64,000 bases of DNA from Arthrobacter sp. PAMC25564 (lineage in GTDB: Bacteria > Actinomycetota > Actinomycetes > Actinomycetales > Micrococcaceae), in contig NZ_CP039290.1 in assembly GCF_004798705.1 (NCBI RefSeq), positions 1,240,001 through 1,304,000 on the forward strand, given 5' to 3'. The notes under the pieces are model-generated. The model was given only the letters and a program-made list of their open reading frames with translations, ran no database searches and had not been told where the DNA came from. Within the stretch, counting starts at the first letter, position 1. The number at the start of each line of letters is the position of its first letter. Below are positions 1-64,000 of the stretch, one piece after another. The position numbers and the translations under genes are program-made.

Positions 1-112
1 AAAACTCCAGCCAAACTGTGCCTCCCCAATATCCATGCCTCATTGCATTGGCCGGTGGTGTGTTGTTGATCACCGGCCTGTCCAACCCTAGCGGGGGGAA
101 CCGACAGGGCAA

Positions 113-132
113 AACGTACCGGCGGGTACGTT
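113..132 (-). terminator. hairpin terminator after the family A polymerase gene
   Basis: Read on the minus strand, arms AACGTACC and GGTACGTT (8 bp, loop CGCC) are followed by TTTTG, 23 bp beyond the polymerase stop codon. The layout fits a weak intrinsic terminator. The rest of positions 1-154 shows no coding signal. Confidence 0.5.
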
Positions 133-154
133 ACCCGGAGTTTCAGAAAGGCTC

Positions 155-1879
155 CTATTTGGCCTTGTCATAGGAGTCCACGACGGCGACGCTCACCGGG
201 AATTCCACCGGAATCCTGCCGAACAGCAGCTCCTTGGCAGCATTCGCGGCCTCCTCGATGGCCCGGACGCAGTCCGGGACGGCCGCATCAGGGCAGTGGA
301 CCATCACCTCATCGTGCAGGAAGAAGACGAGTTCCCCGGCTGGGGCGCCGTCCGCCCGCAGGGTGCGCAGCCGGCGTCGTAGTTCCGCCAGCCAGCAGGC
401 CGCCCAGTCGGCCGCCGAACCCTGCACGACGAAGTTCCGGGTGAACCTGCCGCGCGAGCGGGCGAGGGAATCCGCCCGGCGCTGTTCCTCGGCTGTCGTG
501 GATTGCTGGCTTTGCAGCCAGCGGTCCGACGGCGGCGGGCTGCTGCGGCCGAGGCGCGACGTGACGGTCCTGCCTGCCTCGCCCTCGCGGGCCGCCTGCT
601 CGACAAATCCGACGGCGCGGGGATACGTGCGGGCCAGTTGGGGCATCAGTCGCCCGGACTCGCCCGTCGTGGCGCCGTAGATCGCGCCGAGCAGCGCCAC
701 CTTTGCCTTGGCCCGGTCGCCGCCGAATCCCTGCGCTGCGATCCCCGCGTAGAGGTCCTTGTCCCGTGCGGCGTCGGCCATCCGGGTGTCCTGGGCTAGC
801 GCCACCAGCACCCGCGGCTCAAGCTGCGAGGCGTCGGCGACGATCAGCTTGTGGCCGGGATCGGCATGCACCGCGCCGCGGATCTGGCGTGGGATCTGCA
901 GCGCCCCGCCGCCGCGCGAGGCCCAGCGGCCGGAGACCACGCCGCCCACCACATATTCGGGCTGGAAGCGGCCGTTCTTCACCCAGGCGTCAAGCCAGGT
1001 CCAGCCGTTGGCGGTGTGCAGCCGGGAGAGCTTCTTGAAGGCCAGCAGCGGCTCTATCGCCGGGTGGGCGGATTCCTTCAGCTCCCACTGCCGGGTGGTC
1101 TTCACCTCGATGCCGTTCCGGTGCAGGGCACGCATGAGCTCCTGTGGGGAGTCCGGGTTCAGTGCGGGGGAATTCAGCAGCTGCCGCAGCTCGGCGGTGA
1201 GGGCCTCAAGTTTTGCCGGCCGGTGCCCCGGTGACGGGCGCGGGCCGAGGAAGCCGGCCAGGATCTGCTCATGCAGTTCCTCGCGCCAGGGGACTCCGGT
1301 GTGCTGCATTTCCGCGGCGATCATGGCGCCCGCGGATTCGGCGGCGAGCAGCAGTTGGAGGCGCTGCCTTCGGTTGTCGCTGTCGCGTCCGACGCCGGGC
1401 CCTCCCGCTTGGCTGAGCGCTTCCTGCTGGGCGGCATATTCGGCGCGGAGGTCCTCGGGCGAATGCCGCGGCGCCCGCCGCAGGCCGGGATCGTCAAACA
1501 GCGCGCCCTGCTCAGCCGGCGGGGGAGGCGGCTGCAGGGCCCGCGGCGGCTGCACGATGTCATCGTCCTGTGTCAGCTTTTCCGCACTGAGGGCATACGC
1601 GGTATGGGCGGTGAACTCCGAGTGCGCCAGGATGGCGCCGCACAGCGTGAGGTCGTAACAGCGTTCCAGCTCCACCCCGGCAGCCAGCAGGGCCGGGTAC
1701 CAGTCCTGGGTGCGGTGCCAGATCCAGCGCGGACGCCGCTTCTCGAGATCGAGGACGACGCCGGGCAGCTCGGCGGCGCTGATCACGCGCGGTTCCGGGC
1801 CGGCCGGGCCCGGGGCGCCGGCCGCGGTGAGCTCCTGGAGGGCTGCCCCGTCGGCATGGGCGGCGAGCAGCAGATACAT
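155..1879 (-). CDS. family A DNA polymerase with degenerate 3'-5' exonuclease domain
   Basis: This 574-residue protein carries the three palm motifs of PolA-type polymerases: motif A DASQLEPR (about 349-356), the O-helix motif RAKAKVALLGAIYG (about 389-402) and motif C HDE in FFLHDEVMVH (about 525-534). It therefore should extend DNA primers. It is far shorter than PolA (about 900 residues) and has no 5' nuclease domain. The N-terminal 170 residues occupy the place of the 3'-5' exonuclease but show no clear DxE catalytic motif, so proofreading looks lost. Actinobacterial databases usually call this type 'bifunctional 3'-5' exonuclease/DNA polymerase'. A CAGAAT hexamer lies 6 nt before the ATG, so the mRNA may be leaderless. 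A repair or damage-tolerance role is inference. Confidence 0.9.
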   Translation of the reverse strand: MYLLLAAHADGAALQELTAAGAPGPAGPEPRVISAAELPGVVLDLEKRRPRWIWHRTQDWYPALLAAGVELERCYDLTLCGAILAHSEFTAHTAYALSAEKLTQDDDIVQPPRALQPPPPPAEQGALFDDPGLRRAPRHSPEDLRAEYAAQQEALSQAGGPGVGRDSDNRRQRLQLLLAAESAGAMIAAEMQHTGVPWREELHEQILAGFLGPRPSPGHRPAKLEALTAELRQLLNSPALNPDSPQELMRALHRNGIEVKTTRQWELKESAHPAIEPLLAFKKLSRLHTANGWTWLDAWVKNGRFQPEYVVGGVVSGRWASRGGGALQIPRQIRGAVHADPGHKLIVADASQLEPRVLVALAQDTRMADAARDKDLYAGIAAQGFGGDRAKAKVALLGAIYGATTGESGRLMPQLARTYPRAVGFVEQAAREGEAGRTVTSRLGRSSPPPSDRWLQSQQSTTAEEQRRADSLARSRGRFTRNFVVQGSAADWAACWLAELRRRLRTLRADGAPAGELVFFLHDEVMVHCPDAAVPDCVRAIEEAANAAKELLFGRIPVEFPVSVAVVDSYDKAK

Positions 1880-1910
1880 AGCTCAATTCTGCCCTGCCTG
1901 GCGGGGCGGG

Positions 1911-1951
1911 TTGCCCGCGGCTTGTCCACTGATTGCCCGCGGCTTGTCCAC
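1911..1951. repeat. 19-bp perfect direct repeat with DnaA-box-like 9-mers
   Basis: TTGCCCGCGGCTTGTCCAC occurs at 1911-1929 and again at 1933-1951 (22-bp period). The copies contain TTGTCCACT (1922-1930) and TTGTCCACA (1944-1952); the latter matches the DnaA box of high-GC actinobacteria. The repeat sits in the divergent gap between the polymerase (minus) and the ssd-like gene (plus). Confidence 0.7.
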
Positions 1952-2003
1952 ATAGCGCAGGCCGGACGTTACGGCGCGTCCCGGTGTCGGGCACAGTGAC
2001 ACC

Positions 2004-3155
2004 ATGAGCAGGCATCAGCGATCCAGTCCGCGGTCAGATCCTGCGCGGTCAGATTCTGCGCGGTCAGATGCTCGGCGGGCAGATTCTCCGCGGGCAGCGG
2101 GGCCGTGGGTTCCCGATGAGTCGCCGGAGACGCTGCTGGTCACCGGGTCCGAGCTTGTCCGTGGGGAAGTGGAGCGCATCGTCGCGGCGGCCGGGGGCCA
2201 GCTCCGGACCGTGCCGGACATTGTGGAGGCCGCACCCTTCTGGGACGCGGCCGCAGTCGTACTGCTCGGCAGCGACATCCGCGAGCTGCCACCCCGGAGA
2301 CGGGCGCCGGCGGTATTGGTCGGCCTGGACGGTGACGGGGACAGCCTCTGGCACCTCGCTGCGGCCATCGGAGCGGAGCGGGTGGCCGTGCTGCCCGATG
2401 CCGCGTCATGGCTTGCCGAATACCTGAACCGCTCCCGCGCGCCGGAGGCCGGGGGACTCGTGCTCGGCATCACCGGTGGATGTGGCGGCGCGGGCGCCAG
2501 CACGGCTTCCGCGTGGATTGCCCAGGCCGCGGCGCGGCTTGGCGCGCGGGTCCTCCTGGTGGACGGCGATCCCTGGGGCGGCGGGCTGGAACTGGCCCTC
2601 GCCGCGGAGGATGCACCGGGACTGCGCTGGCCCGACCTCGCCGAAGCGAGCGGCAGCATCGACCCGGGCCAGCTCCTCGATGCCCTGCCGGTGGCCGGCG
2701 GATTCTCCTTCCTGTCCTGGCCCGGCAGCCGGGACCGGCCGGCGGCCGTGGATGCGGCGGCCGTGGCCGGGGTTCTCGATGCAGCCCGGCGCGGCTACGA
2801 GCTGGTGGTGCTGGACATCGGACGGGGACGCGAGCCCTTGCGGACCTTTGCCTGGGACTGTGACAGGATCGCCGTCGTTGCGCCCGCCCAGCTGCGCGCG
2901 GCCGTGGCCTCGGCCCGGCTGCTGCACGAGCTCCCCCCGGTGGAAACCGCCTTGGTGATCCGGGGAAAAACCGGAGCCGGATTGGACGGATCCCTCATCG
3001 CGGAATCGATAGGGCTGCCCTTGCAAGGGATCATGCCGGAGATCAGAGGTGTCACCGTTGCGACGGAAAACGGGCGCCTCCTGGAAACCGGCCGGCAACG
3101 CAACGTCCGCCGGTTCGCCGCCGAAGTCCTGGACCTGAGCAGGAAAGACCGCTGA
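2004..3155 (+). CDS. Ssd/CpaE-like P-loop ATPase of the tad cluster
   Basis: The 383-residue protein has a MinD/ParA-type fold from about residue 150: LVLGITGGCGGAGAST at the P-loop, then VLLVDGDPWGGGLE. The usual lysines of the deviant Walker A motif (KGGxGK) are missing, as in CpaE and actinobacterial Ssd (septum-site-determining) proteins, so ATP hydrolysis may be weak or absent. Residues 45-140 form a receiver-like N-terminal domain. The first 40 residues are low complexity, encoded by a 15-bp tandem repeat. It is the first gene of the tad operon and its TGA overlaps the ATG of tadA (TGATG). CpaE proteins place the pilus machine at the cell pole; Ssd affects septation. Which role applies here cannot be read from the sequence. 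Confidence 0.85.
   Translation: MSRHQRSSPRSDPARSDSARSDARRADSPRAAGPWVPDESPETLLVTGSELVRGEVERIVAAAGGQLRTVPDIVEAAPFWDAAAVVLLGSDIRELPPRRRAPAVLVGLDGDGDSLWHLAAAIGAERVAVLPDAASWLAEYLNRSRAPEAGGLVLGITGGCGGAGASTASAWIAQAAARLGARVLLVDGDPWGGGLELALAAEDAPGLRWPDLAEASGSIDPGQLLDALPVAGGFSFLSWPGSRDRPAAVDAAAVAGVLDAARRGYELVVLDIGRGREPLRTFAWDCDRIAVVAPAQLRAAVASARLLHELPPVETALVIRGKTGAGLDGSLIAESIGLPLQGIMPEIRGVTVATENGRLLETGRQRNVRRFAAEVLDLSRKDR
2031..2090 (+). repeat. 15-bp tandem repeat, four units, inside the ssd-like gene
   Basis: Units start at 2031, 2046, 2061 and 2076 and vary around CGGTCAGATTCTGCG. They keep the frame and encode an Arg/Ser/Asp/Ala-rich N-terminal tail (RSDPA, RSDSA and variants). Units 1 and 2 differ at one base. 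Confidence 0.85.
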
Positions 3156-4465
3156 TGAGCGCCCACTCGGCCGCGGGGCCACCGGTGCTGGGCCGGAGAA
3201 GCCCGCTCGGTCCGGGGAACCGGGCCGGGCGCAGCGTCGTGGACCAGCGTCTGCTGGAATCGGTGCGCGAGAGCATCATGGCTGATGCCGGGCCGGTGAC
3301 GCCCTCCCGGGTTGCCGCCGCCGTTCAGGCCACCGGGAAGCTGCTCGGCACCGCCGGTGCGCTGGCCGCCGTCGAAAGCATCAGTGCAGAGCTGAACGGA
3401 CTAGGCCCGCTGCAGACGCTCGCCCGGGATCCGTCCGTGACGGATATCTTCGTCAACGGGCCGGATTCGGTCTGGCTGGACCGCGGCAACGGGCTGGAAA
3501 AGACGCCAGTCGTCTTCTCCGGCGAGGCGCAGATCCGTGCCCTCGCGGCGCGGTTGGTGGCAGCCGGCGGCCGCCGGCTTGATGACAGCTCACCGTGCGT
3601 GGATGTCCGGCTCGACGGCGGCTACCGGGTCCACGCGGTGCTGCCCCCGATTTCAACGGCCGGGACTCTCCTGAGCGTGAGGATCCGGCATGAAACCGTC
3701 TTCACGATGGCCGAGCTGCGGGAGAACGGCATGTTCGGCAGCTTGGTCCAGGAGGTCTTGGAACGGCTGGTGGAGCGCCGGTTGAGTTTCCTGATCAGCG
3801 GTGCCACCGGCTCGGGGAAGACGACCCTGCTCGCCACACTTCTGGGCCTGTGCCATCCGGGAGAAAGGCTCGTCCTGATTGAAGACGCCTCGGAGCTAAA
3901 CCCCGTCCATCCGCACGTCGTCTCGCTGGAATCCCGGCACGGCAACCTCGAGGGAGGCGGCGCCGTAGACCTGGCAGAACTCGTCCGCCAGTCCCTGAGG
4001 ATGCGCCCGGACCGTCTCATTGTGGGCGAATGCCGGGGAGGGGAGGTCCGGGAACTGCTGACCGCCATGAACACGGGCCACACCGGTGGCGGAGGAACAA
4101 TCCATGCCAACACCGCGGCGGCGGTACCGGCACGGTTGACGGCCCTGGGGTCCCTCGCTGGGATGGGCCAGGACGCCGTGCGCCTGCAGGTGGCCAGTGC
4201 CATCGACGCGGTCGTCCACGTGGCACGGTCCCGGCACGGGCGACGGGTGGCCTGCATCGGCGTGATGGAAGAAGACCACACAGGCCTCGCCGTCAGCGTC
4301 GCACTGGACGTCGTTGAGGACCACGTGAGCCCCGGGCCCGCCTGGCCGCAACTGGCCGCCCGCCTCGGCCTGGATCGCTCCGACGCTCCCGGCCCGTCTC
4401 TTCCTCCCGGGACTTTATTTCCATTCGGAGAGGGCAGCCCCGCGGCCGGCAGGATCCCGCAATGA
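3155..4465 (+). CDS. tadA: TadA/CpaF-family secretion ATPase
   Basis: This 436-residue protein is a type II/IV secretion ATPase of the TadA/CpaF branch, which powers assembly of Flp-type pili. Visible motifs are Walker A GATGSGKTT (about 216-224), the Asp box around LIEDASELNP (241-250), Walker B region RLIVGECRG (287-295) and the His box GHTGGGGTIHAN (308-319). The N-terminal domain with NGLGPLQTLARDPSVTDIFVNG is typical of the family. It overlaps ssd by one base (TGATG) and tadB by four (ATGA), so the four genes are translationally coupled. The protein is cytoplasmic and would act as a hexamer at the TadB/TadC membrane platform. Confidence 0.95.
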   Translation: MSAHSAAGPPVLGRRSPLGPGNRAGRSVVDQRLLESVRESIMADAGPVTPSRVAAAVQATGKLLGTAGALAAVESISAELNGLGPLQTLARDPSVTDIFVNGPDSVWLDRGNGLEKTPVVFSGEAQIRALAARLVAAGGRRLDDSSPCVDVRLDGGYRVHAVLPPISTAGTLLSVRIRHETVFTMAELRENGMFGSLVQEVLERLVERRLSFLISGATGSGKTTLLATLLGLCHPGERLVLIEDASELNPVHPHVVSLESRHGNLEGGGAVDLAELVRQSLRMRPDRLIVGECRGGEVRELLTAMNTGHTGGGGTIHANTAAAVPARLTALGSLAGMGQDAVRLQVASAIDAVVHVARSRHGRRVACIGVMEEDHTGLAVSVALDVVEDHVSPGPAWPQLAARLGLDRSDAPGPSLPPGTLFPFGEGSPAAGRIPQ

Positions 4466-5325
4466 GTCCCATCCTGCTCGGCGTGCTGGCGATCGCTTCA
4501 TGGCTGGTGTTCGCGCCGCCGGATTCCCCGGCACACCGCAGGCGGACGGTGCTCCCCGGGACTGTGGTGGGGGCAAGCCAGGCTCCGGCAGGACCGTTCC
4601 CTGGCCGGGCCCTACTCGGCAGAATCCTGCCCGGACCTGCGCGAGGAGAAGCCGCGTACGTCCCGATGACCGTGGTGGTCCAGCAACTGGCGGCGCTGCT
4701 AACGGGGGGCCGTGCGCCCGCCCGGCTGTGGGATGAACTTTGGCTGCTCTATGCCGGGAGCACCTCGCCGGACGGACGGTGGGGCCAGGGCCGGGGGCCC
4801 CAGCTGGCCCCGGTATCCGGGGCCATGCTGGCGGCGGCCCGGGCGGCAGCGCTGCGCGGGTCGCCTGTGGCGGCAGCCATCCGCAGTACTGCGGCGGGCG
4901 CGTTCCTCGCTGGGAGTGCCAGCGGCGCCGGAAGGGCCGCCAGCGCGATCGGCCGCGCGGCCAACCCGGCGGTGGGCCGGGAGCAGAGGGTATGGGGCGA
5001 ACTCGCCGCGTGCTTCGACATCGCGGAGGCCAGCGGCTGCCCGCTGGCGGACGTGCTGACGCGGTTCGCCGCGCAACTCGAAGCGGAGGATGACTCCGAA
5101 GCCGCCCGCCAGACGGCACTGGCCGGTCCGAGGGCAACGGTCCGGCTGCTGGGCTGGCTGCCTTTGCTGGGACTCGGACTGGGCATGATACTGGGCGTGG
5201 ACCCGGTCAGGATCCTGCTCGGGACCCCGTTCGGGATGGCGGCGCTCGCCACGGGCAGTGCCCTCACCATGGTCGGGCGGATCTGGTCAGCCAGGCTTGT
5301 CCGGGCGGCGGCAGGGCCGCCGTGA
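4462..5325 (+). CDS. tadB: TadB-like inner-membrane platform protein
   Basis: The 287-residue protein belongs to the type II secretion GspF superfamily. An N-terminal hydrophobic stretch precedes a cytoplasmic four-helix region (roughly 70-215) with the FDIAEASGCPLADVLTRFAAQLE signature, and two hydrophobic segments lie at the C-terminus (about 225-245 and 250-270). With TadC it should form the membrane platform that the TadA ATPase drives. It starts with ATG overlapping the tadA stop (ATGA) and ends in a GTGA overlap with tadC. Identification rests on topology, the GspF-like motif and operon position. Confidence 0.85.
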   Translation: MSPILLGVLAIASWLVFAPPDSPAHRRRTVLPGTVVGASQAPAGPFPGRALLGRILPGPARGEAAYVPMTVVVQQLAALLTGGRAPARLWDELWLLYAGSTSPDGRWGQGRGPQLAPVSGAMLAAARAAALRGSPVAAAIRSTAAGAFLAGSASGAGRAASAIGRAANPAVGREQRVWGELAACFDIAEASGCPLADVLTRFAAQLEAEDDSEAARQTALAGPRATVRLLGWLPLLGLGLGMILGVDPVRILLGTPFGMAALATGSALTMVGRIWSARLVRAAAGPP

Positions 5326-5933
5326 ACGGAGTGCTGACCAGCGTGGTGGTCGCGGTTTGCCTGGCCGGCGCAGCCGTTCTGGCGCTCGCCGATGGCGGCA
5401 GGATAGGACGGTGGCTCAGGCGCCGAAGCCCGGGCCGGCAGGAGGGGGCGGAGCGCCGGCTCTCCGGGGCAGAGGCCGAGGGGGACCGGAGGACAGATCA
5501 AGGCGGTCTTCGGGACACTGCCATGATGCTGGAACTGATCGGAGCAATGCTCGATGCCGGAGCCGGGCTCGGCCGATCCTTGGAGTTGGTTGCTACGCTC
5601 GCCTCGCCCGAGCTCAGCCGTCCGTTGAGGCCCGTTGTGTCAGCGCTTGCCATCGGCGCCGACTGGGACACGGCCTGGCGCAGTTCCGAAGTCCGGTCGC
5701 CGGAACTCTGTGCCCTGCGGGATGCCCTCGGGTTCGCCGCCCTGACCGGGGCGCCGTCCGCGGCCATCCTGTACGCGCAGGCAGCACGCATGCGGCGCGC
5801 GCGGTTCAGGACCGCCGAGAAACGGGCCGCAGCCCTGGGCGTGAAGCTGGTGATCCCCTTGGGCCTCTGTTCCTTGCCAGCCTTCGTATGCCTTGGCGTC
5901 GTTCCGGTGCTGCTGGCCATGCTGCCGGCCTGA
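5322..5933 (+). CDS. tadC: TadC-like inner-membrane platform protein
   Basis: This 203-residue protein is the second GspF-type platform component. It has an N-terminal membrane segment (about 5-22), a charged linker, a GspF-like helical domain (MLELIGAMLDAGAGLGRSLE, about 67-86) and a C-terminal hydrophobic end (VIPLGLCSLPAFVCLGVVPVL). The GTG start overlaps the tadB stop (GTGA). It is shorter than proteobacterial TadC (about 300 residues), which is usual for actinobacterial tad clusters. A 232-bp gap follows before the pilin-like genes. Confidence 0.85.
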   Translation: MNGVLTSVVVAVCLAGAAVLALADGGRIGRWLRRRSPGRQEGAERRLSGAEAEGDRRTDQGGLRDTAMMLELIGAMLDAGAGLGRSLELVATLASPELSRPLRPVVSALAIGADWDTAWRSSEVRSPELCALRDALGFAALTGAPSAAILYAQAARMRRARFRTAEKRAAALGVKLVIPLGLCSLPAFVCLGVVPVLLAMLPA

Positions 5934-6030
5934 TCATGCCGGCCCGGGGGTGGCGCAGCGGGCTCATGCGGGGCCCTGCCGGGACCGGACCACCCTCAGC
6001 CGGCCCTCCCGCGTCGCGGCGATGACGATG

Positions 6031-6109
6031 TTTGAGTGCTCCTCCACACCCTTGCGGGACAAGGCGTTATCCACTTGGCCGCTTTGAGTGCTTACCTCCC
6101 CCTGCGGGA
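6031..6109 (+). repeat. direct repeat in the gap upstream of the pilin gene
   Basis: TTTGAGTGCT occurs at 6031-6040 and 6083-6092, each followed by a pyrimidine-rich stretch and TGCGGGA (6053-6059 and 6103-6109). The pair lies in the 232-bp gap between tadC and the Flp-like pilin gene, where a separate pilin promoter or RNA processing site would be expected. Confidence 0.55.
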
Positions 6110-6165
6110 ACCGGGAGAGTCAAAGCAGCCGGCAATTCCGCCGGATCATCGTGAAAGGAAAGCAC

Positions 6166-6450
6166 ATGTCAATCGATCAGGACGTATCCGGCAAAGCCCG
6201 CGTGGCGCCGGAATTCTCCGGATCCGCGGAGGTCCGCGAAATCTATCCCGGCGCTTCCGCTGCCGGCCCCATCCAGCCCCTCAGCCGGAAAAGACGCCAT
6301 GGTTCCGAGACGGGGATGGCGACCGCAGAGTACGCGATAGCTACGCTGGCCGCCGTCGGCTTCGCCGGAATCCTCGTATTCATCCTGCGCAGTGACGAGG
6401 TCCGCGGATTCCTGCTGAACCTCATCCGCGCGGCGCTGGCATTGCCGTGA
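6166..6450 (+). CDS. DUF4244 protein, Flp-type pilin candidate
   Basis: This 94-residue protein has a hydrophilic leader of about 50 residues, then SETGMATAEYAIATLAAVGF and a single hydrophobic helix. G|MATAEY matches the class III (Flp) prepilin cleavage site with Glu at +5 and Tyr at +6, so it is probably the major pilin subunit, processed by a prepilin peptidase not found in this window. The start is set by AAAGGAAA six bases ahead of ATG 6166; an in-frame start at 6088 has no such site. The stop overlaps a GTG at 6447 (GTGA). DUF4244 proteins regularly sit in actinobacterial tad clusters. Confidence 0.85.
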   Translation: MSIDQDVSGKARVAPEFSGSAEVREIYPGASAAGPIQPLSRKRRHGSETGMATAEYAIATLAAVGFAGILVFILRSDEVRGFLLNLIRAALALP

Positions 6451-6614
6451 GGTGCGGGTGGAGGGAAGCAGAGGGTGGAGGCCGCGGGCCACGCAAAGGG
6501 CACTTCCTCCGATGCGCCGCGGCTGAGACCATTTCCGGCCGGAGCCTTGGGGCTACCCGACGGGCCTCCCCCGGATCGGCAGCCCCACCGGTGCCCACCC
6601 GTGCCTGGGCCCGG

Positions 6615-7028
6615 ATGTGCCATCGAAACGAATCATGCCGAGGCGCGGTAACGGCCGAGTTCGCCGTGGCGTTACCTGCTGTGCTGTTGCTGCTTGCACT
6701 GTTGCTCGCGGGCTCGGCAGCGGGCGTGACGCAGCTCCGCCTGGAGGAGGCGGCCCGGGCAGGTGCGAGGGCCTTGGCCAGGGGCGACGACGCTGCCGCC
6801 GTTGACGGGATTGTCCGGCGGCTCGCCGGCGGGTCGGCCACGTCGGCTGTGGAATCCGATGGGGAATGGCTCGCCGTCAGGGTCTCCGGCAGGGTGGCCG
6901 GGGCTGTGGGTTCGCTGATTCCCTGGACCTTGTCCGCCCGGGCATGGGCGCGCGGAGAGTCGTCTGACTCGCCCGCGCTCGTCCTCATAGACGGGTTTTA
7001 CTCGCGAACTCTGGGGTGGCCCGCATGA
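6615..7028 (+). CDS. tadE: TadE-like pseudopilin
   Basis: From ATG 6615 the protein is 137 residues. CRGAVTAEFAVALPAVLLLL gives a pseudopilin-like site, G|AVTAEF with Glu at +5, and a hydrophobic N-terminal helix, then a small extracytoplasmic domain. This is the TadE family of minor pilins. An alternative GTG at 6447 overlaps the preceding stop (GTGA) and would add 56 residues of low-complexity sequence; the coupling favours it, the family length favours 6615, so the start is uncertain. The stop overlaps the next gene as ATGA. Confidence 0.8.
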   Translation: MCHRNESCRGAVTAEFAVALPAVLLLLALLLAGSAAGVTQLRLEEAARAGARALARGDDAAAVDGIVRRLAGGSATSAVESDGEWLAVRVSGRVAGAVGSLIPWTLSARAWARGESSDSPALVLIDGFYSRTLGWPA

Positions 7029-7408
7029 ACCTTCGGCCGCGGCGCGGCTCAGAGCTCGGATCGGGCACAGTGCTGGCTATGGCGCTTGGCCTGGTTGTCC
7101 TCATGGCGACGGCAGCGACCGTACTCCTGTCGCAATCTGCCGTGATGGCATCCCGGGCAGCGGCAGCCGCTGATCTGGCAGCGCTGGCGGCTGCGGACGC
7201 GGCCCGGGGAATCACCGTAGGCGAGCCGTGCGTCGTTGCGGAGGAGGTTGCGCGCCGGAACGCCGCGCGGATCCTGAGCTGCGTGGAAGGTCCAGACGGC
7301 ACGGTACTGGTCCGTACCGAACTCAGCGCGGGGACCATCCTCGGGACGGCCACGGGGCAGGCGAGGGCAGGCCCCCCGCCGGACCAAGCCACGGGGCCGT
7401 ACCCGTAG
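7025..7408 (+). CDS. TadE/TadG-like secreted protein (Rv3654c type)
   Basis: This 127-residue protein begins with a basic tail, then GSGTVLAMALGLVVLMATAA, a hydrophobic helix like that of TadE/TadG-type proteins of actinobacteria, and an Ala-rich region (AAAAADLAALAAADAARG). Unlike its two neighbours it lacks Glu at the +5 position, so it may not be processed as a pilin. ATG 7025 overlaps the upstream stop (ATGA); a GTG nine bases earlier is the alternative. It is the last gene of the tad operon and converges on the helicase gene across 74 bp. Confidence 0.75.
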   Translation: MNLRPRRGSELGSGTVLAMALGLVVLMATAATVLLSQSAVMASRAAAAADLAALAAADAARGITVGEPCVVAEEVARRNAARILSCVEGPDGTVLVRTELSAGTILGTATGQARAGPPPDQATGPYP

Positions 7409-7482
7409 GCGCGCCACGTCTGTCCGGCCCCACATTCCTGGCATTGATTTCCTGGTCCTGAGTGCCTTAGTTGGGTGCCGGC

Positions 7483-9906
7483 TCAGGCCTGGAGCGTGGG
7501 GCGGGCGTGAGCGGGGTGGTCCAGGTCGTTCGGCCCGGCCTCACCCGGGCCGGCACCCATCAGTTCGGTGGCATCCCTGAGCAGCACGTCGATCAGAGTG
7601 ACGGCGGCGCCCTTGTCCAGCGGGTTGTTCTTGTTGCCGCACTTGGGTGACTGCACACAGGATGGGCAGCCGGACTCGCATTCGCAGGCCTTGATCGCGT
7701 CGCGGGTGGCGGACAGCCAGACCCGGGCCTTGTCATAGCCTCGTTCGGCGAAGCCGGCGCCGCCGGGATGGCCGTCGTACACGAAGATGGTCGGCACTCC
7801 GGTGTCGGCGTGGATGGCCGTGGATACTCCGCCGATGTCCCAGCGGTCGCTGGAGGCCACGAGCGGCAGCAGACCGATGGCCGCGTGCTCGGCCGCGTGC
7901 AGGGCGCCGGGGAACTGCGCCTCGATCAGCCCGGCGCCCGTCAGCGTACGGTTGTCCATCACGAACCAGACGGCCTTGGTGAACAGCTCCCTGGCTCCCA
8001 GTTGCAGCGGTTCTTCTCCCAGAATCTCATTTGAGATCAGTGCCTTGCGCTGGAAGGAGACCACCTGTGTCGTCACCTTCACGTCCCCGAAATGCACGGC
8101 GACGTCGCCCCACCGGGTGGTGCGCTGGGTGTCCAGCACCTCGATCTGGGTCACGTCCCGGGCGGTCGTGTAGTAATCCGGATTGGCCCGGCGCACCACG
8201 ACGCAGTGGTCATCCTCGTTCAGATCCTCCACGACGTAGCTGTCCCCTTGATGGACATAGATGGCGCCGGTGTGGGCCTGATAGTGCGTCTGGGGCGAAT
8301 CCATGGTGCCGAGCAGGGAGCCGGTGTCGGCATCGACGATGCTCACCGGGCCGCCGCCGTCGGCCCTCAGGTTCACCATGGCTGCGGCGCTTTGCGGGTG
8401 CGTCCAGAACCACCCGGCTGGACGCTTTCGGAGGTAGCCCTGCGCCACCAGTTGGCCCAGCAGCTTCTCGGCAGTGCCGCCGAACAGCCCAAGTTCCGCG
8501 TACCCCAGCGGCAGTTCCGCGGCGGCGGCGCAGAGGTGCGGGCCCAGCACATAGGGATTGGAGGGATCGAAGACCGTGGCCTCCACTGAGACATCGAAGA
8601 TGGCCTCCGGGTGGTTCACCAGGTAGGTGTCCAACGGGTCATCGCTCGCCACGAAGGCGGCGATGGCATCCTGGCCGGCGCGGCCCGCGCGGCCGATCTG
8701 CTGGAACAACGATGCGCGGGTGCCCGGCCAGCCGGCGACCAGCACGGCGTCCAGCCCGGAGATATCGATGCCGAGTTCCAGGGCGGAGGTGCTGGACACG
8801 CCCAGCAGTTCGCCGGAGCGCAACGATTTCTCCAAAGCCCGCCGCTCCTCCGGCAGGTAGCCGGAGCGGTAGGCCGCCACGCGCTGGGGCAGGCTCGGGT
8901 CCACTTCGTCCAGGAGGCGCTTGGCGATGGAAGAAATCGTCTCGGCCCCGCGGCGGGATTTGATGAAGGCTATGGTCCGGACCCGAGAGGACACCAGATT
9001 GGCCAGCAGGTCCGCTGTTTCGGCCACGGCGGTCCGGCGCTCTCTGGCGCCGTTCTCACCCCGCAGCTCCGTCAGCGCCGGCTCCCAGAAGGCGACCGTC
9101 GTGGAGCCGTGCGGCGAGGAATCCTCGGACACCGCACGGACCGGGGCCCCGATGAGCCGGCCGAAAGAGGCCCCCGGCTCGGATGCCGTGGCGGACGCCG
9201 CGATGAACACGGGCCCGGGATGGGAGGTGCCGGGGCTGTAGTAGGCGCAGATCCGGCGCAGCCGGCGCATCAGGTTCGCCACATGGGATCCGAAAACGCC
9301 ACGATAACTGTGGGCTTCGTCCACGATCACATAGCGGAGCCGCCGGAAGAACCGGGCCCACCAGGCGTGGTTGGGGAGGATCCCAAAGTGCAGCATGTCA
9401 GGGTTGGCCAGGATGAAGTTCGCGTGATCCCGGATCCAGCGGCGGGATGCGGGGTCGGTATCGCCATCGTAGGTTTCGGCCCGGACGGTGGGCAGCTTGA
9501 GCGCCCGGATGGCGGCCAGCTGGTCGGCCGCCAGAGCCTTGGTGGGGGACAAGTAGAGGGTCACGGCACCGTCGTCGTGGATCTTGCCCGGCTCGGCCAG
9601 GACCCGGAGTTCGGAACGGTGGATCGCATCCAGCGCGGGCAGCTGGTAGGCCAGTGACTTGCCGGAGGCAGTCCCGGTGGCGATCACCACGTTCTCCCCG
9701 GCGTGGGCCAGCTCGGCGGCCCGGATCTGGTGTCGGTACGGCTCGTGGATGCCGAGCGAGCCGTAAGCGTTCACCAGATCGGGGTGGGCCCACTCGGGCC
9801 ACGGCGCGTGCAGGGCCTCCCGGGCCGGGATGGTGCGCACATGTCGCAGCTGTTCCGGGTCCGGGCCGCGGCCCAGCAACGGAATCAGGGATTCATGTGG
9901 GTTCAC
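7483..9906 (-). CDS. MrfA/YprA-like DEAD/DEAH helicase with DUF1998 domain
   Basis: The 807-residue protein has a superfamily 2 helicase core: Walker [10 protein letters not shown] (about 76-84), DEAH in [15 protein letters not shown] (motif III), and motifs V/VI in [13 protein letters not shown] and [11 protein letters not shown]. The C-terminal DUF1998 region holds a cysteine cluster ([17 protein letters not shown]) that in MrfA binds zinc. Bacillus MrfA is a 3'-5' helicase that repairs mitomycin adducts without UvrA; a role in DNA repair is inferred from that relative. The start is GTG with no clear ribosome site. It is a single-gene unit, divergent from nothing nearby. Confidence 0.9.
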
Positions 9907-10025
9907 TTGTACATTGTTTCACCCGGCCCCAAACCGCCCGGGCAAACAGGGACAGGGCAAACACCGTCCGGGCACGGCCCATGCAAGCGCTGCCCGTGCA
10001 ACAGAGTCCCGGAGCGGGGCAGACG

Positions 10026-10718
10026 TCAGCCCACCGACAGATCGGTGCCTTCGTCCGAGGCGGTCAGCATCAGCACATGGCACACCGTGCTCCAACCCAG
10101 ATGCGAGTACAGCTTCTGACCGTCCAGCGAGGCCAGCAGCAGCCCGGTTTCGACGTCGTGCTCGAAGGCCAGGGCCGCGAGTGCCTTCATGATGAAGCTG
10201 CCCAGTCCGCGGCGCTGGTAGTCGGGCTCCGTCACGATCTTGTCAAAGATGGCCGTGTGGTCCGCCACAAAAACCTGGCCGCTGGCGGCCAGCTCCTCGC
10301 CGGCCTGGACGACGGCGTGGTGGACGCCGTTGACTTTGGAGGTCACCAGGTTCAGGCTCTCATCGGAAAGCCAGGGGTCTTCGGAATCCTGGGTCTCCAT
10401 GTCCACGATCATCATGGTCTGGGACGCCGAGGTGACGTTCAGCCCGTGTTTCTGCGCCAGGAACGTGTATCGCGCCACGTCGTTGGTGAGGACCGTGAGG
10501 ATCCTGGCCGGCACCTCGGCCGTCTTCGCCGCCAGCTCCGCAAACTCGGCATCGGAGGGGTCATGGGCGAAATATTCCCAGTCATGGGTTGTGTCTGCGC
10601 GCAGCGCCGCAGGGAATCGGCCCTCCTTGCGCGTCTCATAGCCCCGGCAACCGGCCCAGCCGGCAACCCAGACTTCCAGCAGGTGGGCGGTGTCCTCAAC
10701 CATGGCCTCAAGACTCAT
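10026..10718 (-). CDS. GNAT-family N-acetyltransferase
   Basis: This 230-residue protein has the GNAT acetyl-CoA loop [20 protein letters not shown] near residues 175-195 and an upstream beta-strand region ending [16 protein letters not shown]. The substrate is unknown. The start was set at ATG 10718 because TACGCT lies exactly 6 nt upstream, a leaderless arrangement seen repeatedly here; the open frame continues further upstream only as the antisense of trhO. It is divergent from trhO (186-bp gap). Confidence 0.85.
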
Positions 10719-10904
10719 GTGATGAGCGTATTCCAGCCCCGCCACAAGCAACAGGGGGCGGGTCCGGGATCCTTGCTTGCTTACGGAATTGTGACTGTTG
10801 CGGCCGGCCGGCCCCGAGGCCCGGGAAGCCAGCCAGGACCGGTCGGTGCTGGGCGACGCACCCGGAAGAAGCCCGTCGCCGCTGCACCAAGTACCCTTAA
10901 ATAC

Positions 10905-11798
10905 GTGGCTTTGAATCGGATTGTGCTCTTCTACGGCTTTACTCCTCTCCCGGACCCGGACGCCGTCCGGCTCTGGCAGCGCGCCCTGTGCGAGAAACTC
11001 GGGCTGACCGGCCGCATCCTCATCTCCAAGGACGGCATCAACGCGACCGTCGGCGGCGAGATCAAGGCCGTCAAGCAGTACGTCAAGACCACACGTGAAT
11101 ACAAGGGCTTCCACGGCATCGACGTGAAGTGGTCCGACGGCGGTGCGGAGGACTTCCCCCGGCTGAGTGTCAAGGTCCGCGACGAGATCGTGTCCTTCGG
11201 CGCCCCGGGCGAGCTCAGGGTGGACGGCAACGGTGTCGTGGGCGGCGGCACGCATCTCAAGCCCGAGGAACTTCACCGCCTCGTGGAGGCCAAAAGGGAA
11301 GCCGGCGACGAGGTCGTGTTCTTCGACGGACGCAACGGCTTCGAGGCCCAGATCGGGAAGTTCAAGGACGCGATCGTCCCCGACGTCGCCACCACCCACG
11401 ACTTCATCAAGGAGCTCGACTCCGGCAAGTACGACTCGCTCAAAGACAAGCCGGTTGTCACGTACTGCACCGGCGGCATCCGCTGCGAAGTGCTCTCCAG
11501 CCTGATGGTGAACCGCGGCTTCAAGGAGGTCTACCAGCTCGACGGCGGCATTGTCCGCTACGGCGAGGCCTTCAAGGACCAGGGGCTGTGGGAGGGGTCG
11601 CTCTACGTCTTCGACAAGCGCATGCACCTCGAATTCAGCGAGGACGCAAGGACCATCGGCGAATGCGTCCGCTGCACGGCCCCCACCAGCAAGTTCGAGA
11701 ACTGCTCCAACCCCAGCTGCCGGACCCTGACGCTCTACTGCGCGGAGTGCGCCGCCAGCCCGGAGACGCTGCGCTGCCCGGAAGGCTGCGCGGCCTGA
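10905..11798 (+). CDS. trhO: tRNA uridine(34) hydroxylase / rhodanese-domain protein TrhO
   Basis: The 297-residue protein matches TrhO (YceA/YbfQ), which hydroxylates U34 of tRNA to ho5U with oxygen. It has an N-terminal acylphosphatase-like domain ([12 protein letters not shown]...), a rhodanese domain (about 125-220) with the active-site loop CTGGIRCE (C188 and C194), and a C-terminal cysteine-rich tail (CVRCTAP, then C-x2-C pairs) seen in the family. The GTG start at 10905 is chosen because similarity to the family begins there; upstream in-frame sequence is antisense to the GNAT gene. Confidence 0.92.
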
Positions 11799-11859
11799 TT
11801 CCCGTCGCTGGCTAAACCGCCACGGCCTGAACCGCGGCGCCAGCCTGGCCGGACCGGTG

Positions 11860-12405
11860 TCAGATCCGGGTCACCCGGTAGGCGAAGTTTGCCGGCGCAT
11901 CCGCGTTGACCGTGACGGTGAGGACCGCATCGGCGGACAGATAGATCACGTTCACCCGCGAAGTCCCGCACCGCAGGCTCAGGTCCACCAGATCGTTCTC
12001 GATGTCGCTGACGATGAAGGACACGCTCGTGCTGCTCCGGCACGCCAGTGTCAGGGAATAGCTGCCCTGGGGCAGCGGGGTGGTGGTCTCGCTCCGGGGG
12101 ACGCCGGGATCCAGTGAGCCGTAGCCCGTGTGGAACACCTGCCCCTGGGCCTCGGGCAGGACCTGCCTGGCCCATGCGTCCAGCTCCGCTCCGGTAACGG
12201 GCCGGCGCAGCCCGGGATCCTGCGGCAGGGCCGCATCCGTGGCAGGCGGCACCGACGCAGTCGGCGTGTCATCGTTCCAGTGGCCGTCCGGGTACTGATA
12301 CTCGCAGCCGCTCAGGACCGAGGCCAGAAACAGTGCAACGGAAAGCACGACGGCGGACGCCGCGGTGCGTTGCCGCGGCACCTTCGTTACCGGCCCAGGG
12401 GGCAT
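11860..12405 (-). CDS. predicted lipoprotein, paralogue of the next gene
   Basis: I do not recognise a named family for this 181-residue protein. It has a lipoprotein signal peptide: basic start, hydrophobic stretch VVLSVALFLASVLSGC with the lipobox LSGC (Cys near residue 33). The C-terminal half contains LPQGSYSLTLAC...LSLRCG...ADAVLTVTVNADAP, which parallels the protein encoded by the gene upstream at 12493-12951, including two cysteines that could form a disulfide. A TAAAGT box lies 6 nt before the ATG, suggesting a leaderless mRNA. It probably sits on the outer face of the membrane. Confidence 0.8.
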   Translation of the reverse strand: MPPGPVTKVPRQRTAASAVVLSVALFLASVLSGCEYQYPDGHWNDDTPTASVPPATDAALPQDPGLRRPVTGAELDAWARQVLPEAQGQVFHTGYGSLDPGVPRSETTTPLPQGSYSLTLACRSSTSVSFIVSDIENDLVDLSLRCGTSRVNVIYLSADAVLTVTVNADAPANFAYRVTRI

Positions 12406-12492
12406 ACCCCGACTTTAAGCCCGCCCCGTGCGAAAGGCCAGAGGCCCGGATCCGGGCGACGGCCCGGGCGCCAAGCAGGAATGGGGACAGCA

Positions 12493-12951
12493 CTATTGGG
12501 AGGCCAGATGGTAGGCGTAGATCAGCGGCGGGTCCACGCTCTCGGCGCTGATCCGGACCGTGCCCGTCGTGGGAACGGTGACCCTGGCCGTTTCGCGGCT
12601 GCTGTTGCAGGCCGCCCCAGCCTCGGTCAGCCGCCGGCCGTCAAGGGAGACGGTGAAGAACATCTTGCCGCCGCCGTCACAGCTTACGGTCAGGGTGTAA
12701 CTGCCGGCCGGCACGCCGGACGCGTCCTTGACGATCGGATCCCGGTTGAGGATCCTGCCAGCATCCTCCAGCACAACGCCGCTCGCGGAGGGCAGCGCGG
12801 TGGCCTTCCAGGCCGGGACGTCGGCGGATTCAATGGACCCTGCCGGAGAACACGCCGTTGCGGCCAGGATGACGGCGGCACCGGCCGTCGCGCCGGCGAG
12901 AAGCCGCCGCAGAGCACGTGGGCCCAGCGGACCGGAGGAAAGAAGAAGCAT
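12493..12951 (-). CDS. predicted lipoprotein, paralogue of the downstream gene
   Basis: This 152-residue protein has a signal peptide ending in a lipobox (LAATAC, Cys near 34). The mature part VPAGSYTLTVSCDGGG...AACNSSRETARVTV resembles the C-terminal half of the lipoprotein at 11860-12405: same order of strands and two conserved cysteines. The pair looks like an old tandem duplication. TAAGTT lies 6 nt upstream of the ATG and GGAGGA fills that gap, so the start could be used by either leaderless or Shine-Dalgarno initiation. Function unknown. Confidence 0.78.
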   Translation of the reverse strand: MLLLSSGPLGPRALRRLLAGATAGAAVILAATACSPAGSIESADVPAWKATALPSASGVVLEDAGRILNRDPIVKDASGVPAGSYTLTVSCDGGGKMFFTVSLDGRRLTEAGAACNSSRETARVTVPTTGTVRISAESVDPPLIYAYHLASQ

Positions 12952-13045
12952 TCCTCCAACTTACCGCGTCAGGAGAGACCGCCGGCCCCGCCGGGGCACG
13001 TACGGACGGGACCGCCGGCCCGGGGGACCCGGTATCCGGCATCCC

Positions 13046-13076
13046 TTGACCTTGACGCGGCGTCAACCTTTAAAGT
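13046..13076 (+). promoter_or_regulatory. MerR-type promoter and operator of the tipA-like gene
   Basis: TTGACC (13046-13051) and TAAAGT (13071-13076) are 19 bp apart, the overlong spacer typical of MerR-family promoters. The spacer holds the inverted repeat TTGACG-CGG-CGTCAA (13052-13066). The gene starts 57 bp downstream. It predicts autoregulation by the MerR protein. Confidence 0.8.
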
Positions 13077-13132
13077 CGGAGTACGGGGCAGGCAATGGCA
13101 GACCCCGGCAAGCAAGACGTGAGGGAGGAACC

Positions 13133-13942
13133 GTGGACTGGTCCGTGCAGCAGATCGCGAAGATCGCCGGCACCACGAGCCGGACCCTGCGCCACTATGA
13201 CGACATTGGGCTGCTCAAGCCTAGCCGCACCGGTGACAACGGCTACCGCCACTACGACCAGGCAGCCTTGGTGCGTTTGCAGCGGATCCTGCTCCTTCGT
13301 GAACTCGGGCTGGGCTTGCCGGCCATCGCCCGGGCCCTCGGCGACGAACCGGATGCGGCAAAGGCGCTGGGCCGCCACCTCGAGTGGCTGAGGCAGGAAC
13401 AGGACCGGCTGGCCCGGCAGATCGACTCGGTCCGGCGGACCCTTGAGGCAGTGAAAGAAGGCGGAGGAATCATGGCGGAGAAGATGTTTGATGGCTTTGA
13501 CCACACCCGCTACCGGGCGGAGGTGGAGGGCCGCTGGGGCAAGGACGCGTATGCCAGGAGTGACGCCTGGTGGCGTGGAATGGGCCCCGGGGAGAAAGAC
13601 GCCTGGAAGCAGCGCAGCCGGCAGCTGGGGAGCGACTGGACCGCGGCGGCCGAATCCGGCGCCGCGGCGGACAGCGACGAGGCACAGGAGCTGGCCAGGC
13701 GGCAGGTCGAATGGCTCACCGGCATTCCGGGGACTCCGGCCGCGGCCCACGCCACAGGCAGCAACAGCGATATCAAAGGGTACGTGACCGGCCTCGGCGA
13801 GATGTACGTGGCCGATCCCCGCTTCAGCGCGAACTACGGCGGCGAGGCCGGGGCTGCCTTCGTCCGCGATGCCCTTCGGATCTACGCGGAGAAGCACCTC
13901 CAGCCGGACCCTGAGCATGCGGAGACTAAACTTACCCGGTGA
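13133..13942 (+). CDS. MerR-family regulator with TipAS antibiotic-recognition domain
   Basis: The 269-residue protein begins with a MerR winged helix (QQIAKIAGTTSRTLRHYDDI, then GYRHYDQAALVRLQRI), a coiled-coil dimer helix (about 80-115) and a C-terminal TipAS-like domain (about 125-260; WWRGMGPGEKDAWKQ). TipA proteins bind thiopeptides covalently and switch on multidrug tolerance genes. The GTG start has GGGAGGAA just upstream. The stop overlaps the next gene by GTGA. Likely target: its own MerR-type promoter at 13046-13076 and, through it, the downstream methyltransferase. Confidence 0.9.
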   Translation: MDWSVQQIAKIAGTTSRTLRHYDDIGLLKPSRTGDNGYRHYDQAALVRLQRILLLRELGLGLPAIARALGDEPDAAKALGRHLEWLRQEQDRLARQIDSVRRTLEAVKEGGGIMAEKMFDGFDHTRYRAEVEGRWGKDAYARSDAWWRGMGPGEKDAWKQRSRQLGSDWTAAAESGAAADSDEAQELARRQVEWLTGIPGTPAAAHATGSNSDIKGYVTGLGEMYVADPRFSANYGGEAGAAFVRDALRIYAEKHLQPDPEHAETKLTR

Positions 13943-15576
13943 CTCCCTCAACGCACTTCACGGCCGGCAACACCCCCGACGCTCCCCGCAGCGACCTTCC
14001 CGGGCTGCTCGGGGCACTGGCCACGGACCTGCACGCCATCGGCTACACGGTGGACGGAGTAGCGGAGCTGCTCGGTGACGCCGCCCACTCCGCCCTCAGC
14101 CGGGACCAGCTCATCCCCGCGCTGATAGTCACCGGGCATGCCCGAAAGGGTGAGGCGGCGACGGCGGCGCTCGCCGCCGTCGTACGCCTGTGGCTGCTGG
14201 CCGAACCGCAGCGGGACGAGACTCTCGACGCCGCCCTGCCAGGCATCCGCACCGAAGGCCTGCTGGACCTGGGCCTCGTGGAGCCGGCCGGGGAGGGCCT
14301 GGTCCAGGCGAAGGCGGACCTACGGCCGTACGGCTGGGAAGAGGCCGCAGGGGAAGCCGGAGCCGGCAGCGGCGGCGCGGATCTGTGGGTGGCCAGCGAT
14401 CTCGCCGCCCACCAGCGCCCCGGCGTCCTCCGCCACGACCACGTGCTGGGCATCGGGCAGGCGTCCACCACCCTGGTGCAGGTCACCGCCCGCCGGCACG
14501 TGGCCCGGGCCCTCGATCTAGGCACCGGCTGCGGCATCCAGACCTTCCACCTGCTGCACCATGCCGACCACGTGACGGCAACGGACATCTCCGAACGCGC
14601 ACTGGCCTTCACCCGGTTCAACCTGGCCCTCAACGCCGCCGCCCTGGACCTGGACCCGGCCGACCTGGACAGCCGGGTGAGCCTGCGGCTGGGGTCCCTG
14701 CTGGAACCGGTCGCGGGCGAGGAGTTCGAACTCGTCGTTTCCAACCCGCCGTTCGTGATCACGCCCCGCAGCGCCGGCGAGGCAGCCACGGACCAGTTCA
14801 CCTACCGCGACGGCGGCCTCCCGGGGGACGACATTGTCGCCTCGCTGGTCCGGGCGCTGCCCTCGGTCCTGGCCCCGGGCGGAACAGCACAGCTCCTGGG
14901 CAACTGGGAGATCCCGGCGGGGGCGGGCTGGGCCGAACGGCCGCAAAGCTGGGTGGGTCCCGACATCGATGTGTGGTTCATCCAGCGCGAGCAGGTAGGG
15001 CCGGAACAATACGCCGAGACCTGGCTGCAGGACGCCTCCGAGGCCCGCGACCGCCGTCTCTACCAGGACTCCTACGCCGCCTACCTGGACGACTTCGCCT
15101 CCCGGGGTGTCGAGGCCATCGGCTTCGGCATGATCTGGCTGCGGCGCCCAATATCAGGAAAGGGCCCGGTGATCTCCCGCTTCGAGGAGATCACGTATCC
15201 GATCGAGCAGCCCGTGGGACCGCATCTGGGGGCCGCCGTCGAACGCGCCGACTGGCTGGCCGGCCACGATCTCGAGGCCACGCACCTGCTCGTCGCCGAC
15301 GATGTTACCGAGGAGCGGCACCAGCGGCCCGGAGCCGAGCACCCCGGCGTCATACTGCTGCGCCAGGGCGCCGGGCTGCGCCGCACCAACCTGCTGAGCA
15401 CCGAACTGGCCGGCTTTGTCTCGGCGTGCGACGGCGAGCTGTCCGCCGGGCAGATCATCGGTGCCCTCGAGTCGCTGCTCGGCGGCGGCGAGGACTTCGA
15501 CGGGGAGGCTTTCCGGGGCACGCTCCTGCGTGCGGTGGGGAACCTGGTCCGCGACGGCTTCCTGCTGCCCGCCTGA
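13939..15576 (+). CDS. HemK-type small-domain methyltransferase
   Basis: This 545-residue protein has a SAM-binding motif I LDLGTGCGIQTFHLL (about 193-207) and the catalytic SNPPF (about 269-273) of methyltransferases that modify amide or exocyclic amino groups (HemK/RsmC type). A helical region of about 150 residues precedes it and about 200 residues of unknown fold follow. The NPPF signature points to glutamine, adenine or guanine N-methylation; the substrate is not determinable. It is translationally coupled to the TipA-like regulator (GTGA), so it may be induced with it. Actinobacterial homologues of this length are annotated only as methyltransferase. Confidence 0.82.
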   Translation: MTPSTHFTAGNTPDAPRSDLPGLLGALATDLHAIGYTVDGVAELLGDAAHSALSRDQLIPALIVTGHARKGEAATAALAAVVRLWLLAEPQRDETLDAALPGIRTEGLLDLGLVEPAGEGLVQAKADLRPYGWEEAAGEAGAGSGGADLWVASDLAAHQRPGVLRHDHVLGIGQASTTLVQVTARRHVARALDLGTGCGIQTFHLLHHADHVTATDISERALAFTRFNLALNAAALDLDPADLDSRVSLRLGSLLEPVAGEEFELVVSNPPFVITPRSAGEAATDQFTYRDGGLPGDDIVASLVRALPSVLAPGGTAQLLGNWEIPAGAGWAERPQSWVGPDIDVWFIQREQVGPEQYAETWLQDASEARDRRLYQDSYAAYLDDFASRGVEAIGFGMIWLRRPISGKGPVISRFEEITYPIEQPVGPHLGAAVERADWLAGHDLEATHLLVADDVTEERHQRPGAEHPGVILLRQGAGLRRTNLLSTELAGFVSACDGELSAGQIIGALESLLGGGEDFDGEAFRGTLLRAVGNLVRDGFLLPA

Positions 15577-15694
15577 CTGCTGCCCGCCTGACTTCCGCCC
15601 CCTGACTTCCGCCCCCGGGCCGGCAGCACGCGCTGCCGAGAGCCAGCCGGATCCCAGGTATCAAGCATTTCTTTCAGAGTATGGCGCGGCTCGG

Positions 15695-15700
15695 TAGACT
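15695..15700 (+). promoter_or_regulatory. -10 box of a leaderless transcript
   Basis: TAGACT ends 6 nt before the GTG at 15707, placing the expected transcription start on or next to the start codon. No Shine-Dalgarno sequence is present. Confidence 0.55.
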
Positions 15701-15706
15701 GTTGGG

Positions 15707-16402
15707 GTGAATGCAGAATCCCCACTGGCGGAGCCCCCGGTTCCCCCGGCCGCCAAACGCAGGCAGCGCCCGGAAGAAAAAGTGGAAATCACCGACCCGA
15801 AGGCGATCCGGGCGCTGGCCCACGCCGCCCGGCTGGAGGTCATCTCCGAGCTGTATTCCACCCAGGCCAGCCGGACCGCCACCGAACTCGCCGCCCAGAC
15901 CGGGCTGACTCCCAGTGCCATGAGCTACCACCTGAGGGCCCTGCAGAAATGGGGCATCGTGGTGCCCGCGGCCACCGCGGGGGACGCCCGCGAACGGCGC
16001 TGGAAAGCCGCCGGCACGGACTTCAGCATTAACTCCGGCGGGGGAGTGGCCAGCCCGGAATTCGCGGTCCTCGATCTTGAACTCGACGCCTTCCGCCGCC
16101 GCGTCAAGGCCTACGCCAGGTCCCGCGATGAACAGCGCGGGCGGCGCCAGCGCGGTGAACCGGCGGACCCGTCCTCCGTGGTGCTGGCCAGCAATCTGCT
16201 GTACCTGACAGCGGAGCAGCGGGCCGAGCTGACGGAGAAACTGTTCGCGCTGTTGCGCGGGTATGAGCTCGAGGACCCCGGCCACATTCCCGAGGGTGCG
16301 CAGCGCATGGCGACCATGTGGTCGATGATTCCGGATGACCGCGGCAACACCTCCGCCGGCCCCTCTTCCGGCCCTTCGGGGAGCGACGGCGGCAGCACCT
16401 GA
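15707..16402 (+). CDS. ArsR-like winged-helix transcriptional regulator
   Basis: The 231-residue protein has a winged helix near residues 25-100: ALAHAARLEVISELY, then TATELAAQTGLTPSAMSYHL as the recognition helix region. The C-terminal part (about 110-200) is helical and charged. No metal-binding cysteine pair is seen, so it is not a classic metal sensor. The target is unknown; it is a single gene between the methyltransferase and topA. Confidence 0.85.
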   Translation: MNAESPLAEPPVPPAAKRRQRPEEKVEITDPKAIRALAHAARLEVISELYSTQASRTATELAAQTGLTPSAMSYHLRALQKWGIVVPAATAGDARERRWKAAGTDFSINSGGGVASPEFAVLDLELDAFRRRVKAYARSRDEQRGRRQRGEPADPSSVVLASNLLYLTAEQRAELTEKLFALLRGYELEDPGHIPEGAQRMATMWSMIPDDRGNTSAGPSSGPSGSDGGST

Positions 16403-16561
16403 AACGTCCCCCGGGACCTCAGGATGCCCCGTTTCATTACCTCCGGGCGTCACGGCGGCGGGGGCGGGTTTTCCACCCGAATACGCGGGAGCCCGCAAAA
16501 TATGGTGAACTAGGCGGGTATGGGCGCATCTGCCCGAGCAACCTTTTTCTGTAGGAGCACC

Positions 16562-19300
16562 GTGCCAAGCAAGGCCAAAACCGGCAAGAAACTCGTGATC
16601 GTAGAGTCTCCCGCCAAGAGCAAGACCATCGCCAAGTACCTCGGCGAGGGCTTCATCGTCGAGGCCTCCATCGGTCACATCCGCGACCTGCCGCAGCCCT
16701 CGGAGCTCCCCGCGGAACTGAAGAAGTCCTCGGTCGGCAAGTTCGCCGTCGACATCGACAACGACTTCAAGCCCTATTACGTGGTGTCCGCGGACAAGAA
16801 GAAGAAGGTCGCCGAGCTCAAGGCCCAGCTCAAGGATGCTGACGCTCTTTACCTCGCAACCGATGGGGACCGCGAGGGCGAGGCCATCGCGTGGCACCTG
16901 CTGGAGGTCCTCAAGCCCAAGGTCCCGGTCTACCGGATGACCTTCGGCGAAATCACCAAGGAAGCCATCCACCGCGCCATGGACAACCTGCGCGATGTGG
17001 ACCAGGACCTCGTCGACGCGCAGGAAACCCGCCGCGTGCTGGACCGGCTCTATGGCTACGAGATTTCCCCGGTGCTCTGGCGCAAGGTGGCACGCGGCCT
17101 GTCCGCCGGCCGCGTCCAGTCCGTCGTGACCCGCATGGTGGTCGACCGCGAGCGTGAGCGCATGGCGTTCAAGGCCGCCTCCTACTGGGACCTCACGGGC
17201 CAGTTCGGCGCCGGCACTGCTTCCTTCAAAGCCAAGCTCGCGGCCGTCGACGGCGCCAAGGTGGCCAGCGGCCGCGACTTCAATGACAACGGCGAGCTCA
17301 CCTCACGCAATGTTGTGCACGTCAACGAGGAACTCGCCACTGCACTGGCGGCAGGGCTGCAGGACGCCGATTTCCGCGTCCGCTCGGTTGACACCAAGCC
17401 GTACACCCGCCGCCCGGCAGCACCGTTCACGACCTCCACGCTGCAGCAGGAGGCAGGCCGCAAGCTGCGCTTCACCTCCAAGAGCACGATGCAGGTGGCC
17501 CAGCGGCTCTACGAAAACGGCTACATCACCTATATGCGTACGGACTCCTCCGCGCTGAGCAACGAAGCCGTGACGGCCGCGCGCCGCCAGGCCTCCGAGC
17601 TGTACGGCCCCGAGTACGTCCCGGCGTCGCCGCGGGTTTACACCGGCAAGGCGGCCAACGCGCAGGAAGCCCACGAGGCCATCCGCCCCGCCGGTGACTC
17701 CTTCCGCACCCCGGCCCAGGTGGCCAAGCAGCTCTCCGGCGACGAATTCCGGCTCTACGAGCTGATCTGGAAGCGGACCGTCGCCTCGCAGATGGCCGAT
17801 GCCAAGGGATCCACCGCCACCATCCGCCTCGGCGCCGTGGCCGCAGGCGGGGCGGCCGATGGCCGGGACGCCGAATTCTCGGCCTCCGGCACCGTCATCA
17901 CCTTCCCCGGCTTCCTCGCCGCCTACGAAGAAGGCAAGGACGAGAGCCGGGGCGACGACGAGTCCGAGGAAGCACGCCGGCTCCCGAACGTCGCCAAGGA
18001 CGACGCGCTGACCGCCTCGGAGATCGTCGCCGTCGGGCACGAGACCTCCCCGCCGCCGCGCTTCACCGAAGCCTCGCTGACCGCGGAACTCGAAAAGAAG
18101 GGCATCGGCCGCCCGTCGACCTACGCCTCCACCATCTCCACGATCCAGGACCGCGGCTACGTCCGGAAGCAGGGCTCCGCGCTGGTCCCCAGCTGGATCG
18201 CGTTCTCCGTGGTCCGGCTGCTCGAGCAGCACTTCAAGGACTACGTGGACTATGAGTTCACGGCCGACATGGAAGCGGACCTGGACAAGATCGCCAACGG
18301 CCAGGCTGCCGGACCCGCCTGGCTCAAGCACTTCTACTTCGGCGGGGATTCCGAGCCCGGCCTGCTGAGCATCGTCAACAACCTTGGCGAGATCGACGCC
18401 CGAGAAATCAACTCGATTCCCATCACCGAGGGCATCACGCTGCGCGTCGGCAAATTCGGGCCGTACCTGGAAAGCTCCGTCCCGACGGTGGATCCCAAGA
18501 CCGGCGAGCTCGTTGAATCCGCCCGCGCCAACGTTCCCGAGGACCTGGCCCCGGACGAGCTCACCGCGGCCAAGGCGGTCGAGCTGATGGAAACCGCGGC
18601 CCCCGAGGAGCGTGTGCTCGGCGCCGATCCGCACACCGGGCACACGGTCGTCGCCAAGAACGGCCGCTATGGCGCCTATGTCACCGAGGTCATCCCCGAG
18701 ATGACCGAGGAACAGCTCGCCAACCAGCCGGTCGAGTACTACAAGAACGGCAAGCCCAAGCCGCCGAAAAAACCAGTCAAAGCCAAGCCGCGGACCGGGT
18801 CCCTGTTCGCCTCGATGAGCGTGGAGACCATCACCCTGGACGAAGCGCTGCAGCTGATGAGCCTGCCCCGGGTCCTCGGCCAGGACGCTGAAGGCAACCC
18901 CATCACGGTACAGAACGGCCGGTTCGGCCCGTACCTGAAGAAGGGCACGGATTCCCGGTCCATCGGCTCGGAAGAGGAAATCTTCACCATCACGCTGGAG
19001 GCGGCGCTGGAGATCTACTCCCAGCCCAAGCAGCGCGGGGCCCGGGCAGCGGTGCCGCCGCTGGCCGAGTTCGGTCCGGACCCGGTCTCGGAGAAGAACA
19101 TCGTGGTGAAGGAAGGCCGCTTCGGCCCGTACATCACCGACGGCATCACCAACATCACCGTGCCCCGCAGCACCGCCCTGGAGGAGCTGACCCGCGAACA
19201 GGCCGTCGAACTCCTCGCCGAGAAGCGCGCGAGGGGCCCGGTCAAGCGCACCACGACGGCCCGCAAGGCCCCGGTCCGCAAAGCCGCCGCCAAGAAGTAG
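16562..19300 (+). CDS. topA: DNA topoisomerase I
   Basis: This 912-residue protein relaxes negative supercoils by type IA strand passage. The TOPRIM domain opens with KLVIVESPAKSKTIAKYLG, the acidic triad is in YLATDGDREGEAIAWHL, and the active-site tyrosine lies in NGYITYMRTDSSAL. There are no zinc-finger cysteines; instead the C-terminus has repeats around NGRYGAYVTE, NGRFGPYLKKG and EGRFGPYITDG and a Lys-rich tail (KAPVRKAAAKK), as in mycobacterial TopA. The GTG at 16562 is chosen because AGGAG lies 7 nt upstream; an ATG 42 bases earlier has none. Confidence 0.97.
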   Translation: MPSKAKTGKKLVIVESPAKSKTIAKYLGEGFIVEASIGHIRDLPQPSELPAELKKSSVGKFAVDIDNDFKPYYVVSADKKKKVAELKAQLKDADALYLATDGDREGEAIAWHLLEVLKPKVPVYRMTFGEITKEAIHRAMDNLRDVDQDLVDAQETRRVLDRLYGYEISPVLWRKVARGLSAGRVQSVVTRMVVDRERERMAFKAASYWDLTGQFGAGTASFKAKLAAVDGAKVASGRDFNDNGELTSRNVVHVNEELATALAAGLQDADFRVRSVDTKPYTRRPAAPFTTSTLQQEAGRKLRFTSKSTMQVAQRLYENGYITYMRTDSSALSNEAVTAARRQASELYGPEYVPASPRVYTGKAANAQEAHEAIRPAGDSFRTPAQVAKQLSGDEFRLYELIWKRTVASQMADAKGSTATIRLGAVAAGGAADGRDAEFSASGTVITFPGFLAAYEEGKDESRGDDESEEARRLPNVAKDDALTASEIVAVGHETSPPPRFTEASLTAELEKKGIGRPSTYASTISTIQDRGYVRKQGSALVPSWIAFSVVRLLEQHFKDYVDYEFTADMEADLDKIANGQAAGPAWLKHFYFGGDSEPGLLSIVNNLGEIDAREINSIPITEGITLRVGKFGPYLESSVPTVDPKTGELVESARANVPEDLAPDELTAAKAVELMETAAPEERVLGADPHTGHTVVAKNGRYGAYVTEVIPEMTEEQLANQPVEYYKNGKPKPPKKPVKAKPRTGSLFASMSVETITLDEALQLMSLPRVLGQDAEGNPITVQNGRFGPYLKKGTDSRSIGSEEEIFTITLEAALEIYSQPKQRGARAAVPPLAEFGPDPVSEKNIVVKEGRFGPYITDGITNITVPRSTALEELTREQAVELLAEKRARGPVKRTTTARKAPVRKAAAKK

Positions 19301-19311
19301 TCCAGCCACAC

Positions 19312-19379
19312 CGAAGTCGCCGGGAGAGTGCGGGTTCGCCGGGAGTTTCCGGCGACTTCGCACGCTTCCGGCGACTTCG
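19312..19379. repeat. palindromic repeat cluster after topA
   Basis: CGAAGTCGCCGG (19312-19323) is the exact reverse complement of CCGGCGACTTCG, which occurs twice (19349-19360 and 19368-19379) as a 19-bp direct repeat. Two alternative hairpins are possible. It could act as the topA terminator, but no T-run follows. Confidence 0.7.
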
Positions 19380-19418
19380 CGTTTGCGGACCCGGGCAGGG
19401 TCGTGATCGAGTAGGACC

Positions 19419-19883
19419 ATGACTGAACAGCCCGCTCCCAAGGACCTCCAGCCGCTGAACGACCTCGAAGAGAAGCTCGCCCGGGGTGAGCAGCCGGATG
19501 CCAACCCGGTGGATGTCATCCTCGCCTTCCTCAACAACGAGGTCTACGTGCTCAGCTCCGATGTGCTCGAAGGCCCCGACGCCCAGGTCGAACCGCTGGT
19601 GCTCGCGAACTCCTCCGGACAGCCGGTCCTGGCGGTGTTCTCGCACCCGAGCCGCGTCGCCGGGCAGTACCTGGCGACCGCCCCCAACGTGCTGGGCACC
19701 CAGGGTGCCGCGATCATCGGCAGCCTCGGGGATGAACTGGGGATGGTCATCAACCCGGGTGCCGCCTTCGGCTTCGAAATTGATCCGGAAGGCGTAGCCA
19801 ACATCCGCCGGGACTTCCACCCGACCGAAGACTCCGCCGGGCTGCCGGGCGGGCCGTCCGCGGACGACGGCGGCCAGGCCTGA
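19419..19883 (+). CDS. SseB-family protein
   Basis: The 154-residue protein matches the SseB N-terminal-type domain: NDLEEKLARGEQ near the start, VLANSSGQPVLAVFSHPSRV in the middle and GDELGMVINPGAAFGFEIDP near the end. The family's biochemical role in non-pathogenic actinobacteria is unknown; the name comes from enhanced serine sensitivity in E. coli. It stands between topA and the Ppx/GppA gene in the same direction with an 87-bp gap after it. Confidence 0.8.
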   Translation: MTEQPAPKDLQPLNDLEEKLARGEQPDANPVDVILAFLNNEVYVLSSDVLEGPDAQVEPLVLANSSGQPVLAVFSHPSRVAGQYLATAPNVLGTQGAAIIGSLGDELGMVINPGAAFGFEIDPEGVANIRRDFHPTEDSAGLPGGPSADDGGQA

Positions 19884-19970
19884 GTCACGCCCCGGCCCGG
19901 CCGCCGCGTAACTGGGCCGGGCTGCCGTCGCAGTTAGGCCAGCCGCTTCCCTGAGGGGAATAATGACAGC

Positions 19971-21077
19971 ATGCGTCTAGGCGTCCTCGACATCGGTTCC
20001 AACACCGTCCACCTCCTGCTGGTCGACGCCCATCCCGGCGCGCGCCCGGTGCCGTTCGCCTCGCACAAACGCCCGCTGTCCCTTGTGCAGTTCCTCGACG
20101 CGGACGGCAACATCAACGACGCCGGCCAGCATGAGCTGATCGAATTCGTCCTCGAGGCGTGGGAATTCGCGGCCAAGCACAAGGCCGATGACCTCCTGGC
20201 CTTCTGTACCTCGGCCATCCGTGAGGCCACCAACGGCCCGGCGGTGCTCGCCCGGGTGAAGCATGAAACCACCGTCACGCTCCGGGAGCTCACCGGCAGC
20301 GAAGAGGCATCGATGACGTTCTTCGCCGTCCGCCGCTGGTACGGCTGGGGCGCCGGGCCCATTCTGGACCTCGACATCGGCGGCGGCTCCTTCGAGATGG
20401 CCTACGGACACGACGAACTCCCCGAACTCGCGATGTCCGTCCCGCTCGGAGCGAGCCGGCTGACCCGGGACTGGCTTCCCCAGGATCCGCCCTCGGCCCG
20501 AAGCGTGAAGGAGCTGCGCCGCTACATCCGGGCGACGCTCAAGCCCGCCGTACGCAGCTTCGAGAAGCTCGGCCGGGCCAACCTCGTCGCGGGCACATCC
20601 AAGACGTTCCGCTCGCTGGCCCGGATTGCCGGCGCAGCCCCCAGCGGCGCCGGCCCGTACGTCAAGCGGGAGCTCTTCGCCACTGACCTGGGGCTATGGG
20701 CCCAGCGCATCTCGGCCATGGAGGTCGAGGACCGGCTGCACCTTCCCGGCGTCTCGGAGGCCCGCGGACCCCAGCTGTTGGCAGGAGCCCTGGTGGCGGA
20801 GGCCGCGCTGGAGCTGTTCGGGTTCCCGAGCCTGGAAATCTGCCCCTGGGCCCTGCGTGAGGGGCTTATTCTCCGCCGGCTGGACCAACTGGTCTTCGAC
20901 GGCCCGCTGGAGCCGGCGCCGCACGTGCTCCAGGCCCCTCCGCCGGAGCTGCAGTCACCCGGAAGCCCGGCGCCCGGTGTGCGGCCGCGGGTTGCCCCGT
21001 CCCGCGGCCACTCCGCCACCCCGGCGCCGTGGCCGGATCCCCAAGGAGGAAACCAGAATGGCGCAGTACCTGCTTAG
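19971..21077 (+). CDS. Ppx/GppA-family phosphatase
   Basis: This 368-residue protein has the actin-like ATPase fold of exopolyphosphatase / pppGpp phosphatase: GVLDIGSNTVHLLLVDAHPG (phosphate 1) and DLDIGGGSFEMAYG (phosphate 2). It is the short form of about 310 residues plus a Pro-rich tail of about 55 residues. Substrates in the family are inorganic polyphosphate or guanosine pentaphosphate; the sequence does not tell which. The 3' end overlaps the next gene by 20 bp in another frame, and the ribosome site of that gene lies inside this one. Confidence 0.9.
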   Translation: MRLGVLDIGSNTVHLLLVDAHPGARPVPFASHKRPLSLVQFLDADGNINDAGQHELIEFVLEAWEFAAKHKADDLLAFCTSAIREATNGPAVLARVKHETTVTLRELTGSEEASMTFFAVRRWYGWGAGPILDLDIGGGSFEMAYGHDELPELAMSVPLGASRLTRDWLPQDPPSARSVKELRRYIRATLKPAVRSFEKLGRANLVAGTSKTFRSLARIAGAAPSGAGPYVKRELFATDLGLWAQRISAMEVEDRLHLPGVSEARGPQLLAGALVAEAALELFGFPSLEICPWALREGLILRRLDQLVFDGPLEPAPHVLQAPPPELQSPGSPAPGVRPRVAPSRGHSATPAPWPDPQGGNQNGAVPA

Positions 21078-21417
21078 CATCTACCAGCCGGCCGGTCCCG
21101 CCCCCGCTCCGGAAGTCCTGGAACCCATCATGCGTGACGTCGATGCCGTGAACCGCGAAATGAAGGCCGCAGGGGCGTGGGTGTTTACGGCCGGGCTCCA
21201 CCCCACGGACTCCGCCACCGTCGTGCGGCCGCAGGGAACCGGGGTATTGGTCACGGACGGCCCGTTCGCGGAGGGCAAGGAGCACCTCGGTGGCTTCACC
21301 GTCATCAACGCGGAGGACCTCGACGCCGCGCTCGCCTGGGCCGGAAAGCTGGCCCGGGCCACCACCCTTCCCGTCGAGGTGCGCCCCCTCCAGGGCACGG
21401 AGGCTTCGAACGGGTAA
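21058..21417 (+). CDS. YCII-related / PhnB-like small protein
   Basis: This 119-residue protein is a YCII-type ferredoxin-like fold: MAQYLLSIYQP, then GAWVFTAGLHP, VTDGPFAEGKEHLGGFTVIN and a C-terminal VEVRPLQ strand. Related proteins accompany sigma factors of the ECF41 group, but none is near. AAGGAGGAAA sits just ahead of ATG 21058, an unusually strong ribosome site given that it lies within the preceding gene. Function unknown. Confidence 0.85.
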   Translation: MAQYLLSIYQPAGPAPAPEVLEPIMRDVDAVNREMKAAGAWVFTAGLHPTDSATVVRPQGTGVLVTDGPFAEGKEHLGGFTVINAEDLDAALAWAGKLARATTLPVEVRPLQGTEASNG

Positions 21418-21842
21418 GCGCCGGGCGGCCCCGCGGAGGGAATTGGGGGAATTCCTTCCGCAACCGCCCGGCGCCACGCCGGTCCGCAAGAACCGGCCCT
21501 CATCACTCGCACCCAGTTGAGGCACTTCCAAAACTAGACGCCGGGCTTGGGGATACGGGGAGTTTTTTCTGTGCATAGGCTGGCAATGGCTTGGGCAAGC
21601 TGTCTGTCGGCCCGCCCGCTCCCGCCGGGTGTGTCGTTAAACGGCAAAGGCACCGGCGGCCCGCTGCGGGAAAATGGGGGGAAACCCGCTGCAGACCACC
21701 GGTGCCGGGCAGCCATCCGCATGACTGCCGTATCACTCGCACCCTCAATGAGGTAACTCCAAGTTAGCCACGGAGCTTGTGAGGAAGCTGCGCTGAGGAT
21801 GGGAACTGGCTGTGAATCGGGCCGGACTGCAATGATGGGGGC
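21418..21842. other. 425-bp gene-free gap with direct repeats and a long hairpin
   Basis: No plausible gene is seen. Two related blocks begin with ATCACTCGCACCC at 21502-21514 and 21732-21744 and remain similar for about 36 bp (...GAGG...ACTTCCAAA... versus ...GAGG...AACTCCAAG...). Between them lies a 58-nt imperfect hairpin at 21649-21706. The gap precedes proC and could hold a regulatory RNA or a small RNA gene. Confidence 0.6.
21649..21706 (+). ncRNA. candidate structured RNA
   Basis: GGCACCGG (21649-21656) pairs perfectly with CCGGTGCC (21699-21706); inside, GG/CC, CTGC/GCAG and GGG/CCC continue the helix around an A/G-rich loop. It is not followed by a T-run. I could not match it to a known RNA family; direction is assumed from the genes on both sides. 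Confidence 0.35.
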
Positions 21843-22676
21843 ATGAGCAACCGAATCGCATTCCTGGGCTGTGGGTCAATGAACGAGGCAATTCTGGGCG
21901 GCCTGATCGCCGGGGGCACCGATCCGGCGGATATTGTCGCCACCGTCCGCCGCGCCGAACGGGCCGCCGAGCTTGCCCAGCGGCACCACGGCATCACCGC
22001 CATCGCCGGCGCCGAAGAGCCGGAAAACAATAAGGACGCAGCCACCGGCGCCAACGTCGTGATCCTGGGCGTCAAGCCCGTCGGAATCGCGGACCTTGCC
22101 CGCGAAATCAGCGGTTCGCTCTCGCCGGACACGATCGTCATCAGCGTTGCCGCGGCCGTGTCGCTGGCGCAGCTCGAGGCGGCACTTCCGGCCGGCCAGC
22201 CAGTGATCCGCACCATGCCCAACACCCCGGCCAGGCTCGGCCGCGGCGTCGTCTCAGTTTCGCCCGGGACCAGCTGCTCGGCCGCGCAGCTGCAGCGTGC
22301 CAAGGACATCCTGTCCGCCGTCGGCACTGTCGTTGAAGTCCCCGAAGCCCAGGTGGACGCGCTGTCCGCCATCAGCGGCTCGGGCCCGGCATACACGTTC
22401 TACCTGGCCGAGGCGATGGCGGCCGCCGGCGTCGAACTGGGCCTGGACCCGGAGCTGTCGATGCTGCTGGCCCGCGAAACCGTCGCCGGAGCCGGCCTCA
22501 TGCTGACCGAGCCCGGCGCGGACCCGGCCGCGCTGCGCAAGGCGGTCACGAGCCCGAACGGCACCACCGAACGCGCGATTGCCACCTTCGATGAGCGCGG
22601 CCTGCCGGCGATCATCGCCGACGGCGCCCGCGCCGCCGCGGCCCGCGCCGCGGAGATCACGACGCAGCTCGCGTAG
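21843..22676 (+). CDS. proC: pyrroline-5-carboxylate reductase
   Basis: The 277-residue enzyme makes proline from pyrroline-5-carboxylate with NAD(P)H. The N-terminal Rossmann motif is IAFLGCGSMNEAILGGLI; RTMPNTPARLGRGVV and the C-terminal dimer domain ISGSGPAYTFYLAEAM and TVAGAGLMLTE are family signatures. Length is normal. It converges on the trkA gene with a 37-bp gap that contains a small GC-rich hairpin. Confidence 0.96.
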   Translation: MSNRIAFLGCGSMNEAILGGLIAGGTDPADIVATVRRAERAAELAQRHHGITAIAGAEEPENNKDAATGANVVILGVKPVGIADLAREISGSLSPDTIVISVAAAVSLAQLEAALPAGQPVIRTMPNTPARLGRGVVSVSPGTSCSAAQLQRAKDILSAVGTVVEVPEAQVDALSAISGSGPAYTFYLAEAMAAAGVELGLDPELSMLLARETVAGAGLMLTEPGADPAALRKAVTSPNGTTERAIATFDERGLPAIIADGARAAAARAAEITTQLA

Positions 22677-22713
22677 CGGAGCGGGGGAGACGCCCGGGAC
22701 TGTGCCGGGGGCG

Positions 22714-23400
22714 CTACGGCCGGGCGGCGAACCGCTCCAGCAGGTCCACGTGGCCCGAAACGATGAGCATGTCCCGTGCGGAGACCTTGGTCTCGGGCCG
22801 GGCGTAGGTGAAATCCTCGCCCGGGGACTTCACGCCCACGATCGTGACCCCGTACTTGGAACGGACCTTGGACTCCTCCAGGGTGAAGCCCACGGTCTCG
22901 CGCGGCGGGTACATCTTGACGATCGCGAAGTCGTCGTCGAACTCGATGAAGTCCAGCATCCGCCCGGACACGAGGTGGGCGGCGCGGACGCCGGCGTCGG
23001 CCTCCGGGTAGATCACATGGTTGGCGCCGATCCGGGTCAGGATCTTGCCGTGCGAGGGCGTGATGGCCTTGACCCAGAGGTGTTCGATCCCGAGGTCCAC
23101 GAGGTTCACCGTGATCAGGACGGAGGACTCGATCGAGGTGCCCACCCCGCAGACGGCGGAGCTGAACTCCTGGGCGCCGAGCTGGCGGAGGGCATCGATG
23201 TTGGTGGCGTCCGCCTCCACGACGTGCGTCAGGACGCTGGCCCATTTCTGCACCAGGCTCCGGTCGCGTTCGATGGCGAGCACTTCGCGGCCCTGCTTGA
23301 CCAGCTGTTCGGCGGTGGACGCGCCAAAGCGGCCCAGCCCGATCACCAGCACGGGGGCGTTGTGGGCGGGCCGGTTGACGGCGCCTGAGGAACTAGCCAA
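22714..23400 (-). CDS. TrkA/KtrA-type potassium channel regulatory subunit
   Basis: This 228-residue protein has an RCK N-terminal NAD-binding domain (PVLVIGLGRFGASTAEQL, acidic end AIERD) and an RCK C-terminal domain (about 140-220). It should gate the membrane subunit encoded just upstream. The start is placed at TTG 23400, which overlaps the trkH stop by eight bases; the open frame beyond it runs inside trkH. Confidence 0.9.
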   Translation of the reverse strand: MASSSGAVNRPAHNAPVLVIGLGRFGASTAEQLVKQGREVLAIERDRSLVQKWASVLTHVVEADATNIDALRQLGAQEFSSAVCGVGTSIESSVLITVNLVDLGIEHLWVKAITPSHGKILTRIGANHVIYPEADAGVRAAHLVSGRMLDFIEFDDDFAIVKMYPPRETVGFTLEESKVRSKYGVTIVGVKSPGEDFTYARPETKVSARDMLIVSGHVDLLERFAARP

Positions 23401-24826
23401 TGATCGGTCTCTCTTCCGGGTAGTGGTACAGCTGGCTGCGCTGGCGCAGGGCCAGGGCGGCGGCAAGGGTGACGGTCCCGACGCGCCCGGCGAACATCAG
23501 GACGGTGAGGACATAGACCCCCGACGGCGGCAGCTCGGCACTGAGGTTGGTGCTGAGGCCCACCGTGGCGAAGGCTGAAATGGTTTCAAAGAGGACCCGG
23601 TCCAGGGACGCCCCGCTGATCTGCAGGAGCAGGAAGGCCGAGACGGAGACGAGCGTGGCACCGGCAACGATTACCGAGATGGCCACCCGCATGGTCCCCT
23701 CGGGGATGGTGCGCCCGTAGATCTTCACATCGGAGTCGCCGCGGGCTTCGGCCACGATCGCGAGGAACATCACGGCGATGGTTGTCACCTTGATGCCGCC
23801 GGCCGTGGACGCCGAACCGCCGCCGGCAAACATGAGGGCGTCGGAGAGCAGCATGGTGGTGGAATCCATATGGTTCTGGTCCACCAGGTTGAAGCCGCCG
23901 GACCGGGTCATCACCGAGGCGAAAAGCGAGTGGACGATCTTGTCGCCGAGGCTCATGGTGCCGATGGTGCGTGTGTTCTCCCACTCCATCAGGCCCCAGA
24001 GCACCGCGCCGGCGGCGAGGAGGATGAGGGAAACCTGGATGGTCAGCTTGGTGTGCAGGTTCCATTTCTTCCACCGGAGGCCGTTCTGCTGCAGCACCAT
24101 GACCACGGGGAAGCCCAGGCTGCCGAGGAAGACGCCGACCATCAGGGGGATGAGGATCCACAGGTCCGTCTCGTACGGGACGATGCCGTCCGAATGGGGC
24201 GTGAAACCGGCGTTGTTGAACGCCGAAATCGCGTAGAAAACACCGTGCCATACGGACTGGCCGAAGCTTTCCCCAAGCGTCAGGAACCGGGAGACCAGGG
24301 CTAGGGCAAGGACGCCCTCGATGACAACGGACGTGACGATGACAATCCGCAGCAGGGTACCCACCTCGCCCAGCCGCCCGGCATTGTTCATGGCCTCCTG
24401 GGCGATCAGCTTGCCGCGGACACCCAGTTTCTTGCTGACCATCAGGGCCAGCAGCGACGCCAGGGTCAGGGTGCCCAGGCCGCCGACGAAGATGCCGACC
24501 AGGATGACGAGCTGGCCGAAGAAGGACCAGTACACGGCGGTGGAGACGACGGTCAGGCCGGTGACGCAGACTGCGGACACAGCCGTGAACAGGGCCTGGT
24601 GCAGCGGCGTCGGCTGGCCGGTCGCGGAGGCCGCCGGGAGCGAGAGGAGGGTTGTGAAGATCAGGATCACGACACCGAACGTCGTCAGCGCGAGGCGGGC
24701 CGGCGAGGTGTTCGCGATGTTGTCAATGAAGTCTCGCAGGCGTGTGAAAATCCACAGGTCGCCCTGCTCCGGCATGCCGGGGTGCCAGCTGGAGGGGCTC
24801 TTGGACCTCGACTGGCTTTGCGTCAT
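23393..24826 (-). CDS. TrkH/KtrB-type potassium channel subunit
   Basis: The 477-residue membrane protein shows four pore-loop repeats typical of KtrB/TrkH: AVCVTGLTVV, AFNNAGFTPH, VMTRSGGFNLV and AFATVGLSTN, each with the key glycine of the selectivity filter. About eight to ten hydrophobic segments surround them. With the RCK protein it forms a K+ uptake system at the cytoplasmic membrane. ATG 24826 is chosen because the frame upstream is antisense to acuC. It is divergent from acuC. Confidence 0.93.
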   Translation of the reverse strand: MTQSQSRSKSPSSWHPGMPEQGDLWIFTRLRDFIDNIANTSPARLALTTFGVVILIFTTLLSLPAASATGQPTPLHQALFTAVSAVCVTGLTVVSTAVYWSFFGQLVILVGIFVGGLGTLTLASLLALMVSKKLGVRGKLIAQEAMNNAGRLGEVGTLLRIVIVTSVVIEGVLALALVSRFLTLGESFGQSVWHGVFYAISAFNNAGFTPHSDGIVPYETDLWILIPLMVGVFLGSLGFPVVMVLQQNGLRWKKWNLHTKLTIQVSLILLAAGAVLWGLMEWENTRTIGTMSLGDKIVHSLFASVMTRSGGFNLVDQNHMDSTTMLLSDALMFAGGGSASTAGGIKVTTIAVMFLAIVAEARGDSDVKIYGRTIPEGTMRVAISVIVAGATLVSVSAFLLLQISGASLDRVLFETISAFATVGLSTNLSAELPPSGVYVLTVLMFAGRVGTVTLAAALALRQRSQLYHYPEERPIIG

Positions 24827-24915
24827 GTGTGGCTTATCCTCGGTTGAAACTGCTTCCTTCAGTAGTAAACCACTAAACCCCGTGCAATGACGGGGATCGG
24901 TGCACCACGCTCGGG

Positions 24916-24921
24916 TAGCCT
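24916..24921 (+). promoter_or_regulatory. -10 box of acuC
   Basis: TAGCCT ends 7 nt before ATG 24929, so acuC is probably leaderless. The -35 region is weak. Confidence 0.5.
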
Positions 24922-24928
24922 GTGATGG

Positions 24929-26152
24929 ATGACATTCCTGCCCGGACCCGCTCAGACCGCATTGCCAACGATGGTGGTGTGGGATCCGGCCATGACCGCG
25001 TACAACTTCGGCCACTCCCACCCGATGGCACCGGAGCGCATGGAGCTCACGGCCCGGCTGGCACGGAGCCTGGGACTGCTGGATCTGGACCACGTCACGG
25101 TGGCGGCCCCCGAAGTGGCCAGCGACGAGGAACTGGGTACTGTGCACAGCGTGGAATATGTCGCTGCAGTCCGCCGCGTCAGCGCGGACCCGGACACCCC
25201 CGACTTGAAGCGCGGGCTGGGGACCGAGGACGACCCGGCCTTCGCCGGCATGCACGAGGCCAGCGCCCGGCTGGCCGGCGGCTCCCTGCTGGCGGCCGCC
25301 GCAATCCTGGACGGCAGCGCGGTCCGCGCGGTGAACTTCGGCGGAGGCATGCACCACGCCGCGCGCGAGCGCGCGAGCGGCTTCTGCATCTACAACGACG
25401 CCGCCCTGGCCATCCAGAAGCTGCTCGACGGTGGCCTGCAGCGCGTGGCGTATGTCGACGTCGACGCCCACCACGGCGACGGCACACAAAGCATCTTCTG
25501 GGACGATCCGCGGGTGCTGACGATTTCGCTGCATGAGACCGGGCTGACCCTGTTCCCCGGTACCGGGTACGCCAACGAGATCGGCGGCCCGAACGCTCAG
25601 GGTACCGCCGTGAACGTGGCGCTCCCCGCCGGCACGGGGGATTCCGGCTGGCTCCGGGCGTTCCACGCCGTCGTGCCGCAGCTCATCGGCGCCTTCGAGC
25701 CGGAGGTCATTGTCAGCCAGCACGGCTGCGACTCGCACCGGCTGGATCCGCTCACGCACCTGAACATCAGCGTGGACGGCCAGCGCGAGGCCGCCACCGC
25801 GATCGGCAACCTCGCCGCGCGCTACTGTGACAACCGCTGGATCTCCACCGGCGGCGGCGGGTACAACGTCATCACCGTGGTGCCGCGCTCGTGGTCCCAC
25901 CTGATCGGGATCGCGGCCGGACGGCCGGTCCCGCTCCGCACCCCGGTCCCGGAAGACTGGCGCACGTATGTCAAGGAACACTATTTTGCCAAGTACGGTG
26001 TCGAGGCGCCGCACTTCATGGGGGACGACGTGGACCTGTGGTGGCGTTCCTGGGAAGTGGGCTTCGATCCCAACGACGAAGTGGACCGTACGGTGATGGC
26101 AACGCGCAAGGAAGTCTTCCCGCTTTACGGCCTGGACCCCTGGTTCGACTGA
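24929..26152 (+). CDS. acuC: acetoin utilisation / histone deacetylase-family protein AcuC
   Basis: This 407-residue zinc hydrolase of the class I HDAC fold has the conserved elements GGGMHHAARERASGFCIYND, VDVDAHHGDGTQ (zinc Asp and His), and the later QHGCDSHRLDPLTH and GGGGYN. In Bacillus AcuC deacetylates acetyl-CoA synthetase and so restores its activity; the same role is inferred. It is followed 11 bp later by an ArsR-like regulator in the same direction. Confidence 0.92.
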   Translation: MTFLPGPAQTALPTMVVWDPAMTAYNFGHSHPMAPERMELTARLARSLGLLDLDHVTVAAPEVASDEELGTVHSVEYVAAVRRVSADPDTPDLKRGLGTEDDPAFAGMHEASARLAGGSLLAAAAILDGSAVRAVNFGGGMHHAARERASGFCIYNDAALAIQKLLDGGLQRVAYVDVDAHHGDGTQSIFWDDPRVLTISLHETGLTLFPGTGYANEIGGPNAQGTAVNVALPAGTGDSGWLRAFHAVVPQLIGAFEPEVIVSQHGCDSHRLDPLTHLNISVDGQREAATAIGNLAARYCDNRWISTGGGGYNVITVVPRSWSHLIGIAAGRPVPLRTPVPEDWRTYVKEHYFAKYGVEAPHFMGDDVDLWWRSWEVGFDPNDEVDRTVMATRKEVFPLYGLDPWFD

Positions 26153-26163
26153 GGAAATAGTGG

Positions 26164-26754
26164 ATGCCATCCGGCGTATATGTCGATAGTGTGGAGGGCA
26201 TGGTGACAGACGACGTATTTGCCGTCATTGCTGAGGCAACCCGGCGTGACATTCTGGTGTCCCTCCGCAAGGGGGACAAGGCAGTGGGGGAACTGGTCCA
26301 GGAGCTTGAGGCAAGCCAGCCCACCATTTCCAAACATCTCAAGGTGCTCCGGGAAGCGGACCTCGTGAGTATGCGCGCCCAGGGCCAGAAGCGCTACTAC
26401 GCGCTGAATCCCAAGCCGCTGGCCGGGATCGCCAGCTGGCTGGAGACGTTCGACGTCGGCCCGGCGGCCCGGGCCGAGGCGTCGCCGGCGCGGCTGCCGG
26501 ACACCCGGCCCCAGGCCACCCCGGACACCCTGGCCGCCGCTGCCACGGATCCTGTCCCGGCCGCTTCACAACGTCCGGCCGCAGGGCTCGCCGACCGCCC
26601 GGCTGGCGGCCCGCTGAGCCCCGCCGTCGTCATCCCGCTGGGACCGGCAGGCGAGGGCAAGCGGCCGCAGCAGATCGGCCGGACGGTCGGCCGGGCCGCC
26701 ACCAAGGCTGCCGACCTGCTGGCCAACCTGCCGAAATTCGGCCGCAAGAAGTAG
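26164..26754 (+). CDS. ArsR-family winged-helix regulator
   Basis: The 196-residue protein has a canonical ArsR helix-turn-helix near residues 15-90: VIAEATRRDILVSLR, VGELVQELEASQPTISKHLKVLREADLV and a wing KRYYALN. The rest is a low-complexity Ala/Pro tail ending in a basic KFGRKK. It lacks the metal-binding CxC motif. GAGGAA sits 7 nt before ATG 26164; an ATG or GTG at 26200/26203 behind GGAGGG is the alternative start. It is 11 bp after acuC, likely co-transcribed. Confidence 0.88.
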   Translation: MPSGVYVDSVEGMVTDDVFAVIAEATRRDILVSLRKGDKAVGELVQELEASQPTISKHLKVLREADLVSMRAQGQKRYYALNPKPLAGIASWLETFDVGPAARAEASPARLPDTRPQATPDTLAAAATDPVPAASQRPAAGLADRPAGGPLSPAVVIPLGPAGEGKRPQQIGRTVGRAATKAADLLANLPKFGRKK

Positions 26755-26894
26755 CCCGGCCCTGCCGGGTCCCGGCGCATCCCGCCGGCATCACCCAGGT
26801 GTGGCCTGCCGCACTCAAGTAGAGATCGCTTCCGGCCCGGTGCCAGTATGGAAAGGTTTGGTTGTTGCGCCCAAAGACAGGCGCCAAGGTTTAG

Positions 26895-28241
<1,347 letters not shown>

Positions 28242-28272
28242 GCGTTGGATGGCGTGGGCGCCCCGCTCCGGG

Positions 28273-29598
28273 CTACCGGGACAGGATACGCACATGGTCC
28301 GGGCTCAGCTCGGAGATCCGGCTGACTCCGAGCAGGGCCATGGTGCGCCGCATATCCGTGGCCAGGATCTCGAGTGCCCGGTCCACACCCGCCCGTCCGC
28401 CCGCCATCAGCCCGTAAAGGTAGGCGCGGCCGATCAGCGTGAAGTCCGCGCCACTGGCCAGGGCGGCGATGATGTCCGCGCCGCTCATGATCCCGGTGTC
28501 CAGGATGACGGCGGCGTCGCTGTTGTCCGCTTTCAGGGCGGCAGAGACCTCGGGGAGCAGATGGAACGGGATCGGAGCCCGGTCGAGCTGGCGTCCGCCG
28601 TGGTTGGACACCACGATGCCATCGGCACCGTGGTCGACGGCCCTGCGGGCGTCCGCGACGGTCTGGATGCCCTTGACCACCAGCTTGCCCTTCCAGGTTT
28701 GGCGCAGCCAGTCGAGGTCCTCGAACGTCAGGGTGGGGTCGAACATCGAGTTGATCAGCTCCGCAACGGTGCCCGAGTAGCGCGAGAGCGAGGCGAACGT
28801 CAGTGGCTCGTGCGTGAGGAAGTTGAACCACCACGCCGGGCGGTAGGACGCGTCCAGCACGGTCTTGAGCGTCAGGGCCGGCGGGATGGTCATGCCGTTG
28901 CGGACATCCCGCAGGCGGGCCCCGGCGACGGCGGTGTCCACCGTGACCATGAGCGTGTCATTCCCTGCCTTGGCCGCGCGTTCGATGAGTTCCAGCGAGC
29001 GGTCCCGGTCTGTCCAGAGGTACAGCTGGAACCAGTTCCGGCCGTCGGGCGCGGAGGCGGCCACGTCTTCGATGGAGGCCGTGCCCATGGTGGAGAGCGT
29101 GTACGGGATGCCGGCGGCCGCGGCCGCCTGGGACCCGGCGTACTCGCCCTCGGACTGCATCATCCGGGTGAAGCCTGTGGGAGCGATGCCCACCGGGAGG
29201 CTTGACGTTTTGCCCAGAATATCGGTGCTGAGGTCGATGCTGGAGACGTCCCGCAGGATGCCGGGACGGAACTCGATGTCCAGGAACGCCTGCCGGGCCC
29301 GGCGCAGCGTGATCTCGGCTTCTGCCGCGCCGTCGGTGTAGTCGAACGGAGCGCGGGGTGTGCGGCGCCTGGCCAGGTCCCGCAGCTCCCAGATGGTGCT
29401 GGCCCGCTTGAGCCTGGCGCCGCGGTTGAATTCGGGTTTCTTGAACTGCATCAGCGGGGCGAGGTCCGAATACTTCGGCACCCTGCGCCGGAGCGCGGCG
29501 GGACCCGCCGCCGGCGTGCCGGCGGCGGAGCGCCCGCCCCCGGTGTCCGCCGGCGCCCGGGCGGCCTCCGGGTTCACGGGCGGAAAAGTTTGCGTCAT
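28273..29598 (-). CDS. FMN-dependent alpha-hydroxy acid dehydrogenase (lactate type)
   Basis: This 441-residue protein is of the LldD/glycolate oxidase TIM-barrel family. It has the N-terminal [12 protein letters not shown], the FMN region [19 protein letters not shown], substrate Tyr/Gln in WFQLYLW, the active-site lysine region [16 protein letters not shown] and the catalytic [16 protein letters not shown]. It oxidises an L-2-hydroxy acid, probably L-lactate, to the keto acid, passing electrons to quinone or another acceptor. Close alternatives (lactate monooxygenase, MftD-like) are not excluded. Confidence 0.88.
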
Positions 29599-29769
29599 GG
29601 CTGCCTCCGGGTCTGCTCGTTTTCAGCGCGTGTGTTCCACAACACTGTAGCGGGGGGCGGTGCACTGCGGGTTCCGCCGGCCCCGGGACGGCAGCTAACG
29701 GCAGTGTTGGCATGAATCATTGCCGCGACCTGCCATCCCGCCGGGGCAGGAAATGTTACGCACCAGGTT

Positions 29770-29798
29770 TTGCCCGAAAGCCGCCCCGGGGCTATGGT
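29770..29798 (+). promoter_or_regulatory. promoter of the aromatic leader and DAHP synthase
   Basis: TTGCCC (29770-29775) and TATGGT (29793-29798) are 17 bp apart. The -10 ends 6 nt before the ATG of the leader peptide, so the leader reading frame should begin at or next to the RNA 5' end. Confidence 0.65.
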
Positions 29799-29804
29799 CC
29801 CAAT

Positions 29805-29864
29805 ATGACTAACCGTTGGTATGCGTATTTTTCGTTGGCTCTGGAGGGGCCCGCGTCGAACTGA
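29805..29864 (+). CDS. aromatic amino acid leader peptide
   Basis: A 19-residue frame reads MTNRWYAYFSLALEGPASN and ends in TGA. It packs Trp, Tyr, Tyr and Phe within five codons (positions 5-9), one of each product class of the pathway whose first enzyme follows. No gene of such size would be expected by chance in this position. The pattern is that of a transcription-attenuation leader: starved ribosomes would stall on the TGG-TAT-GCG-TAT-TTT block. There is no Shine-Dalgarno sequence; the frame looks leaderless. Confidence 0.75.
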   Translation: MTNRWYAYFSLALEGPASN

Positions 29865-29917
29865 CACGCATCCAACTTTCCTTCAGAGCCAACAGGGCAG
29901 AGACCATTCTCTGCCCT
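29835..29917 (+). promoter_or_regulatory. attenuator hairpins before DAHP synthase
   Basis: Two perfect hairpins are visible. TTGGCTCTG (29835-29843) pairs with CAGAGCCAA (29884-29892), linking the end of the leader frame to the spacer. AGGGCAGAG (29894-29902) pairs with CTCTGCCCT (29909-29917), 9 bp with a 6-nt loop and a weakly T-rich tail, the probable terminator. CTCTG of the first arm can also pair with the second CAGAG, giving a competing fold. Which pairing wins when the ribosome stalls cannot be settled by eye. Confidence 0.7.
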
Positions 29918-29977
29918 TCGCCATTTCCCGGCGGGTTCTGACCAGGGCCCGCTCCGCACCGGAACAGGACCCCACAC

Positions 29978-31090
29978 ATGAGCATCGAAGCAGCCCCCGA
30001 ATCCCGGCAGTCCACCTCGAACCTGCGCGTCAGCGAGTTCACCGCGTTGCCCACCCCGCAGGACATGATCGCGGAACTGCCGCTGGACCCCCGGATGGCC
30101 GACGTCGTCGGGCGTGGTCGGGACGAGGTGCGCGCCATCATGGACGGCGTCGACGACCGCCTCCTGGTGATCGTGGGCCCCTGCTCCATCCACGATCCCA
30201 AGGCGGGGCTGGAATACGCCCGCCGGCTGGTCAGCCAGGCCGAGAAGCACCGCGAAGACCTGCTGATCGTGATGCGGACGTACTTCGAGAAGCCGCGCAC
30301 CACGGTGGGCTGGAAGGGCCTCATCAACGACCCCCGGCTTGACGGCAGCCACGATATCGCGGCCGGGCTGCGCGCTGCCCGCCAGTTCCTGCGCCAGGTC
30401 ACCGCGCTGGGGCTGCCCGCGGCCACCGAATTCCTCGAACCGATCAGCCCCCAGTACATGGCGGACCTGGTCTCCTGGGGTGCCATCGGGGCCCGCACCA
30501 CCGAAAGCCAGATCCACCGCCAGTTGGCGTCCGGGCTGTCGATGCCGATTGGATTCAAGAACGGGACCGACGGCGACCTCCAGGTCGCGCTCGACGCGTG
30601 CAGCGCCGCCGCAGCGGCCCAGGCATTCCTCGGGATCGACGGCGAGGGCCGGGCCGCGCTGGTAGCCACCGCCGGCAACCCGGACACCCACATCATCCTT
30701 CGTGGCGGCCGCAAGGGCCCCAACTACTCGGCAGCCGACGTCCAGGCCACCTCAGCCAAGCTGGCCGTCAAAGGGCTGAACCCGCGGCTGATCGTGGACG
30801 CCAGCCACGCCAACAGCGGCAAGAGCCACCACCGGCAGGCCGAAGTGGCACTCGAAATCGGTGCCCAGCTTGAAGATGGCGGAGCCGCAGCCGGTGCCAT
30901 CGCCGGCGTCATGCTGGAGAGCTTCCTGGTGGGCGGGGCCCAGAACCTGGACGTCTCCGAACACGCCGCCGGCACGGAGGAACTCGTGTACGGACAGAGT
31001 GTCACCGACGCGTGCATGGACTGGGACGTGACCGCGGCGGTGCTGGGCCAGCTTGCGGCCTCCGCCCGCACGCGCCGGACGCGCGGCTGA
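29978..31090 (+). CDS. 3-deoxy-7-phosphoheptulonate synthase, class I (AroF/AroG/AroH type)
   Basis: The 370-residue enzyme condenses PEP and erythrose 4-phosphate at the entry to the shikimate pathway. It is of the E. coli AroFGH type: VIVGPCSIHDPKAGLEYA, VMRTYFEKPRTTVGWKGL, ATEFLEPISPQYMADLVSWG, IGARTTESQIHRQLASGLS, IGFKNGTDG and ILRGGRKGPNYS are all present, including metal and PEP ligands. It lies 113 bp behind the aromatic leader peptide and should be controlled by it. Confidence 0.95.
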   Translation: MSIEAAPESRQSTSNLRVSEFTALPTPQDMIAELPLDPRMADVVGRGRDEVRAIMDGVDDRLLVIVGPCSIHDPKAGLEYARRLVSQAEKHREDLLIVMRTYFEKPRTTVGWKGLINDPRLDGSHDIAAGLRAARQFLRQVTALGLPAATEFLEPISPQYMADLVSWGAIGARTTESQIHRQLASGLSMPIGFKNGTDGDLQVALDACSAAAAAQAFLGIDGEGRAALVATAGNPDTHIILRGGRKGPNYSAADVQATSAKLAVKGLNPRLIVDASHANSGKSHHRQAEVALEIGAQLEDGGAAAGAIAGVMLESFLVGGAQNLDVSEHAAGTEELVYGQSVTDACMDWDVTAAVLGQLAASARTRRTRG

Positions 31091-31207
31091 GCCGCGGGCC
31101 GGGGGTCCGGGCCGGGCCCACAGCTGTGCGCCCGGGCCGGGGATCCGCGGGGCCGGGCCTATTTCCGGATTCCTCCGGAAGGTGTGGAGTGATTCGGGAC
31201 GAAACCA

Positions 31208-31236
31208 TTCACATAGGCACCATGAGCCACTAGAGT
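31208..31236 (+). promoter_or_regulatory. promoter of bldC
   Basis: TTCACA (31208-31213) and TAGAGT (31231-31236) are 17 bp apart. Transcription would start near 31243, giving an untranslated leader of about 88 nt before ATG 31331. Confidence 0.6.
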
Positions 31237-31330
31237 TACTAACACGTGGTTGTCTGATGGCTCAGCATCGGCACACCGCCATGTCATTCAGATGTGGCTG
31301 CCGTTGGGTTGAGCAAAGGAACATAAGGAA

Positions 31331-31543
31331 ATGTCTTCGGAGGCCAATTTCTCCAGCGCACGCTTTTTGACCGTGGCTGAAGTCGCGGAGGTCATGCGGG
31401 TGTCAAAGATGACCGTTTACCGTCTGGTGCACTCCGGCGAGATGCCGGCTGTGCGCTTCGGACGTTCCTACCGCGTGCCGGAAAACGCCGTAGAACAGTA
31501 CCTCAAGGGTGCTGTCGTTGACGGCCATACCGAAACAGGCTGA
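31331..31543 (+). CDS. bldC: BldC-type MerR-like DNA-binding protein
   Basis: The 70-residue protein is nearly all helix-turn-helix: RFLTVAEVAEVMRVSKMTVYRLVHSGEMPAVRFGRSYRVPENAV. In Streptomyces BldC is a small developmental regulator that binds head-to-tail on direct repeats. Automatic annotation often calls it 'excisionase family', but no phage genes are near. AAGGAA precedes the ATG. It is followed by bS22, a conserved actinobacterial order. Confidence 0.9.
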   Translation: MSSEANFSSARFLTVAEVAEVMRVSKMTVYRLVHSGEMPAVRFGRSYRVPENAVEQYLKGAVVDGHTETG

Positions 31544-31589
31544 GCCGTCCGCCGCCTCCCGGTCGGAGTCTTTTTGCGGACGGACTCAG
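31540..31589 (+). terminator. hairpin after bldC
   Basis: CTGAGCCGTCCGC (31540-31552) pairs with GCGGACGGACTCAG (31576-31589) with one bulge; the loop contains TCTTTTT. It begins at the last coding bases of bldC. Confidence 0.5.
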
Positions 31590-31689
31590 CAGCCGCGGCC
31601 CAGGGGGAGGGCCAGCGGTCATGGGGTGCCCCCGTTAGGCGGTACCCTGTTAAGGAACGTTTTACGTCATTGTAAGAACCTGTCAGTTG

Positions 31690-31695
31690 TATAGT
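31690..31695 (+). promoter_or_regulatory. -10 box of the bS22 gene
   Basis: TATAGT lies in a locally AT-rich stretch 65 bp before GTG 31761. The -35 region is not clear. Confidence 0.45.
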
Positions 31696-31760
31696 CTGCT
31701 GCTTAGCCCGCGGACGCTTTCCAACGGGCAGGCACTGCATCTAGCCGGTAAGGATCTTTC

Positions 31761-31859
31761 GTGGGTTCAGTTATTAAGAAGCGTCGCAAGCGTATGGCCA
31801 AGAAGAAGCACCGCAAGTTGCTTCGTAAGACGCGCCACCAGCGCCGCAACAAGAAGTAG
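31761..31859 (+). CDS. small ribosomal protein bS22 (AURKAIP1/COX24-domain protein)
   Basis: This 32-residue frame (start VGSVIKKRRKRMAKKKHRKL, end RNKK) is almost wholly basic and matches the tiny 30S protein bS22 described in mycobacteria. AAGGAT precedes the GTG start. A strong terminator follows at once, so it is a single-gene transcript. It is missed by gene finders with a length cut-off. Confidence 0.9.
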   Translation: MGSVIKKRRKRMAKKKHRKLLRKTRHQRRNKK

Positions 31860-31879
31860 TAATACTTCGCACTGCGTGA

Positions 31880-31917
31880 AATGCCCGTTGTCCTTCCAGA
31901 CAGCGGGCATTTTCTTT
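31880..31917 (+). terminator. intrinsic terminator of the bS22 gene
   Basis: AATGCCCGTTGTC and GACAGCGGGCATT form a 13-bp stem (one mismatch) around CTTCCA, followed by TTCTTT. The 170 bp after it up to 32086 show no gene. Confidence 0.85.
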
Positions 31918-32086
31918 GCGGCGGCTCCTCCGGAGTGCGCGGCGTCGGACGCCGGCACGCGGGAACGGTGGGCTGGCGACGCGCGAATGGCCGCTCGATG
32001 CGGGAATGCCCGAATCGTGCGGAACGACCCTGGGCGCGGGGAAAAAACCGTGTCGCCAGGAAGTGTCGCAGGGTGCGTGCGGGTGC

Positions 32087-32905
32087 CTAGGACGTGGGGC
32101 TGCGGAAGCGGGAAAAGCCCCGCCAGAGGCCGTAGATGACCCCTCCGGCCGTCGCTGCCTTCAGGCCCAGGGTGGCCGCGCGGCGTCCGGACCGGAAGTC
32201 GTAGACCGGCCAGTTGTTTTCGCGGGCGTGGCGGCGGAGCCTGGCGTCCGGGTTGATGGCCACGGGGTGGCCCACCATGCTCAGCAGCGGGATGTCGTTG
32301 TGTGAGTCGCTGTAGGCCCAGCATCGGCTGAGGTCCAGGCCCTCGGCCTCGGCGATCCCACGGACGGCTATGGCCTTGGCAGGCCCGTGCAGGATGTCGC
32401 CAACGAGCCGGCCCGTGTAGGACCCGTCGAGGATCTCGCCCACCGTGCCGAGGGCGCCGGTGAGGCCCAGCCGGGTTGAAATCACGGTGGCCACCTCGAT
32501 CGGCGTCGCGGTCACGAGCCAGACCTTGCGGCCCACCCGGAGATGCTGCTCGGCCAAGGCCTTGGCCCCGGGCCAGATCCGGGATTCGATCATTTCGTCG
32601 TAGACTTCTTCGCCGAGCGCCTCGACGTCTTCCACCGTAATGCCGGCGGCGAGGGTGAGGGCGGAATCGCGGACGGCATGGACGTCATCCATATTTTCCC
32701 CGCGCAGCACGAACATGAACTGCTTCCAGGCGAACCCGGCGGCCTGGCGGATGGTGAAGGCTCCCCGCTGGTGCAATTTGCGGGCCACATGGAACAGGCT
32801 GGCGCCCTTCATGAGGGTGTTGTCGACGTCGAAGAACGCGGCCTCGCCGTGCTGCGATGCTGCAACAGGCGCATTGGCCACGGCGACGTGCTTCTCCTCA
32901 GGCAT
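32087..32905 (-). CDS. HAD-IB family phosphatase
   Basis: The 272-residue protein has HAD motif I AAFFDVDNTLMKG (DxDxT), motif II VWLVTATP, and motif III/IV in the region CWAYSDSHNDIPLLSMVG. The HAD-IB subfamily includes SerB and cap-module phosphatases of small metabolites; the substrate here is unknown. A hydrophobic C-terminal helix (about 245-262) may attach it to the membrane. TAGACT lies 6 nt before the ATG, so the mRNA looks leaderless. Confidence 0.88.
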   Translation of the reverse strand: MPEEKHVAVANAPVAASQHGEAAFFDVDNTLMKGASLFHVARKLHQRGAFTIRQAAGFAWKQFMFVLRGENMDDVHAVRDSALTLAAGITVEDVEALGEEVYDEMIESRIWPGAKALAEQHLRVGRKVWLVTATPIEVATVISTRLGLTGALGTVGEILDGSYTGRLVGDILHGPAKAIAVRGIAEAEGLDLSRCWAYSDSHNDIPLLSMVGHPVAINPDARLRRHARENNWPVYDFRSGRRAATLGLKAATAGGVIYGLWRGFSRFRSPTS

Positions 32906-33025
32906 GCCTCGAGTCTAGTCAATGCGCGGCCTTGCCCCCGTTCCGTGGCCCGTCCGTGGCCGCCCGAGGCTCCCTGGGCCTGCCCCACGTCGACGGCGGA
33001 CGCGCCGCCGGGCTACCGTGGAACC

Positions 33026-33298
33026 ATGCCCGAGCCCGCACCCCTCCCCGATGTCGTTTTGATCACCAAGGCTGACTGCCACCTCTGCGCCGAGGCGCGC
33101 GCCGCCGTCGGACGTGTCACGGCGGCTCTCGGGATCGCCTGGACGGAGCGGTCGGTCGACGACGACGCCGTGTTACGCGAGCGCTTCGCCGAGGAGATCC
33201 CCGTGGTGCTGGTGGACGGAGTCCAGCGGGATTTCTGGAAAATTGACGAAACCCGGCTGGCGCGGACCCTGCGGCGGGCCCTGGACCAGCAACCCTGA
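33026..33298 (+). CDS. glutaredoxin-like protein
   Basis: This 90-residue thioredoxin-fold protein has the CxxC motif CHLC in LITKADCHLCAEA and the cis-Pro region EEIPVVLVDG. It belongs to the DUF836-like glutaredoxins that often precede rex or hemA in actinobacteria. TACCGT lies 6 nt before ATG 33026. Rex follows 63 bp later in the same direction. Confidence 0.85.
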   Translation: MPEPAPLPDVVLITKADCHLCAEARAAVGRVTAALGIAWTERSVDDDAVLRERFAEEIPVVLVDGVQRDFWKIDETRLARTLRRALDQQP

Positions 33299-33311
33299 AG
33301 GGTGCCCGCTT

Positions 33312-33341
33312 TTGTGGCGTGAACCGCCGGGGATCTAGAGT
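33312..33341 (+). promoter_or_regulatory. promoter of rex
   Basis: TTGTGG (33312-33317) and TAGAGT (33336-33341) are 18 bp apart, 20 bp before ATG 33362. The -35 plus following bases (TTGTGGCGTGAAC) resembles only half of a Rex operator. Confidence 0.45.
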
Positions 33342-33361
33342 GGAAGGCACAACGCGACGCA

Positions 33362-34069
33362 ATGGAGCAGATAGTGACTTCGCTGGATTCATCTCCCGAG
33401 GCTGTGCCCGGAGGATCCGGGACCGCCGCCAAACAGATTCCGCCTGCGGCCGTGGCCCGGCTGACCATCTACTTGCGTGCCCTGACCGCGTTGCGGGCCC
33501 AAGGCGTGGACCGGGTCTCCTCTGAATCACTCGCCGAGGCCTCGGGCGTCAGCTCGTCCACCCTCCGCAAGGATCTGTCCCATGTCGGCTCCTACGGAAC
33601 GCGCGGCGTGGGCTACGAAGTGCAGTACCTTACCCGGAACATTGCCGCTGCCCTCGGCCTGACCCACGACTGGAAGGTCGCCATCGTCGGTGCCGGCAAC
33701 CTGGGCAAGGCCCTGGCCCGGTATGGCGGGTTTGAATCCCGGGGCTTCGACATCGTCGCGATCTTCGACGCCGACCAGATGGTGGTGGGCAGCGAAGTGG
33801 GCTGGTTGCGGGTCAGCGACGCGGCAGACCTCGAACCCGTGCTGCAACGCACCGGCGCGAACATGGTGGTCCTGGCCCTGCCGGCCGCGGTGGCACAAAG
33901 CGTCTGCGACCGGGTTGTTGCCGCCGGCGTGCGGAGCATCCTCAGTTTCGCGCCGGTCGTGCTGCAGGTGCCGCCGGGGGTCAACCTCCGCAAGGTGGAC
34001 ATGGCGACCGAACTGCAGATCCTGGCCTACCACGCACAAAGGGCGCAGGACCCGGAGGGCGCCGACTAG
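33362..34069 (+). CDS. rex: redox-sensing transcriptional repressor Rex
   Basis: The 235-residue repressor senses NADH/NAD+. It has an N-terminal winged helix with AEASGVSSSTLRKDLSHVGSYG and a C-terminal Rossmann domain AIVGAGNLGKALARYGGF. Rex releases DNA when NADH rises and controls respiratory genes; cytochrome c maturation and menaquinone genes lie within 12 kb. Length and motifs are normal; GTG 33374 is a possible later start. Confidence 0.95.
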   Translation: MEQIVTSLDSSPEAVPGGSGTAAKQIPPAAVARLTIYLRALTALRAQGVDRVSSESLAEASGVSSSTLRKDLSHVGSYGTRGVGYEVQYLTRNIAAALGLTHDWKVAIVGAGNLGKALARYGGFESRGFDIVAIFDADQMVVGSEVGWLRVSDAADLEPVLQRTGANMVVLALPAAVAQSVCDRVVAAGVRSILSFAPVVLQVPPGVNLRKVDMATELQILAYHAQRAQDPEGAD

Positions 34070-34118
34070 GTTCAGTCGGCCCGTCCGGTCCCGCGCCCTG
34101 GGCGGGTGCGGCTGTGGA

Positions 34119-34868
34119 CTACTTTCCGAAGGGCGCGCCCGGCCGCCCGTACGGGTTGGCGAACTGCTGCCGCTTCTGGAAGTACGGCGCTGCCTCCGGC
34201 AGGTACAGAAGGACGATTCCCGCAATGCCGGCGAGGGCCGCGAGGGTTCCGGCGCCCAGCGGAATGAGGCTGAAGACCGAAAGCGCGGCGAAGACCGTGC
34301 CGAGGATCCGTGCCCAGTTCTTGCCCTTGCGGACGTTGAAGGCGACGAGGGCGTAGAGGACGGCACCGATCACCGCGACCACCACAATGGTCCCGGCGAT
34401 GACGCCCTTGATTGAGTTGAAGTCAACCCGGGTGCCGCTGGCGGCCATCTGGTCTTCGAACTGCCGCCGGAGCTCGGGCGTGTCCAGGAGGCCGAGCGTG
34501 AGCAGGACGGAGAGCAGCCACACCACACCCGAGCCGACAATCAGCCAGAAGCCAATGGTGACGAGCCTGGGCACTGCTGCGGGTCCCTGGCCTTGGGGCT
34601 GTTCGGACGGATACTGGGCGTACGGGGACTGTCCGTAAGGAGGATTCCCGAACTGGGGGGATACCTGGCCGTACTGCGGAACCTGCGGCGCGTTCTGGCC
34701 GTATTGCGGGGCCGACGGCGGCTGCTGGCCGTACTGCGGCACCTGGGGGGCGTTCTGGCCGTATTGCGGGGCCGACGGCGGCTGCTGGCCGTAGACCGGA
34801 GGCTGGGGCGCCGGCCGGCCCGGCTCGGAGCCTTCCGGGTTTGAAGGGGGGACTGGCGGATTGCTCAT
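34119..34868 (-). CDS. Pro/Gln-rich membrane protein with tandem repeats
   Basis: This 249-residue protein has a disordered N-terminal 110 residues rich in Pro, Gln, Tyr and Gly, with a 20-residue unit (QQPPSAPQYGQNAPQVPQYG) present twice, then about four membrane segments: VTIGFWLIVGSGVVWLLSVL, GTIVVVAVIGAVLYALVAF, WARILGTVFAALSVFSLIPL and a last one. It resembles the membrane protein encoded just upstream in the same layout (short disordered head, four helices), so the two look like diverged paralogues. AAAGGA precedes ATG 34868. Function unknown. Confidence 0.75.
   Translation of the reverse strand: MSNPPVPPSNPEGSEPGRPAPQPPVYGQQPPSAPQYGQNAPQVPQYGQQPPSAPQYGQNAPQVPQYGQVSPQFGNPPYGQSPYAQYPSEQPQGQGPAAVPRLVTIGFWLIVGSGVVWLLSVLLTLGLLDTPELRRQFEDQMAASGTRVDFNSIKGVIAGTIVVVAVIGAVLYALVAFNVRKGKNWARILGTVFAALSVFSLIPLGAGTLAALAGIAGIVLLYLPEAAPYFQKRQQFANPYGRPGAPFGK
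34671..34790. repeat. 60-bp tandem repeat, two units
   Basis: 34671-34730 and 34731-34790 are nearly identical (three differences seen) and code for the 20-residue Pro/Gln/Tyr unit of the membrane protein on the minus strand. Confidence 0.85.
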
Positions 34869-34963
34869 GGGCGGTCCTTTGCGTGTCGATTTCGGCTCGG
34901 ATTCCGGGACCAGTGATCCTGCCCTGCCCCCAGCATGGTTAAGCTCCACCGTACCGTGGGCGG

Positions 34964-35524
34964 CTACTGGCCGCTGCCCCGGAACCCGGCAAACCAGGCC
35001 TGCGGGTTGGGCAGCCACATGAGCACGGTGGCCGCGAGGCTGACGACGAAGCTGGGAAAGTTGCCGCCGCCCCGGCCGTCAACGGCACCGGCATTGATGA
35101 GCGCCAGGAGCAAGGAGATGCCGGCAACAATCGTCAGGGCGTAGCGGGCCCATTCGCGGCCCTCCTTCATCTTCATTGCCAGGATGACCTGGGCTGCGGC
35201 CAGGACAAGCGCCACGAGCACCAACAGCAGCACCACGATGCCAAGGCCCGGAAGGATGGCCAGGAAGACAAAGGATCCGAAGAGGCCGATGACCCCGCCG
35301 AGCAGGCCCAGCAGGCCGGTGATGAGCCAGATCCAATAGGAGACCGTCAGCTCGGTCGGCATCCCGGTGGCGGTGAACATGCCGGAGAAGCCGCCCTGGG
35401 GCAGTACATCGTTGAAGTTCCTGGGGCGGTCGCTTGGCATCCTGAACTTTGCCGGCGGGAAATTTTTGGTCTGCGGGGGTTGGGCACCCGGCTGCTGCGG
35501 CGGCACATCACTGGGGTTGCTCAT
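34964..35524 (-). CDS. four-helix membrane protein of unknown function
   Basis: The 186-residue protein has a Pro/Gln-rich head of about 50 residues and four hydrophobic segments (WIWLITGLLGLLGGVIGLFG, FLAILPGLGIVVLLLVLVAL, WARYALTIVAGISLLLALIN and VVSLAATVLMWLP). Its segment 3, beginning EWARYALTI, parallels KNWARILGT of the downstream protein. TACAGT ends 7 nt before ATG 35524, so it may be leaderless. No enzymatic motif is visible. Confidence 0.78.
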   Translation of the reverse strand: MSNPSDVPPQQPGAQPPQTKNFPPAKFRMPSDRPRNFNDVLPQGGFSGMFTATGMPTELTVSYWIWLITGLLGLLGGVIGLFGSFVFLAILPGLGIVVLLLVLVALVLAAAQVILAMKMKEGREWARYALTIVAGISLLLALINAGAVDGRGGGNFPSFVVSLAATVLMWLPNPQAWFAGFRGSGQ

Positions 35525-35612
35525 GGCTCTCACTGTAGACGGCGCTTCCGCCGTTATCTAGGCAAGCTGCCGCCTGTCACGCCGCCGCCGCTTGAAAAGC
35601 CCGGCCCCGGAT

Positions 35613-35665
35613 TTAAACACGGCACCCCGCTCCATCTCGTGGATGGAGCGGGGTGCCGTGTTTAA
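35613..35665 (-). terminator. 24-bp perfect hairpin, terminator of the yceI gene
   Basis: The arms 35613-35636 and 35642-35665 are exact reverse complements with a 5-nt loop; they begin TTAAACACGGCACC. Read on the minus strand it lies 52 bp after the yceI stop. The stem includes its own TTAA ends, so it may stop transcription from both sides. Confidence 0.85.
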
Positions 35666-35716
35666 GCCCTGCGGGCGGGCGCCGGCGCCAGGCCGGGCCG
35701 TCCTGACGGGTGGTGG

Positions 35717-36265
35717 CTAGGCTGCGGGGGCGATGAAGGCCAGTTCGAGGTTGACGGCAACCTTGTCGCTGACGAGCACTCCACCGGCGTCCAGGATTGC
35801 GTTCCAGGTCAGGCCGAAGTCCTTGCGGCTGATGGTGGTTTCGGCGGTCAGGCCGGCGCGCGTGTTGCCGAACGGGTCAACGGCAACGCCATTGAACTCG
35901 GTCTCCAGTGCCACCGGGCGGGTAACACCCTTGATGGTCAGCTCGCCCTGGAGCTCGTAGGCGTCGCCCTTGGGGACGATGGTGTTGGAGACGAAGGAGA
36001 TTTCCGGGAACTTCTCGACGTCGAAGAAGTCTTCGCCGCGGACGTGGCCGTCGCGGTTGGCGTCGCCGGAGTCGAAGCTGGCGGTCTTGATGGTGGCGTT
36101 GACCTTGGAGTCCGCGACATTCTCGGCCAGGTCCAGGGTGGCTTCGGCGTCCTTGAACTGGCCACGGACCTTGCTGATGCCTGCGTGGCGCACGGTGAAG
36201 CCGATTTCGCTGTGCGAGTTGTCGAGGGTCCAGATGCCGGTGGTGACGTTGGCGGGAAGTGCCAT
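35717..36265 (-). CDS. YceI-family lipocalin-like protein
   Basis: The 182-residue protein matches the YceI fold, a beta-barrel that binds isoprenoid-type lipids: GIWTLDNSHSEIGFTVRHAG, SKVRGQFKDAEATLDLA, NRDGHVRGEDFFDVEKFP and ELTIKGVTRPV are in family order. There is no signal peptide, so it is cytoplasmic, unlike proteobacterial YceI. AGGAGAA precedes ATG 36265. The upstream AT-rich gap holds dyads that may be a regulator site. Confidence 0.92.
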   Translation of the reverse strand: MALPANVTTGIWTLDNSHSEIGFTVRHAGISKVRGQFKDAEATLDLAENVADSKVNATIKTASFDSGDANRDGHVRGEDFFDVEKFPEISFVSNTIVPKGDAYELQGELTIKGVTRPVALETEFNGVAVDPFGNTRAGLTAETTISRKDFGLTWNAILDAGGVLVSDKVAVNLELAFIAPAA

Positions 36266-36315
36266 GGTGGTTCTCCTTGAGTCGGGTGGTCGTGCTTCAG
36301 TTCGTCTGATCGTCA

Positions 36316-36385
36316 GTTGAATCCTCATTCATTGAAGTCTCAACCAACTGCTTCACCCAGTATAAACATGCATTTGCATCTTTTA
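36316..36385 (-). promoter_or_regulatory. AT-rich promoter region of yceI with dyad symmetry
   Basis: On the minus strand ATGCAAATGCAT is followed by TATACT as a candidate -10 and then TTGAGACTTCAA, with TTGA/TCAA half-sites. The dyads flank or overlap the promoter as a MarR-type operator would. The whole gap 36329-36478 is much poorer in GC than its surroundings. Confidence 0.45.
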
Positions 36386-36478
36386 TTCCAACTCCGGGGA
36401 ACATTTCGCCAAACTCTTCAGTTCTACCTCCCGTAGAAGATTTCGTCATTGACCCTGCCCTTTGAGAAACTGGTACAC

Positions 36479-37144
36479 ATGCCCCAAGCCACTGTTCATT
36501 TGCTCCGCCACGGCGAGGTCCACAATCCCGATGGTGTCCTCTACGGCAGGCTGCCGGAGTTCCACCTCTCCGAGCTCGGCCGGCAGATGGCCCGGGTGCT
36601 GGCGGACCACTTCAGTGAACGTGCCGCCCAGGGGGCGAAAATCGTCCATCTCGCCGCATCCCCGCTGACCCGCGCCCAGGAGACGGCCCTGCCCATCGCC
36701 GAGGCGCTCAACCTCGAGATCACCACGGACGCGCGGATCATCGAGGCCGCCAACTACTTCGAGGGGATCCAGGTCTCGAAGGCCGAGCTCCTCAAGCCGA
36801 AGCACTGGCCCATGCTGATCAACCCGTTCCGTCCCTCCTGGGGCGAGCCCTATAAAGACCAGGCGGCCCGCGTCATCGCGGCCGTCCGGGATGCCCGGGT
36901 GCGCGCCGTCGAACTCGGCGGCGACGGCGCGGAGGCCATCCTCGTCAGCCACCAGCTGCCCATCTGGGCGACGAGGCTCAGCGCCGAGGGCAAGCCGTTA
37001 TGGCATGATCCGCGCAAGCGCGAGTGCACGCTGACGTCCCTGACATCCCTGGTGTTCGACGACGCCGGGAACCTCCTGCGGGTCGAGTACAGCGAGCCTG
37101 CGGCCGCCCTCCTGCCGGGTGCCTCCAGCACCCCGGGGGCCTGA
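36479..37144 (+). CDS. histidine phosphatase family protein
   Basis: The 221-residue protein has the phosphoglycerate mutase-type catalytic motif LLRHGEVHNPDG (RHG) near the N-terminus and a second conserved His in LVSHQLPIW. EAANYFEGIQ and PYKDQAARV are typical of the actinobacterial group located before resA/ccdA. The substrate is unknown. ATG 36479 is preferred because the RHG motif then begins at residue 9 as usual. TlpA starts 2 bp after its stop. Confidence 0.88.
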   Translation: MPQATVHLLRHGEVHNPDGVLYGRLPEFHLSELGRQMARVLADHFSERAAQGAKIVHLAASPLTRAQETALPIAEALNLEITTDARIIEAANYFEGIQVSKAELLKPKHWPMLINPFRPSWGEPYKDQAARVIAAVRDARVRAVELGGDGAEAILVSHQLPIWATRLSAEGKPLWHDPRKRECTLTSLTSLVFDDAGNLLRVEYSEPAAALLPGASSTPGA

Positions 37145-37146
37145 GC

Positions 37147-37767
37147 ATGAACGGCAACAAGGGAAAGCCGGCGCCGCTGTCCCGCCGCAGCGTCCTGACG
37201 GCGGGTGGCGCGGCCCTCGCCGTCGTACTGGGTCTCTCCGGCTGCGCGCAGGAGGATCCGCTGGCCAAGCAGGCCAAGGCCGGGGACAACAAGAACTACG
37301 TCGCCGGTGACGGCTCGGTGACCGAGTTCGCCGTCGCGGACCGCAAGACCCCGGTTGATATCAAGGGGACGCTGTTCGACGGCACCGTCGTGGCCCCCGC
37401 GGACTTCCTCGGGAAGGTCACGGTGCTCAACTTCTGGTTTGCCGCCTGTGCCCCCTGCCGGGTCGAGGCGCCCTCCCTGGAAGCCCTGAACCAGGACTTC
37501 AAGAGCCAGGGCGTGCAGTTCTTCGGCGTGAACCTCCGCGACGAGAAGGCCACCGCCGACGCGTTCGACAAAACGTTTAACCTGACGTACCCGAGCTTCA
37601 ATGACAAGGACGGTGCCGTGCTGCTGGCCGTCTCCGGCCTGGTGCCGCCGGGAGCCGTCCCCACCACGCTCGTGCTGGACAAGCAGGGCCGCGTCGCGTC
37701 CCGGGTCCTCGGCGAGATCCAGAAGGGCACCCTTAAGACCCTCATCGCCGCAGCAGTGGCCGAGTAG
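37147..37767 (+). CDS. TlpA/ResA-like thiol-disulfide lipoprotein
   Basis: The 206-residue protein has an N-terminal SRRSVLTAGGAALAVVLGLSGC: a twin-arginine-like start and a lipobox LSGC, so it is a membrane-anchored outer-face lipoprotein. The thioredoxin domain carries the active site FWFAACAPCRVEAPS (CxxC). In System II cytochrome c maturation this protein reduces the apocytochrome heme-binding cysteines using electrons from CcdA, encoded next. Confidence 0.92.
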   Translation: MNGNKGKPAPLSRRSVLTAGGAALAVVLGLSGCAQEDPLAKQAKAGDNKNYVAGDGSVTEFAVADRKTPVDIKGTLFDGTVVAPADFLGKVTVLNFWFAACAPCRVEAPSLEALNQDFKSQGVQFFGVNLRDEKATADAFDKTFNLTYPSFNDKDGAVLLAVSGLVPPGAVPTTLVLDKQGRVASRVLGEIQKGTLKTLIAAAVAE

Positions 37768-37780
37768 CGGCGGCGCCATC

Positions 37781-38536
37781 GTGAACAGCCCCTTCGCTGA
37801 AGCCATCCTGAACGGATCGCTCCTGCTGGCCGTGCCCGTGGCGCTGCTGGCCGGCGTCGTCTCCTTCCTCTCACCCTGCGTGCTGCCGCTCGTGCCCGGC
37901 TACCTGGGGTACGTGACCGGGCTGACCGGCGTCGACCTCCAGAAGCAGAAGCGCGGCCGCATGCTGGCCGGCATCGGGCTCTTCGTCCTGGGCTTCTCGG
38001 TCATCTTCGTGCTGCTGGGCGGGGCATTCGGCCAGCTCGGGACCCTGATCACCGGCTCGCAGAACAAATGGATCACCCAGCTGCTGGGCATCCTGGTGAT
38101 CATTATGGGCGTCGTCTTCATGGGCGGCTTCGGCTGGCTGCAGCGCGACGCCAAAATCCACGCCAAGCCGCCCGCCGGGCTGTGGGGCGCGCCGCTGCTG
38201 GGCATCACCTTCGGCCTGGGCTGGGCACCGTGTATCGGACCCACCTATTCCGCCGTGCAGCTCCTGAGCCTCTCCGGCGGATCATCGGCGGCCAAAGGGG
38301 CTTTCCTCGCATTCGTGTATAGCCTTGGCCTGGGTATACCGTTCCTGCTGATCGCCCTGGCCGTGCGCCGCGGCATCGGCGTGATGTCCTTCTTCCGCAA
38401 GCACCGGCTCGCCATCCAGCGCACCGGCGGCGGCATCCTGATAGTTCTTGGGCTGCTGATGGCCAGCGGGGTGTGGGGGACCTGGGTCTCCGGGTTGCAG
38501 TACTGGTTCCAAACCGATGTGAAATTGCCGATCTGA
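37781..38536 (+). CDS. ccdA: CcdA-type thiol-disulfide membrane protein
   Basis: The 251-residue protein has six hydrophobic segments and the two conserved cysteine motifs SFLSPCVLPLVPGYLGYVTG and LGWAPCIGPTYSAVQLLSL. It carries reducing power from cytoplasmic thioredoxin across the membrane to TlpA/ResA. GTG 37781 starts 13 bp after tlpA. Its TGA overlaps the resB ATG (TGATG). Confidence 0.95.
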   Translation: MNSPFAEAILNGSLLLAVPVALLAGVVSFLSPCVLPLVPGYLGYVTGLTGVDLQKQKRGRMLAGIGLFVLGFSVIFVLLGGAFGQLGTLITGSQNKWITQLLGILVIIMGVVFMGGFGWLQRDAKIHAKPPAGLWGAPLLGITFGLGWAPCIGPTYSAVQLLSLSGGSSAAKGAFLAFVYSLGLGIPFLLIALAVRRGIGVMSFFRKHRLAIQRTGGGILIVLGLLMASGVWGTWVSGLQYWFQTDVKLPI

Positions 38537-40386
38537 TGAGCGAGCGAGTGAACGTAAAGAAGAAATCCCCGGCCCCCGGCTCCACACCGGGTGCCCCCAA
38601 GCCTGACGGCACCACGCCGGGCGCCAATCCGGATGCCAATCCGGTTGCGGCCGTAAAGGCTGAGGTTGTCCTGCCGACGCTCGGACCGCTGGGCATGCTC
38701 CGCTGGGCCTGGACGCAGCTGACCAGCATGCGCACGGCGCTGTTCCTGCTGCTGATGCTCGCGGTGGCAGCGGTGCCGGGCTCGTTGTTCCCGCAGCGCC
38801 CGGCCAATCCCTCGATCGTCACGCAGTACATCAAGGACCACCCGGACTACGGCAAGCTGCTGGACTCGGTGCAGCTCTACGACGTGTATTCCTCAGCGTG
38901 GTTCTCGGCCATCTACATCCTGCTGTTCATCTCGCTGATCGGCTGCGTGATACCCCGGGCCATCGCGCACTACAAGGCGATGCGCTCCCAGCCGCCGCGC
39001 ACCCCGGCCCGCCTGTCCCGGCTGCCCGAATACGGCACGCTCGTGATCCCCGCCGACGCCGGGATCCCGGCGTCGGCGGCCATCACCGACGCCGCCGGCC
39101 TGCTGAAGAAGCGCGGCTACCGCGTGGACATCCGGGACCGCGACGGCGCGCGGCCGTCCCTGGGGGCGGAGCGCGGCTTCCTGCGCGAAGTCGGCAACCT
39201 CCTCTTCCACACCGCCCTGATCGGTGTCCTGATCTCTGTGGCGGGCGGCGGCCTGTTCGGCTACAGCGGACAGCGGATCCTGGTGGAGGGTGACACCTTC
39301 GTCAACACCCTCGTCGGCTACGACCAGTTCACCCCGGGAACCAACTTCCAGAGCAGCCAGCTCCAGCCGTACTCGGTCCAGCTGGACAAGTTCCAGATCA
39401 CCTTCGACCGCGAATCCAAGGGCAAGTTCGGCCAGCCCATCGACTTCACAGCAGACGTGACCACCAAGGAATCCCCGGACGCCCCCGCCAGGAAAGACGT
39501 GCTCAAGGTCAATGACCCGCTGAGCCTGGGCGGCACCAGCATCTACCTCACCGGCAACGGCTATGCCCCCATGGTCACCGTCCGCGACGCCAACGGCAAC
39601 GTCGCGATGCAGGGTCCTGTTGTGGCCAAACTGCAGGGCGAGAACTACTACTCCTCGGTCGTCATCAAGGTCCCCGATGCCAAGCCCGAGCAGCTTGCCT
39701 TCGCCGGCTTCTTCCTGCCGACGGCCTTCGTCACCGACCAGGGCGTGTCCTTCAGCGGCGATCCCGAGCTGATCAACCCCCAGCTGACCCTGAACTCGTA
39801 CTACGGCGACCTCGGACTGGACAGCGGCACCCCGCAGAACGTTTTCGAACTCGACGTGAAGAAGCTGACGCCGCTCAACGCACGCAACCTTCCGACCAAG
39901 GGCATCGTCCTGACGCCCGGCGCCAGCTACACCCTGCCGGACGGCAAGGGCTCCATCAGCTTCGACGGTGTGAAGCGCTACGTCGGAGTGGATATCCACC
40001 ACAACCCGGGCCAGCTCTACGCGCTGATCTTCGCGCTCCTGGCCGTCGCCGGCCTGGTCACCTCGCTGTACGTGAACCGCCGCCGGGTATGGGTCCGGAC
40101 CGGAACCCATGAGGACGGCCGGACCATGGTGGAATACGGGCTCCTGGCCCGCGGCGAAGACCACCGGCTCGCCGGCGAGGCCAAGGCCATCCGATCCCTG
40201 CTGGCCGGCCAATGGCTGCTCGGCGAGGAGGGCACGTCCATTTCCCAGCCCGCTCCCAGCAGGACAACGGATAATGACCGGGCGGATGCCGACGCGCCCG
40301 GTGCCGGGCAGGCATCCCCGGAACATCCCGAAACAGACTTCATCCAGTCAACAGCCGGCTCGCCTGAGTCAGAGAAGGATCAGTAA
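38536..40386 (+). CDS. resB: ResB, cytochrome c synthase subunit
   Basis: The 616-residue membrane protein has a disordered head of about 55 residues, three membrane segments in the first 260 residues (RTALFLLLMLAVAAVPGSLF, SAIYILLFISLIGCVIPRAI, LLFHTALIGVLISVAGGG), a large extracytoplasmic domain (about 280-490) and a last membrane segment (LIFALLAVAGLVTSLYV). FPQRPANP and the RGFLREVGNLLFH region are typical. It forms the heme-ligating complex with CcsB. ATG 38536 overlaps ccdA; TAATG overlaps ccsB. Confidence 0.95.
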   Translation: MSERVNVKKKSPAPGSTPGAPKPDGTTPGANPDANPVAAVKAEVVLPTLGPLGMLRWAWTQLTSMRTALFLLLMLAVAAVPGSLFPQRPANPSIVTQYIKDHPDYGKLLDSVQLYDVYSSAWFSAIYILLFISLIGCVIPRAIAHYKAMRSQPPRTPARLSRLPEYGTLVIPADAGIPASAAITDAAGLLKKRGYRVDIRDRDGARPSLGAERGFLREVGNLLFHTALIGVLISVAGGGLFGYSGQRILVEGDTFVNTLVGYDQFTPGTNFQSSQLQPYSVQLDKFQITFDRESKGKFGQPIDFTADVTTKESPDAPARKDVLKVNDPLSLGGTSIYLTGNGYAPMVTVRDANGNVAMQGPVVAKLQGENYYSSVVIKVPDAKPEQLAFAGFFLPTAFVTDQGVSFSGDPELINPQLTLNSYYGDLGLDSGTPQNVFELDVKKLTPLNARNLPTKGIVLTPGASYTLPDGKGSISFDGVKRYVGVDIHHNPGQLYALIFALLAVAGLVTSLYVNRRRVWVRTGTHEDGRTMVEYGLLARGEDHRLAGEAKAIRSLLAGQWLLGEEGTSISQPAPSRTTDNDRADADAPGAGQASPEHPETDFIQSTAGSPESEKDQ

Positions 40387-41507
40387 TGTTCCCCATCAAC
40401 GAAACCATGGGCCAGTACAGCGAGCTGTTCATGTTGCTCGCGGCCGGCACCTACACGGTGGCGTTCATCGCGTTCGCCTGGGACCTGGCCAAGAGCAGCA
40501 AGATGCTGCGCGCCGTGGACCTCAAGGCGGCAGCCGTCGCCGGGACCACGGCCGGGAGCGTGAAGGTGCCCGTCGGGGCCGGCGTTGGAGCGGGCTCTGC
40601 CGCCGGAACCGTTGACCGCGCCGACTCGGACGTGGCAGGACCGGTCGGCCGGGCCGAGCGCCCGACGTCGTCGGTCTCGGGCAGCGCGCCGGGCAGCAGC
40701 GCCGGCATCGGCCAGACGGCCGACGGCGGCATGCGCTACGGTGCCGAGCGCCGCGTCCCTGCCCGGGTCGCCGTAGCCCTGACCGTGCTGGGCGCCGCGA
40801 TCCATGCGGCCGGCGTCATCACGCGGGCCCTCGGCGCAGGCCGGGTGCCATGGGGCAACATGTACGAATTCCTCACCACGGGTGCGTTTGTGGCCGTCGC
40901 GGTGTTCCTGCTGGTGCTGATCCGCCGCGACCTGCGCTTCCTGGGCACCTTCGTGATCGGCCTGGCCATCATCATGCTGGTGGCGGCGTCCGTGGCGTTC
41001 TGGACGCCGGTCGGCCATCTGGTGCCTGCCCTGCAGAGCTACTGGCTGATCATCCACGTGTCCATCGCCGTGATGTCCTCCGCGCTGTTCACCCTGACCT
41101 TCGCCATGTCGGCGCTGCAGCTGCTGCAGTCCCACCGGCAGAGGGTCGTGGCTGCCGGCGGCGGCGACAAGCTGGGCTTCATGCGCCTGGTGCCGTCGGC
41201 CCTCAGCCTGGAAAACCTGTCCTACCGGATCAACGCGATCGCTTTCATCGGCTGGACCTTCACGCTCATGTTCGGCGCCATCTGGGCCGAGAAGGCCTGG
41301 GGCCGGTTCTGGGGCTGGGACACCAAGGAAGTGTGGACCTTCGTGATCTGGGTGGTCTACGCCGGCTACCTGCACGCCCGCGCCACCCGCGGCTGGACCG
41401 GGACCCGCGCCGCCTGGCTGTCCATCGTGGGCTACCTGTGCGTGGTCTTCAACTTCACGATCGTGAACCAGTTCTTCAACGGCTTGCACTCCTACTCGGG
41501 GCTGTAG
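40386..41507 (+). CDS. ccsB: CcsB/ResC, heme-handling cytochrome c synthase subunit
   Basis: The 373-residue protein has about eight membrane segments and the WWD-type heme motif WGRFWGWDTKEVWTFVIW near the C-terminus; PWGNMYEFLTTGAFVAV is also conserved. It brings heme to the outer face, where ResB/CcsB attach it to cytochrome c. A low-complexity stretch of about 80 residues (roughly 45-120, rich in Gly, Ala and Ser) separates the first and second membrane segments. Cluster order TlpA-CcdA-ResB-CcsB is complete for System II. Confidence 0.95.
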   Translation: MFPINETMGQYSELFMLLAAGTYTVAFIAFAWDLAKSSKMLRAVDLKAAAVAGTTAGSVKVPVGAGVGAGSAAGTVDRADSDVAGPVGRAERPTSSVSGSAPGSSAGIGQTADGGMRYGAERRVPARVAVALTVLGAAIHAAGVITRALGAGRVPWGNMYEFLTTGAFVAVAVFLLVLIRRDLRFLGTFVIGLAIIMLVAASVAFWTPVGHLVPALQSYWLIIHVSIAVMSSALFTLTFAMSALQLLQSHRQRVVAAGGGDKLGFMRLVPSALSLENLSYRINAIAFIGWTFTLMFGAIWAEKAWGRFWGWDTKEVWTFVIWVVYAGYLHARATRGWTGTRAAWLSIVGYLCVVFNFTIVNQFFNGLHSYSGL

Positions 41508-41549
41508 GCACGCACCCGCTGGCCCTGGCTCCATCGATTCGGCACAGAT

Positions 41550-41580
41550 GGCCGCTAAGCCGCCCCGCTTAGCGGCCCTT
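41550..41580. terminator. bidirectional terminator and repeat copy 1 after ccsB
   Basis: GGCCGCTAAGC (41550-41560) and GCTTAGCGGCC (41567-41577) form an 11-bp perfect stem, followed by CTTT. Positions 41536-41590 are a diverged copy of the palindromic repeat at 51063-51115 in the opposite orientation. The stop codon of the minus-strand gene lies inside the hairpin. Confidence 0.85.
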
Positions 41581-42554
41581 TGCGTCGGATGGGTGGGCAG
41601 TGGGGCGGGTTCTTTGACGTTGCCGCAGCCGCAATCCGGAGGCAGGACTCCAGCCGCGCTGAGTCAGCGCAGCGCGCACGCGGGTAACTGCAGCCGGCTC
41701 CATTCCAGGGCCGGTCGGCGTCAGATCCCGCTGGGTCAAGACGACCACGCGCCACCCGGCGTCCCGGGCACTCTCATCCCGGAAGATGTCGTTGCGACGC
41801 TGCACCGGATCGGCATGATGCGCGCCGTCGTACTGGATCGCGATCTTCTGCTCCTCGTAGGACATGTCCGGGTCCTGGATCCAGCCGCCCGTCTCGTCGA
41901 ATATCGGGACGTTGATTCCGGGTTCGGGGAGGCCATGGCGGAGCAGGAGCAGCCGGAGCTCGGTCTCCTTGGGGGAATCGGTGTTGGCGCGCATCAGTCT
42001 CCGGGCACACGTAGCGCGCCGGTAGCCCGGTTTGCCTCGTTTTCCGGTGAGGAATGCGTCCAGTGCGTCGATCGTGGCCAGCGGGTTCCTCCGCCGGAGC
42101 AGGAAGTCGCCGGCAATCACCAGGTCGTCGAGGCCAAGAATCCCGGCAAGGTCGAACCACGTCCGCAGCGGCGAGGTGCAGACCAGCCGGCGCCCGGCGG
42201 TGATCTCCTCCGGCTCCAGGGCCTGCTGGTGGCCGACGACCCCTTGCGACGCACGGACCGTGTGCCCGGCGGGCTCGTCAGATGGATGGCCAGACGTTCA
42301 AGGGCAGCCGGCAGCGGGAATCCCCACAGCACAGCAGCCGAAGTGTGGCTCACGATAGCACCGGTGACAGCCGCCAGGGCGCGGAGTCGTTCGTGCAGGC
42401 TGTCCTCGGTTGCTGCCGCGGTCCGCACCCCGTGGCACGGACTGACCAGATCACCGGCCCGGACCCGACGCCGGCTCACCCCCGCAGTGCGGGCCTCGGC
42501 CACGGTAAAGGGTTGTTTCCGGAGATGCCATCGCAGCTCGCTCGGTCGGCGCAT
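41569..42554 (-). pseudogene. DUF559-type protein, frameshifted
   Basis: Two overlapping frames make one protein. MRRPSELRWHLRKQPF... (from ATG 42554) ends at 42117 after a nonsense-like tail, while the next frame reads VVGHQQALEPEEITAGRRL, then WFDLAGILGLDDLVIAGDFL and continues to 41569. One base is missing near the CCCC run at 42240-42243. The restored product of about 328 residues has an AbiEi-like winged-helix start and a DUF559/Vsr-like nuclease end (KIAIQYDGAHHADP, later RDAGWRVVVLT). Homologous genes are common and numerous in actinobacteria with unknown roles. A sequencing error in the homopolymer is the alternative to a true mutation. Confidence 0.85.
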
Positions 42555-42671
42555 AAGTGCATTGTGCGGCCGCTGGGAGGGCGTGGGACTGTTATCCACA
42601 GCAGGAGCCGGATGTGGGGGAGTAGTGCGCGGGGATTCTAGACGCGAATAGGGCCGTTCGCGGGGATCGGT

Positions 42672-42727
42672 TCGCCGAAGATGGCCGCTATGAGCGTGGG
42701 ATTCCGGCCATCTGTGGCAAACGGGCG
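42672..42727. repeat. intergenic palindromic repeat, copy 2
   Basis: TCGCCGAAGATGGCCGCTAT opens the copy and GGCCATCTGTGGCAAACGGG closes it. Inverted arms AGATGGCC and GGCCATCT remain, with a diverged centre. Confidence 0.75.
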
Positions 42728-42828
42728 TCAGATGTGGCTCCGTGGACCACAGGCGCGGCCGTTCGCGGCCTGACCCAGGGCCGCAGTGGGCGCTGCGGGC
42801 ACGGTCGAGGACAGCGCACGGCGGCGAT

Positions 42829-42884
42829 TTGCCGAAGATGGCCGCTATGAGCCTGGTATTCCGGTCAAATGGGGCAAACGGGCG
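42829..42884. repeat. intergenic palindromic repeat, copy 3
   Basis: The left half matches copy 2 almost exactly (GCCGAAGATGGCCGCTATGA); the right arm has decayed (GGTCAAATGGGGCAAACGGG), so the hairpin is lost. It lies 157 bp from copy 2 in the same orientation. Confidence 0.7.
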
Positions 42885-42979
42885 GGCCCCACGTTCACTG
42901 CAGGTCCGGCGGGTGGCCGCCACGCAATGCCCTCACGGGAGTGGCCGCCAAGGGACGAGCCCACTCCCGTGGGCCGGGC

Positions 42980-43405
42980 TTACTTAACCTCGTCGGTGCC
43001 CTGGGCGCCGGCATCGCCGGAGCCATGGGGATCACCGGAACCGGTGCCGTGGGCTTCGCCGCGGCCGCCGTCGAGCTTGCGTTCCTTGGCGTCCAGATCT
43101 TCCTTCAGCTTCCTGAGCCGCTCAGCTTCGGCTTGTTGGCGGCGGCGGATTTCGAGGTTACGGAGGAATTCCGGGTCATCGTCCGGTGCGATGGGGTGGC
43201 TGTAGCTGGCCGGGGCGGCAACTGTGCCGCGAGGGCGGCCGATGATGAACCAGAGGACGGCGCCGACCACCGGAAGCACGATCTGCACGACGATCCATGC
43301 CGGCTTGGAAATGCCCTTGGTCAGGCGTGCGTCGGTGCGGATCACATCGACCAGTCCGTAGACAAACACGACGAGAACGACGATTGGGACCACGACACGA
43401 AGCAT
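42980..43405 (-). CDS. PLDc N-terminal-type membrane protein
   Basis: The 141-residue protein has two membrane segments (VVVPIVVLVVFVYGLVDVI and AWIVVQIVLPVVGAVLWFII) followed by GRPRG, the phospholipase D nuclease N-terminal domain common in actinobacteria, then a charged coiled-coil-like tail (about 75-110) and a Gly/Asp-rich end. No catalytic HKD motif follows, so it is not a phospholipase. TAGACT lies 6 nt before ATG 43405. Confidence 0.85.
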   Translation of the reverse strand: MLRVVVPIVVLVVFVYGLVDVIRTDARLTKGISKPAWIVVQIVLPVVGAVLWFIIGRPRGTVAAPASYSHPIAPDDDPEFLRNLEIRRRQQAEAERLRKLKEDLDAKERKLDGGRGEAHGTGSGDPHGSGDAGAQGTDEVK

Positions 43406-43544
43406 ACCTTCAGTCTAGCCTTCGGGCCCGTCCCGGCGTTGGCTGGGTTCTCCCACGGCCCCGGCGGCCGCCCCCGGCAGGCACGGCCGGGCCCCGGACA
43501 ATGCCTGAGAGCCGAAGGCGCCGCCCGACGGCTAAACTTGGAGT

Positions 43545-43853
43545 GTGGCATTCCTGAAATACACCCTGATCCGGCTGGCGCTCTTCGCGCCATTATTCGC
43601 GCTGTTCCTCTACCTGCAGCTGGGATGGCTGCTCGCCATCCTCTGCGCCGGCATGATGTCCTTCGCCATCAGCTTCCTCTTCTTCCAGAAGCAGCGGGAC
43701 GCGGCTACCGCCAGCCTCCACCAGCGCTTCTCGGGCAAGGCCAAGCCATTGCGCAGCGCCGGGGAGGTGGAAGACGCCGACGCCGAAGACCGTCTGGTGG
43801 ACGAACACCCGGACGTCGTTGTCCGCACGGACAGCCGGCCCAAGGACTCCTAG
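43545..43853 (+). CDS. DUF4229 membrane protein
   Basis: The 102-residue protein has two membrane segments (LIRLALFAPLFALFLYL and WLLAILCAGMMSFAISFLF), then a basic stretch QKQRDAATASLHQRF and an acidic tail, the DUF4229 layout. The gene sits opposite the men cluster, a conserved neighbourhood in Micrococcales. GTG start; TAAACT lies 6 nt upstream, suggesting leaderless translation. Function unknown. Confidence 0.85.
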   Translation: MAFLKYTLIRLALFAPLFALFLYLQLGWLLAILCAGMMSFAISFLFFQKQRDAATASLHQRFSGKAKPLRSAGEVEDADAEDRLVDEHPDVVVRTDSRPKDS

Positions 43854-43913
43854 AAACCCGGTGTTCCGGGCCCGCACCCACAACGCCGCACCCACAACGC
43901 CGCACCCGCGCCC

Positions 43914-44795
43914 TCAGAACCCGTGGCTCAGCGCCAGGCCGAGTGAGAACAACACGGCGTAACCGAGGTTGATCAGCCCGGTCTGCTTGAGCACCGGGAT
44001 CAGGCTCTTGCGCCGCCGGCCGGCGATCATCAGCCAGGACGGCATCAGGCTCGCGGGAATCAGCAGCAGGACAATGAGCATCCAGGGCCGCCCCGGCGCG
44101 AGCACAATCACCAGCAGGATCGCGACGGCGAGCATCAGCACGTAGCTTTCGCGGGCGTGTTTGTCCCCGAGCCGCACGGCCAGTGTCTTCTTCCCGGCCG
44201 CCCGGTCGGTGGGGATATCGCGGACATTGTTGGCCATGAGCAGGGCGCAGGCAATCAGGCCCGTGCCGATCGCGCCGATGATGGCGGCGAGGCTGAGCTG
44301 CCCGGCCTGGGTATACGTGGTGCCGAGGGTGGCCACGAGCCCGAAGAAGACGAACACGAACACGTCGCCCAGGCCCAGGTATCCGTACGGGTTCTTGCCT
44401 CCCGTGTAGCCCCACGCCGCCAGGACACAGCCGATGCCGACGAGGATGAGCCACCATGCCTGCGTCAGGATCACGAGGGCCAGGCCGAAGACCATTGCGG
44501 TCCCGAAGGCGGCGAAGGCGGCCCATTTGACGTGGTCGGGCCGCGCCGCACCGGATCCGACGAGCCGCAGCGGACCCACACGGTCCTCGTCAGTGCCGCG
44601 GATGCCGTCCGAATAGTCGTTGGCGTAGTTCACCCCGATCTGCAGCAGGAGGGCGACCAACGCGGCGAGGAGGGCGTTGACGGGGCGGAACGCGTCCATC
44701 TCGTAGGCGGCCGCGGTGCCGATCAGGACCGGCGCGATCGCGGCCGGCAGGGTGCGCAGTCGGGCGCCTTGAATCCATTGTGCGGCAGTGGCCAC
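43914..44795 (-). CDS. menA: 1,4-dihydroxy-2-naphthoate polyprenyltransferase
   Basis: The 293-residue UbiA-type membrane enzyme attaches the isoprenoid tail to DHNA in menaquinone synthesis. The first aspartate motif is in NYANDYSDGIRGTDEDR; the second is around NNVRDIPTDRAAGKKT. About eight membrane segments follow. It is the last gene of menB-menE-menA, 50 bp after menE. Confidence 0.95.
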   Translation of the reverse strand: MATAAQWIQGARLRTLPAAIAPVLIGTAAAYEMDAFRPVNALLAALVALLLQIGVNYANDYSDGIRGTDEDRVGPLRLVGSGAARPDHVKWAAFAAFGTAMVFGLALVILTQAWWLILVGIGCVLAAWGYTGGKNPYGYLGLGDVFVFVFFGLVATLGTTYTQAGQLSLAAIIGAIGTGLIACALLMANNVRDIPTDRAAGKKTLAVRLGDKHARESYVLMLAVAILLVIVLAPGRPWMLIVLLLIPASLMPSWLMIAGRRRKSLIPVLKQTGLINLGYAVLFSLGLALSHGF

Positions 44796-44845
44796 GTGTA
44801 GTACCTCGTGTTGATTCGGTGAAGCTTGGTTTGGAACAGCAGTGT

Positions 44846-46033
44846 CTATTTTCCCTGATGCAGGGCGTCCAGCCGGACGGTCATGCCCAGCCGGTCCGGT
44901 TTGCCGTTGGGCAGCATCAGCAGTTCAGCGGCGGCCAGGACAGTCTTCGGCGCCAGCTTGCCCAGGACCGGCGCCCAGGAAGTGCCAGCAGTGAAACCGG
45001 CGATCCCTTCCGGGGAGCTGTCGGCGACGGCCACGAAGGCGGCGAGGGCCTGGCCCCACTCCGCGGAGGGGACGCCGGCGACGAAAGCGGCCAGCACGCC
45101 GTCGAGCTTCTCCAGCTCTGACTGCACATGCGCGGCGGAGACCTTGACGCCTCCGGTGATGATGACGTCGTCCGCGCGGCCCAGCACGGTGAGCCGCCCG
45201 TCCTGGTCCAGTTCGCCGAGATCGTTGGTGCGGTACCAGCGGACGCCGCCCTCCTTGACGAACGTCCTGTCCGTGAGCCGGGGTGCGTCCAGATACCCCG
45301 CGGCTATGGTGGACCCGCCCAGCAGGATGCGCCCGTCGTCGCCCAGTTTCACCTCGACTTCGTCCAGCGGAACGCCGTCGTAGACGCAGCCGCCGCAGGT
45401 CTCGGCAGAGCCGTAGGTGGTCACCACCCGGATCCCGGCCGCGCGCGCCGCGGCGAGGAGTTCCGGCGAGGCCGGGGCGCCACCGAGGAGGATCGCGTCG
45501 AAGCGCCGGAGCACCGCGAGGGTGTCCGCGGAGGGGGAGTCCAGCAGCCGCTGCAGCTGCGTGGGGACGAGCGAGGTGAAGCGGAGCTTGTCCGTGAGCT
45601 CGCGGGCCGCGGCGGTGAAGGCTTCGGGCGTGAAACCGACGCTGAGGTCCATGGCCCACGGCCGGGTGCCCGCGAAGAGCGAGCGGACCAGCACCTGCAG
45701 CCCGGCAACGAACTGTACGGGCAGCGCCAGCAGCCACTGCCCTTCGCCCTTCAGCGCCAGGGCGGTGGCCATCGAGGAGGCGGCCAGCGCGTCCACGGTC
45801 AGGACCGTGGCCTTGGGCGTCCCGGTGGAGCCGGACGTCCGCACCACGGCGGCGGCGTCCGCAACCCCGGTGTCGACGGCGGACACCACAATCGTGCCGT
45901 CCGTCCCGGCGGAAAGTTCGACGGCGGGGCCCTCGCCGTGGAGGGCGGCGGCCAGGGCCCGCAGGGCAAAGTCGAGGTTGGCGGGCTCGATGTTCACAGC
46001 TCCGGAAGTCACAGGTCCTGCCTTCGAAGTCAA
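44846..46033 (-). CDS. menE: o-succinylbenzoate-CoA ligase
   Basis: This 395-residue adenylate-forming enzyme has the P-loop VVRTSGSTGTPKATVLT, the adenine motif TTYGSAETCGG, and the hinge motif YRTNDLGELDQDGRLTVLGR followed by ITGGVKVSAAHVQSELE. It is shorter than many MenE (about 450-490), as usual for actinobacteria. It activates OSB with CoA to feed MenB. It starts 4 bp after the menB stop, so the two are translated together. Confidence 0.93.
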   Translation of the reverse strand: MTSKAGPVTSGAVNIEPANLDFALRALAAALHGEGPAVELSAGTDGTIVVSAVDTGVADAAAVVRTSGSTGTPKATVLTVDALAASSMATALALKGEGQWLLALPVQFVAGLQVLVRSLFAGTRPWAMDLSVGFTPEAFTAAARELTDKLRFTSLVPTQLQRLLDSPSADTLAVLRRFDAILLGGAPASPELLAAARAAGIRVVTTYGSAETCGGCVYDGVPLDEVEVKLGDDGRILLGGSTIAAGYLDAPRLTDRTFVKEGGVRWYRTNDLGELDQDGRLTVLGRADDVIITGGVKVSAAHVQSELEKLDGVLAAFVAGVPSAEWGQALAAFVAVADSSPEGIAGFTAGTSWAPVLGKLAPKTVLAAAELLMLPNGKPDRLGMTVRLDALHQGK

Positions 46034-46037
46034 CGGA

Positions 46038-46991
46038 TCAGAAGTAGTACGGAAACTTGGACCAGTCCGGGTCTCGCTTCTCGAGGAAGGCTTCCTTGCC
46101 CTCCACGGCCTCGTCCGTCATGTAGGCCAGCCGGGTGGCCTCGCCGGCGAACACCTGCTGGCCGGCCAGGCCGTCGTCGGCCAGGTTGAAGGCGAACTTG
46201 AGCATGCGGATGGCCTGCGGGGACTGCCGGGCGATGTCCGCGGCGTACTCCAGCGCCACGTCCTCGAGCCGGTCGTGGTCCACGGCCTCGTTGACGGCGC
46301 CCAGCCGGACCATGTCCTCGGCCGAGTATTCGCGGGCCAGGAAGAAGATTTCACGGGCGGCCTTCTGCCCGATCTGGCGGGCCAGCAGCGCGGAGCCGTA
46401 GCCGGCGTCGAAACTGCCCACCGTGGCATCGGTCTGCTTGAACTTGCCGTGCTGCCGGGAGGCGATGGTGAGGTCCGAGACGACGTGCAGGGAGTGCCCG
46501 CCGCCGGCCGCCCAGCCGTTGACGACGGCGATGACCACCTTGGGCATCGTGCGCATCAGCCGCTGGACTTCCAGGATGTGCAGCCGGCCGGCCCGGGCGG
46601 GATCGATGGTTTCCGGGGTTTCCCCTTCGGCGTAGCGGTAGCCGTCGCGTCCACGGATCCGCTGGTCCCCGCCCGAGCAGAATGAGTGGCCGCCGTCCTT
46701 GGGGGAGGGGCCGTTGCCCGTGAGGAGCACGGTGGCCACATCCGGGGTCATCCGGGCGTGGTCCATGGCGCGGTACAACTCGTCCACGGTGCCGGGGCGG
46801 AAGGCGTTGCGGACCTCGGGCCGGTTGAAGGCGATCCGCACCGTGGGCAGGTCCCGGACGAACGAGCCGTCCGCGGAGCGCTCCACCTGCCGGTGGTAGG
46901 TCATGTCCTGGAAGTCGTCAAAACCGGACACGGTGCGCCAGCGGGTGGGGTCAAAGACGTCGGATACCTTGGCGGGGATTTCGTTGCTCAC
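46038..46991 (-). CDS. menB: 1,4-dihydroxy-2-naphthoyl-CoA synthase
   Basis: The 317-residue crotonase-fold enzyme closes the second ring of menaquinone. Family signatures include VRNAFRPGTVDELYRAMDHA, VVNGWAAGGGHSLHVVSDLT, TDATVGSFDAGYGSALLARQ and the C-terminal KRDPDWSKFPYYF that is specific to MenB. The GTG start has TAGACT 6 nt upstream and no ribosome site, so the menB-menE-menA mRNA is probably leaderless. Confidence 0.96.
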   Translation of the reverse strand: MSNEIPAKVSDVFDPTRWRTVSGFDDFQDMTYHRQVERSADGSFVRDLPTVRIAFNRPEVRNAFRPGTVDELYRAMDHARMTPDVATVLLTGNGPSPKDGGHSFCSGGDQRIRGRDGYRYAEGETPETIDPARAGRLHILEVQRLMRTMPKVVIAVVNGWAAGGGHSLHVVSDLTIASRQHGKFKQTDATVGSFDAGYGSALLARQIGQKAAREIFFLAREYSAEDMVRLGAVNEAVDHDRLEDVALEYAADIARQSPQAIRMLKFAFNLADDGLAGQQVFAGEATRLAYMTDEAVEGKEAFLEKRDPDWSKFPYYF

Positions 46992-47012
46992 AGTCCGAGT
47001 CTAGTAATCGCG

Positions 47013-47453
47013 TCAGCCGATGCAGAACTCGTTGCCCTCCGGGTCCGCCATGGTGTGCCAGGAATGGGGCCCCTGGCTGGCCGTCCAGAGGAGCGTGGCG
47101 CCCCGGGCTTCGAGGGCCGCGCGGACCTCGTCCTTGTCCCGGCCGTCCAGCCTCACGTCCCAGTGGACCCGGTTCTTGACGGTCTTTTCCTCCGGCACGG
47201 ACTGGAAGAGGATGCGGCGGGCGGGCGTCCTGGCGTCGAGCTCCTCGGGCGGCCGGATCGCGGCGCCCTCGCGCCACACGAGCCTGCCGTGGTGCAGCTT
47301 CGTTTCCGACTCCGTCGCGAAGCCCTGCCCGATCATGGACCGGATGAAGCCCTCGTCCTGCGGCTCCACGGCCCAGTCCAGCGTTTCGGCCCACCAGTCG
47401 GCGAGCTCATGCGGGTCCCGGCAGTCGACGGCGATCTGGATGGTCAGTGTCAT
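47013..47453 (-). CDS. VOC-family glyoxalase-like protein
   Basis: The 146-residue protein has two beta-alpha-beta-beta-beta units typical of the VOC superfamily: IQIAVDCRDPHELADWWAETL at the start, RVHWDVRLDGRDKDEV in the second half and the C-terminal MADPEGNEFCIG. It is the Glyoxalase_6 type of small actinobacterial proteins; the substrate is unknown. TAGTTT lies 6 nt before the ATG. Confidence 0.88.
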   Translation of the reverse strand: MTLTIQIAVDCRDPHELADWWAETLDWAVEPQDEGFIRSMIGQGFATESETKLHHGRLVWREGAAIRPPEELDARTPARRILFQSVPEEKTVKNRVHWDVRLDGRDKDEVRAALEARGATLLWTASQGPHSWHTMADPEGNEFCIG

Positions 47454-47520
47454 GGAATGAAACTACGACGTCGGGGTCCCGCCCGGAAGGGGCATCCGGA
47501 GAGATCCCCTCCGCCCTCCT

Positions 47521-47566
47521 GCAACGCCCTCATGCAACGCCCTCATGCAACGCCCTCATGCAACGC
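47521..47566. repeat. 13-bp tandem repeat
   Basis: GCAACGCCCTCAT occurs three times head to tail (47521, 47534, 47547) with a fourth partial unit that merges into the following palindrome. Confidence 0.9.
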
Positions 47567-47624
47567 GGGGTCACTTGGCGCCCATCCGGGGCCCCGGGAT
47601 GGGCCGTAGCTGACCCCGCGTTGC
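47560..47624. terminator. large palindrome downstream of the CPBP gene
   Basis: GCAACGCGGGGTCA (47560-47573) and TGACCCCGCGTTGC (47611-47624) form a perfect 14-bp stem; an inner stem GCCCATCC/GGATGGGC is also present. It begins 2 bp after the CPBP stop on the minus strand and may serve as its terminator. Confidence 0.75.
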
Positions 47625-47626
47625 TT

Positions 47627-48388
47627 CTAGCCCTGGAGCCGCTGCAGCTGTTCGAGGACTTCGGGCGGGATCGCATAGATGAAGATGACCGCCAGCAGGT
47701 TCTTCGAGGCATGGACGAAGTAGGAGAACATCACGTTCCTGCCGGTCCAGACATAGACGAACACCAGGACGGCACCCATGGCGAGGTAGGGCATCAGCAC
47801 CTGCAGGGTCATTTGCTCCTGGCCCACAATGTGCAGCGCCGCGAACAGCACCACGGACAATGCGCAGCAGACCCAGATGTTGACCCGGCGGCCCAGCTTG
47901 CCGATCAGCAGGTGGCGGAAGATGTACTCCTCCACGAAGGGGCCCACGATCACCAGCAGGGGCACCATCAGCCAGGCCGGGACCTGCTGCATGAGCGCCT
48001 GCAGGCCGGCCTGGTTGGCGGATGTCTGCACCGGGCCGCTGAGTGCCACCAGGATCGCGGTGAGGATCATCATCACCACCACCGCCAGCGGGACCATAAG
48101 CAAGGTGAACCATGGCCGGGTGGCCAGGACCCGGAGGTCGCGCGCGGCGACGTGCCGGGCGGCGGCCAGGGCCAGCAGGCCGATGGTCCCGTAGAAGATG
48201 AGGTTTACGGAGTAGGACGCCACGGCCGGGTTCGGCGACAGCTGCAGCAGCAACGGCGCCAGCAGGTCGCCGGCCACGGTAATGAATGCGGCCACGGCCA
48301 GATAGAGCCCGGCGGTGGTGAGATCGAGCCCGGAGAACCGGTAGAGTTCCGGCCGCGGCGCGGGTGGAGTGCGGAGAGCTGTGCCCAT
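47627..48388 (-). CDS. CPBP-family intramembrane metalloprotease
   Basis: The 253-residue membrane protein carries the CPBP/Abi motifs EEYIFRHLLIGKL (EExxxR) and FAALHI (conserved His), plus a final N-type motif region YVWTGRNVMFSYFVHASKN, across about seven or eight hydrophobic segments. The family cleaves peptides within the membrane in Rce1-like fashion; here the substrate is unknown. TAGGCT lies 6 nt before the ATG. Confidence 0.92.
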   Translation of the reverse strand: MGTALRTPPAPRPELYRFSGLDLTTAGLYLAVAAFITVAGDLLAPLLLQLSPNPAVASYSVNLIFYGTIGLLALAAARHVAARDLRVLATRPWFTLLMVPLAVVVMMILTAILVALSGPVQTSANQAGLQALMQQVPAWLMVPLLVIVGPFVEEYIFRHLLIGKLGRRVNIWVCCALSVVLFAALHIVGQEQMTLQVLMPYLAMGAVLVFVYVWTGRNVMFSYFVHASKNLLAVIFIYAIPPEVLEQLQRLQG

Positions 48389-48639
48389 GCCACCAGCCTA
48401 GCGTTGTGGAGCCCCCGGAGGGATGACCGGCGGCCCCCGGAGGGACCATCCAGGGCCTTGGATGTTGTCCGCGTCACGGTCCGGCCGGAAAAGCTAGTAA
48501 GATAAAAAAGCCGCGCGAACCTTCGACACCTTGGTCGTTTCGGTACAGATAATTCCCCCATACGCGGGATAAACCCGAATTATGTGTATCTGGACTCCGT
48601 GTCAGGTCCCGGCCATTCCCCGACCCACAAGGAACAGTT

Positions 48640-50106
48640 GTGCCACAAATTACTTCCACCGATCTTAAGAGCGCGCCGGCGCAACCCGCCGTCGTCGTCG
48701 ACCCGACCCTCAGCGCCGAGGGCTACAAGAAGACCCTCGGGCGCCGCCACGTCACCATGATCTCGATGGGTGGCGCAATCGGCGTCGGCCTCTTCATGGG
48801 TGCCGGCGGCCGCCTGGCCTCGACCGGGCCGGCGCTGGTCTTCTCCTACGCCATTGCCGGAGTCATCGCCTACCTGCTGATGCGGGCCCTCGGCGAGCTC
48901 ATCATGTACCGCCAGACCTCCGGCTCCTTCGTCAGCTACGCCGGCGAGATGTTCGGCAAGAAGGGCGCCTACATCTCCGGCTGGATGTACTTCATCAACT
49001 GGGCCATGACCGGAATCGCCGAGCTGATCGCGATCGGCCTGTACTTCCAGTTCTTCTTCCCCAACGTCCCCGTGGAACTTTCCGCCATCGCCGCGCTCGT
49101 GCTGCTGGTTGCCGTGAACCTGCTGAGCGTGAAGGCCTTCGGCGAATTCGAATTCTGGGCCTCCTGCCTGAAGGTCGCCGCGATTGTGATCTTCCTGGCC
49201 GTGGGCACCTTCATGGTGGTCACCAACGCCAAGGTCGGCGCCGGCCATGCCTCCGTCGGCAACCTCTTCGCCGCGGACGGCGGCATGTTCCCCAAGGGCG
49301 CGCTGGTCATGATCCTCGTGCTGAACGCGGTGATCTTCGCCTACAACGCGATCGAGCTCGTCGGCATCACCGCCGGCGAAATGGAGAACCCGGAGCGGGA
49401 AGTCCCCAAGGCGATCCGCGCCGTTGTGTTCCGCATCGTGGTGTTCTATGTCGGCTCCGTCATGCTGCTCGCCATGCTGCTGCCCTCGGACCAGTACAGG
49501 GCCGGCGAGTCGCCGTTCGTCACCGTGTTCGGCCAGATGGGCCTGCCCTGGATGGGCGACGTGATGAACATGATCGTCATCACCGCAGCCCTGTCCTCCA
49601 GCAATTCGGGGCTCTACTCGATCGGCCGGATCTTCCGCACCATGGCCAACAACGGGCATGCCCCGCAGTGGCTCACCCGGATGTCCAGCCGCTACGTGCC
49701 GTACGCGGCCATCCTGGCGATCGCCAGCGTCTACCTCGTGGGAATCCTGCTGAACGTCTGGCTGGGCGGTTCGCACGCCTTCGACCTGGCGCTGAACTCC
49801 GCGTCCATCGGCGTGATCTTCACCTGGGGCTCCATCTTCGCCAGCCAGATCGCGCTGCGGAAGAAGAAGGGCAAGGTCTCCTCGCTGCCCATGCCGGGGG
49901 CGCCGTGGACCAGCTGGGCCGGCCTGCTCGCGCTGCTGGCCATCACCGTGCTGATCGGTTTCGACACCATGACCGACAAGGCGACCGGCGAAGTCTTCCT
50001 GCTGGGTCTCTGGACCCTCGCCACCATCCCGTTCTTCGCCCTCGTGCTGTGGCTCGGCTGGCAGAAGGTCAGGAACAACGAACCCAAGAGCGAGCTCTTC
50101 AGCTAG
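48640..50106 (+). CDS. amino acid permease (APC superfamily, AnsP/GabP type)
   Basis: The 488-residue transporter has the AAT-family start LGRRHVTMISMGGAIGVGLFMGAGGRLASTGPA and 12 hydrophobic segments; EMENPEREVPKAI is the conserved loop. Close families transport asparagine or GABA; the sequence alone does not decide. GTG start with AAGGAA six bases upstream. The 250-bp upstream gap contains AT-rich stretches (around 48495-48515 and 48575-48595) where a promoter is likely. Confidence 0.9.
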   Translation: MPQITSTDLKSAPAQPAVVVDPTLSAEGYKKTLGRRHVTMISMGGAIGVGLFMGAGGRLASTGPALVFSYAIAGVIAYLLMRALGELIMYRQTSGSFVSYAGEMFGKKGAYISGWMYFINWAMTGIAELIAIGLYFQFFFPNVPVELSAIAALVLLVAVNLLSVKAFGEFEFWASCLKVAAIVIFLAVGTFMVVTNAKVGAGHASVGNLFAADGGMFPKGALVMILVLNAVIFAYNAIELVGITAGEMENPEREVPKAIRAVVFRIVVFYVGSVMLLAMLLPSDQYRAGESPFVTVFGQMGLPWMGDVMNMIVITAALSSSNSGLYSIGRIFRTMANNGHAPQWLTRMSSRYVPYAAILAIASVYLVGILLNVWLGGSHAFDLALNSASIGVIFTWGSIFASQIALRKKKGKVSSLPMPGAPWTSWAGLLALLAITVLIGFDTMTDKATGEVFLLGLWTLATIPFFALVLWLGWQKVRNNEPKSELFS

Positions 50107-50126
50107 CCGCCTTCGCAAAATCCACG

Positions 50127-50184
50127 TCGATTGCTCCGTAACCGCCGTTATGGGGCCGCAAAAGGGCCGTTGCGGAGCAATCGA
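50127..50184. terminator. convergent terminator hairpin
   Basis: TCGATTGCTCCG (50127-50138) and CGGAGCAATCGA (50173-50184) form a perfect 12-bp stem between the converging permease and dienelactone hydrolase genes. No long T-run follows. Confidence 0.7.
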
Positions 50185-50190
50185 TGGGGC

Positions 50191-50907
50191 TTAAGCCTTA
50201 AGGTGCTTGGCGAAGTGGTCTTCGATCCGCTGCCAGGCTTCGGCTGCCGCGTCGGGGTCCGGCTTGATGCCCATCACACGGAAGAGGGGCCGGAGCGGAC
50301 GCGGGCCTGCCTCGGCGTCGTCCATGAAGGCATGGCCGGCACCGTCGAATTCCTTGATGTCGTTCTCGATGCCCAGCCTGTCCAGGGCAGCTTCGAGTTT
50401 CGCCGCGGCTCCGGGCAGGGTGCGGTCCGCCTTGCCGAAGTTGCCCACCACAGGACACGCGCCCAACAGGGCTTCATCCGGGTTCTTGGGCAGCCTGCCG
50501 TAGTTCACGGCCGCCGCATCGAAGCCGTCCCTGGCGATCAGCAGGGCGAAGCCGCCGCCCATGCAAAAGCCGATGACGCCGATCTTGCCGTTGCTACGCC
50601 CGGACTGCTCCAGCCAGGCCTGTGCAACGGCCAGATCTGTGAAGGCCTTGCCCGAGCCGGACACGAGTGAGCGCATCGTCGAGACGAGGCAGCGGCGGGC
50701 TCCGCCGTCGCTGAACAGGTCCACCGCCAGGGTCAGGTATCCCGCAGCGGCCATCCGGTCCGCCTGGCGGACCGTGATGTCGTTGACGCCGAACATCTCG
50801 TGGATCATCAGGACCGCGGGAAACGGCCCCGGTCCCTCCGGTTCCGCGAGGTAGCCGCGCAGGTTTGGCGATCCGGTGCCGGCCGCAGTGAGGTCGATGA
50901 ACGTCAT
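50191..50907 (-). CDS. dienelactone hydrolase-family protein
   Basis: The 238-residue alpha/beta hydrolase has the nucleophile elbow IGFCMGGGFALL with Cys in the Ser position, the upstream Glu in LMIHEMFGVND, and His in FDGAGHAFMDD. These are the Cys/Asp/His triad elements of the DLH family, which hydrolyses lactone rings from chlorocatechol breakdown, although many members act on other esters. ATG 50907 fits the family start. Confidence 0.9.
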   Translation of the reverse strand: MTFIDLTAAGTGSPNLRGYLAEPEGPGPFPAVLMIHEMFGVNDITVRQADRMAAAGYLTLAVDLFSDGGARRCLVSTMRSLVSGSGKAFTDLAVAQAWLEQSGRSNGKIGVIGFCMGGGFALLIARDGFDAAAVNYGRLPKNPDEALLGACPVVGNFGKADRTLPGAAAKLEAALDRLGIENDIKEFDGAGHAFMDDAEAGPRPLRPLFRVMGIKPDPDAAAEAWQRIEDHFAKHLKA

Positions 50908-51062
50908 GGTGCGGACCTTCCGTCGGCGGATGCTTTCACCCGAGCGTCTCACAAACGCGGCGGGCACCAAGGGCGGCCCGCCGCGATGTCCCGTGCGGCG
51001 GACCCATTGCCCGGCGCCGGACGTGCCCCGGGTGCCCTCGATGCGCCAAGGTCGCATCCAAT

Positions 51063-51115
51063 GGGCGAAGATGGCCGCTATCCGGGGTGGGATAGCGGCC
51101 ATCTGTGGCGAATCG
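51063..51115. repeat. intergenic palindromic repeat, copy 4 (best preserved)
   Basis: AGATGGCCGCTATCC (51069-51083) and GGATAGCGGCCATCT (51090-51104) form a perfect 15-bp stem with a 6-nt loop. The flanks GGGCGA and GTGGCGAATCGG match those of the copies at 41.5 and 42.7 kb. Confidence 0.8.
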
Positions 51116-51196
51116 GCGGCACGACGGCGGCAAGCGCCCCCGCGCTTGGGAGGATGTGTCCGCCCGGGCACAAGAATCCCGGGCACAAGACCGGGC

Positions 51197-51244
51197 ATAA
51201 AAATGCGGCGCCGGACACCCCCCAAAAGAAAGTCCGACGCCGCA
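51197..51244 (-). terminator. intrinsic terminator of csbD
   Basis: On the minus strand TGCGGCGTCGGAC and GTCCGGCGCCGCA form a 13-bp stem with one mismatch, then TTTTTATG. It lies 36 bp past the csbD stop. Confidence 0.85.
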
Positions 51245-51279
51245 CGCGGATGAAGCACGCGGGTGAAGATAGGGAAGGA

Positions 51280-51456
51280 TCAATCCTTCTTGAAGGCATC
51301 CTTGACGTTTTCGCCGACCTTCTTGGCGTCCGCTACGACCTGGTCCTTCTGGCCCTCGGCCTTGAGGCTGTCATTGCCCGTCGCATTTCCGGTGGCTTCC
51401 TTGGCTTTGCCGCCCAGGTGCTCCGCTTCGTTCTGAATCTTGTCTCCGATACCCAT
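51280..51456 (-). CDS. CsbD-family stress protein
   Basis: The 58-residue protein is highly charged: MGIGDKIQNEAEHLGGKAKE, then TGNDSLKAEGQKDQVVADAKK. This is the CsbD pattern of small, Lys/Glu-rich stress proteins controlled by general stress sigma factors in Bacillus. AAAGGTGG precedes ATG 51456. Function at the molecular level is unknown. Confidence 0.9.
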   Translation of the reverse strand: MGIGDKIQNEAEHLGGKAKEATGNATGNDSLKAEGQKDQVVADAKKVGENVKDAFKKD

Positions 51457-51617
51457 GGTGGGAACCACCTTTCGTTTCCGGTTGTAATTCAACGCACATT
51501 CACGATAACACAAAGCATGCTTACTATTTCAAGGGTCTGCGGGAATTAATCCTGCGGGTGGCAGGCCTTGCGTGTTGCAGGCCCGACGGGAGGATGAAAA
51601 ATTCCGCTGTGCCGGGC

Positions 51618-51623
51618 TAGGCT
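51618..51623 (+). promoter_or_regulatory. -10 box of the SRPBCC gene
   Basis: TAGGCT ends 7 nt before ATG 51631 with no ribosome site between, a leaderless arrangement. Confidence 0.5.
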
Positions 51624-51630
51624 CGAAGCC

Positions 51631-52131
51631 ATGGACCACAAAACCAGCCTCACGCAGCACATCAAGGCCCCGGCGGACAAGGTGTGGGCGGTCATCTCGG
51701 ACATCCCGGGTTCGGCCGCAACACTCTCCGGCGTCGATTCCATCCAGATGCTCACCCAGGGACCGTACGGCGAGGGCACCCGCTGGAAGGAGAGCCGCAC
51801 CATGATGGGGCGGTCCGAAACGGTGGAGATGTGGGTCACCCAGTGCGAGCCGCCCGTCCCGGCACACGGCGGCAGTGCCGGCGGCGGCGCGCGTGGCGGC
51901 AGCACCACGGTCAAGGCCCTCCAGGGCGGCGCCGACTACACCTCGCGCTTCGCCCTCGCAGAGCGCGACGGCGGGACGGACCTGACCCTCACCTTCGGCG
52001 CCGAGCTGGTCAACCCCACCCGGCTCAGCAAGATCATGATGGCCATGTTCGGCCCGATCGGGATGCGCATCACCCGCAAGGCCCTGGCCAAGGACCTGGC
52101 AGAGATCGCGGCCAAGGCCGAGTCCCTCTGA
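51631..52131 (+). CDS. SRPBCC-family lipid/ligand-binding-like protein
   Basis: The 166-residue protein has the START/SRPBCC pattern: KTSLTQHIKAPADKVWAVIS at the start, GEGTRWKESRTM in the middle and a long C-terminal helix (ITRKALAKDLAEIAAKAE). These helix-grip folds bind hydrophobic ligands. A Gly/Ser/Ala-rich loop (about 75-92) is inserted. Its TGA overlaps the next gene (TGATG). Confidence 0.85.
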   Translation: MDHKTSLTQHIKAPADKVWAVISDIPGSAATLSGVDSIQMLTQGPYGEGTRWKESRTMMGRSETVEMWVTQCEPPVPAHGGSAGGGARGGSTTVKALQGGADYTSRFALAERDGGTDLTLTFGAELVNPTRLSKIMMAMFGPIGMRITRKALAKDLAEIAAKAESL

Positions 52132-52817
52132 TGGCACGAGGCGGGCATCCCATCAGGGCAGACAAGGCCCCCAAGGTCACGCCCCCTCGGCTGGCCGCCG
52201 TCCGGTTGGAGGAGCTGCGGGATGATCCGTTCCCGGATTTCCAGCGCGGCGAGCGGTACGACGGCGTCCGGTACAGCCGCGCCTCCGCCGACGGGCTGGA
52301 CCTCAGCGCCACGGACTTCGCCGAGTGTGAGTTCGCCGGCGTCTCCTTCAACGAGACGCAGCTGCGGGGCGCCACGTTCCGCGACTGCATCATCTCGGAG
52401 CTGTATGCCCCCGTGTTCATGGCGGCCCGGACGGCCCTGCGGGACGTGGAGCTCGGCAATCCGCGGCTGGGATCCGCTGAGCTCTACGAGAGCGGCTGGC
52501 AGTCGGTGCGGATCGACGGCGGCAAGCTGGACTACCTCAACCTGCGCGGCTCCAAGCTGACGGATGTGCAGATCAGCGACTGCATTATCGGCGAGCTGGA
52601 CCTCGGTTCCTGCACGGCAACCCGGGTGGCGCTCAAGAACTGCACCATCGGCGCGCTGGACCTCAGCGGCGCCAGGCTGTTGGATTTTGATCTCCGCGGC
52701 ACCGATTTCCGCACGATCAGTGGACTCGACAGCCTGTCAGGCCTCGTGATCGACGACTACCAGCTCACCCTGCTGGCACCGCTGCTGGCGGCCCAGCTCG
52801 GTATTGTGGTCGCGTAA
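52131..52817 (+). CDS. pentapeptide repeat protein
   Basis: This 228-residue protein contains degenerate A(D/N)Lxx-type pentapeptides: GLDLSATDFAECEFAGVSF, QLRGATFRDC, LNLRGSKLTDVQISDC, ALDLSGARLLDFDLRGTDF. They would fold as a right-handed beta-helix. Such proteins include DNA mimics that protect gyrase, but most have no known role. It is translationally coupled to the SRPBCC gene. Confidence 0.88.
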   Translation: MARGGHPIRADKAPKVTPPRLAAVRLEELRDDPFPDFQRGERYDGVRYSRASADGLDLSATDFAECEFAGVSFNETQLRGATFRDCIISELYAPVFMAARTALRDVELGNPRLGSAELYESGWQSVRIDGGKLDYLNLRGSKLTDVQISDCIIGELDLGSCTATRVALKNCTIGALDLSGARLLDFDLRGTDFRTISGLDSLSGLVIDDYQLTLLAPLLAAQLGIVVA

Positions 52818-52832
52818 TCCTGCGGGAACCGG

Positions 52833-52883
52833 TTGACCCGCTTGCCCTGGCGTGTAATCTTTATAGAACGAACGGTCGGTAAT
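52833..52883 (+). promoter_or_regulatory. promoter and TetR/PaaR-like operator of the beta-oxidation operon
   Basis: TTGACC (52833-52838) and TAATCT (52855-52860) are 16 bp apart. Immediately downstream AACGAACGGTCGGT (52867-52880) resembles half-sites of the ACCGACCGGTCGGT-type operator used by PaaR/TetR-family repressors, with dyad symmetry in 8 of 10 central bases. A repressor bound there would block transcription start. Confidence 0.55.
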
Positions 52884-52957
52884 AAATTGGCGTTTTCTGG
52901 CCAAATTTCGTTGCCGACGCGGACAACAGTGCCGTTTATCGCGTGAAGGGTGTACCC

Positions 52958-54187
52958 ATGGCATCAGCAGTTGCAGGACCACAGGCATTTCTCGTAGGCG
53001 GTGCCCGGACCGCGGTGGGCCGTTACGGCGGTGCCCTCTCCGCAGTCCGTCCTGATGACCTGGCCGCCCTGGTGGTCCGCGAAGCCGTGGCCCGCGCCGG
53101 CCTGGATCCGGACAGCATCGATGAGGTGATCCTGGGCAACGCCAACGGCGCCGGCGAGGAGAACCGCAACGTTGCCCGGATGGCCACGATCCTGGCCGGC
53201 CTTCCCCTCCACATCCCCGGCATCACCGTGAACCGGCTCTGCGCCTCCGGCCTGAGCGCCATCATCATGGCCAGCCAGATGATCAAGTCCGGTGCGGCGG
53301 ACATCGTGATCGCCGGCGGCGTCGAATCCATGAGCCGCGCCCCCTGGGTGCAGGAAAAGCCCCGGACCGCGTTCGCCAAGCCGGGCGAAATCTTCGATAC
53401 CTCCATCGGCTGGCGCTTCGCCAACCCGCTGTTCACGAAGGGTGCGCTGTCCCGGGACGGCAAAATGACGTACTCCATGCCGGAAACGGCCGAGGAAGTC
53501 GCCCGCGTGGACGGCATCTCCCGCGAGGACGCCGACGCGTTCGCCGTCCGCTCGCACGCGCGTTCCCTCGCGGCCATCGCCGCCGGCCGCTTCGCCGATG
53601 AAATCGTCCCCGTGACCGTCAAATCCCGCAAGGGCGAGACGGTCGTGGACACCGACGAGGGCCCCCGCGCCGGCACCACCATGGACGTGCTCGCCGGGCT
53701 CCGCCCCGTCGTCGCCGGCGGCTCGGTGGTCACCGCGGGCAACTCCTCCACCCTCAACGACGGCGCGTCCGCGATCATCGTGGCCTCCGAAGCCGCGATC
53801 AAGAGGCTCGGCCTGACCCCGCGCGCCCGCATCATCGACGGCGCCTCCGCCGGTTGCGAGCCCGAGATCATGGGCATCGGCCCGGTCCCCGCAACCCAGA
53901 AGGTGCTGTCCCGGACCGGCATTAGTGTCGGTGACCTCGGCGCCGTCGAACTTAACGAAGCGTTCGCCACCCAGTCCCTCGCCTGCATGCGCCGGCTCGG
54001 CCTGGATCCGGAGATCGTCAACCGCGACGGCGGCGCGATCTCCCTGGGCCACCCGCTGGGGTCGTCCGGCTCACGGCTCGCGATCACCCTGTTGGGCCGG
54101 ATGGAGCGCGAAGACGCGTCGATCGGCCTCGCCACCATGTGCATCGGCGTCGGCCAGGGCACCGCGATGCTGCTGGAGCGTGTCTAG
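52958..54187 (+). CDS. acetyl-CoA C-acyltransferase (thiolase)
   Basis: The 409-residue thiolase has the nucleophile NRLCASGLSAI, VNAxE-equivalent VELNEAFATQSLACMRRLG, GHPLGSSGSR and the second Cys in TMCIGVGQGTAML. It cleaves 3-ketoacyl-CoA with CoA. The strong similarity of layout to PaaJ/PcaF (3-oxoadipyl-CoA thiolase) and the PaaR-like operator suggest phenylacetate or related aromatic breakdown; that assignment is inference. ATG 52958 is preferred over GTG 52943 by GAAGGG spacing. Confidence 0.93.
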   Translation: MASAVAGPQAFLVGGARTAVGRYGGALSAVRPDDLAALVVREAVARAGLDPDSIDEVILGNANGAGEENRNVARMATILAGLPLHIPGITVNRLCASGLSAIIMASQMIKSGAADIVIAGGVESMSRAPWVQEKPRTAFAKPGEIFDTSIGWRFANPLFTKGALSRDGKMTYSMPETAEEVARVDGISREDADAFAVRSHARSLAAIAAGRFADEIVPVTVKSRKGETVVDTDEGPRAGTTMDVLAGLRPVVAGGSVVTAGNSSTLNDGASAIIVASEAAIKRLGLTPRARIIDGASAGCEPEIMGIGPVPATQKVLSRTGISVGDLGAVELNEAFATQSLACMRRLGLDPEIVNRDGGAISLGHPLGSSGSRLAITLLGRMEREDASIGLATMCIGVGQGTAMLLERV

Positions 54188-55008
54188 TGGCCGCCGCAGC
54201 GTCGGGAGCCAACACCGCAACGCTTAACCCGGAGGATTTCAGCACGCTGAAAATCGAGGAGCGCGGGGACCGGGTGGTGGTGCTGCTGAACCGCCCCGAG
54301 GTCCGCAACGCCATCGACCAGCAGATGGTGGACGAGCTCCACCTGGTCTGCGCCGCCCTGGAACAGAACCCCAAGGTGCTCATCATCGCCGGAACCGAGG
54401 GGGTCTTCGCCTCCGGCGCGGACATCGCCCAGCTGCGCGAACGCCGCCGCGACGACGCCCTGGCGGGCATCAACTCCGGCATCTTCGTCCGGATCGCCAA
54501 GCTGCCGATGCCGGTCATCGCCGCCCTGGACGGCTTTTGCCTGGGCGGCGGCGCCGAACTGGCGTACGCCGCCGACTTCCGGATCGGCACGCCCGGCGTG
54601 CGGATCGGCAACCCGGAGACCGGCCTGGGCATCCTCGCCGCGGCCGGCGCCAGCTGGCGCCTCAAGGAGCTGGTGGGGGAGCCGGTGGCGAAGGAAATCC
54701 TGCTCGCCGGGCTCGTGCTCCGTGCCGACCAGGCCCTCGCCATCCACCTCATCACCGAGATCCACGAGGCCGACGAACTGATGGACGCGGCCCATGCGCT
54801 GGCGGACCGGATCGGGCGCCAGGATCCCCTGGCCGTGCGGATCACCAAGTCCGTGTTCCACGCCCCGGCCGAGGCGCACCCCCTGATCGACCAGCTGGCG
54901 CAGGGAATCCTTTTTGAATCCCAGGCCAAGTTCGACCGCATGCAGGCCTTCCTTGACAGGAAGTCAGACAAGAAATCGGACAAGCAATCAGACCGGAAGA
55001 AGAAGTAG
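54187..55008 (+). CDS. enoyl-CoA hydratase/isomerase
   Basis: This 273-residue crotonase-fold enzyme has LLNRPEVRNAIDQQMVDEL, GVFASGADIAQLRERRRDD and the catalytic region GFCLGGGAELAYAADFRIG with NPETGLGILAAAG. It hydrates trans-2-enoyl-CoA. The GTG start overlaps the thiolase stop (TAGTG); the tail is Lys-rich with DKKSDKQSD repeats. It is the middle gene of the operon. Confidence 0.92.
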   Translation: MAAAASGANTATLNPEDFSTLKIEERGDRVVVLLNRPEVRNAIDQQMVDELHLVCAALEQNPKVLIIAGTEGVFASGADIAQLRERRRDDALAGINSGIFVRIAKLPMPVIAALDGFCLGGGAELAYAADFRIGTPGVRIGNPETGLGILAAAGASWRLKELVGEPVAKEILLAGLVLRADQALAIHLITEIHEADELMDAAHALADRIGRQDPLAVRITKSVFHAPAEAHPLIDQLAQGILFESQAKFDRMQAFLDRKSDKKSDKQSDRKKK

Positions 55009-55010
55009 AC

Positions 55011-55883
55011 ATGAGCAACTCCGTACTCCCCACCAATCTTCCGGCCACCGTCGGGGTTCTCGGCGGCGGGCGCATGGGCGCCGGTATCGCGCACGCCTTC
55101 CTGATCAACGGCGCAGATGTCCTCGTCGTCGAGCGTGACGAGGAATCGGCCGAGGCCGCGCGCGAACGGGTCGAGTCCGCGGCCGCCAAAAGCATCGAGC
55201 GCGGCGCCATCGACGGCAACTTGGACGAGATGGTGTCCCGGCTCTCGGTCACGGTGGATTACGACGACTTCAAGGACCGCCAGCTGGTCATCGAGGCCGT
55301 CCCGGAAGACTGGGACCTGAAGGTGGCCTCGCTGAAGGGGATCGAGGACCGCCTCGCGGCCGACGCCTACCTCGCCTCCAACACTTCCTCCATCTCCGTC
55401 AACGCCCTGGCCCGCGAGCTGAAGCGCCCGCAGAACTTCCTGGGCCTGCACTTCTTCAACCCGGTACCCGCGTCCACCCTGATCGAGGTCGTCGTCGGCG
55501 AGCAGTCCTCCGAACCACTGGTCCAGGCCGCCCGCGGCTGGGTCGAGGCGCTCGGCAAGACCGCCGTCGTCGTCAACGACGCCCCCGGGTTCGCGTCCTC
55601 ACGCCTCGGCGTGGCGATCGCCCTCGAGGCGATGCGCATGGTGGAAGAGGGCGTGGCCTCCGCCGCGGACATCGACAACGCCATGGTGCTTGGCTACAAG
55701 CACCCGACCGGCCCGCTGCGGACCACCGACATCGTCGGCCTGGACGTGCGCCTGGGCATCGCCGAGTACCTCGCCTCCACCCTGGGCGAGCGCTTCGCCC
55801 CGCCGCAGATCCTGCGCGACAAGGTCGCCCGCGGCGAACTGGGCCGTAAGACCGGCAAGGGCTTCTTCGACTGGACCGACTGA
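55011..55883 (+). CDS. 3-hydroxyacyl-CoA dehydrogenase
   Basis: The 290-residue NAD-dependent dehydrogenase has the Rossmann motif VGVLGGGRMGAGIAHAFL, the catalytic His/Glu in FLGLHFFNPVPASTLIEVV and the C-terminal GYKHPTGPLRTTDIVGLDVR. It oxidises 3-hydroxyacyl-CoA (PaaH/HbdA type) and completes a three-step module with the preceding hydratase and thiolase. It starts 2 bp after the hydratase stop and converges on the Lrp gene. Confidence 0.93.
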   Translation: MSNSVLPTNLPATVGVLGGGRMGAGIAHAFLINGADVLVVERDEESAEAARERVESAAAKSIERGAIDGNLDEMVSRLSVTVDYDDFKDRQLVIEAVPEDWDLKVASLKGIEDRLAADAYLASNTSSISVNALARELKRPQNFLGLHFFNPVPASTLIEVVVGEQSSEPLVQAARGWVEALGKTAVVVNDAPGFASSRLGVAIALEAMRMVEEGVASAADIDNAMVLGYKHPTGPLRTTDIVGLDVRLGIAEYLASTLGERFAPPQILRDKVARGELGRKTGKGFFDWTD

Positions 55884-55909
55884 CGCCCTAGCGATCGCGC
55901 CAGAATCCG

Positions 55910-56950
55910 TCACTCCTTCCGGGATCGTACTGGTGGCTTCCCTTCCTTGCTATCTTCGTCTCCAGTATGCGGGAGCTTCCCGTCGCGGTAGGCAACCGTG
56001 CTGCGTTTGAAGATCCCGGCGAAGAGCGAAACGTCCACACCGGTCACGCCGGGATGCGCCGCGATTCCCTCCATCACCCCGCGCAGCTCCGCGAGGCTCC
56101 GGGTCGCGGTCTGGACGAGGATGCGGCCCGCGATGTTGGCGGCCCAGCGCGTCGCCGGCAGGTCCGCAATGTACCGTCCGGCGGCGTCCAGCGCGGGGGC
56201 CTGCGCGCGTACGGTCAGGAGGCCCTCGACGGGATACCCGATCGAAGCCGGGTCGAGGACCGCGCGCACGTACACGGCACCGTTGGCGATGAGTGTCTCG
56301 AGCCTCCGGCTCGCGGTCGCTTTGGACACTCCCAGGCCGGTGGCCAGCTCCTCGACTGTGATGCGGCCGTTGGCGCGCAGGAGCTCCGCGAGGGCGCGGT
56401 TTGGCTCGTCGAGGCGCGGCATCCCGAATTCCGCGTACCGCGTGGCGAAATGCGGGAGCTCGGAGGGGCTGAGCGCCTCATACTGCTCCAGGGTGAGGAG
56501 GTCCGGCCGCCAGCCCGAGACCGTGCGGTAGTACTCGAAGATCGGCTCGAGCGAGAGGTCCCGCACGCCATCGAGCGCGGCGAGCTCGCCGTACAGGAAC
56601 GGGCCGACAGCGTCCCGTTCGAGGAAGAGCTCAACGATGCACTCGCTCGCCCCGGACAGCGCGCAGATCCAGTGCGTTTCGGGCCGCTCGGCGAGCCACG
56701 TCCCCACCGCCGTGACGGAGGAAGGCGCGGCGGTGACGCGGAGCATGTAGAGGTCCACTGGCGCGAGCGCCGCGGGGCTCGGGAACGACTGCACCCGCAC
56801 CGCCCCGGAGGCGAGGAGCCTGTTGCCCCGGCGGGCCACGGTGCGCTCCTGCTGCCCAAGCACCGCGGCAATGAGCCTCCACGGCGCCCGGCCATTGCGG
56901 ATCAGGGCTGCCACGATCTGGCGGTCGAGGTCGTCGAGCATGCGTATCAT
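55910..56950 (-). CDS. Lrp/AsnC-family regulator with two tandem domains
   Basis: The 346-residue protein is a double Lrp: one helix-turn-helix near residues 5-50 (LDDLDRQIVAALIRNGRAPW), an AsnC-like ligand domain, then a second HTH near 185-235 (EELATGLGVSKATASRRLET) and a second ligand domain. Usual Lrp has one copy (about 150 residues). It is the last gene of the M20/DUF5058 unit, 76 bp after the amidohydrolase, and so is the natural candidate regulator, sensing an amino acid or related compound. Confidence 0.9.
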   Translation of the reverse strand: MIRMLDDLDRQIVAALIRNGRAPWRLIAAVLGQQERTVARRGNRLLASGAVRVQSFPSPAALAPVDLYMLRVTAAPSSVTAVGTWLAERPETHWICALSGASECIVELFLERDAVGPFLYGELAALDGVRDLSLEPIFEYYRTVSGWRPDLLTLEQYEALSPSELPHFATRYAEFGMPRLDEPNRALAELLRANGRITVEELATGLGVSKATASRRLETLIANGAVYVRAVLDPASIGYPVEGLLTVRAQAPALDAAGRYIADLPATRWAANIAGRILVQTATRSLAELRGVMEGIAAHPGVTGVDVSLFAGIFKRSTVAYRDGKLPHTGDEDSKEGKPPVRSRKE

Positions 56951-56991
56951 CCTTCCATTCCCGGCGCCCTTCCCCGCCTAAGGGCGGAGTC

Positions 56992-57019
56992 ACGACGGCG
57001 GGTGGGAACCCGCCGTCGT
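56992..57019 (-). terminator. 12-bp perfect hairpin between the amidohydrolase and Lrp genes
   Basis: ACGACGGCGGGT and ACCCGCCGTCGT form a perfect stem with a 4-nt loop (GGGA on the plus strand). No T-run follows. It may cut expression of the Lrp gene relative to the genes before it. Confidence 0.65.
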
Positions 57020-57026
57020 TCCTCGG

Positions 57027-58271
57027 CTATTTGCCCAGGTACTCGAGCAGCACCGTCAGCGCGGCGCCGGTGCCGTTGACCACAGCGAGCTCGGCGTCGG
57101 GCGCGAAGTACGGCGAGTGGTTGCCGGCCGGGGCCTTGCCGTCGGCGAACGCAGCGGCGGGGAACGCGCCGAAGGCCCAGAAGACCACCGGGACGCCGAT
57201 CGAGTCGCCGAGCCAGCCGGCGTCCTCCGATCCCATGCCGAGCGGCGCCTCGATGACGGCGTCGGGGCCGAAGCCGGCCTTAAGTGCCGCCGTGGCGCGC
57301 GACGTGTGCTCGGCGTCGTTGAAGAGGCGCGGGAACCTGTTGATCTCCACGATCGCGGGCTCCTCGATGCCGGAGGCGGCGGCCTCGGCGGCGACGATGC
57401 GGCGGATCGAGCCCAGGACGTGGGTGCGGACGTCCTCGTCGGGCGTGCGTACGTTGACGGAGAACTCGGCGGTCTCCGGGATGATGTTCTCCTTCAGCCC
57501 CGCGTGGAACGTGCCGACCGTCACGACGGCGGGGGTGATCGGGGCGAGTTCGCGCGAGACGATCGTCTGGAGGCGCAGGACCATCGAGGCCGCTGCAACG
57601 ATCGGGTCAAGGGACTTCTCCGGCTGGGACCCGTGGGCCTGGCGGCCACGGACGGTGATCCGCCACGAGTCGGCGAGGCTCGCCATGTTCCCGGCGCGCA
57701 GCCAGAACTTCCCTGCTTCGATGGGCATGACGTGCTGCGCGAGGACCACCTCGGGGCGCGGCGCGCGGTCCCACAGTCCGTCGTCGACCATCGCCTTGGC
57801 GCCCCACGCCGTCTCCTCTCCCGGCTGGAAGAGGAACACGACGGTCCCGTGCCATGCGTCGCGGTTGGCCGTGAGGTACCCCGCGGCGGCGAGGGCAGCG
57901 GTGATGTGGGTGTCGTGGCCGCAGCCGTGCATCGTTGGCGCCTCGCTGCCGTCGGGCAGTGTGCCGGTTGCGGTGCTCGCGTAGTCGAGACCGGTTGACT
58001 CCGCGATGGGCAGGCCGTCCGTGTCCGCGCGGAAGCCGACCACGGGGCCCTCGCCGTTGGTCAGGAGACCGACGACGCCGGTACCGCCCGAGCGGAAGTG
58101 CTCGATGCCCAGCCCGGCCAGCCGGGCCTCGATCGATTCGGCGGTCCGGTGCTCGACCGAGGACAGCTCCGGGGCGCGGTGGTAGCCCTTGTACATCTCG
58201 ACGTGCTCGGCGACGAAGTCCGCGGGGACCTCGATGCCCGTGGCGAGGGCTACGGTGGTGGTGTCAGTCAT
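57027..58271 (-). CDS. M20-family amidohydrolase
   Basis: The 414-residue metallohydrolase matches the hippurate/N-acyl amino acid amidohydrolase branch of M20: GFRADTDGLPIAE, the metal motif TMHGCGHDTHITAALAAA, PGEETAWGAKAMVDDGL and the dimer-domain sequence. It removes an acyl or aminobenzoyl group from an amino acid or peptide-like substrate. No signal peptide, so it works in the cytoplasm on imported substrate; two membrane proteins of unknown function are encoded immediately upstream. Confidence 0.93.
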   Translation of the reverse strand: MTDTTTVALATGIEVPADFVAEHVEMYKGYHRAPELSSVEHRTAESIEARLAGLGIEHFRSGGTGVVGLLTNGEGPVVGFRADTDGLPIAESTGLDYASTATGTLPDGSEAPTMHGCGHDTHITAALAAAGYLTANRDAWHGTVVFLFQPGEETAWGAKAMVDDGLWDRAPRPEVVLAQHVMPIEAGKFWLRAGNMASLADSWRITVRGRQAHGSQPEKSLDPIVAAASMVLRLQTIVSRELAPITPAVVTVGTFHAGLKENIIPETAEFSVNVRTPDEDVRTHVLGSIRRIVAAEAAASGIEEPAIVEINRFPRLFNDAEHTSRATAALKAGFGPDAVIEAPLGMGSEDAGWLGDSIGVPVVFWAFGAFPAAAFADGKAPAGNHSPYFAPDAELAVVNGTGAALTVLLEYLGK

Positions 58272-58314
58272 GGGGGCCTTTCGTGTGTGTCAGGTTCGGT
58301 TCTGGTCGCGGAGC

Positions 58315-59046
58315 TCAGTGTCCGATGGATGACGGGGCGTCGGTGGCCGCAGGCTCGTCGGTGCGCTTCCGCGCAAACCACGCAACGATGATTACGGCGA
58401 CGACCGAGATCGCCGTCGCGTAGTTGGTGAGCGCCGGCGCGAGCCGGATCACGCCGTACACGACGATGGCCGAGACCACCGCGGCGATGATCGTGGTCCG
58501 CACGTTCCTCATCGACACGACGGCCTGGACCGTCACGGCGCCGAAGACGGCCGAGAGGATGTAGAGGCGGGCCACCGCGACGAGTCCCGCCGGCAGGAGG
58601 CCCAGGAGCCACGTGCCGAGGAAGCCCACGAGGATGATTAGCGTGAGGATGTGGACGGACGCCGCACCGATGATCGCGGCGCCCGCGATGAGTTCGGCCC
58701 TGCGCGTGCCCGGCTTCTCGCCGAGATCGGTCTGGGCGATGAGCGCGGACGGGAGCAGCTTGTTGGCGATGTTGCCGATCATGAACGCCTGGTACATCGC
58801 GGAGCGTCCGAGGATCGGGTAGTACGAGATCGGCTCGACGACGGCGATGATGCCGAACGTCGCGAAGACGATGCCGAACGCGGTCCACACCTCCTGGCCC
58901 GTGATGCCCAGGCCCGTGCCGAACGCCGCGAAGAGCGCGGCGCCGAGGGAGACGAGGAAGCCGAGGCCAAGGGTGATGGGGCCCCAGATGGACGTGGTGC
59001 GGTCGAACTGGGCGAGCCCGTCGAGGGATGCAGTCTTAGAGGACAT
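58315..59046 (-). CDS. seven-helix membrane protein of unknown family
   Basis: I do not recognise this 243-residue protein. It shows about seven hydrophobic segments: TLGLGFLVSLGAALFAAFG, FGIVFATFGIIAVVEPISYY, GAAIIGAASVHILTLIILVG, LLPAGLVAVARLYILSAVFG, TTIIAAVVSAIVVYGVI and ATAISVVAVIIVAWFA among them. It is 22 bp downstream of the DUF5058 gene and 43 bp upstream of the amidohydrolase. AGGAG precedes the ATG. With DUF5058 it could form a two-subunit transporter; that is inference. Confidence 0.8.
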   Translation of the reverse strand: MSSKTASLDGLAQFDRTTSIWGPITLGLGFLVSLGAALFAAFGTGLGITGQEVWTAFGIVFATFGIIAVVEPISYYPILGRSAMYQAFMIGNIANKLLPSALIAQTDLGEKPGTRRAELIAGAAIIGAASVHILTLIILVGFLGTWLLGLLPAGLVAVARLYILSAVFGAVTVQAVVSMRNVRTTIIAAVVSAIVVYGVIRLAPALTNYATAISVVAVIIVAWFARKRTDEPAATDAPSSIGH

Positions 59047-59068
59047 GAGCGGTTCTCCTGGGCTCGTG

Positions 59069-59803
59069 CTACTTGGCGGTGACAAGGAAGGCGGCGGCGA
59101 GGGCCACGAAGATCGCGATGCCGAGGCCCCACTCACGCAGCCAGGGCTTCTTGAGGTACTTCGCGCCGGCGATGCACAGGCCCATCACGGCCGCGGAAAC
59201 GACCAACGTGAGGACGTGGACCCCCGATTTGGTGGTCTCGGTGAAGGCGAGCGTGATGAACGCGGCGAGGATCGCGGCCGCCGGGACCACGGTCATGACG
59301 GCCGGGTTGACCTTGCGCAGCGTCTTGTCGCCCTTGGACAGGATGGGGGTGAGGATGAGCGCCGTGAGCATCCACACGAGGCCACCGAGGGTCATCGCGG
59401 CGAAGCCGATCGCAAAGACCTTCTGGGTGTAGGTGGGGCCGCCGAGCTGCGCACCCTGCGACTGGGCCGCGAGGCCCGCCGCGGCGACGTCGAACGCCGC
59501 GGAACCGACAAGGCCGATGCGGGTCAGCACAGCCGGCGTGCTGAAGAGCGGCAGGAGCGAGATCGCGACGAGGGCGACGGCGAGCGAGGGGCCGATCGCG
59601 GCGATGCCGCCGCGACGGACCGAGCCCATGACCTGCTTGTCGGTGAGGTTGGCCGAGCCGGCGGCCTTGCGGATCGCACGCAGGTAGATGACGGACTGGA
59701 GCACGATGACCGCGAACACGGCTGCCGCGCAGATCCAGAGGACGGGGTGGAAAGACACGGGGCTGATGTCGGTCGAACCCGGGTCGACGGCGAAGCGGTG
59801 CAT
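59069..59803 (-). CDS. DUF5058 membrane protein
   Basis: The 244-residue protein has six or seven hydrophobic segments (VLWICAAAVFAVIVLQSVIYL, GGIAAIGPSLAVALVAISLL, AIGFAAMTLGGLVWMLTALI, PAVMTVVPAAAILAAFITLAF, VHVLTLVVSAAVMGLCIAGA, GIAIFVALAAAFLV) and the layout of DUF5058, a family without known function. ATG 59803 follows AAAGGAG. It is the first gene of the unit and is preceded by a CRP-like site. No motif suggests an enzyme. Confidence 0.8.
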   Translation of the reverse strand: MHRFAVDPGSTDISPVSFHPVLWICAAAVFAVIVLQSVIYLRAIRKAAGSANLTDKQVMGSVRRGGIAAIGPSLAVALVAISLLPLFSTPAVLTRIGLVGSAAFDVAAAGLAAQSQGAQLGGPTYTQKVFAIGFAAMTLGGLVWMLTALILTPILSKGDKTLRKVNPAVMTVVPAAAILAAFITLAFTETTKSGVHVLTLVVSAAVMGLCIAGAKYLKKPWLREWGLGIAIFVALAAAFLVTAK

Positions 59804-59859
59804 CCGCACTCCTTTGGGTTTCATGTGGTGGCTCAGGTGTGATGCCGATCTAACATGGC

Positions 59860-59875
59860 TGTGATCTACATCATT
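59860..59875. promoter_or_regulatory. CRP/GlxR-like site upstream of the DUF5058 unit
   Basis: TGTGA-TCTACA-TCATT matches the TGTGA-N6-TCACA consensus at 8 of 10 positions and lies 57 bp upstream of the DUF5058 start. Confidence 0.45.
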
Positions 59876-60072
59876 ACCTATTTCCACCATGGAACGGCAT
59901 AGGATGTCCAAAAGTCAAGTGGTTTGCCGCGTTTCTGTCGATAACGACGAATGAGCCCTGTGCTCGGCGAAGGCCACCATCACACCAATGTATTGGGCGG
60001 GCCCCGGGCCCATGGCCCCGACTTTGCGGGGTTTCGGGTGCGCGCGGCGCGGGCGTGTGCTTAGCTGGCGGA

Positions 60073-60780
60073 GTGGACGAGCAGGGGAAAGCCGTGGGCT
60101 GGGACGGGGCGGTCAACGCCTGGCAAGTCGCCGGCGACGTCTACCGGATGGGACGCCGGGAATGGCTCACCGCGGCCGGCTGGAAGCAGGCCTACGCCAG
60201 CGGCATCCGGACCGTCGTCGACCTGCGCAACGATGACGAGCGGCAGCGCCGGGAGACCGACCCGGCGGTGGGCGCCGAGGTGATGGCGGCGTTCGACGTC
60301 GTGCTGGCGCCCACGGAAGACCCCGGCAACAGCGAGTTCCGCGCCCTCTGCCGGCCATACCTGAACAACCCGGCGTCCTACGCGGACAACGCCCGGATCT
60401 TCCCGGAGAAGCTCGCCGCCGTCTTCAAGGCGGTTGCGGCGGCGCGGGGCGGCGTCGTGATCCATTGCTCCGCCGGCCGGGACCGCAGCGGAATGGTGGC
60501 GGCGATGCTCCAGGACCTCGCCGGAGACACCGACGACGCCATAGTGCAGGGCTACCAGCGCTCGATGCGGGGCATCAACGAGTACCGACGGCTCGCGACG
60601 GTCCCGCATCCGCATGAGCGGTACCTGCCCGACGACGTCCTGCTTCCGCTGCTGGAATTCCGCGGCGGAAGCCTGCTGAAGTTCGTCCGCTCGCTGAAGA
60701 CCCGGGATTACCTCCGACGCCACGGGGTGACGGACCCGGAGCTCACTGCCATCCTCGGCAAACTGGGGCGGCTACAGTAG
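60073..60780 (+). CDS. tyrosine-protein phosphatase (DSP-like)
   Basis: The 235-residue protein has the cysteine phosphatase signature VVIHCSAGRDRSGMVAAML (HCX5R) near residue 142 and an N-terminal VYRMGRREWLTAAGWK with TVVDLRNDDER. It is the actinobacterial group related to PtpB/IphP, which act on phosphotyrosine or lipid phosphate. The start codon is uncertain; GTG 60073 is used, and a later GTG at 60094 is possible. The protease gene begins 4 bp after its stop. Confidence 0.88.
   Translation: MDEQGKAVGWDGAVNAWQVAGDVYRMGRREWLTAAGWKQAYASGIRTVVDLRNDDERQRRETDPAVGAEVMAAFDVVLAPTEDPGNSEFRALCRPYLNNPASYADNARIFPEKLAAVFKAVAAARGGVVIHCSAGRDRSGMVAAMLQDLAGDTDDAIVQGYQRSMRGINEYRRLATVPHPHERYLPDDVLLPLLEFRGGSLLKFVRSLKTRDYLRRHGVTDPELTAILGKLGRLQ
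60773..60778 (+). promoter_or_regulatory. -10 box of the surface protease
   Basis: TACAGT ends 6 nt before GTG 60785, overlapping the end of the phosphatase gene. Confidence 0.45.
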
Positions 60781-60784
60781 CCGG

Positions 60785-63400
60785 GTGAAGACTTCGAAGT
60801 TCCAGCTTGTGGTGCGGGGTGCCGCGGCCGCAGCCATTGCGCTTGCCGGTTCGTTCTCCTCGGTTCCCGCGCTGGCCGAGGCCGCGGCGGGCCCCACGCC
60901 GTCGCCCACCGCCTCAGCGACTCCCACCGCCTCAGCGTCGCCCGTCGCGCCGGACCCTGCGCCCGCCGCGCCCGCGGTCAGCGACGCCGGGCTGGCGGAG
61001 GCCATCCGGCGGGACCTGGGCATGACACTGGAGGAATTCGACGCAGCAGGCGAGCAGGCCAAGCGCGCCGCCGACGCCGTGCCCTCCCTGCGTGTCCTCC
61101 CCGGCTATGGGGGGATCACCTTGAAGGGTGGCAAGATCGTTGTCACCGGCAGCGGCACCGAACTGCAGGCGCGCGTGGATCAACTGAACCAGGCCAATCC
61201 GGCTGATTTCGTGCTGGTGCCCCCTGCCGCCGCGCCCTCAGCTCCCTCCGCGCCGGCAGCTTCGGCCGTGCCCTCGGCGGCAGCCTCGGCGGCTCCCACG
61301 GCTGCCGAGCTGGTGGCCTCCAGCACGGAGCAGTTGTTCCAGGCCTACGTCCGGGACGTAGGCCCCGCCGGGCTGCAGGCCGTTGCCTACGCCGACGGCC
61401 ACTTCGTCATCCGCACCGGCGGAATCAATAGGGCGGAGACAGGGCTTCCGGCGGTGCTGGACCCGCGGCATCCGCCGACGCCAGCGGCGGCGCCTCCAAC
61501 GCCCCCGGCGGCTGCCACACCCACTCTGCCGGGCAAGATCTCGCCCGCGGAATTCGTGGCCCGCTATGCCAACGTCCATTTGGAAAAAGGTGATCCGATC
61601 AAGACGGAAGAGGACCTGTACGGCGGGCAGGGCTACGTCATCGACCAGATGGCCATCTGCTCGGCCGGCTTCGGCGCCTTCAGCCCCGCCGGCCTGCCCG
61701 AGGTGCTGACAGCCGGACACTGCGCCGGAGACGGACCGGCCAAGAAGGCCGCCGACCTCGAGCCTCCCACTGCCTCCACCGCAGGCGGAGCGATAACACC
61801 GCTGGCGCGCCCGCTCGCGCCGCTGGGAACCTTCGGGTTCAGCCAGTTCGGTGGCCTGAACAACTCATGGATTACGGGTACCGAGGCCAGCCCCGGCAAC
61901 GTGGGCACCGACATCGCCGTCATCGAGCTCCTCCGGTCCGGAGTCAACATCCAGCCTGCCGCGACAAAGTGGGACAACGTCGCCACCCCGGGTGCGACGG
62001 CCGTGAAGATCATCGGTATGGTTTCACCGTTTCAGGGCCAGGCGGTCTGCCGGTCCGGGCGGACTACCGGCTGGTCCTGCGGCACGGTGAACGAGCTGGG
62101 GATCTACGTGGTGGGCGGCGCTACTACCAACGTTGCCGATCTCCGGGCATTCCGCGGCTTCCTCTCCTACGACGTCCAATCCAGCGGCGGGGACTCAGGT
62201 GGGCCCTGGGTCAGCGGCAACTACGCAGTCGGCACCCACAGTGCCGGGGACGCCGCGGGATCCGCCCAGAATTTTGCCATCGCCACGACGCTCGAGGACT
62301 CCATCACCCACATCCCCGGCGGCGTTCAGCTGCAGCTCTTCCTGAACAAGCCCGAACTCGCGGCCCCCGCGAACGGGACTCCGGTAACGGCTGGGGAGCC
62401 CATCACAGGACGCGTTCTGGCGGCTCCTGCTTCAGCGGTGGCAGCGAATTCCAAGGTCCGCATCACCGTCGGGACTCAAAAACTCGACGTACCGGTGGAC
62501 TCCACCGGGAACTGGTCTTTCCGGGCCCCGCTGCCCGCCGGCCCGTTGACCTTTACGGCCGAGACCGTAAACGGATTCAGCCATTCCGGTGCGGAGACCT
62601 TCACCGTGGACGTCGCGCCGTCGGCGCTGCCGGTGCCCGGGATGACGACGCCGACGGACGCCTCCCTGCCGGCCGTGGGCAGCATCGATGGCACCGGAAT
62701 GCCCGGCGCCGTCGTGACGCTGTCCGGTGACGTTTCCGGGACCGGGACGGTGGCATTGGATGGACATTGGGCGGTTCCGGTGGACGGCCGGGCGGCCTTC
62801 GGCAAAGTGACGGTGACTGCCACGCTTTCGTCCCCCGGCATTGCGGACAGCCCCTCCGCCACCGGTACCTTCACGGTCATTCCGCCAGCCCCGGGAGAAA
62901 CAACGATTCCGGACGGGCTGCACTTCAACCAGGACGCACTTCCCTCGACGATCTCCGGAAACGGCGTCGAGGGCGCCGAGGTGACGGTATTGATCGATGG
63001 GGTGCCGGCCCGTGTCACGCAGCCCGGTGGCGGAGCCGGCGTCGGGGCCCGGGCCGTGGTGCGCGCGCTGATGCCGCAGGTCCTCGTGGCCGGCGGACGC
63101 TGGAGCCTGCCGTTCCCGGCGGGCCTGGCCTTAGGCCCGCATAGGCTCACGGTCACCCAATCGGTCGACGGCGTTGAATCCGCCCCGCTTGACTCGACGT
63201 TCACCATCGACCCGGCGGCAGTCCACCCGGCGGACGCACCTCCGGCCACAGCGCATCCAGCGGGCGACACCGGCAGCGGTTCCGGGCAGTTACCCAACAC
63301 CGGGGCCGGAGCCCTGCAGCCCGCAGCCGGACTGGCAGCGGGAGCCCTGGCGCTCGGCGCAGCCCTGCTGCTCCTGGGCCGGCGCCGGGTCCGAAGCTGA
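60785..63400 (+). CDS. LPXTG-anchored trypsin-like serine protease with Ig-like repeats
   Basis: The 871-residue protein has a signal peptide (cleavage near ALA, residue 31), a Pro/Ala/Thr-rich region, a propeptide (about 60-280) and a chymotrypsin-fold domain with the triad H312 (TAGHC), D376 (GTDIAVIEL) and S471 (SGGDSGGPW). The likely relatives are alpha-lytic protease/streptogrisin-type S1 enzymes. About 300 residues of bacterial Ig-like modules follow, then LPNTGAG, a hydrophobic helix and RRRVRS, a complete sortase sorting signal. It is thus made as a zymogen, exported and linked to the cell wall. No sortase gene is in the window. Confidence 0.9.
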   Translation: MKTSKFQLVVRGAAAAAIALAGSFSSVPALAEAAAGPTPSPTASATPTASASPVAPDPAPAAPAVSDAGLAEAIRRDLGMTLEEFDAAGEQAKRAADAVPSLRVLPGYGGITLKGGKIVVTGSGTELQARVDQLNQANPADFVLVPPAAAPSAPSAPAASAVPSAAASAAPTAAELVASSTEQLFQAYVRDVGPAGLQAVAYADGHFVIRTGGINRAETGLPAVLDPRHPPTPAAAPPTPPAAATPTLPGKISPAEFVARYANVHLEKGDPIKTEEDLYGGQGYVIDQMAICSAGFGAFSPAGLPEVLTAGHCAGDGPAKKAADLEPPTASTAGGAITPLARPLAPLGTFGFSQFGGLNNSWITGTEASPGNVGTDIAVIELLRSGVNIQPAATKWDNVATPGATAVKIIGMVSPFQGQAVCRSGRTTGWSCGTVNELGIYVVGGATTNVADLRAFRGFLSYDVQSSGGDSGGPWVSGNYAVGTHSAGDAAGSAQNFAIATTLEDSITHIPGGVQLQLFLNKPELAAPANGTPVTAGEPITGRVLAAPASAVAANSKVRITVGTQKLDVPVDSTGNWSFRAPLPAGPLTFTAETVNGFSHSGAETFTVDVAPSALPVPGMTTPTDASLPAVGSIDGTGMPGAVVTLSGDVSGTGTVALDGHWAVPVDGRAAFGKVTVTATLSSPGIADSPSATGTFTVIPPAPGETTIPDGLHFNQDALPSTISGNGVEGAEVTVLIDGVPARVTQPGGGAGVGARAVVRALMPQVLVAGGRWSLPFPAGLALGPHRLTVTQSVDGVESAPLDSTFTIDPAAVHPADAPPATAHPAGDTGSGSGQLPNTGAGALQPAAGLAAGALALGAALLLLGRRRVRS

Positions 63401-63405
63401 CAGCA

Positions 63406-63434
63406 GGGTGGGGCTCCCTCGGGGAGCCCCACCC
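63406..63434. terminator. bidirectional terminator
   Basis: GGGTGGGGCTCCC (63406-63418) and GGGAGCCCCACCC (63422-63434) form a perfect 13-bp stem with a 3-nt loop between the converging protease and reductase genes. Confidence 0.85.
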
Positions 63435-63447
63435 TTGAGCGCCGCGG

Positions 63448-64000
63448 TTACTGGAAGTCCGCCAGCCAGAGGTCCGGGCCGAAGACTTCATACTGGATGT
63501 CCTTGCCTGGGACGCCGGCGGAAATCAGGGCGCCCCGGACCGACTTCAGGAACGGCAGCGGACCGCAGAGGTAGTACTCGGCGTCGTCCGGGAGTTCCAC
63601 CGCGCCGACGTCCATGAAACCCGAGAACCCGGATCCGGACGTCTCTGCGCCCTCGGCCGGATTGAGGAACCACGTGGTCAGGGTGCCGTCCGCCAGCTTT
63701 GCGAGGTCCTCCCTGACCTGCGCCCGGAGCGGGAACGACGCCTCGCTGTCATCGGCATGCAGGAGCATCACCCGGCGCTGGGAGCCGGACTTGACCAGGT
63801 GCGAAATCATCCCGGCCATCGGGGTGATGCCGATTCCGGCGCTGGCCAGGACCAAGGGGCGGTCGGTGTACTCCAGCACCACGTCGCCGAAGGGCGCCGA
63901 GAGCACCACCTCGTCGCCCACCTGGACATTGTTGTGGAGCAGCGTGGACATCTCGCCGTCGGGAGTAGCCAGCCCATGGACCCGCTTCACCGCGAACTGC
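63448..64000 (-). CDS. flavohemoglobin/ferredoxin reductase-like protein, 5' part outside the window
   Basis: The visible 184 residues are the C-terminal FAD/NAD(P) domain of a flavohemoglobin-type protein: GDEVVLSAPFGDVVLE, LVLASAGIGITPMAGMI (pyrophosphate motif), MLLHADDSEASFPLRAQV, and the end YYLCGPLPFLKSVRGALISAG, IQYEVFGPDLW. Such proteins (Hmp) remove nitric oxide with NAD(P)H and oxygen. Whether a globin domain precedes it cannot be seen. The frame is open across the window end, so the start is beyond 64000. Confidence 0.88.
   Translation of the reverse strand, partial: QFAVKRVHGLATPDGEMSTLLHNNVQVGDEVVLSAPFGDVVLEYTDRPLVLASAGIGITPMAGMISHLVKSGSQRRVMLLHADDSEASFPLRAQVREDLAKLADGTLTTWFLNPAEGAETSGSGFSGFMDVGAVELPDDAEYYLCGPLPFLKSVRGALISAGVPGKDIQYEVFGPDLWLADFQ

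Follow-up and report, generated by a model that had tools for sequence, protein, structure and literature searches.

A putative ribosome-sensing leader of the DAHP synthase gene aroF in actinobacteria, with coevolving RNA helices that extend to the Shine-Dalgarno sequence

We analysed a 64,000-nucleotide stretch of DNA from Arthrobacter sp. PAMC25564 (the window) and found, upstream of the DAHP synthase gene aroF, a short frame with clustered aromatic codons that is followed by alternative RNA helices coevolving across actinobacteria. The best explanation, to which we give a probability of roughly 0.55 taken as a whole, is a ribosome-sensing leader of the aroR type, akin to the leader of Corynebacterium glutamicum aroF, in which a chain of RNA strands would relay ribosome position to the aroF Shine-Dalgarno sequence. 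The wider proposal, for which we see about even odds, is an ancient actinobacterial switch that combines a mixed Trp/Tyr/Phe sensor, tuned by otherwise avoided Tyr and Phe codons, with four mutually exclusive coevolving helices that stretch across some 130 nt as far as the Shine-Dalgarno sequence of the DAHP synthase gene, and with a polymerase pause hairpin between. DAHP synthase, which catalyses the first step in making the aromatic amino acids, gates an industrially important pathway.

The leader frame (29805..29864, forward strand) encodes MTNRWYAYFSLALEGPASN in 19 codons, with its ATG at 29805 and its stop at 29862-29864. Its aromatic block, CGT TGG TAT GCG TAT TTT (R-W-Y-A-Y-F; 29814..29831, forward strand), forms the putative sensor, as judged from the sequence, a pattern scan and a reversal of codon choice. 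aroF follows at 29978..31090 on the same strand; its product belongs to the class I DAHP synthases (TIGR00034 aroFGH, 473.5 bits), and the closest of the best 80 named matches, a list that may omit records of the genome itself, is that of Arthrobacter sp. Leaf337 (91% identity). An earlier note on this DNA had described a 19-codon frame with clustered Trp, Tyr, Tyr and Phe before DAHP synthase, and frame, start, stop and codons all proved to be as stated; the same is true of the −10 box of the leader promoter, TATGGT (29793..29798, forward strand), with the leader ATG beginning 6 nt past its end. A sigma-70 consensus scan of 29600-30100 found no promoter, so the promoter call rests on a conserved TANNNT box and its spacing. 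Divergent from the leader lies a reverse-strand gene (28273-29598), which we take by eye to resemble an FMN-dependent lactate dehydrogenase.

A TANNNT box ended 4–9 nt before the leader start in 61/61 leaders, with a spacer of 6 or 7 in 59/61, and was present in 0/61 leaders in a control window 20 nt further upstream. With the −10 box so near, little space is left for a Shine-Dalgarno sequence before the leader start. This promoter geometry supports the reading of the frame as leaderless, as had been proposed from the window alone. The accompanying remark that a leaderless frame is unusual for an attenuator did not hold up, given that leaderless leader peptides are known in S. lividans and C. 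diphtheriae: most leader peptides described by RNA-seq in S. lividans are leaderless, according to the part of that report drawn on here, and RNA-seq likewise identified the C. diphtheriae ilvB leader as leaderless. In C. glutamicum, 33% of mRNAs are leaderless. A study by Morbach from 2000 reportedly dealt with C. glutamicum ilvBNC.

Within the genus, a pattern tolerant of synonymous codons matched in 98/101 genomes and the reversed control pattern in 0/101. Among the genus matches listed, each one has TGGTATGCGTATTTT, and the leader sequence is nearly invariant across the genus; the leader is not a chance frame. In the window's family, class I aroF was present in 59 of 149 sampled genomes, and the leader preceded it at all 59 loci. 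The block, of which only three codon versions occur, reads W-Y-A-Y-F at 58 of these loci and W-Y-A-N-F at one (L108, genome G210), the sole case with an Asn codon in place of the second Tyr codon. A set of 110 family leaders was picked by the exact TGGTATGCGTATTT pattern, so that the invariance of the block among these 110 is by construction; the 98/101 count, the aroF-based 59/59 count and the codon counts outside the family are free of this selection.

Confinement of the leader to the window's family was considered and rejected. The leader had looked confined because the pattern used to scan the order was too strict, giving only four matches beyond the family (one mismatch each); an aroF-based search found it widely. 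aroF matched in 79/317 genomes of the order, and a W/Y/F leader with the same RNA layout was present at 42/57 loci examined in its other families. No leader was found at the remaining 15, which comprise 13 loci of family f4 (sampled from 8 genomes) and two extra aroF copies in one genome. Genomes of f4 mostly carry two class I aroF copies (loci such as L216-L228), with no aromatic leader found before those examined, a pattern similar to that of the Bifidobacteriaceae loci L257 and L280.

We also examined 25 of the 26 actinobacterial loci among the best 80 named AroF matches and found the leader at 19/25, in four Arthrobacter, Microbacterium, Isoptericola, Puerhibacterium, Williamsia, Mycolicibacterium, two Mycobacterium, Dietzia, a Streptosporangiaceae MAG, two Pseudonocardia, two Amycolatopsis and two Rhodococcus. 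The filter found no leader at 6/25 (two Nocardiopsis, Gryllotalpicola and three Bifidobacteriaceae). Two leaders, L185 in the order set and L243 in the named set, were read by eye. In a second family, with Rhodococcus-/Mycobacterium-like AroF, aroF was present in 135/161 genomes; leaders were surveyed at 50 loci out of these 135 genomes, using a filter that has the −10 box among its criteria, and were found at 30/30 best loci and at 19/20 further loci. Leaders with Y-F-W-F occur at L306 (Rhodococcus) and at the 30 best second-family loci, and leaders with W-R-F-Y-F at L339 and L340 of the second family, which we took as corynebacterial. A mix of Trp, Tyr and Phe is thus common in aroF leaders across the actinobacterial class; the peptide past the aromatic block is highly variable over the class. 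Joint sensing of all three amino acids by the window's leader, put forward in the earlier note, is a hypothesis.

The sensor codons are chosen in reverse of the usage in aroF. In leaders outside the family (52 leaders, 26 genera, selected on the encoded residues whatever the codon; L211 was not located and was dropped from the 53), we counted TAT 53, TAC 3, TTT 45 and TTC 12. TAT and TTT therefore make up 98/113 of the Tyr and Phe codons, vs 2/363 in aroF itself, counted at 31 loci that include some of the family (TAT 1, TAC 156, TTT 1, TTC 205). The reversal is strongest for Tyr and Phe codons, since other codons of the same leaders less often end in A or T (79/234 up to the last aromatic codon, 128/585 beyond it). 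Two readings suggest themselves: U-ending codons may be decoded more slowly and be more sensitive to starvation, or they may be needed so that this part of the RNA has little structure or can pair with a strand past the leader stop (helix 1':2', below). As far as is known, these bacteria have a single tRNA species each for Tyr and Phe. Selective-charging theory, in the part of its source used here, links codon choice in attenuators to the charging of isoacceptors and, with one tRNA species for each amino acid, would not apply. The aroF leader is thereby well suited to a clean test of the preference of attenuators for particular synonymous codons.

We then considered the RNA, all elements of which lie on the forward strand. 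The leader RNA had a fold z-score of −4.27, with equally stable shuffles in 0/200. Two hairpins stand flush against each other: 1:2, with 14 bp including one G-U pair (29834-29847 with 29880-29893), and P2, with 10 bp (29894-29903 with 29908-29917). Both had been noted before, the first as a perfect 9-bp hairpin and the second as one of 9 bp; the hairpins stand, and the lengths and the perfection of the first do not. Three further elements are absent from the earlier note: a third hairpin, in which 29931-29939 pairs with 29944-29952, a helix between strand 2 (29880-29893) and 29934-29941, and a pairing of the Shine-Dalgarno sequence.

In each leader we defined strand 1 after the aromatic codons, strand 2 before P2, strands 3 and 4 as the arms of P2, strands 5 and 6 after P2, and strand 7 as the last nucleotides before aroF. 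In the window, strand 1 (29834..29847) lies in the codons for S-L-A-L-E-G and pairs with strand 2 in the 14-bp helix, as indicated by folding and by the swap test described below. Strand 2 (29880..29893) has strand 1 or strand 5 as its partner, and strand 5 (29931..29941) pairs with strand 2 through 29934-29941 or with strand 6 through 29931-29939, both on the evidence of the ribosome model and the swap test. The swap test also assigns strand 6 (29944..29952), with partner 5 or 7, and strand 7 (29961..29972), which contains the aroF Shine-Dalgarno AGGA. Upstream, strand 1' (29815..29826) lies over the W/Y codons and pairs, with one bulged U, with strand 2' (29866..29876), which begins immediately past the leader stop; folding and the swap test point to both, as does the sequence for 1'. 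P2 (29894..29917) is followed by the tail TCGCCATTTC (29918..29927), a candidate pause site or weak terminator tail by its loose motif.

The partner-swap test compares the pairing of a strand with its own partner and with the partner from another genus; a true helix should favour its own. We applied it to leaders chosen by hand for clean segmentation (47 leaders). The test was repeated without overlap because the strand 5 and 6 windows had partly overlapped in earlier versions, and two leaders of one genus, with strand 6 shorter than 8 nt, were dropped in the repeat. In this non-overlapping version (45 leaders, 27 genera), z was −7.5 for 1:2, −13.4 for 3:4 (P2), −4.0 for 2:5, −6.4 for 5:6 and −6.5 for 6:7, with p = 0.0001 for each of these five helices. 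All 13 control pairings gave a z of −2.1 or weaker, and 11 gave p > 0.05, the exceptions being 1:3 (p = 0.018, z −2.1) and 4:7 (p = 0.037, z −1.8). The earlier tests with partly overlapping windows (28 and 47 leaders) agree, save for 2:4, a pairing of very weak energies (p = 0.0024 with 28 leaders, 0.11 with 47 and 0.098 with 45). Helices 1:2, 2:5, 5:6 and 6:7 are thus alternatives that share strands, linked in a chain whose last strand holds the aroF Shine-Dalgarno sequence.

Compensatory changes can be read off the sequence listings, from GUUGG/CCAAC to GUCGG/CCGAC in 1:2, and as GGGUCC/GGACCC, CGGUCC/GGACCG, GGCUCC/GGAGCC and GUCCCG/CGGGAC in 6:7. The swap test gave p = 0.0004 for 1':2' class-wide and p = 0.066 within the family, where 1' scarcely varies. 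Within the family, a stricter covariation scan that takes phylogeny into account ranked two P2 pairs at the top (E = 0.07 and 0.10) and gave no pair at E 0.05, for which reason the case for coevolution rests on the wider set. With codons and hairpins conserved in relatives, the earlier note's idea of an aromatic leader-peptide attenuator of aroF is supported.

Other pairings were tried and set aside. Strand 5 can pair directly with the Shine-Dalgarno sequence, strongly at some transcript lengths in the window, yet this pairing does not coevolve. An antiterminator made of strand 1 and the 3' arm of P2 had a probability of 0.00 in the window and no coevolution. We judged it unlikely that 1':2' and 1:2 form together in full as a pseudoknot, because just 3 nt (29877-29879) would be left to bridge an 11-bp helix. 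Rfam returned no family, T-box included, at the gathering threshold in the window, two chance-level miRNA matches (E 0.6-0.8) and nothing at the leader in 29000-31000, and, at six further loci, two tRNAs and one cobalamin riboswitch, none at the leader. The riboswitch (RF00174, 81.8 bits; L306, 892-1136, reverse strand) lies a few hundred bases upstream of aroF.

Leaders of the Rhodococcus type, with YFWF (L306, L309-L338), seem to be without P2, by eye in L306 and L256. Their equivalent of strand 2, GAGCCGG, pairs immediately with CCGGCUC, and in L256 a further strand, GGGUCGG, can pair with CCGGCUC, giving the same chain minus the inserted hairpin. In the presumed corynebacterial leaders MRMWRFYFSKAPEAETS and MRNWRFYFEWGSGR, strand 1, strand 2 and P2 are each visible by eye; strands 5 and 6 were not seen by eye in L339, itself presumed corynebacterial.

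Each of the helices 1:2, 2:5, 5:6 and 6:7 has a strand in common with the next, which leaves two complete sets of helices that can coexist: state A, with 1:2 and 5:6, and state B, with 2:5, 6:7 and 1':2'. We modelled the ribosome at several positions in 31 leaders. With the ribosome on Trp13 or Tyr16 (W or first Y), the probability of 1:2 exceeded 0.5 in 30/31 and 31/31 leaders, respectively. At the leader stop, 2:5 exceeded 0.5 in 30/31; only the RNA downstream was folded here, so that the loss of 1:2 is by construction. In the absence of a ribosome, 1:2 won in 21 and 2:5 in 10 of the 31, and in ribosome-free RNA of seven genus leaders 1:2 was already dominant. A stall at the second Tyr or at Phe gave 1:2 in 30/31 and 22/31 leaders when pairing was allowed to 9 nt from the A site, and in 11/31 and 1/31 when 13 nt were masked. 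P2 had a probability of 0.97 in the window at each ribosome position modelled. These models indicate that the switching partners are 1:2 and 2:5. The two hairpins 1:2 and P2 were rejected as a terminator/antiterminator pair, as both can be present at once, next to each other, and P2 does not switch in any state modelled for the window.

Helix 6:7 covers the aroF Shine-Dalgarno sequence. With the two states forced, its opening was easier in state A for 23/31 leaders and in state B for 7, with one tie; by genus, it was easier in A in 17/28 and in B in 9 (Wilcoxon p = 0.014). For the window leader the opening energy was 3.3 kcal/mol in the 1:2 state vs 4.8 in the 2:5 state, and 4/7 genus leaders in the same comparison favoured the 1:2 state. 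A second comparison, averaged over two genus leaders, favoured the 2:5 state (2.6 vs 5.0 for 1:2), and the modelled opening energies for the window's own genus are ambiguous. An attempt to derive the translational sign from opening of the Shine-Dalgarno sequence together with the start codon gave no direction (easier with the W stall in 44/109) and was abandoned. A CUUCGYCAUUU-like motif follows P2 in its loose form in 44/47 leaders, though the sequence of P2 itself varies freely; this conserved tail has the look of a pause site for polymerase or of the tail of a weak terminator.

Under the ribosome-sensing reading, scarcity of charged aromatic tRNAs would stall the ribosome on W/Y/Y/F. A stall at W or the first Y would leave strand 1 free, and the stalled ribosome would favour 1:2 and 5:6, leaving the Shine-Dalgarno sequence free and aroF presumably on. 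Fast translation to the stop, a position that would put strand 1 out of reach, would open 1:2 and allow 2:5 and 6:7 to form, so that the Shine-Dalgarno sequence would be covered and aroF off; 1':2' may hold this off state while the sensor codons are free of ribosomes. P2 and its conserved tail may act as a pause site for RNA polymerase or a partial terminator, keeping polymerase and ribosome in step, and the rare U-ending codons may slow the sensor.

A purely transcriptional attenuator, as in C. glutamicum aroR, would instead make P2 an intrinsic terminator set by ribosome position, with the downstream helices secondary. In its favour, a review, in the part cited here, describes increased transcription of the C. 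glutamicum aroF operon upon ribosome stalling under Phe limitation (PMC11802643), and U-runs follow P2 in some relatives (TTTTGTC in Mycolicibacterium and in L339, TTTCGTTTTT in Mycobacterium, TTTTTATG in one genus of the family). The window itself argues otherwise: a terminator scan of the stretch found none, the tail TCGCCATTTC is without a U-run, and P2 stays at 0.97 whatever ribosome position is modelled. A competing antiterminator for a P2 arm was not found by window folding or by the swap test of seven pairs of strand 3 or 4 with other strands, five of which gave p > 0.05 (1:3 and 4:7 being the two low ones). The coevolution of strand 6 with the Shine-Dalgarno strand would also be left unexplained, and we consider a purely transcriptional mechanism rather unlikely. 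Having weighed the Shine-Dalgarno evidence, the U-runs of relatives and the mixed literature on C. glutamicum, where another paper labels the aroF leader translational, we hold with moderate confidence that control is most likely translational, with P2 as a pause or partial terminator.

The sign of the switch could also be opposite, with 5:6 as the terminator or block and 2:5 as the on state, in which a ribosome masking strand 1 would let 2:5 prevent 5:6. Stalls at the second Tyr and at Phe with 13 nt masked fit this arrangement, favouring 2:5 in 18/31 and 28/31 leaders, as does the readier opening of the Shine-Dalgarno sequence in the 2:5 state in the two-leader comparison from the window's genus. 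However, stalls at Trp and the first Tyr give 1:2 (30/31 and 31/31), a U-run after 5:6 was not seen by eye in the listed sequences, and the coevolving 6:7 would cover the Shine-Dalgarno sequence in the on state, all of which makes this sign improbable in our judgement. An action of the peptide or leader RNA in trans, for which peTrpL of Sinorhizobium meliloti is a precedent (in the part of that work considered here), would agree with a leader nearly unchanged within the genus. Across the class, however, the peptide past the aromatic block differs greatly, and in genome G114 (L089/L063) a single base inserted behind the Phe codon shifts the frame and changes the end of the peptide while the RNA strands are kept, a natural test of the C-terminal part of the peptide. 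We therefore regard action in trans as very unlikely; the G114 frameshift is natural support, at the level of sequence, for a role of the RNA in cis.

Several known systems resemble the leader proposed here. The E. coli trp and pheA attenuators have a Shine-Dalgarno start, a U-run terminator and an antiterminator that takes an arm of the terminator. They share regulatory codons, ribosome position and alternative RNA helices with the window's leader, whereas none of these other three traits was seen in the window. The mycobacterial polycysteine leaderless short ORFs, reportedly described by Canestrari in 2020, are said to let ribosome speed set the translation of the downstream gene. They resemble the window's leader in being leaderless short ORFs and in this coupling, which is proposed for the window, and differ in using cysteine as the sensor; we know of no chain of four alternative helices in them. 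Work by Neshat from 2014 is said to concern the aroR leader of C. glutamicum aroF.

The LEU element of actinobacterial leuA (Seliverstov 2005), in the part of the description compared, likewise involves leader codons and the Shine-Dalgarno sequence in alternative folds; in that element it is the Leu codons themselves that pair with the Shine-Dalgarno sequence, whereas in the window intermediate strands would carry the signal. In 2005, a survey of actinobacteria did not find a conserved RNA structure for phenylalanine/tyrosine operons (PMC1262725), and our literature search, which covered titles and the openings of abstracts of the papers listed, with most subscription papers outside its scope, showed neither an aroF leader outside Corynebacterium nor the helix chain. 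The leader peptide of C. glutamicum aroF is known from RNA-seq (PMC4046766; PMC11802643, as far as the cited sections go). As in the window, C. glutamicum aroR (Mentz 2013, in the text compared) is a leader peptide with clustered aromatic residues before the DAHP synthase gene aroF. It was reported as F-Y-F with a response to Phe, whereas the window has W-Y-A-Y-F and strands 5–7; the review sections used describe a response to Phe limitation and not to Tyr availability (PMC11802643). The text compared makes no mention of a Shine-Dalgarno switch for aroR, which is predicted for the window's leader. The C. glutamicum aroR leader is thus known, and what is new here is the coevolving helix chain to the Shine-Dalgarno sequence, the class-wide leader family, the constancy of the presumed terminator P2 at every ribosome position modelled for the window and the reversal of the sensor codons. 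C. glutamicum aroR, the case already described, would then be one member of a family that spans the class and whose predicted output is translational.
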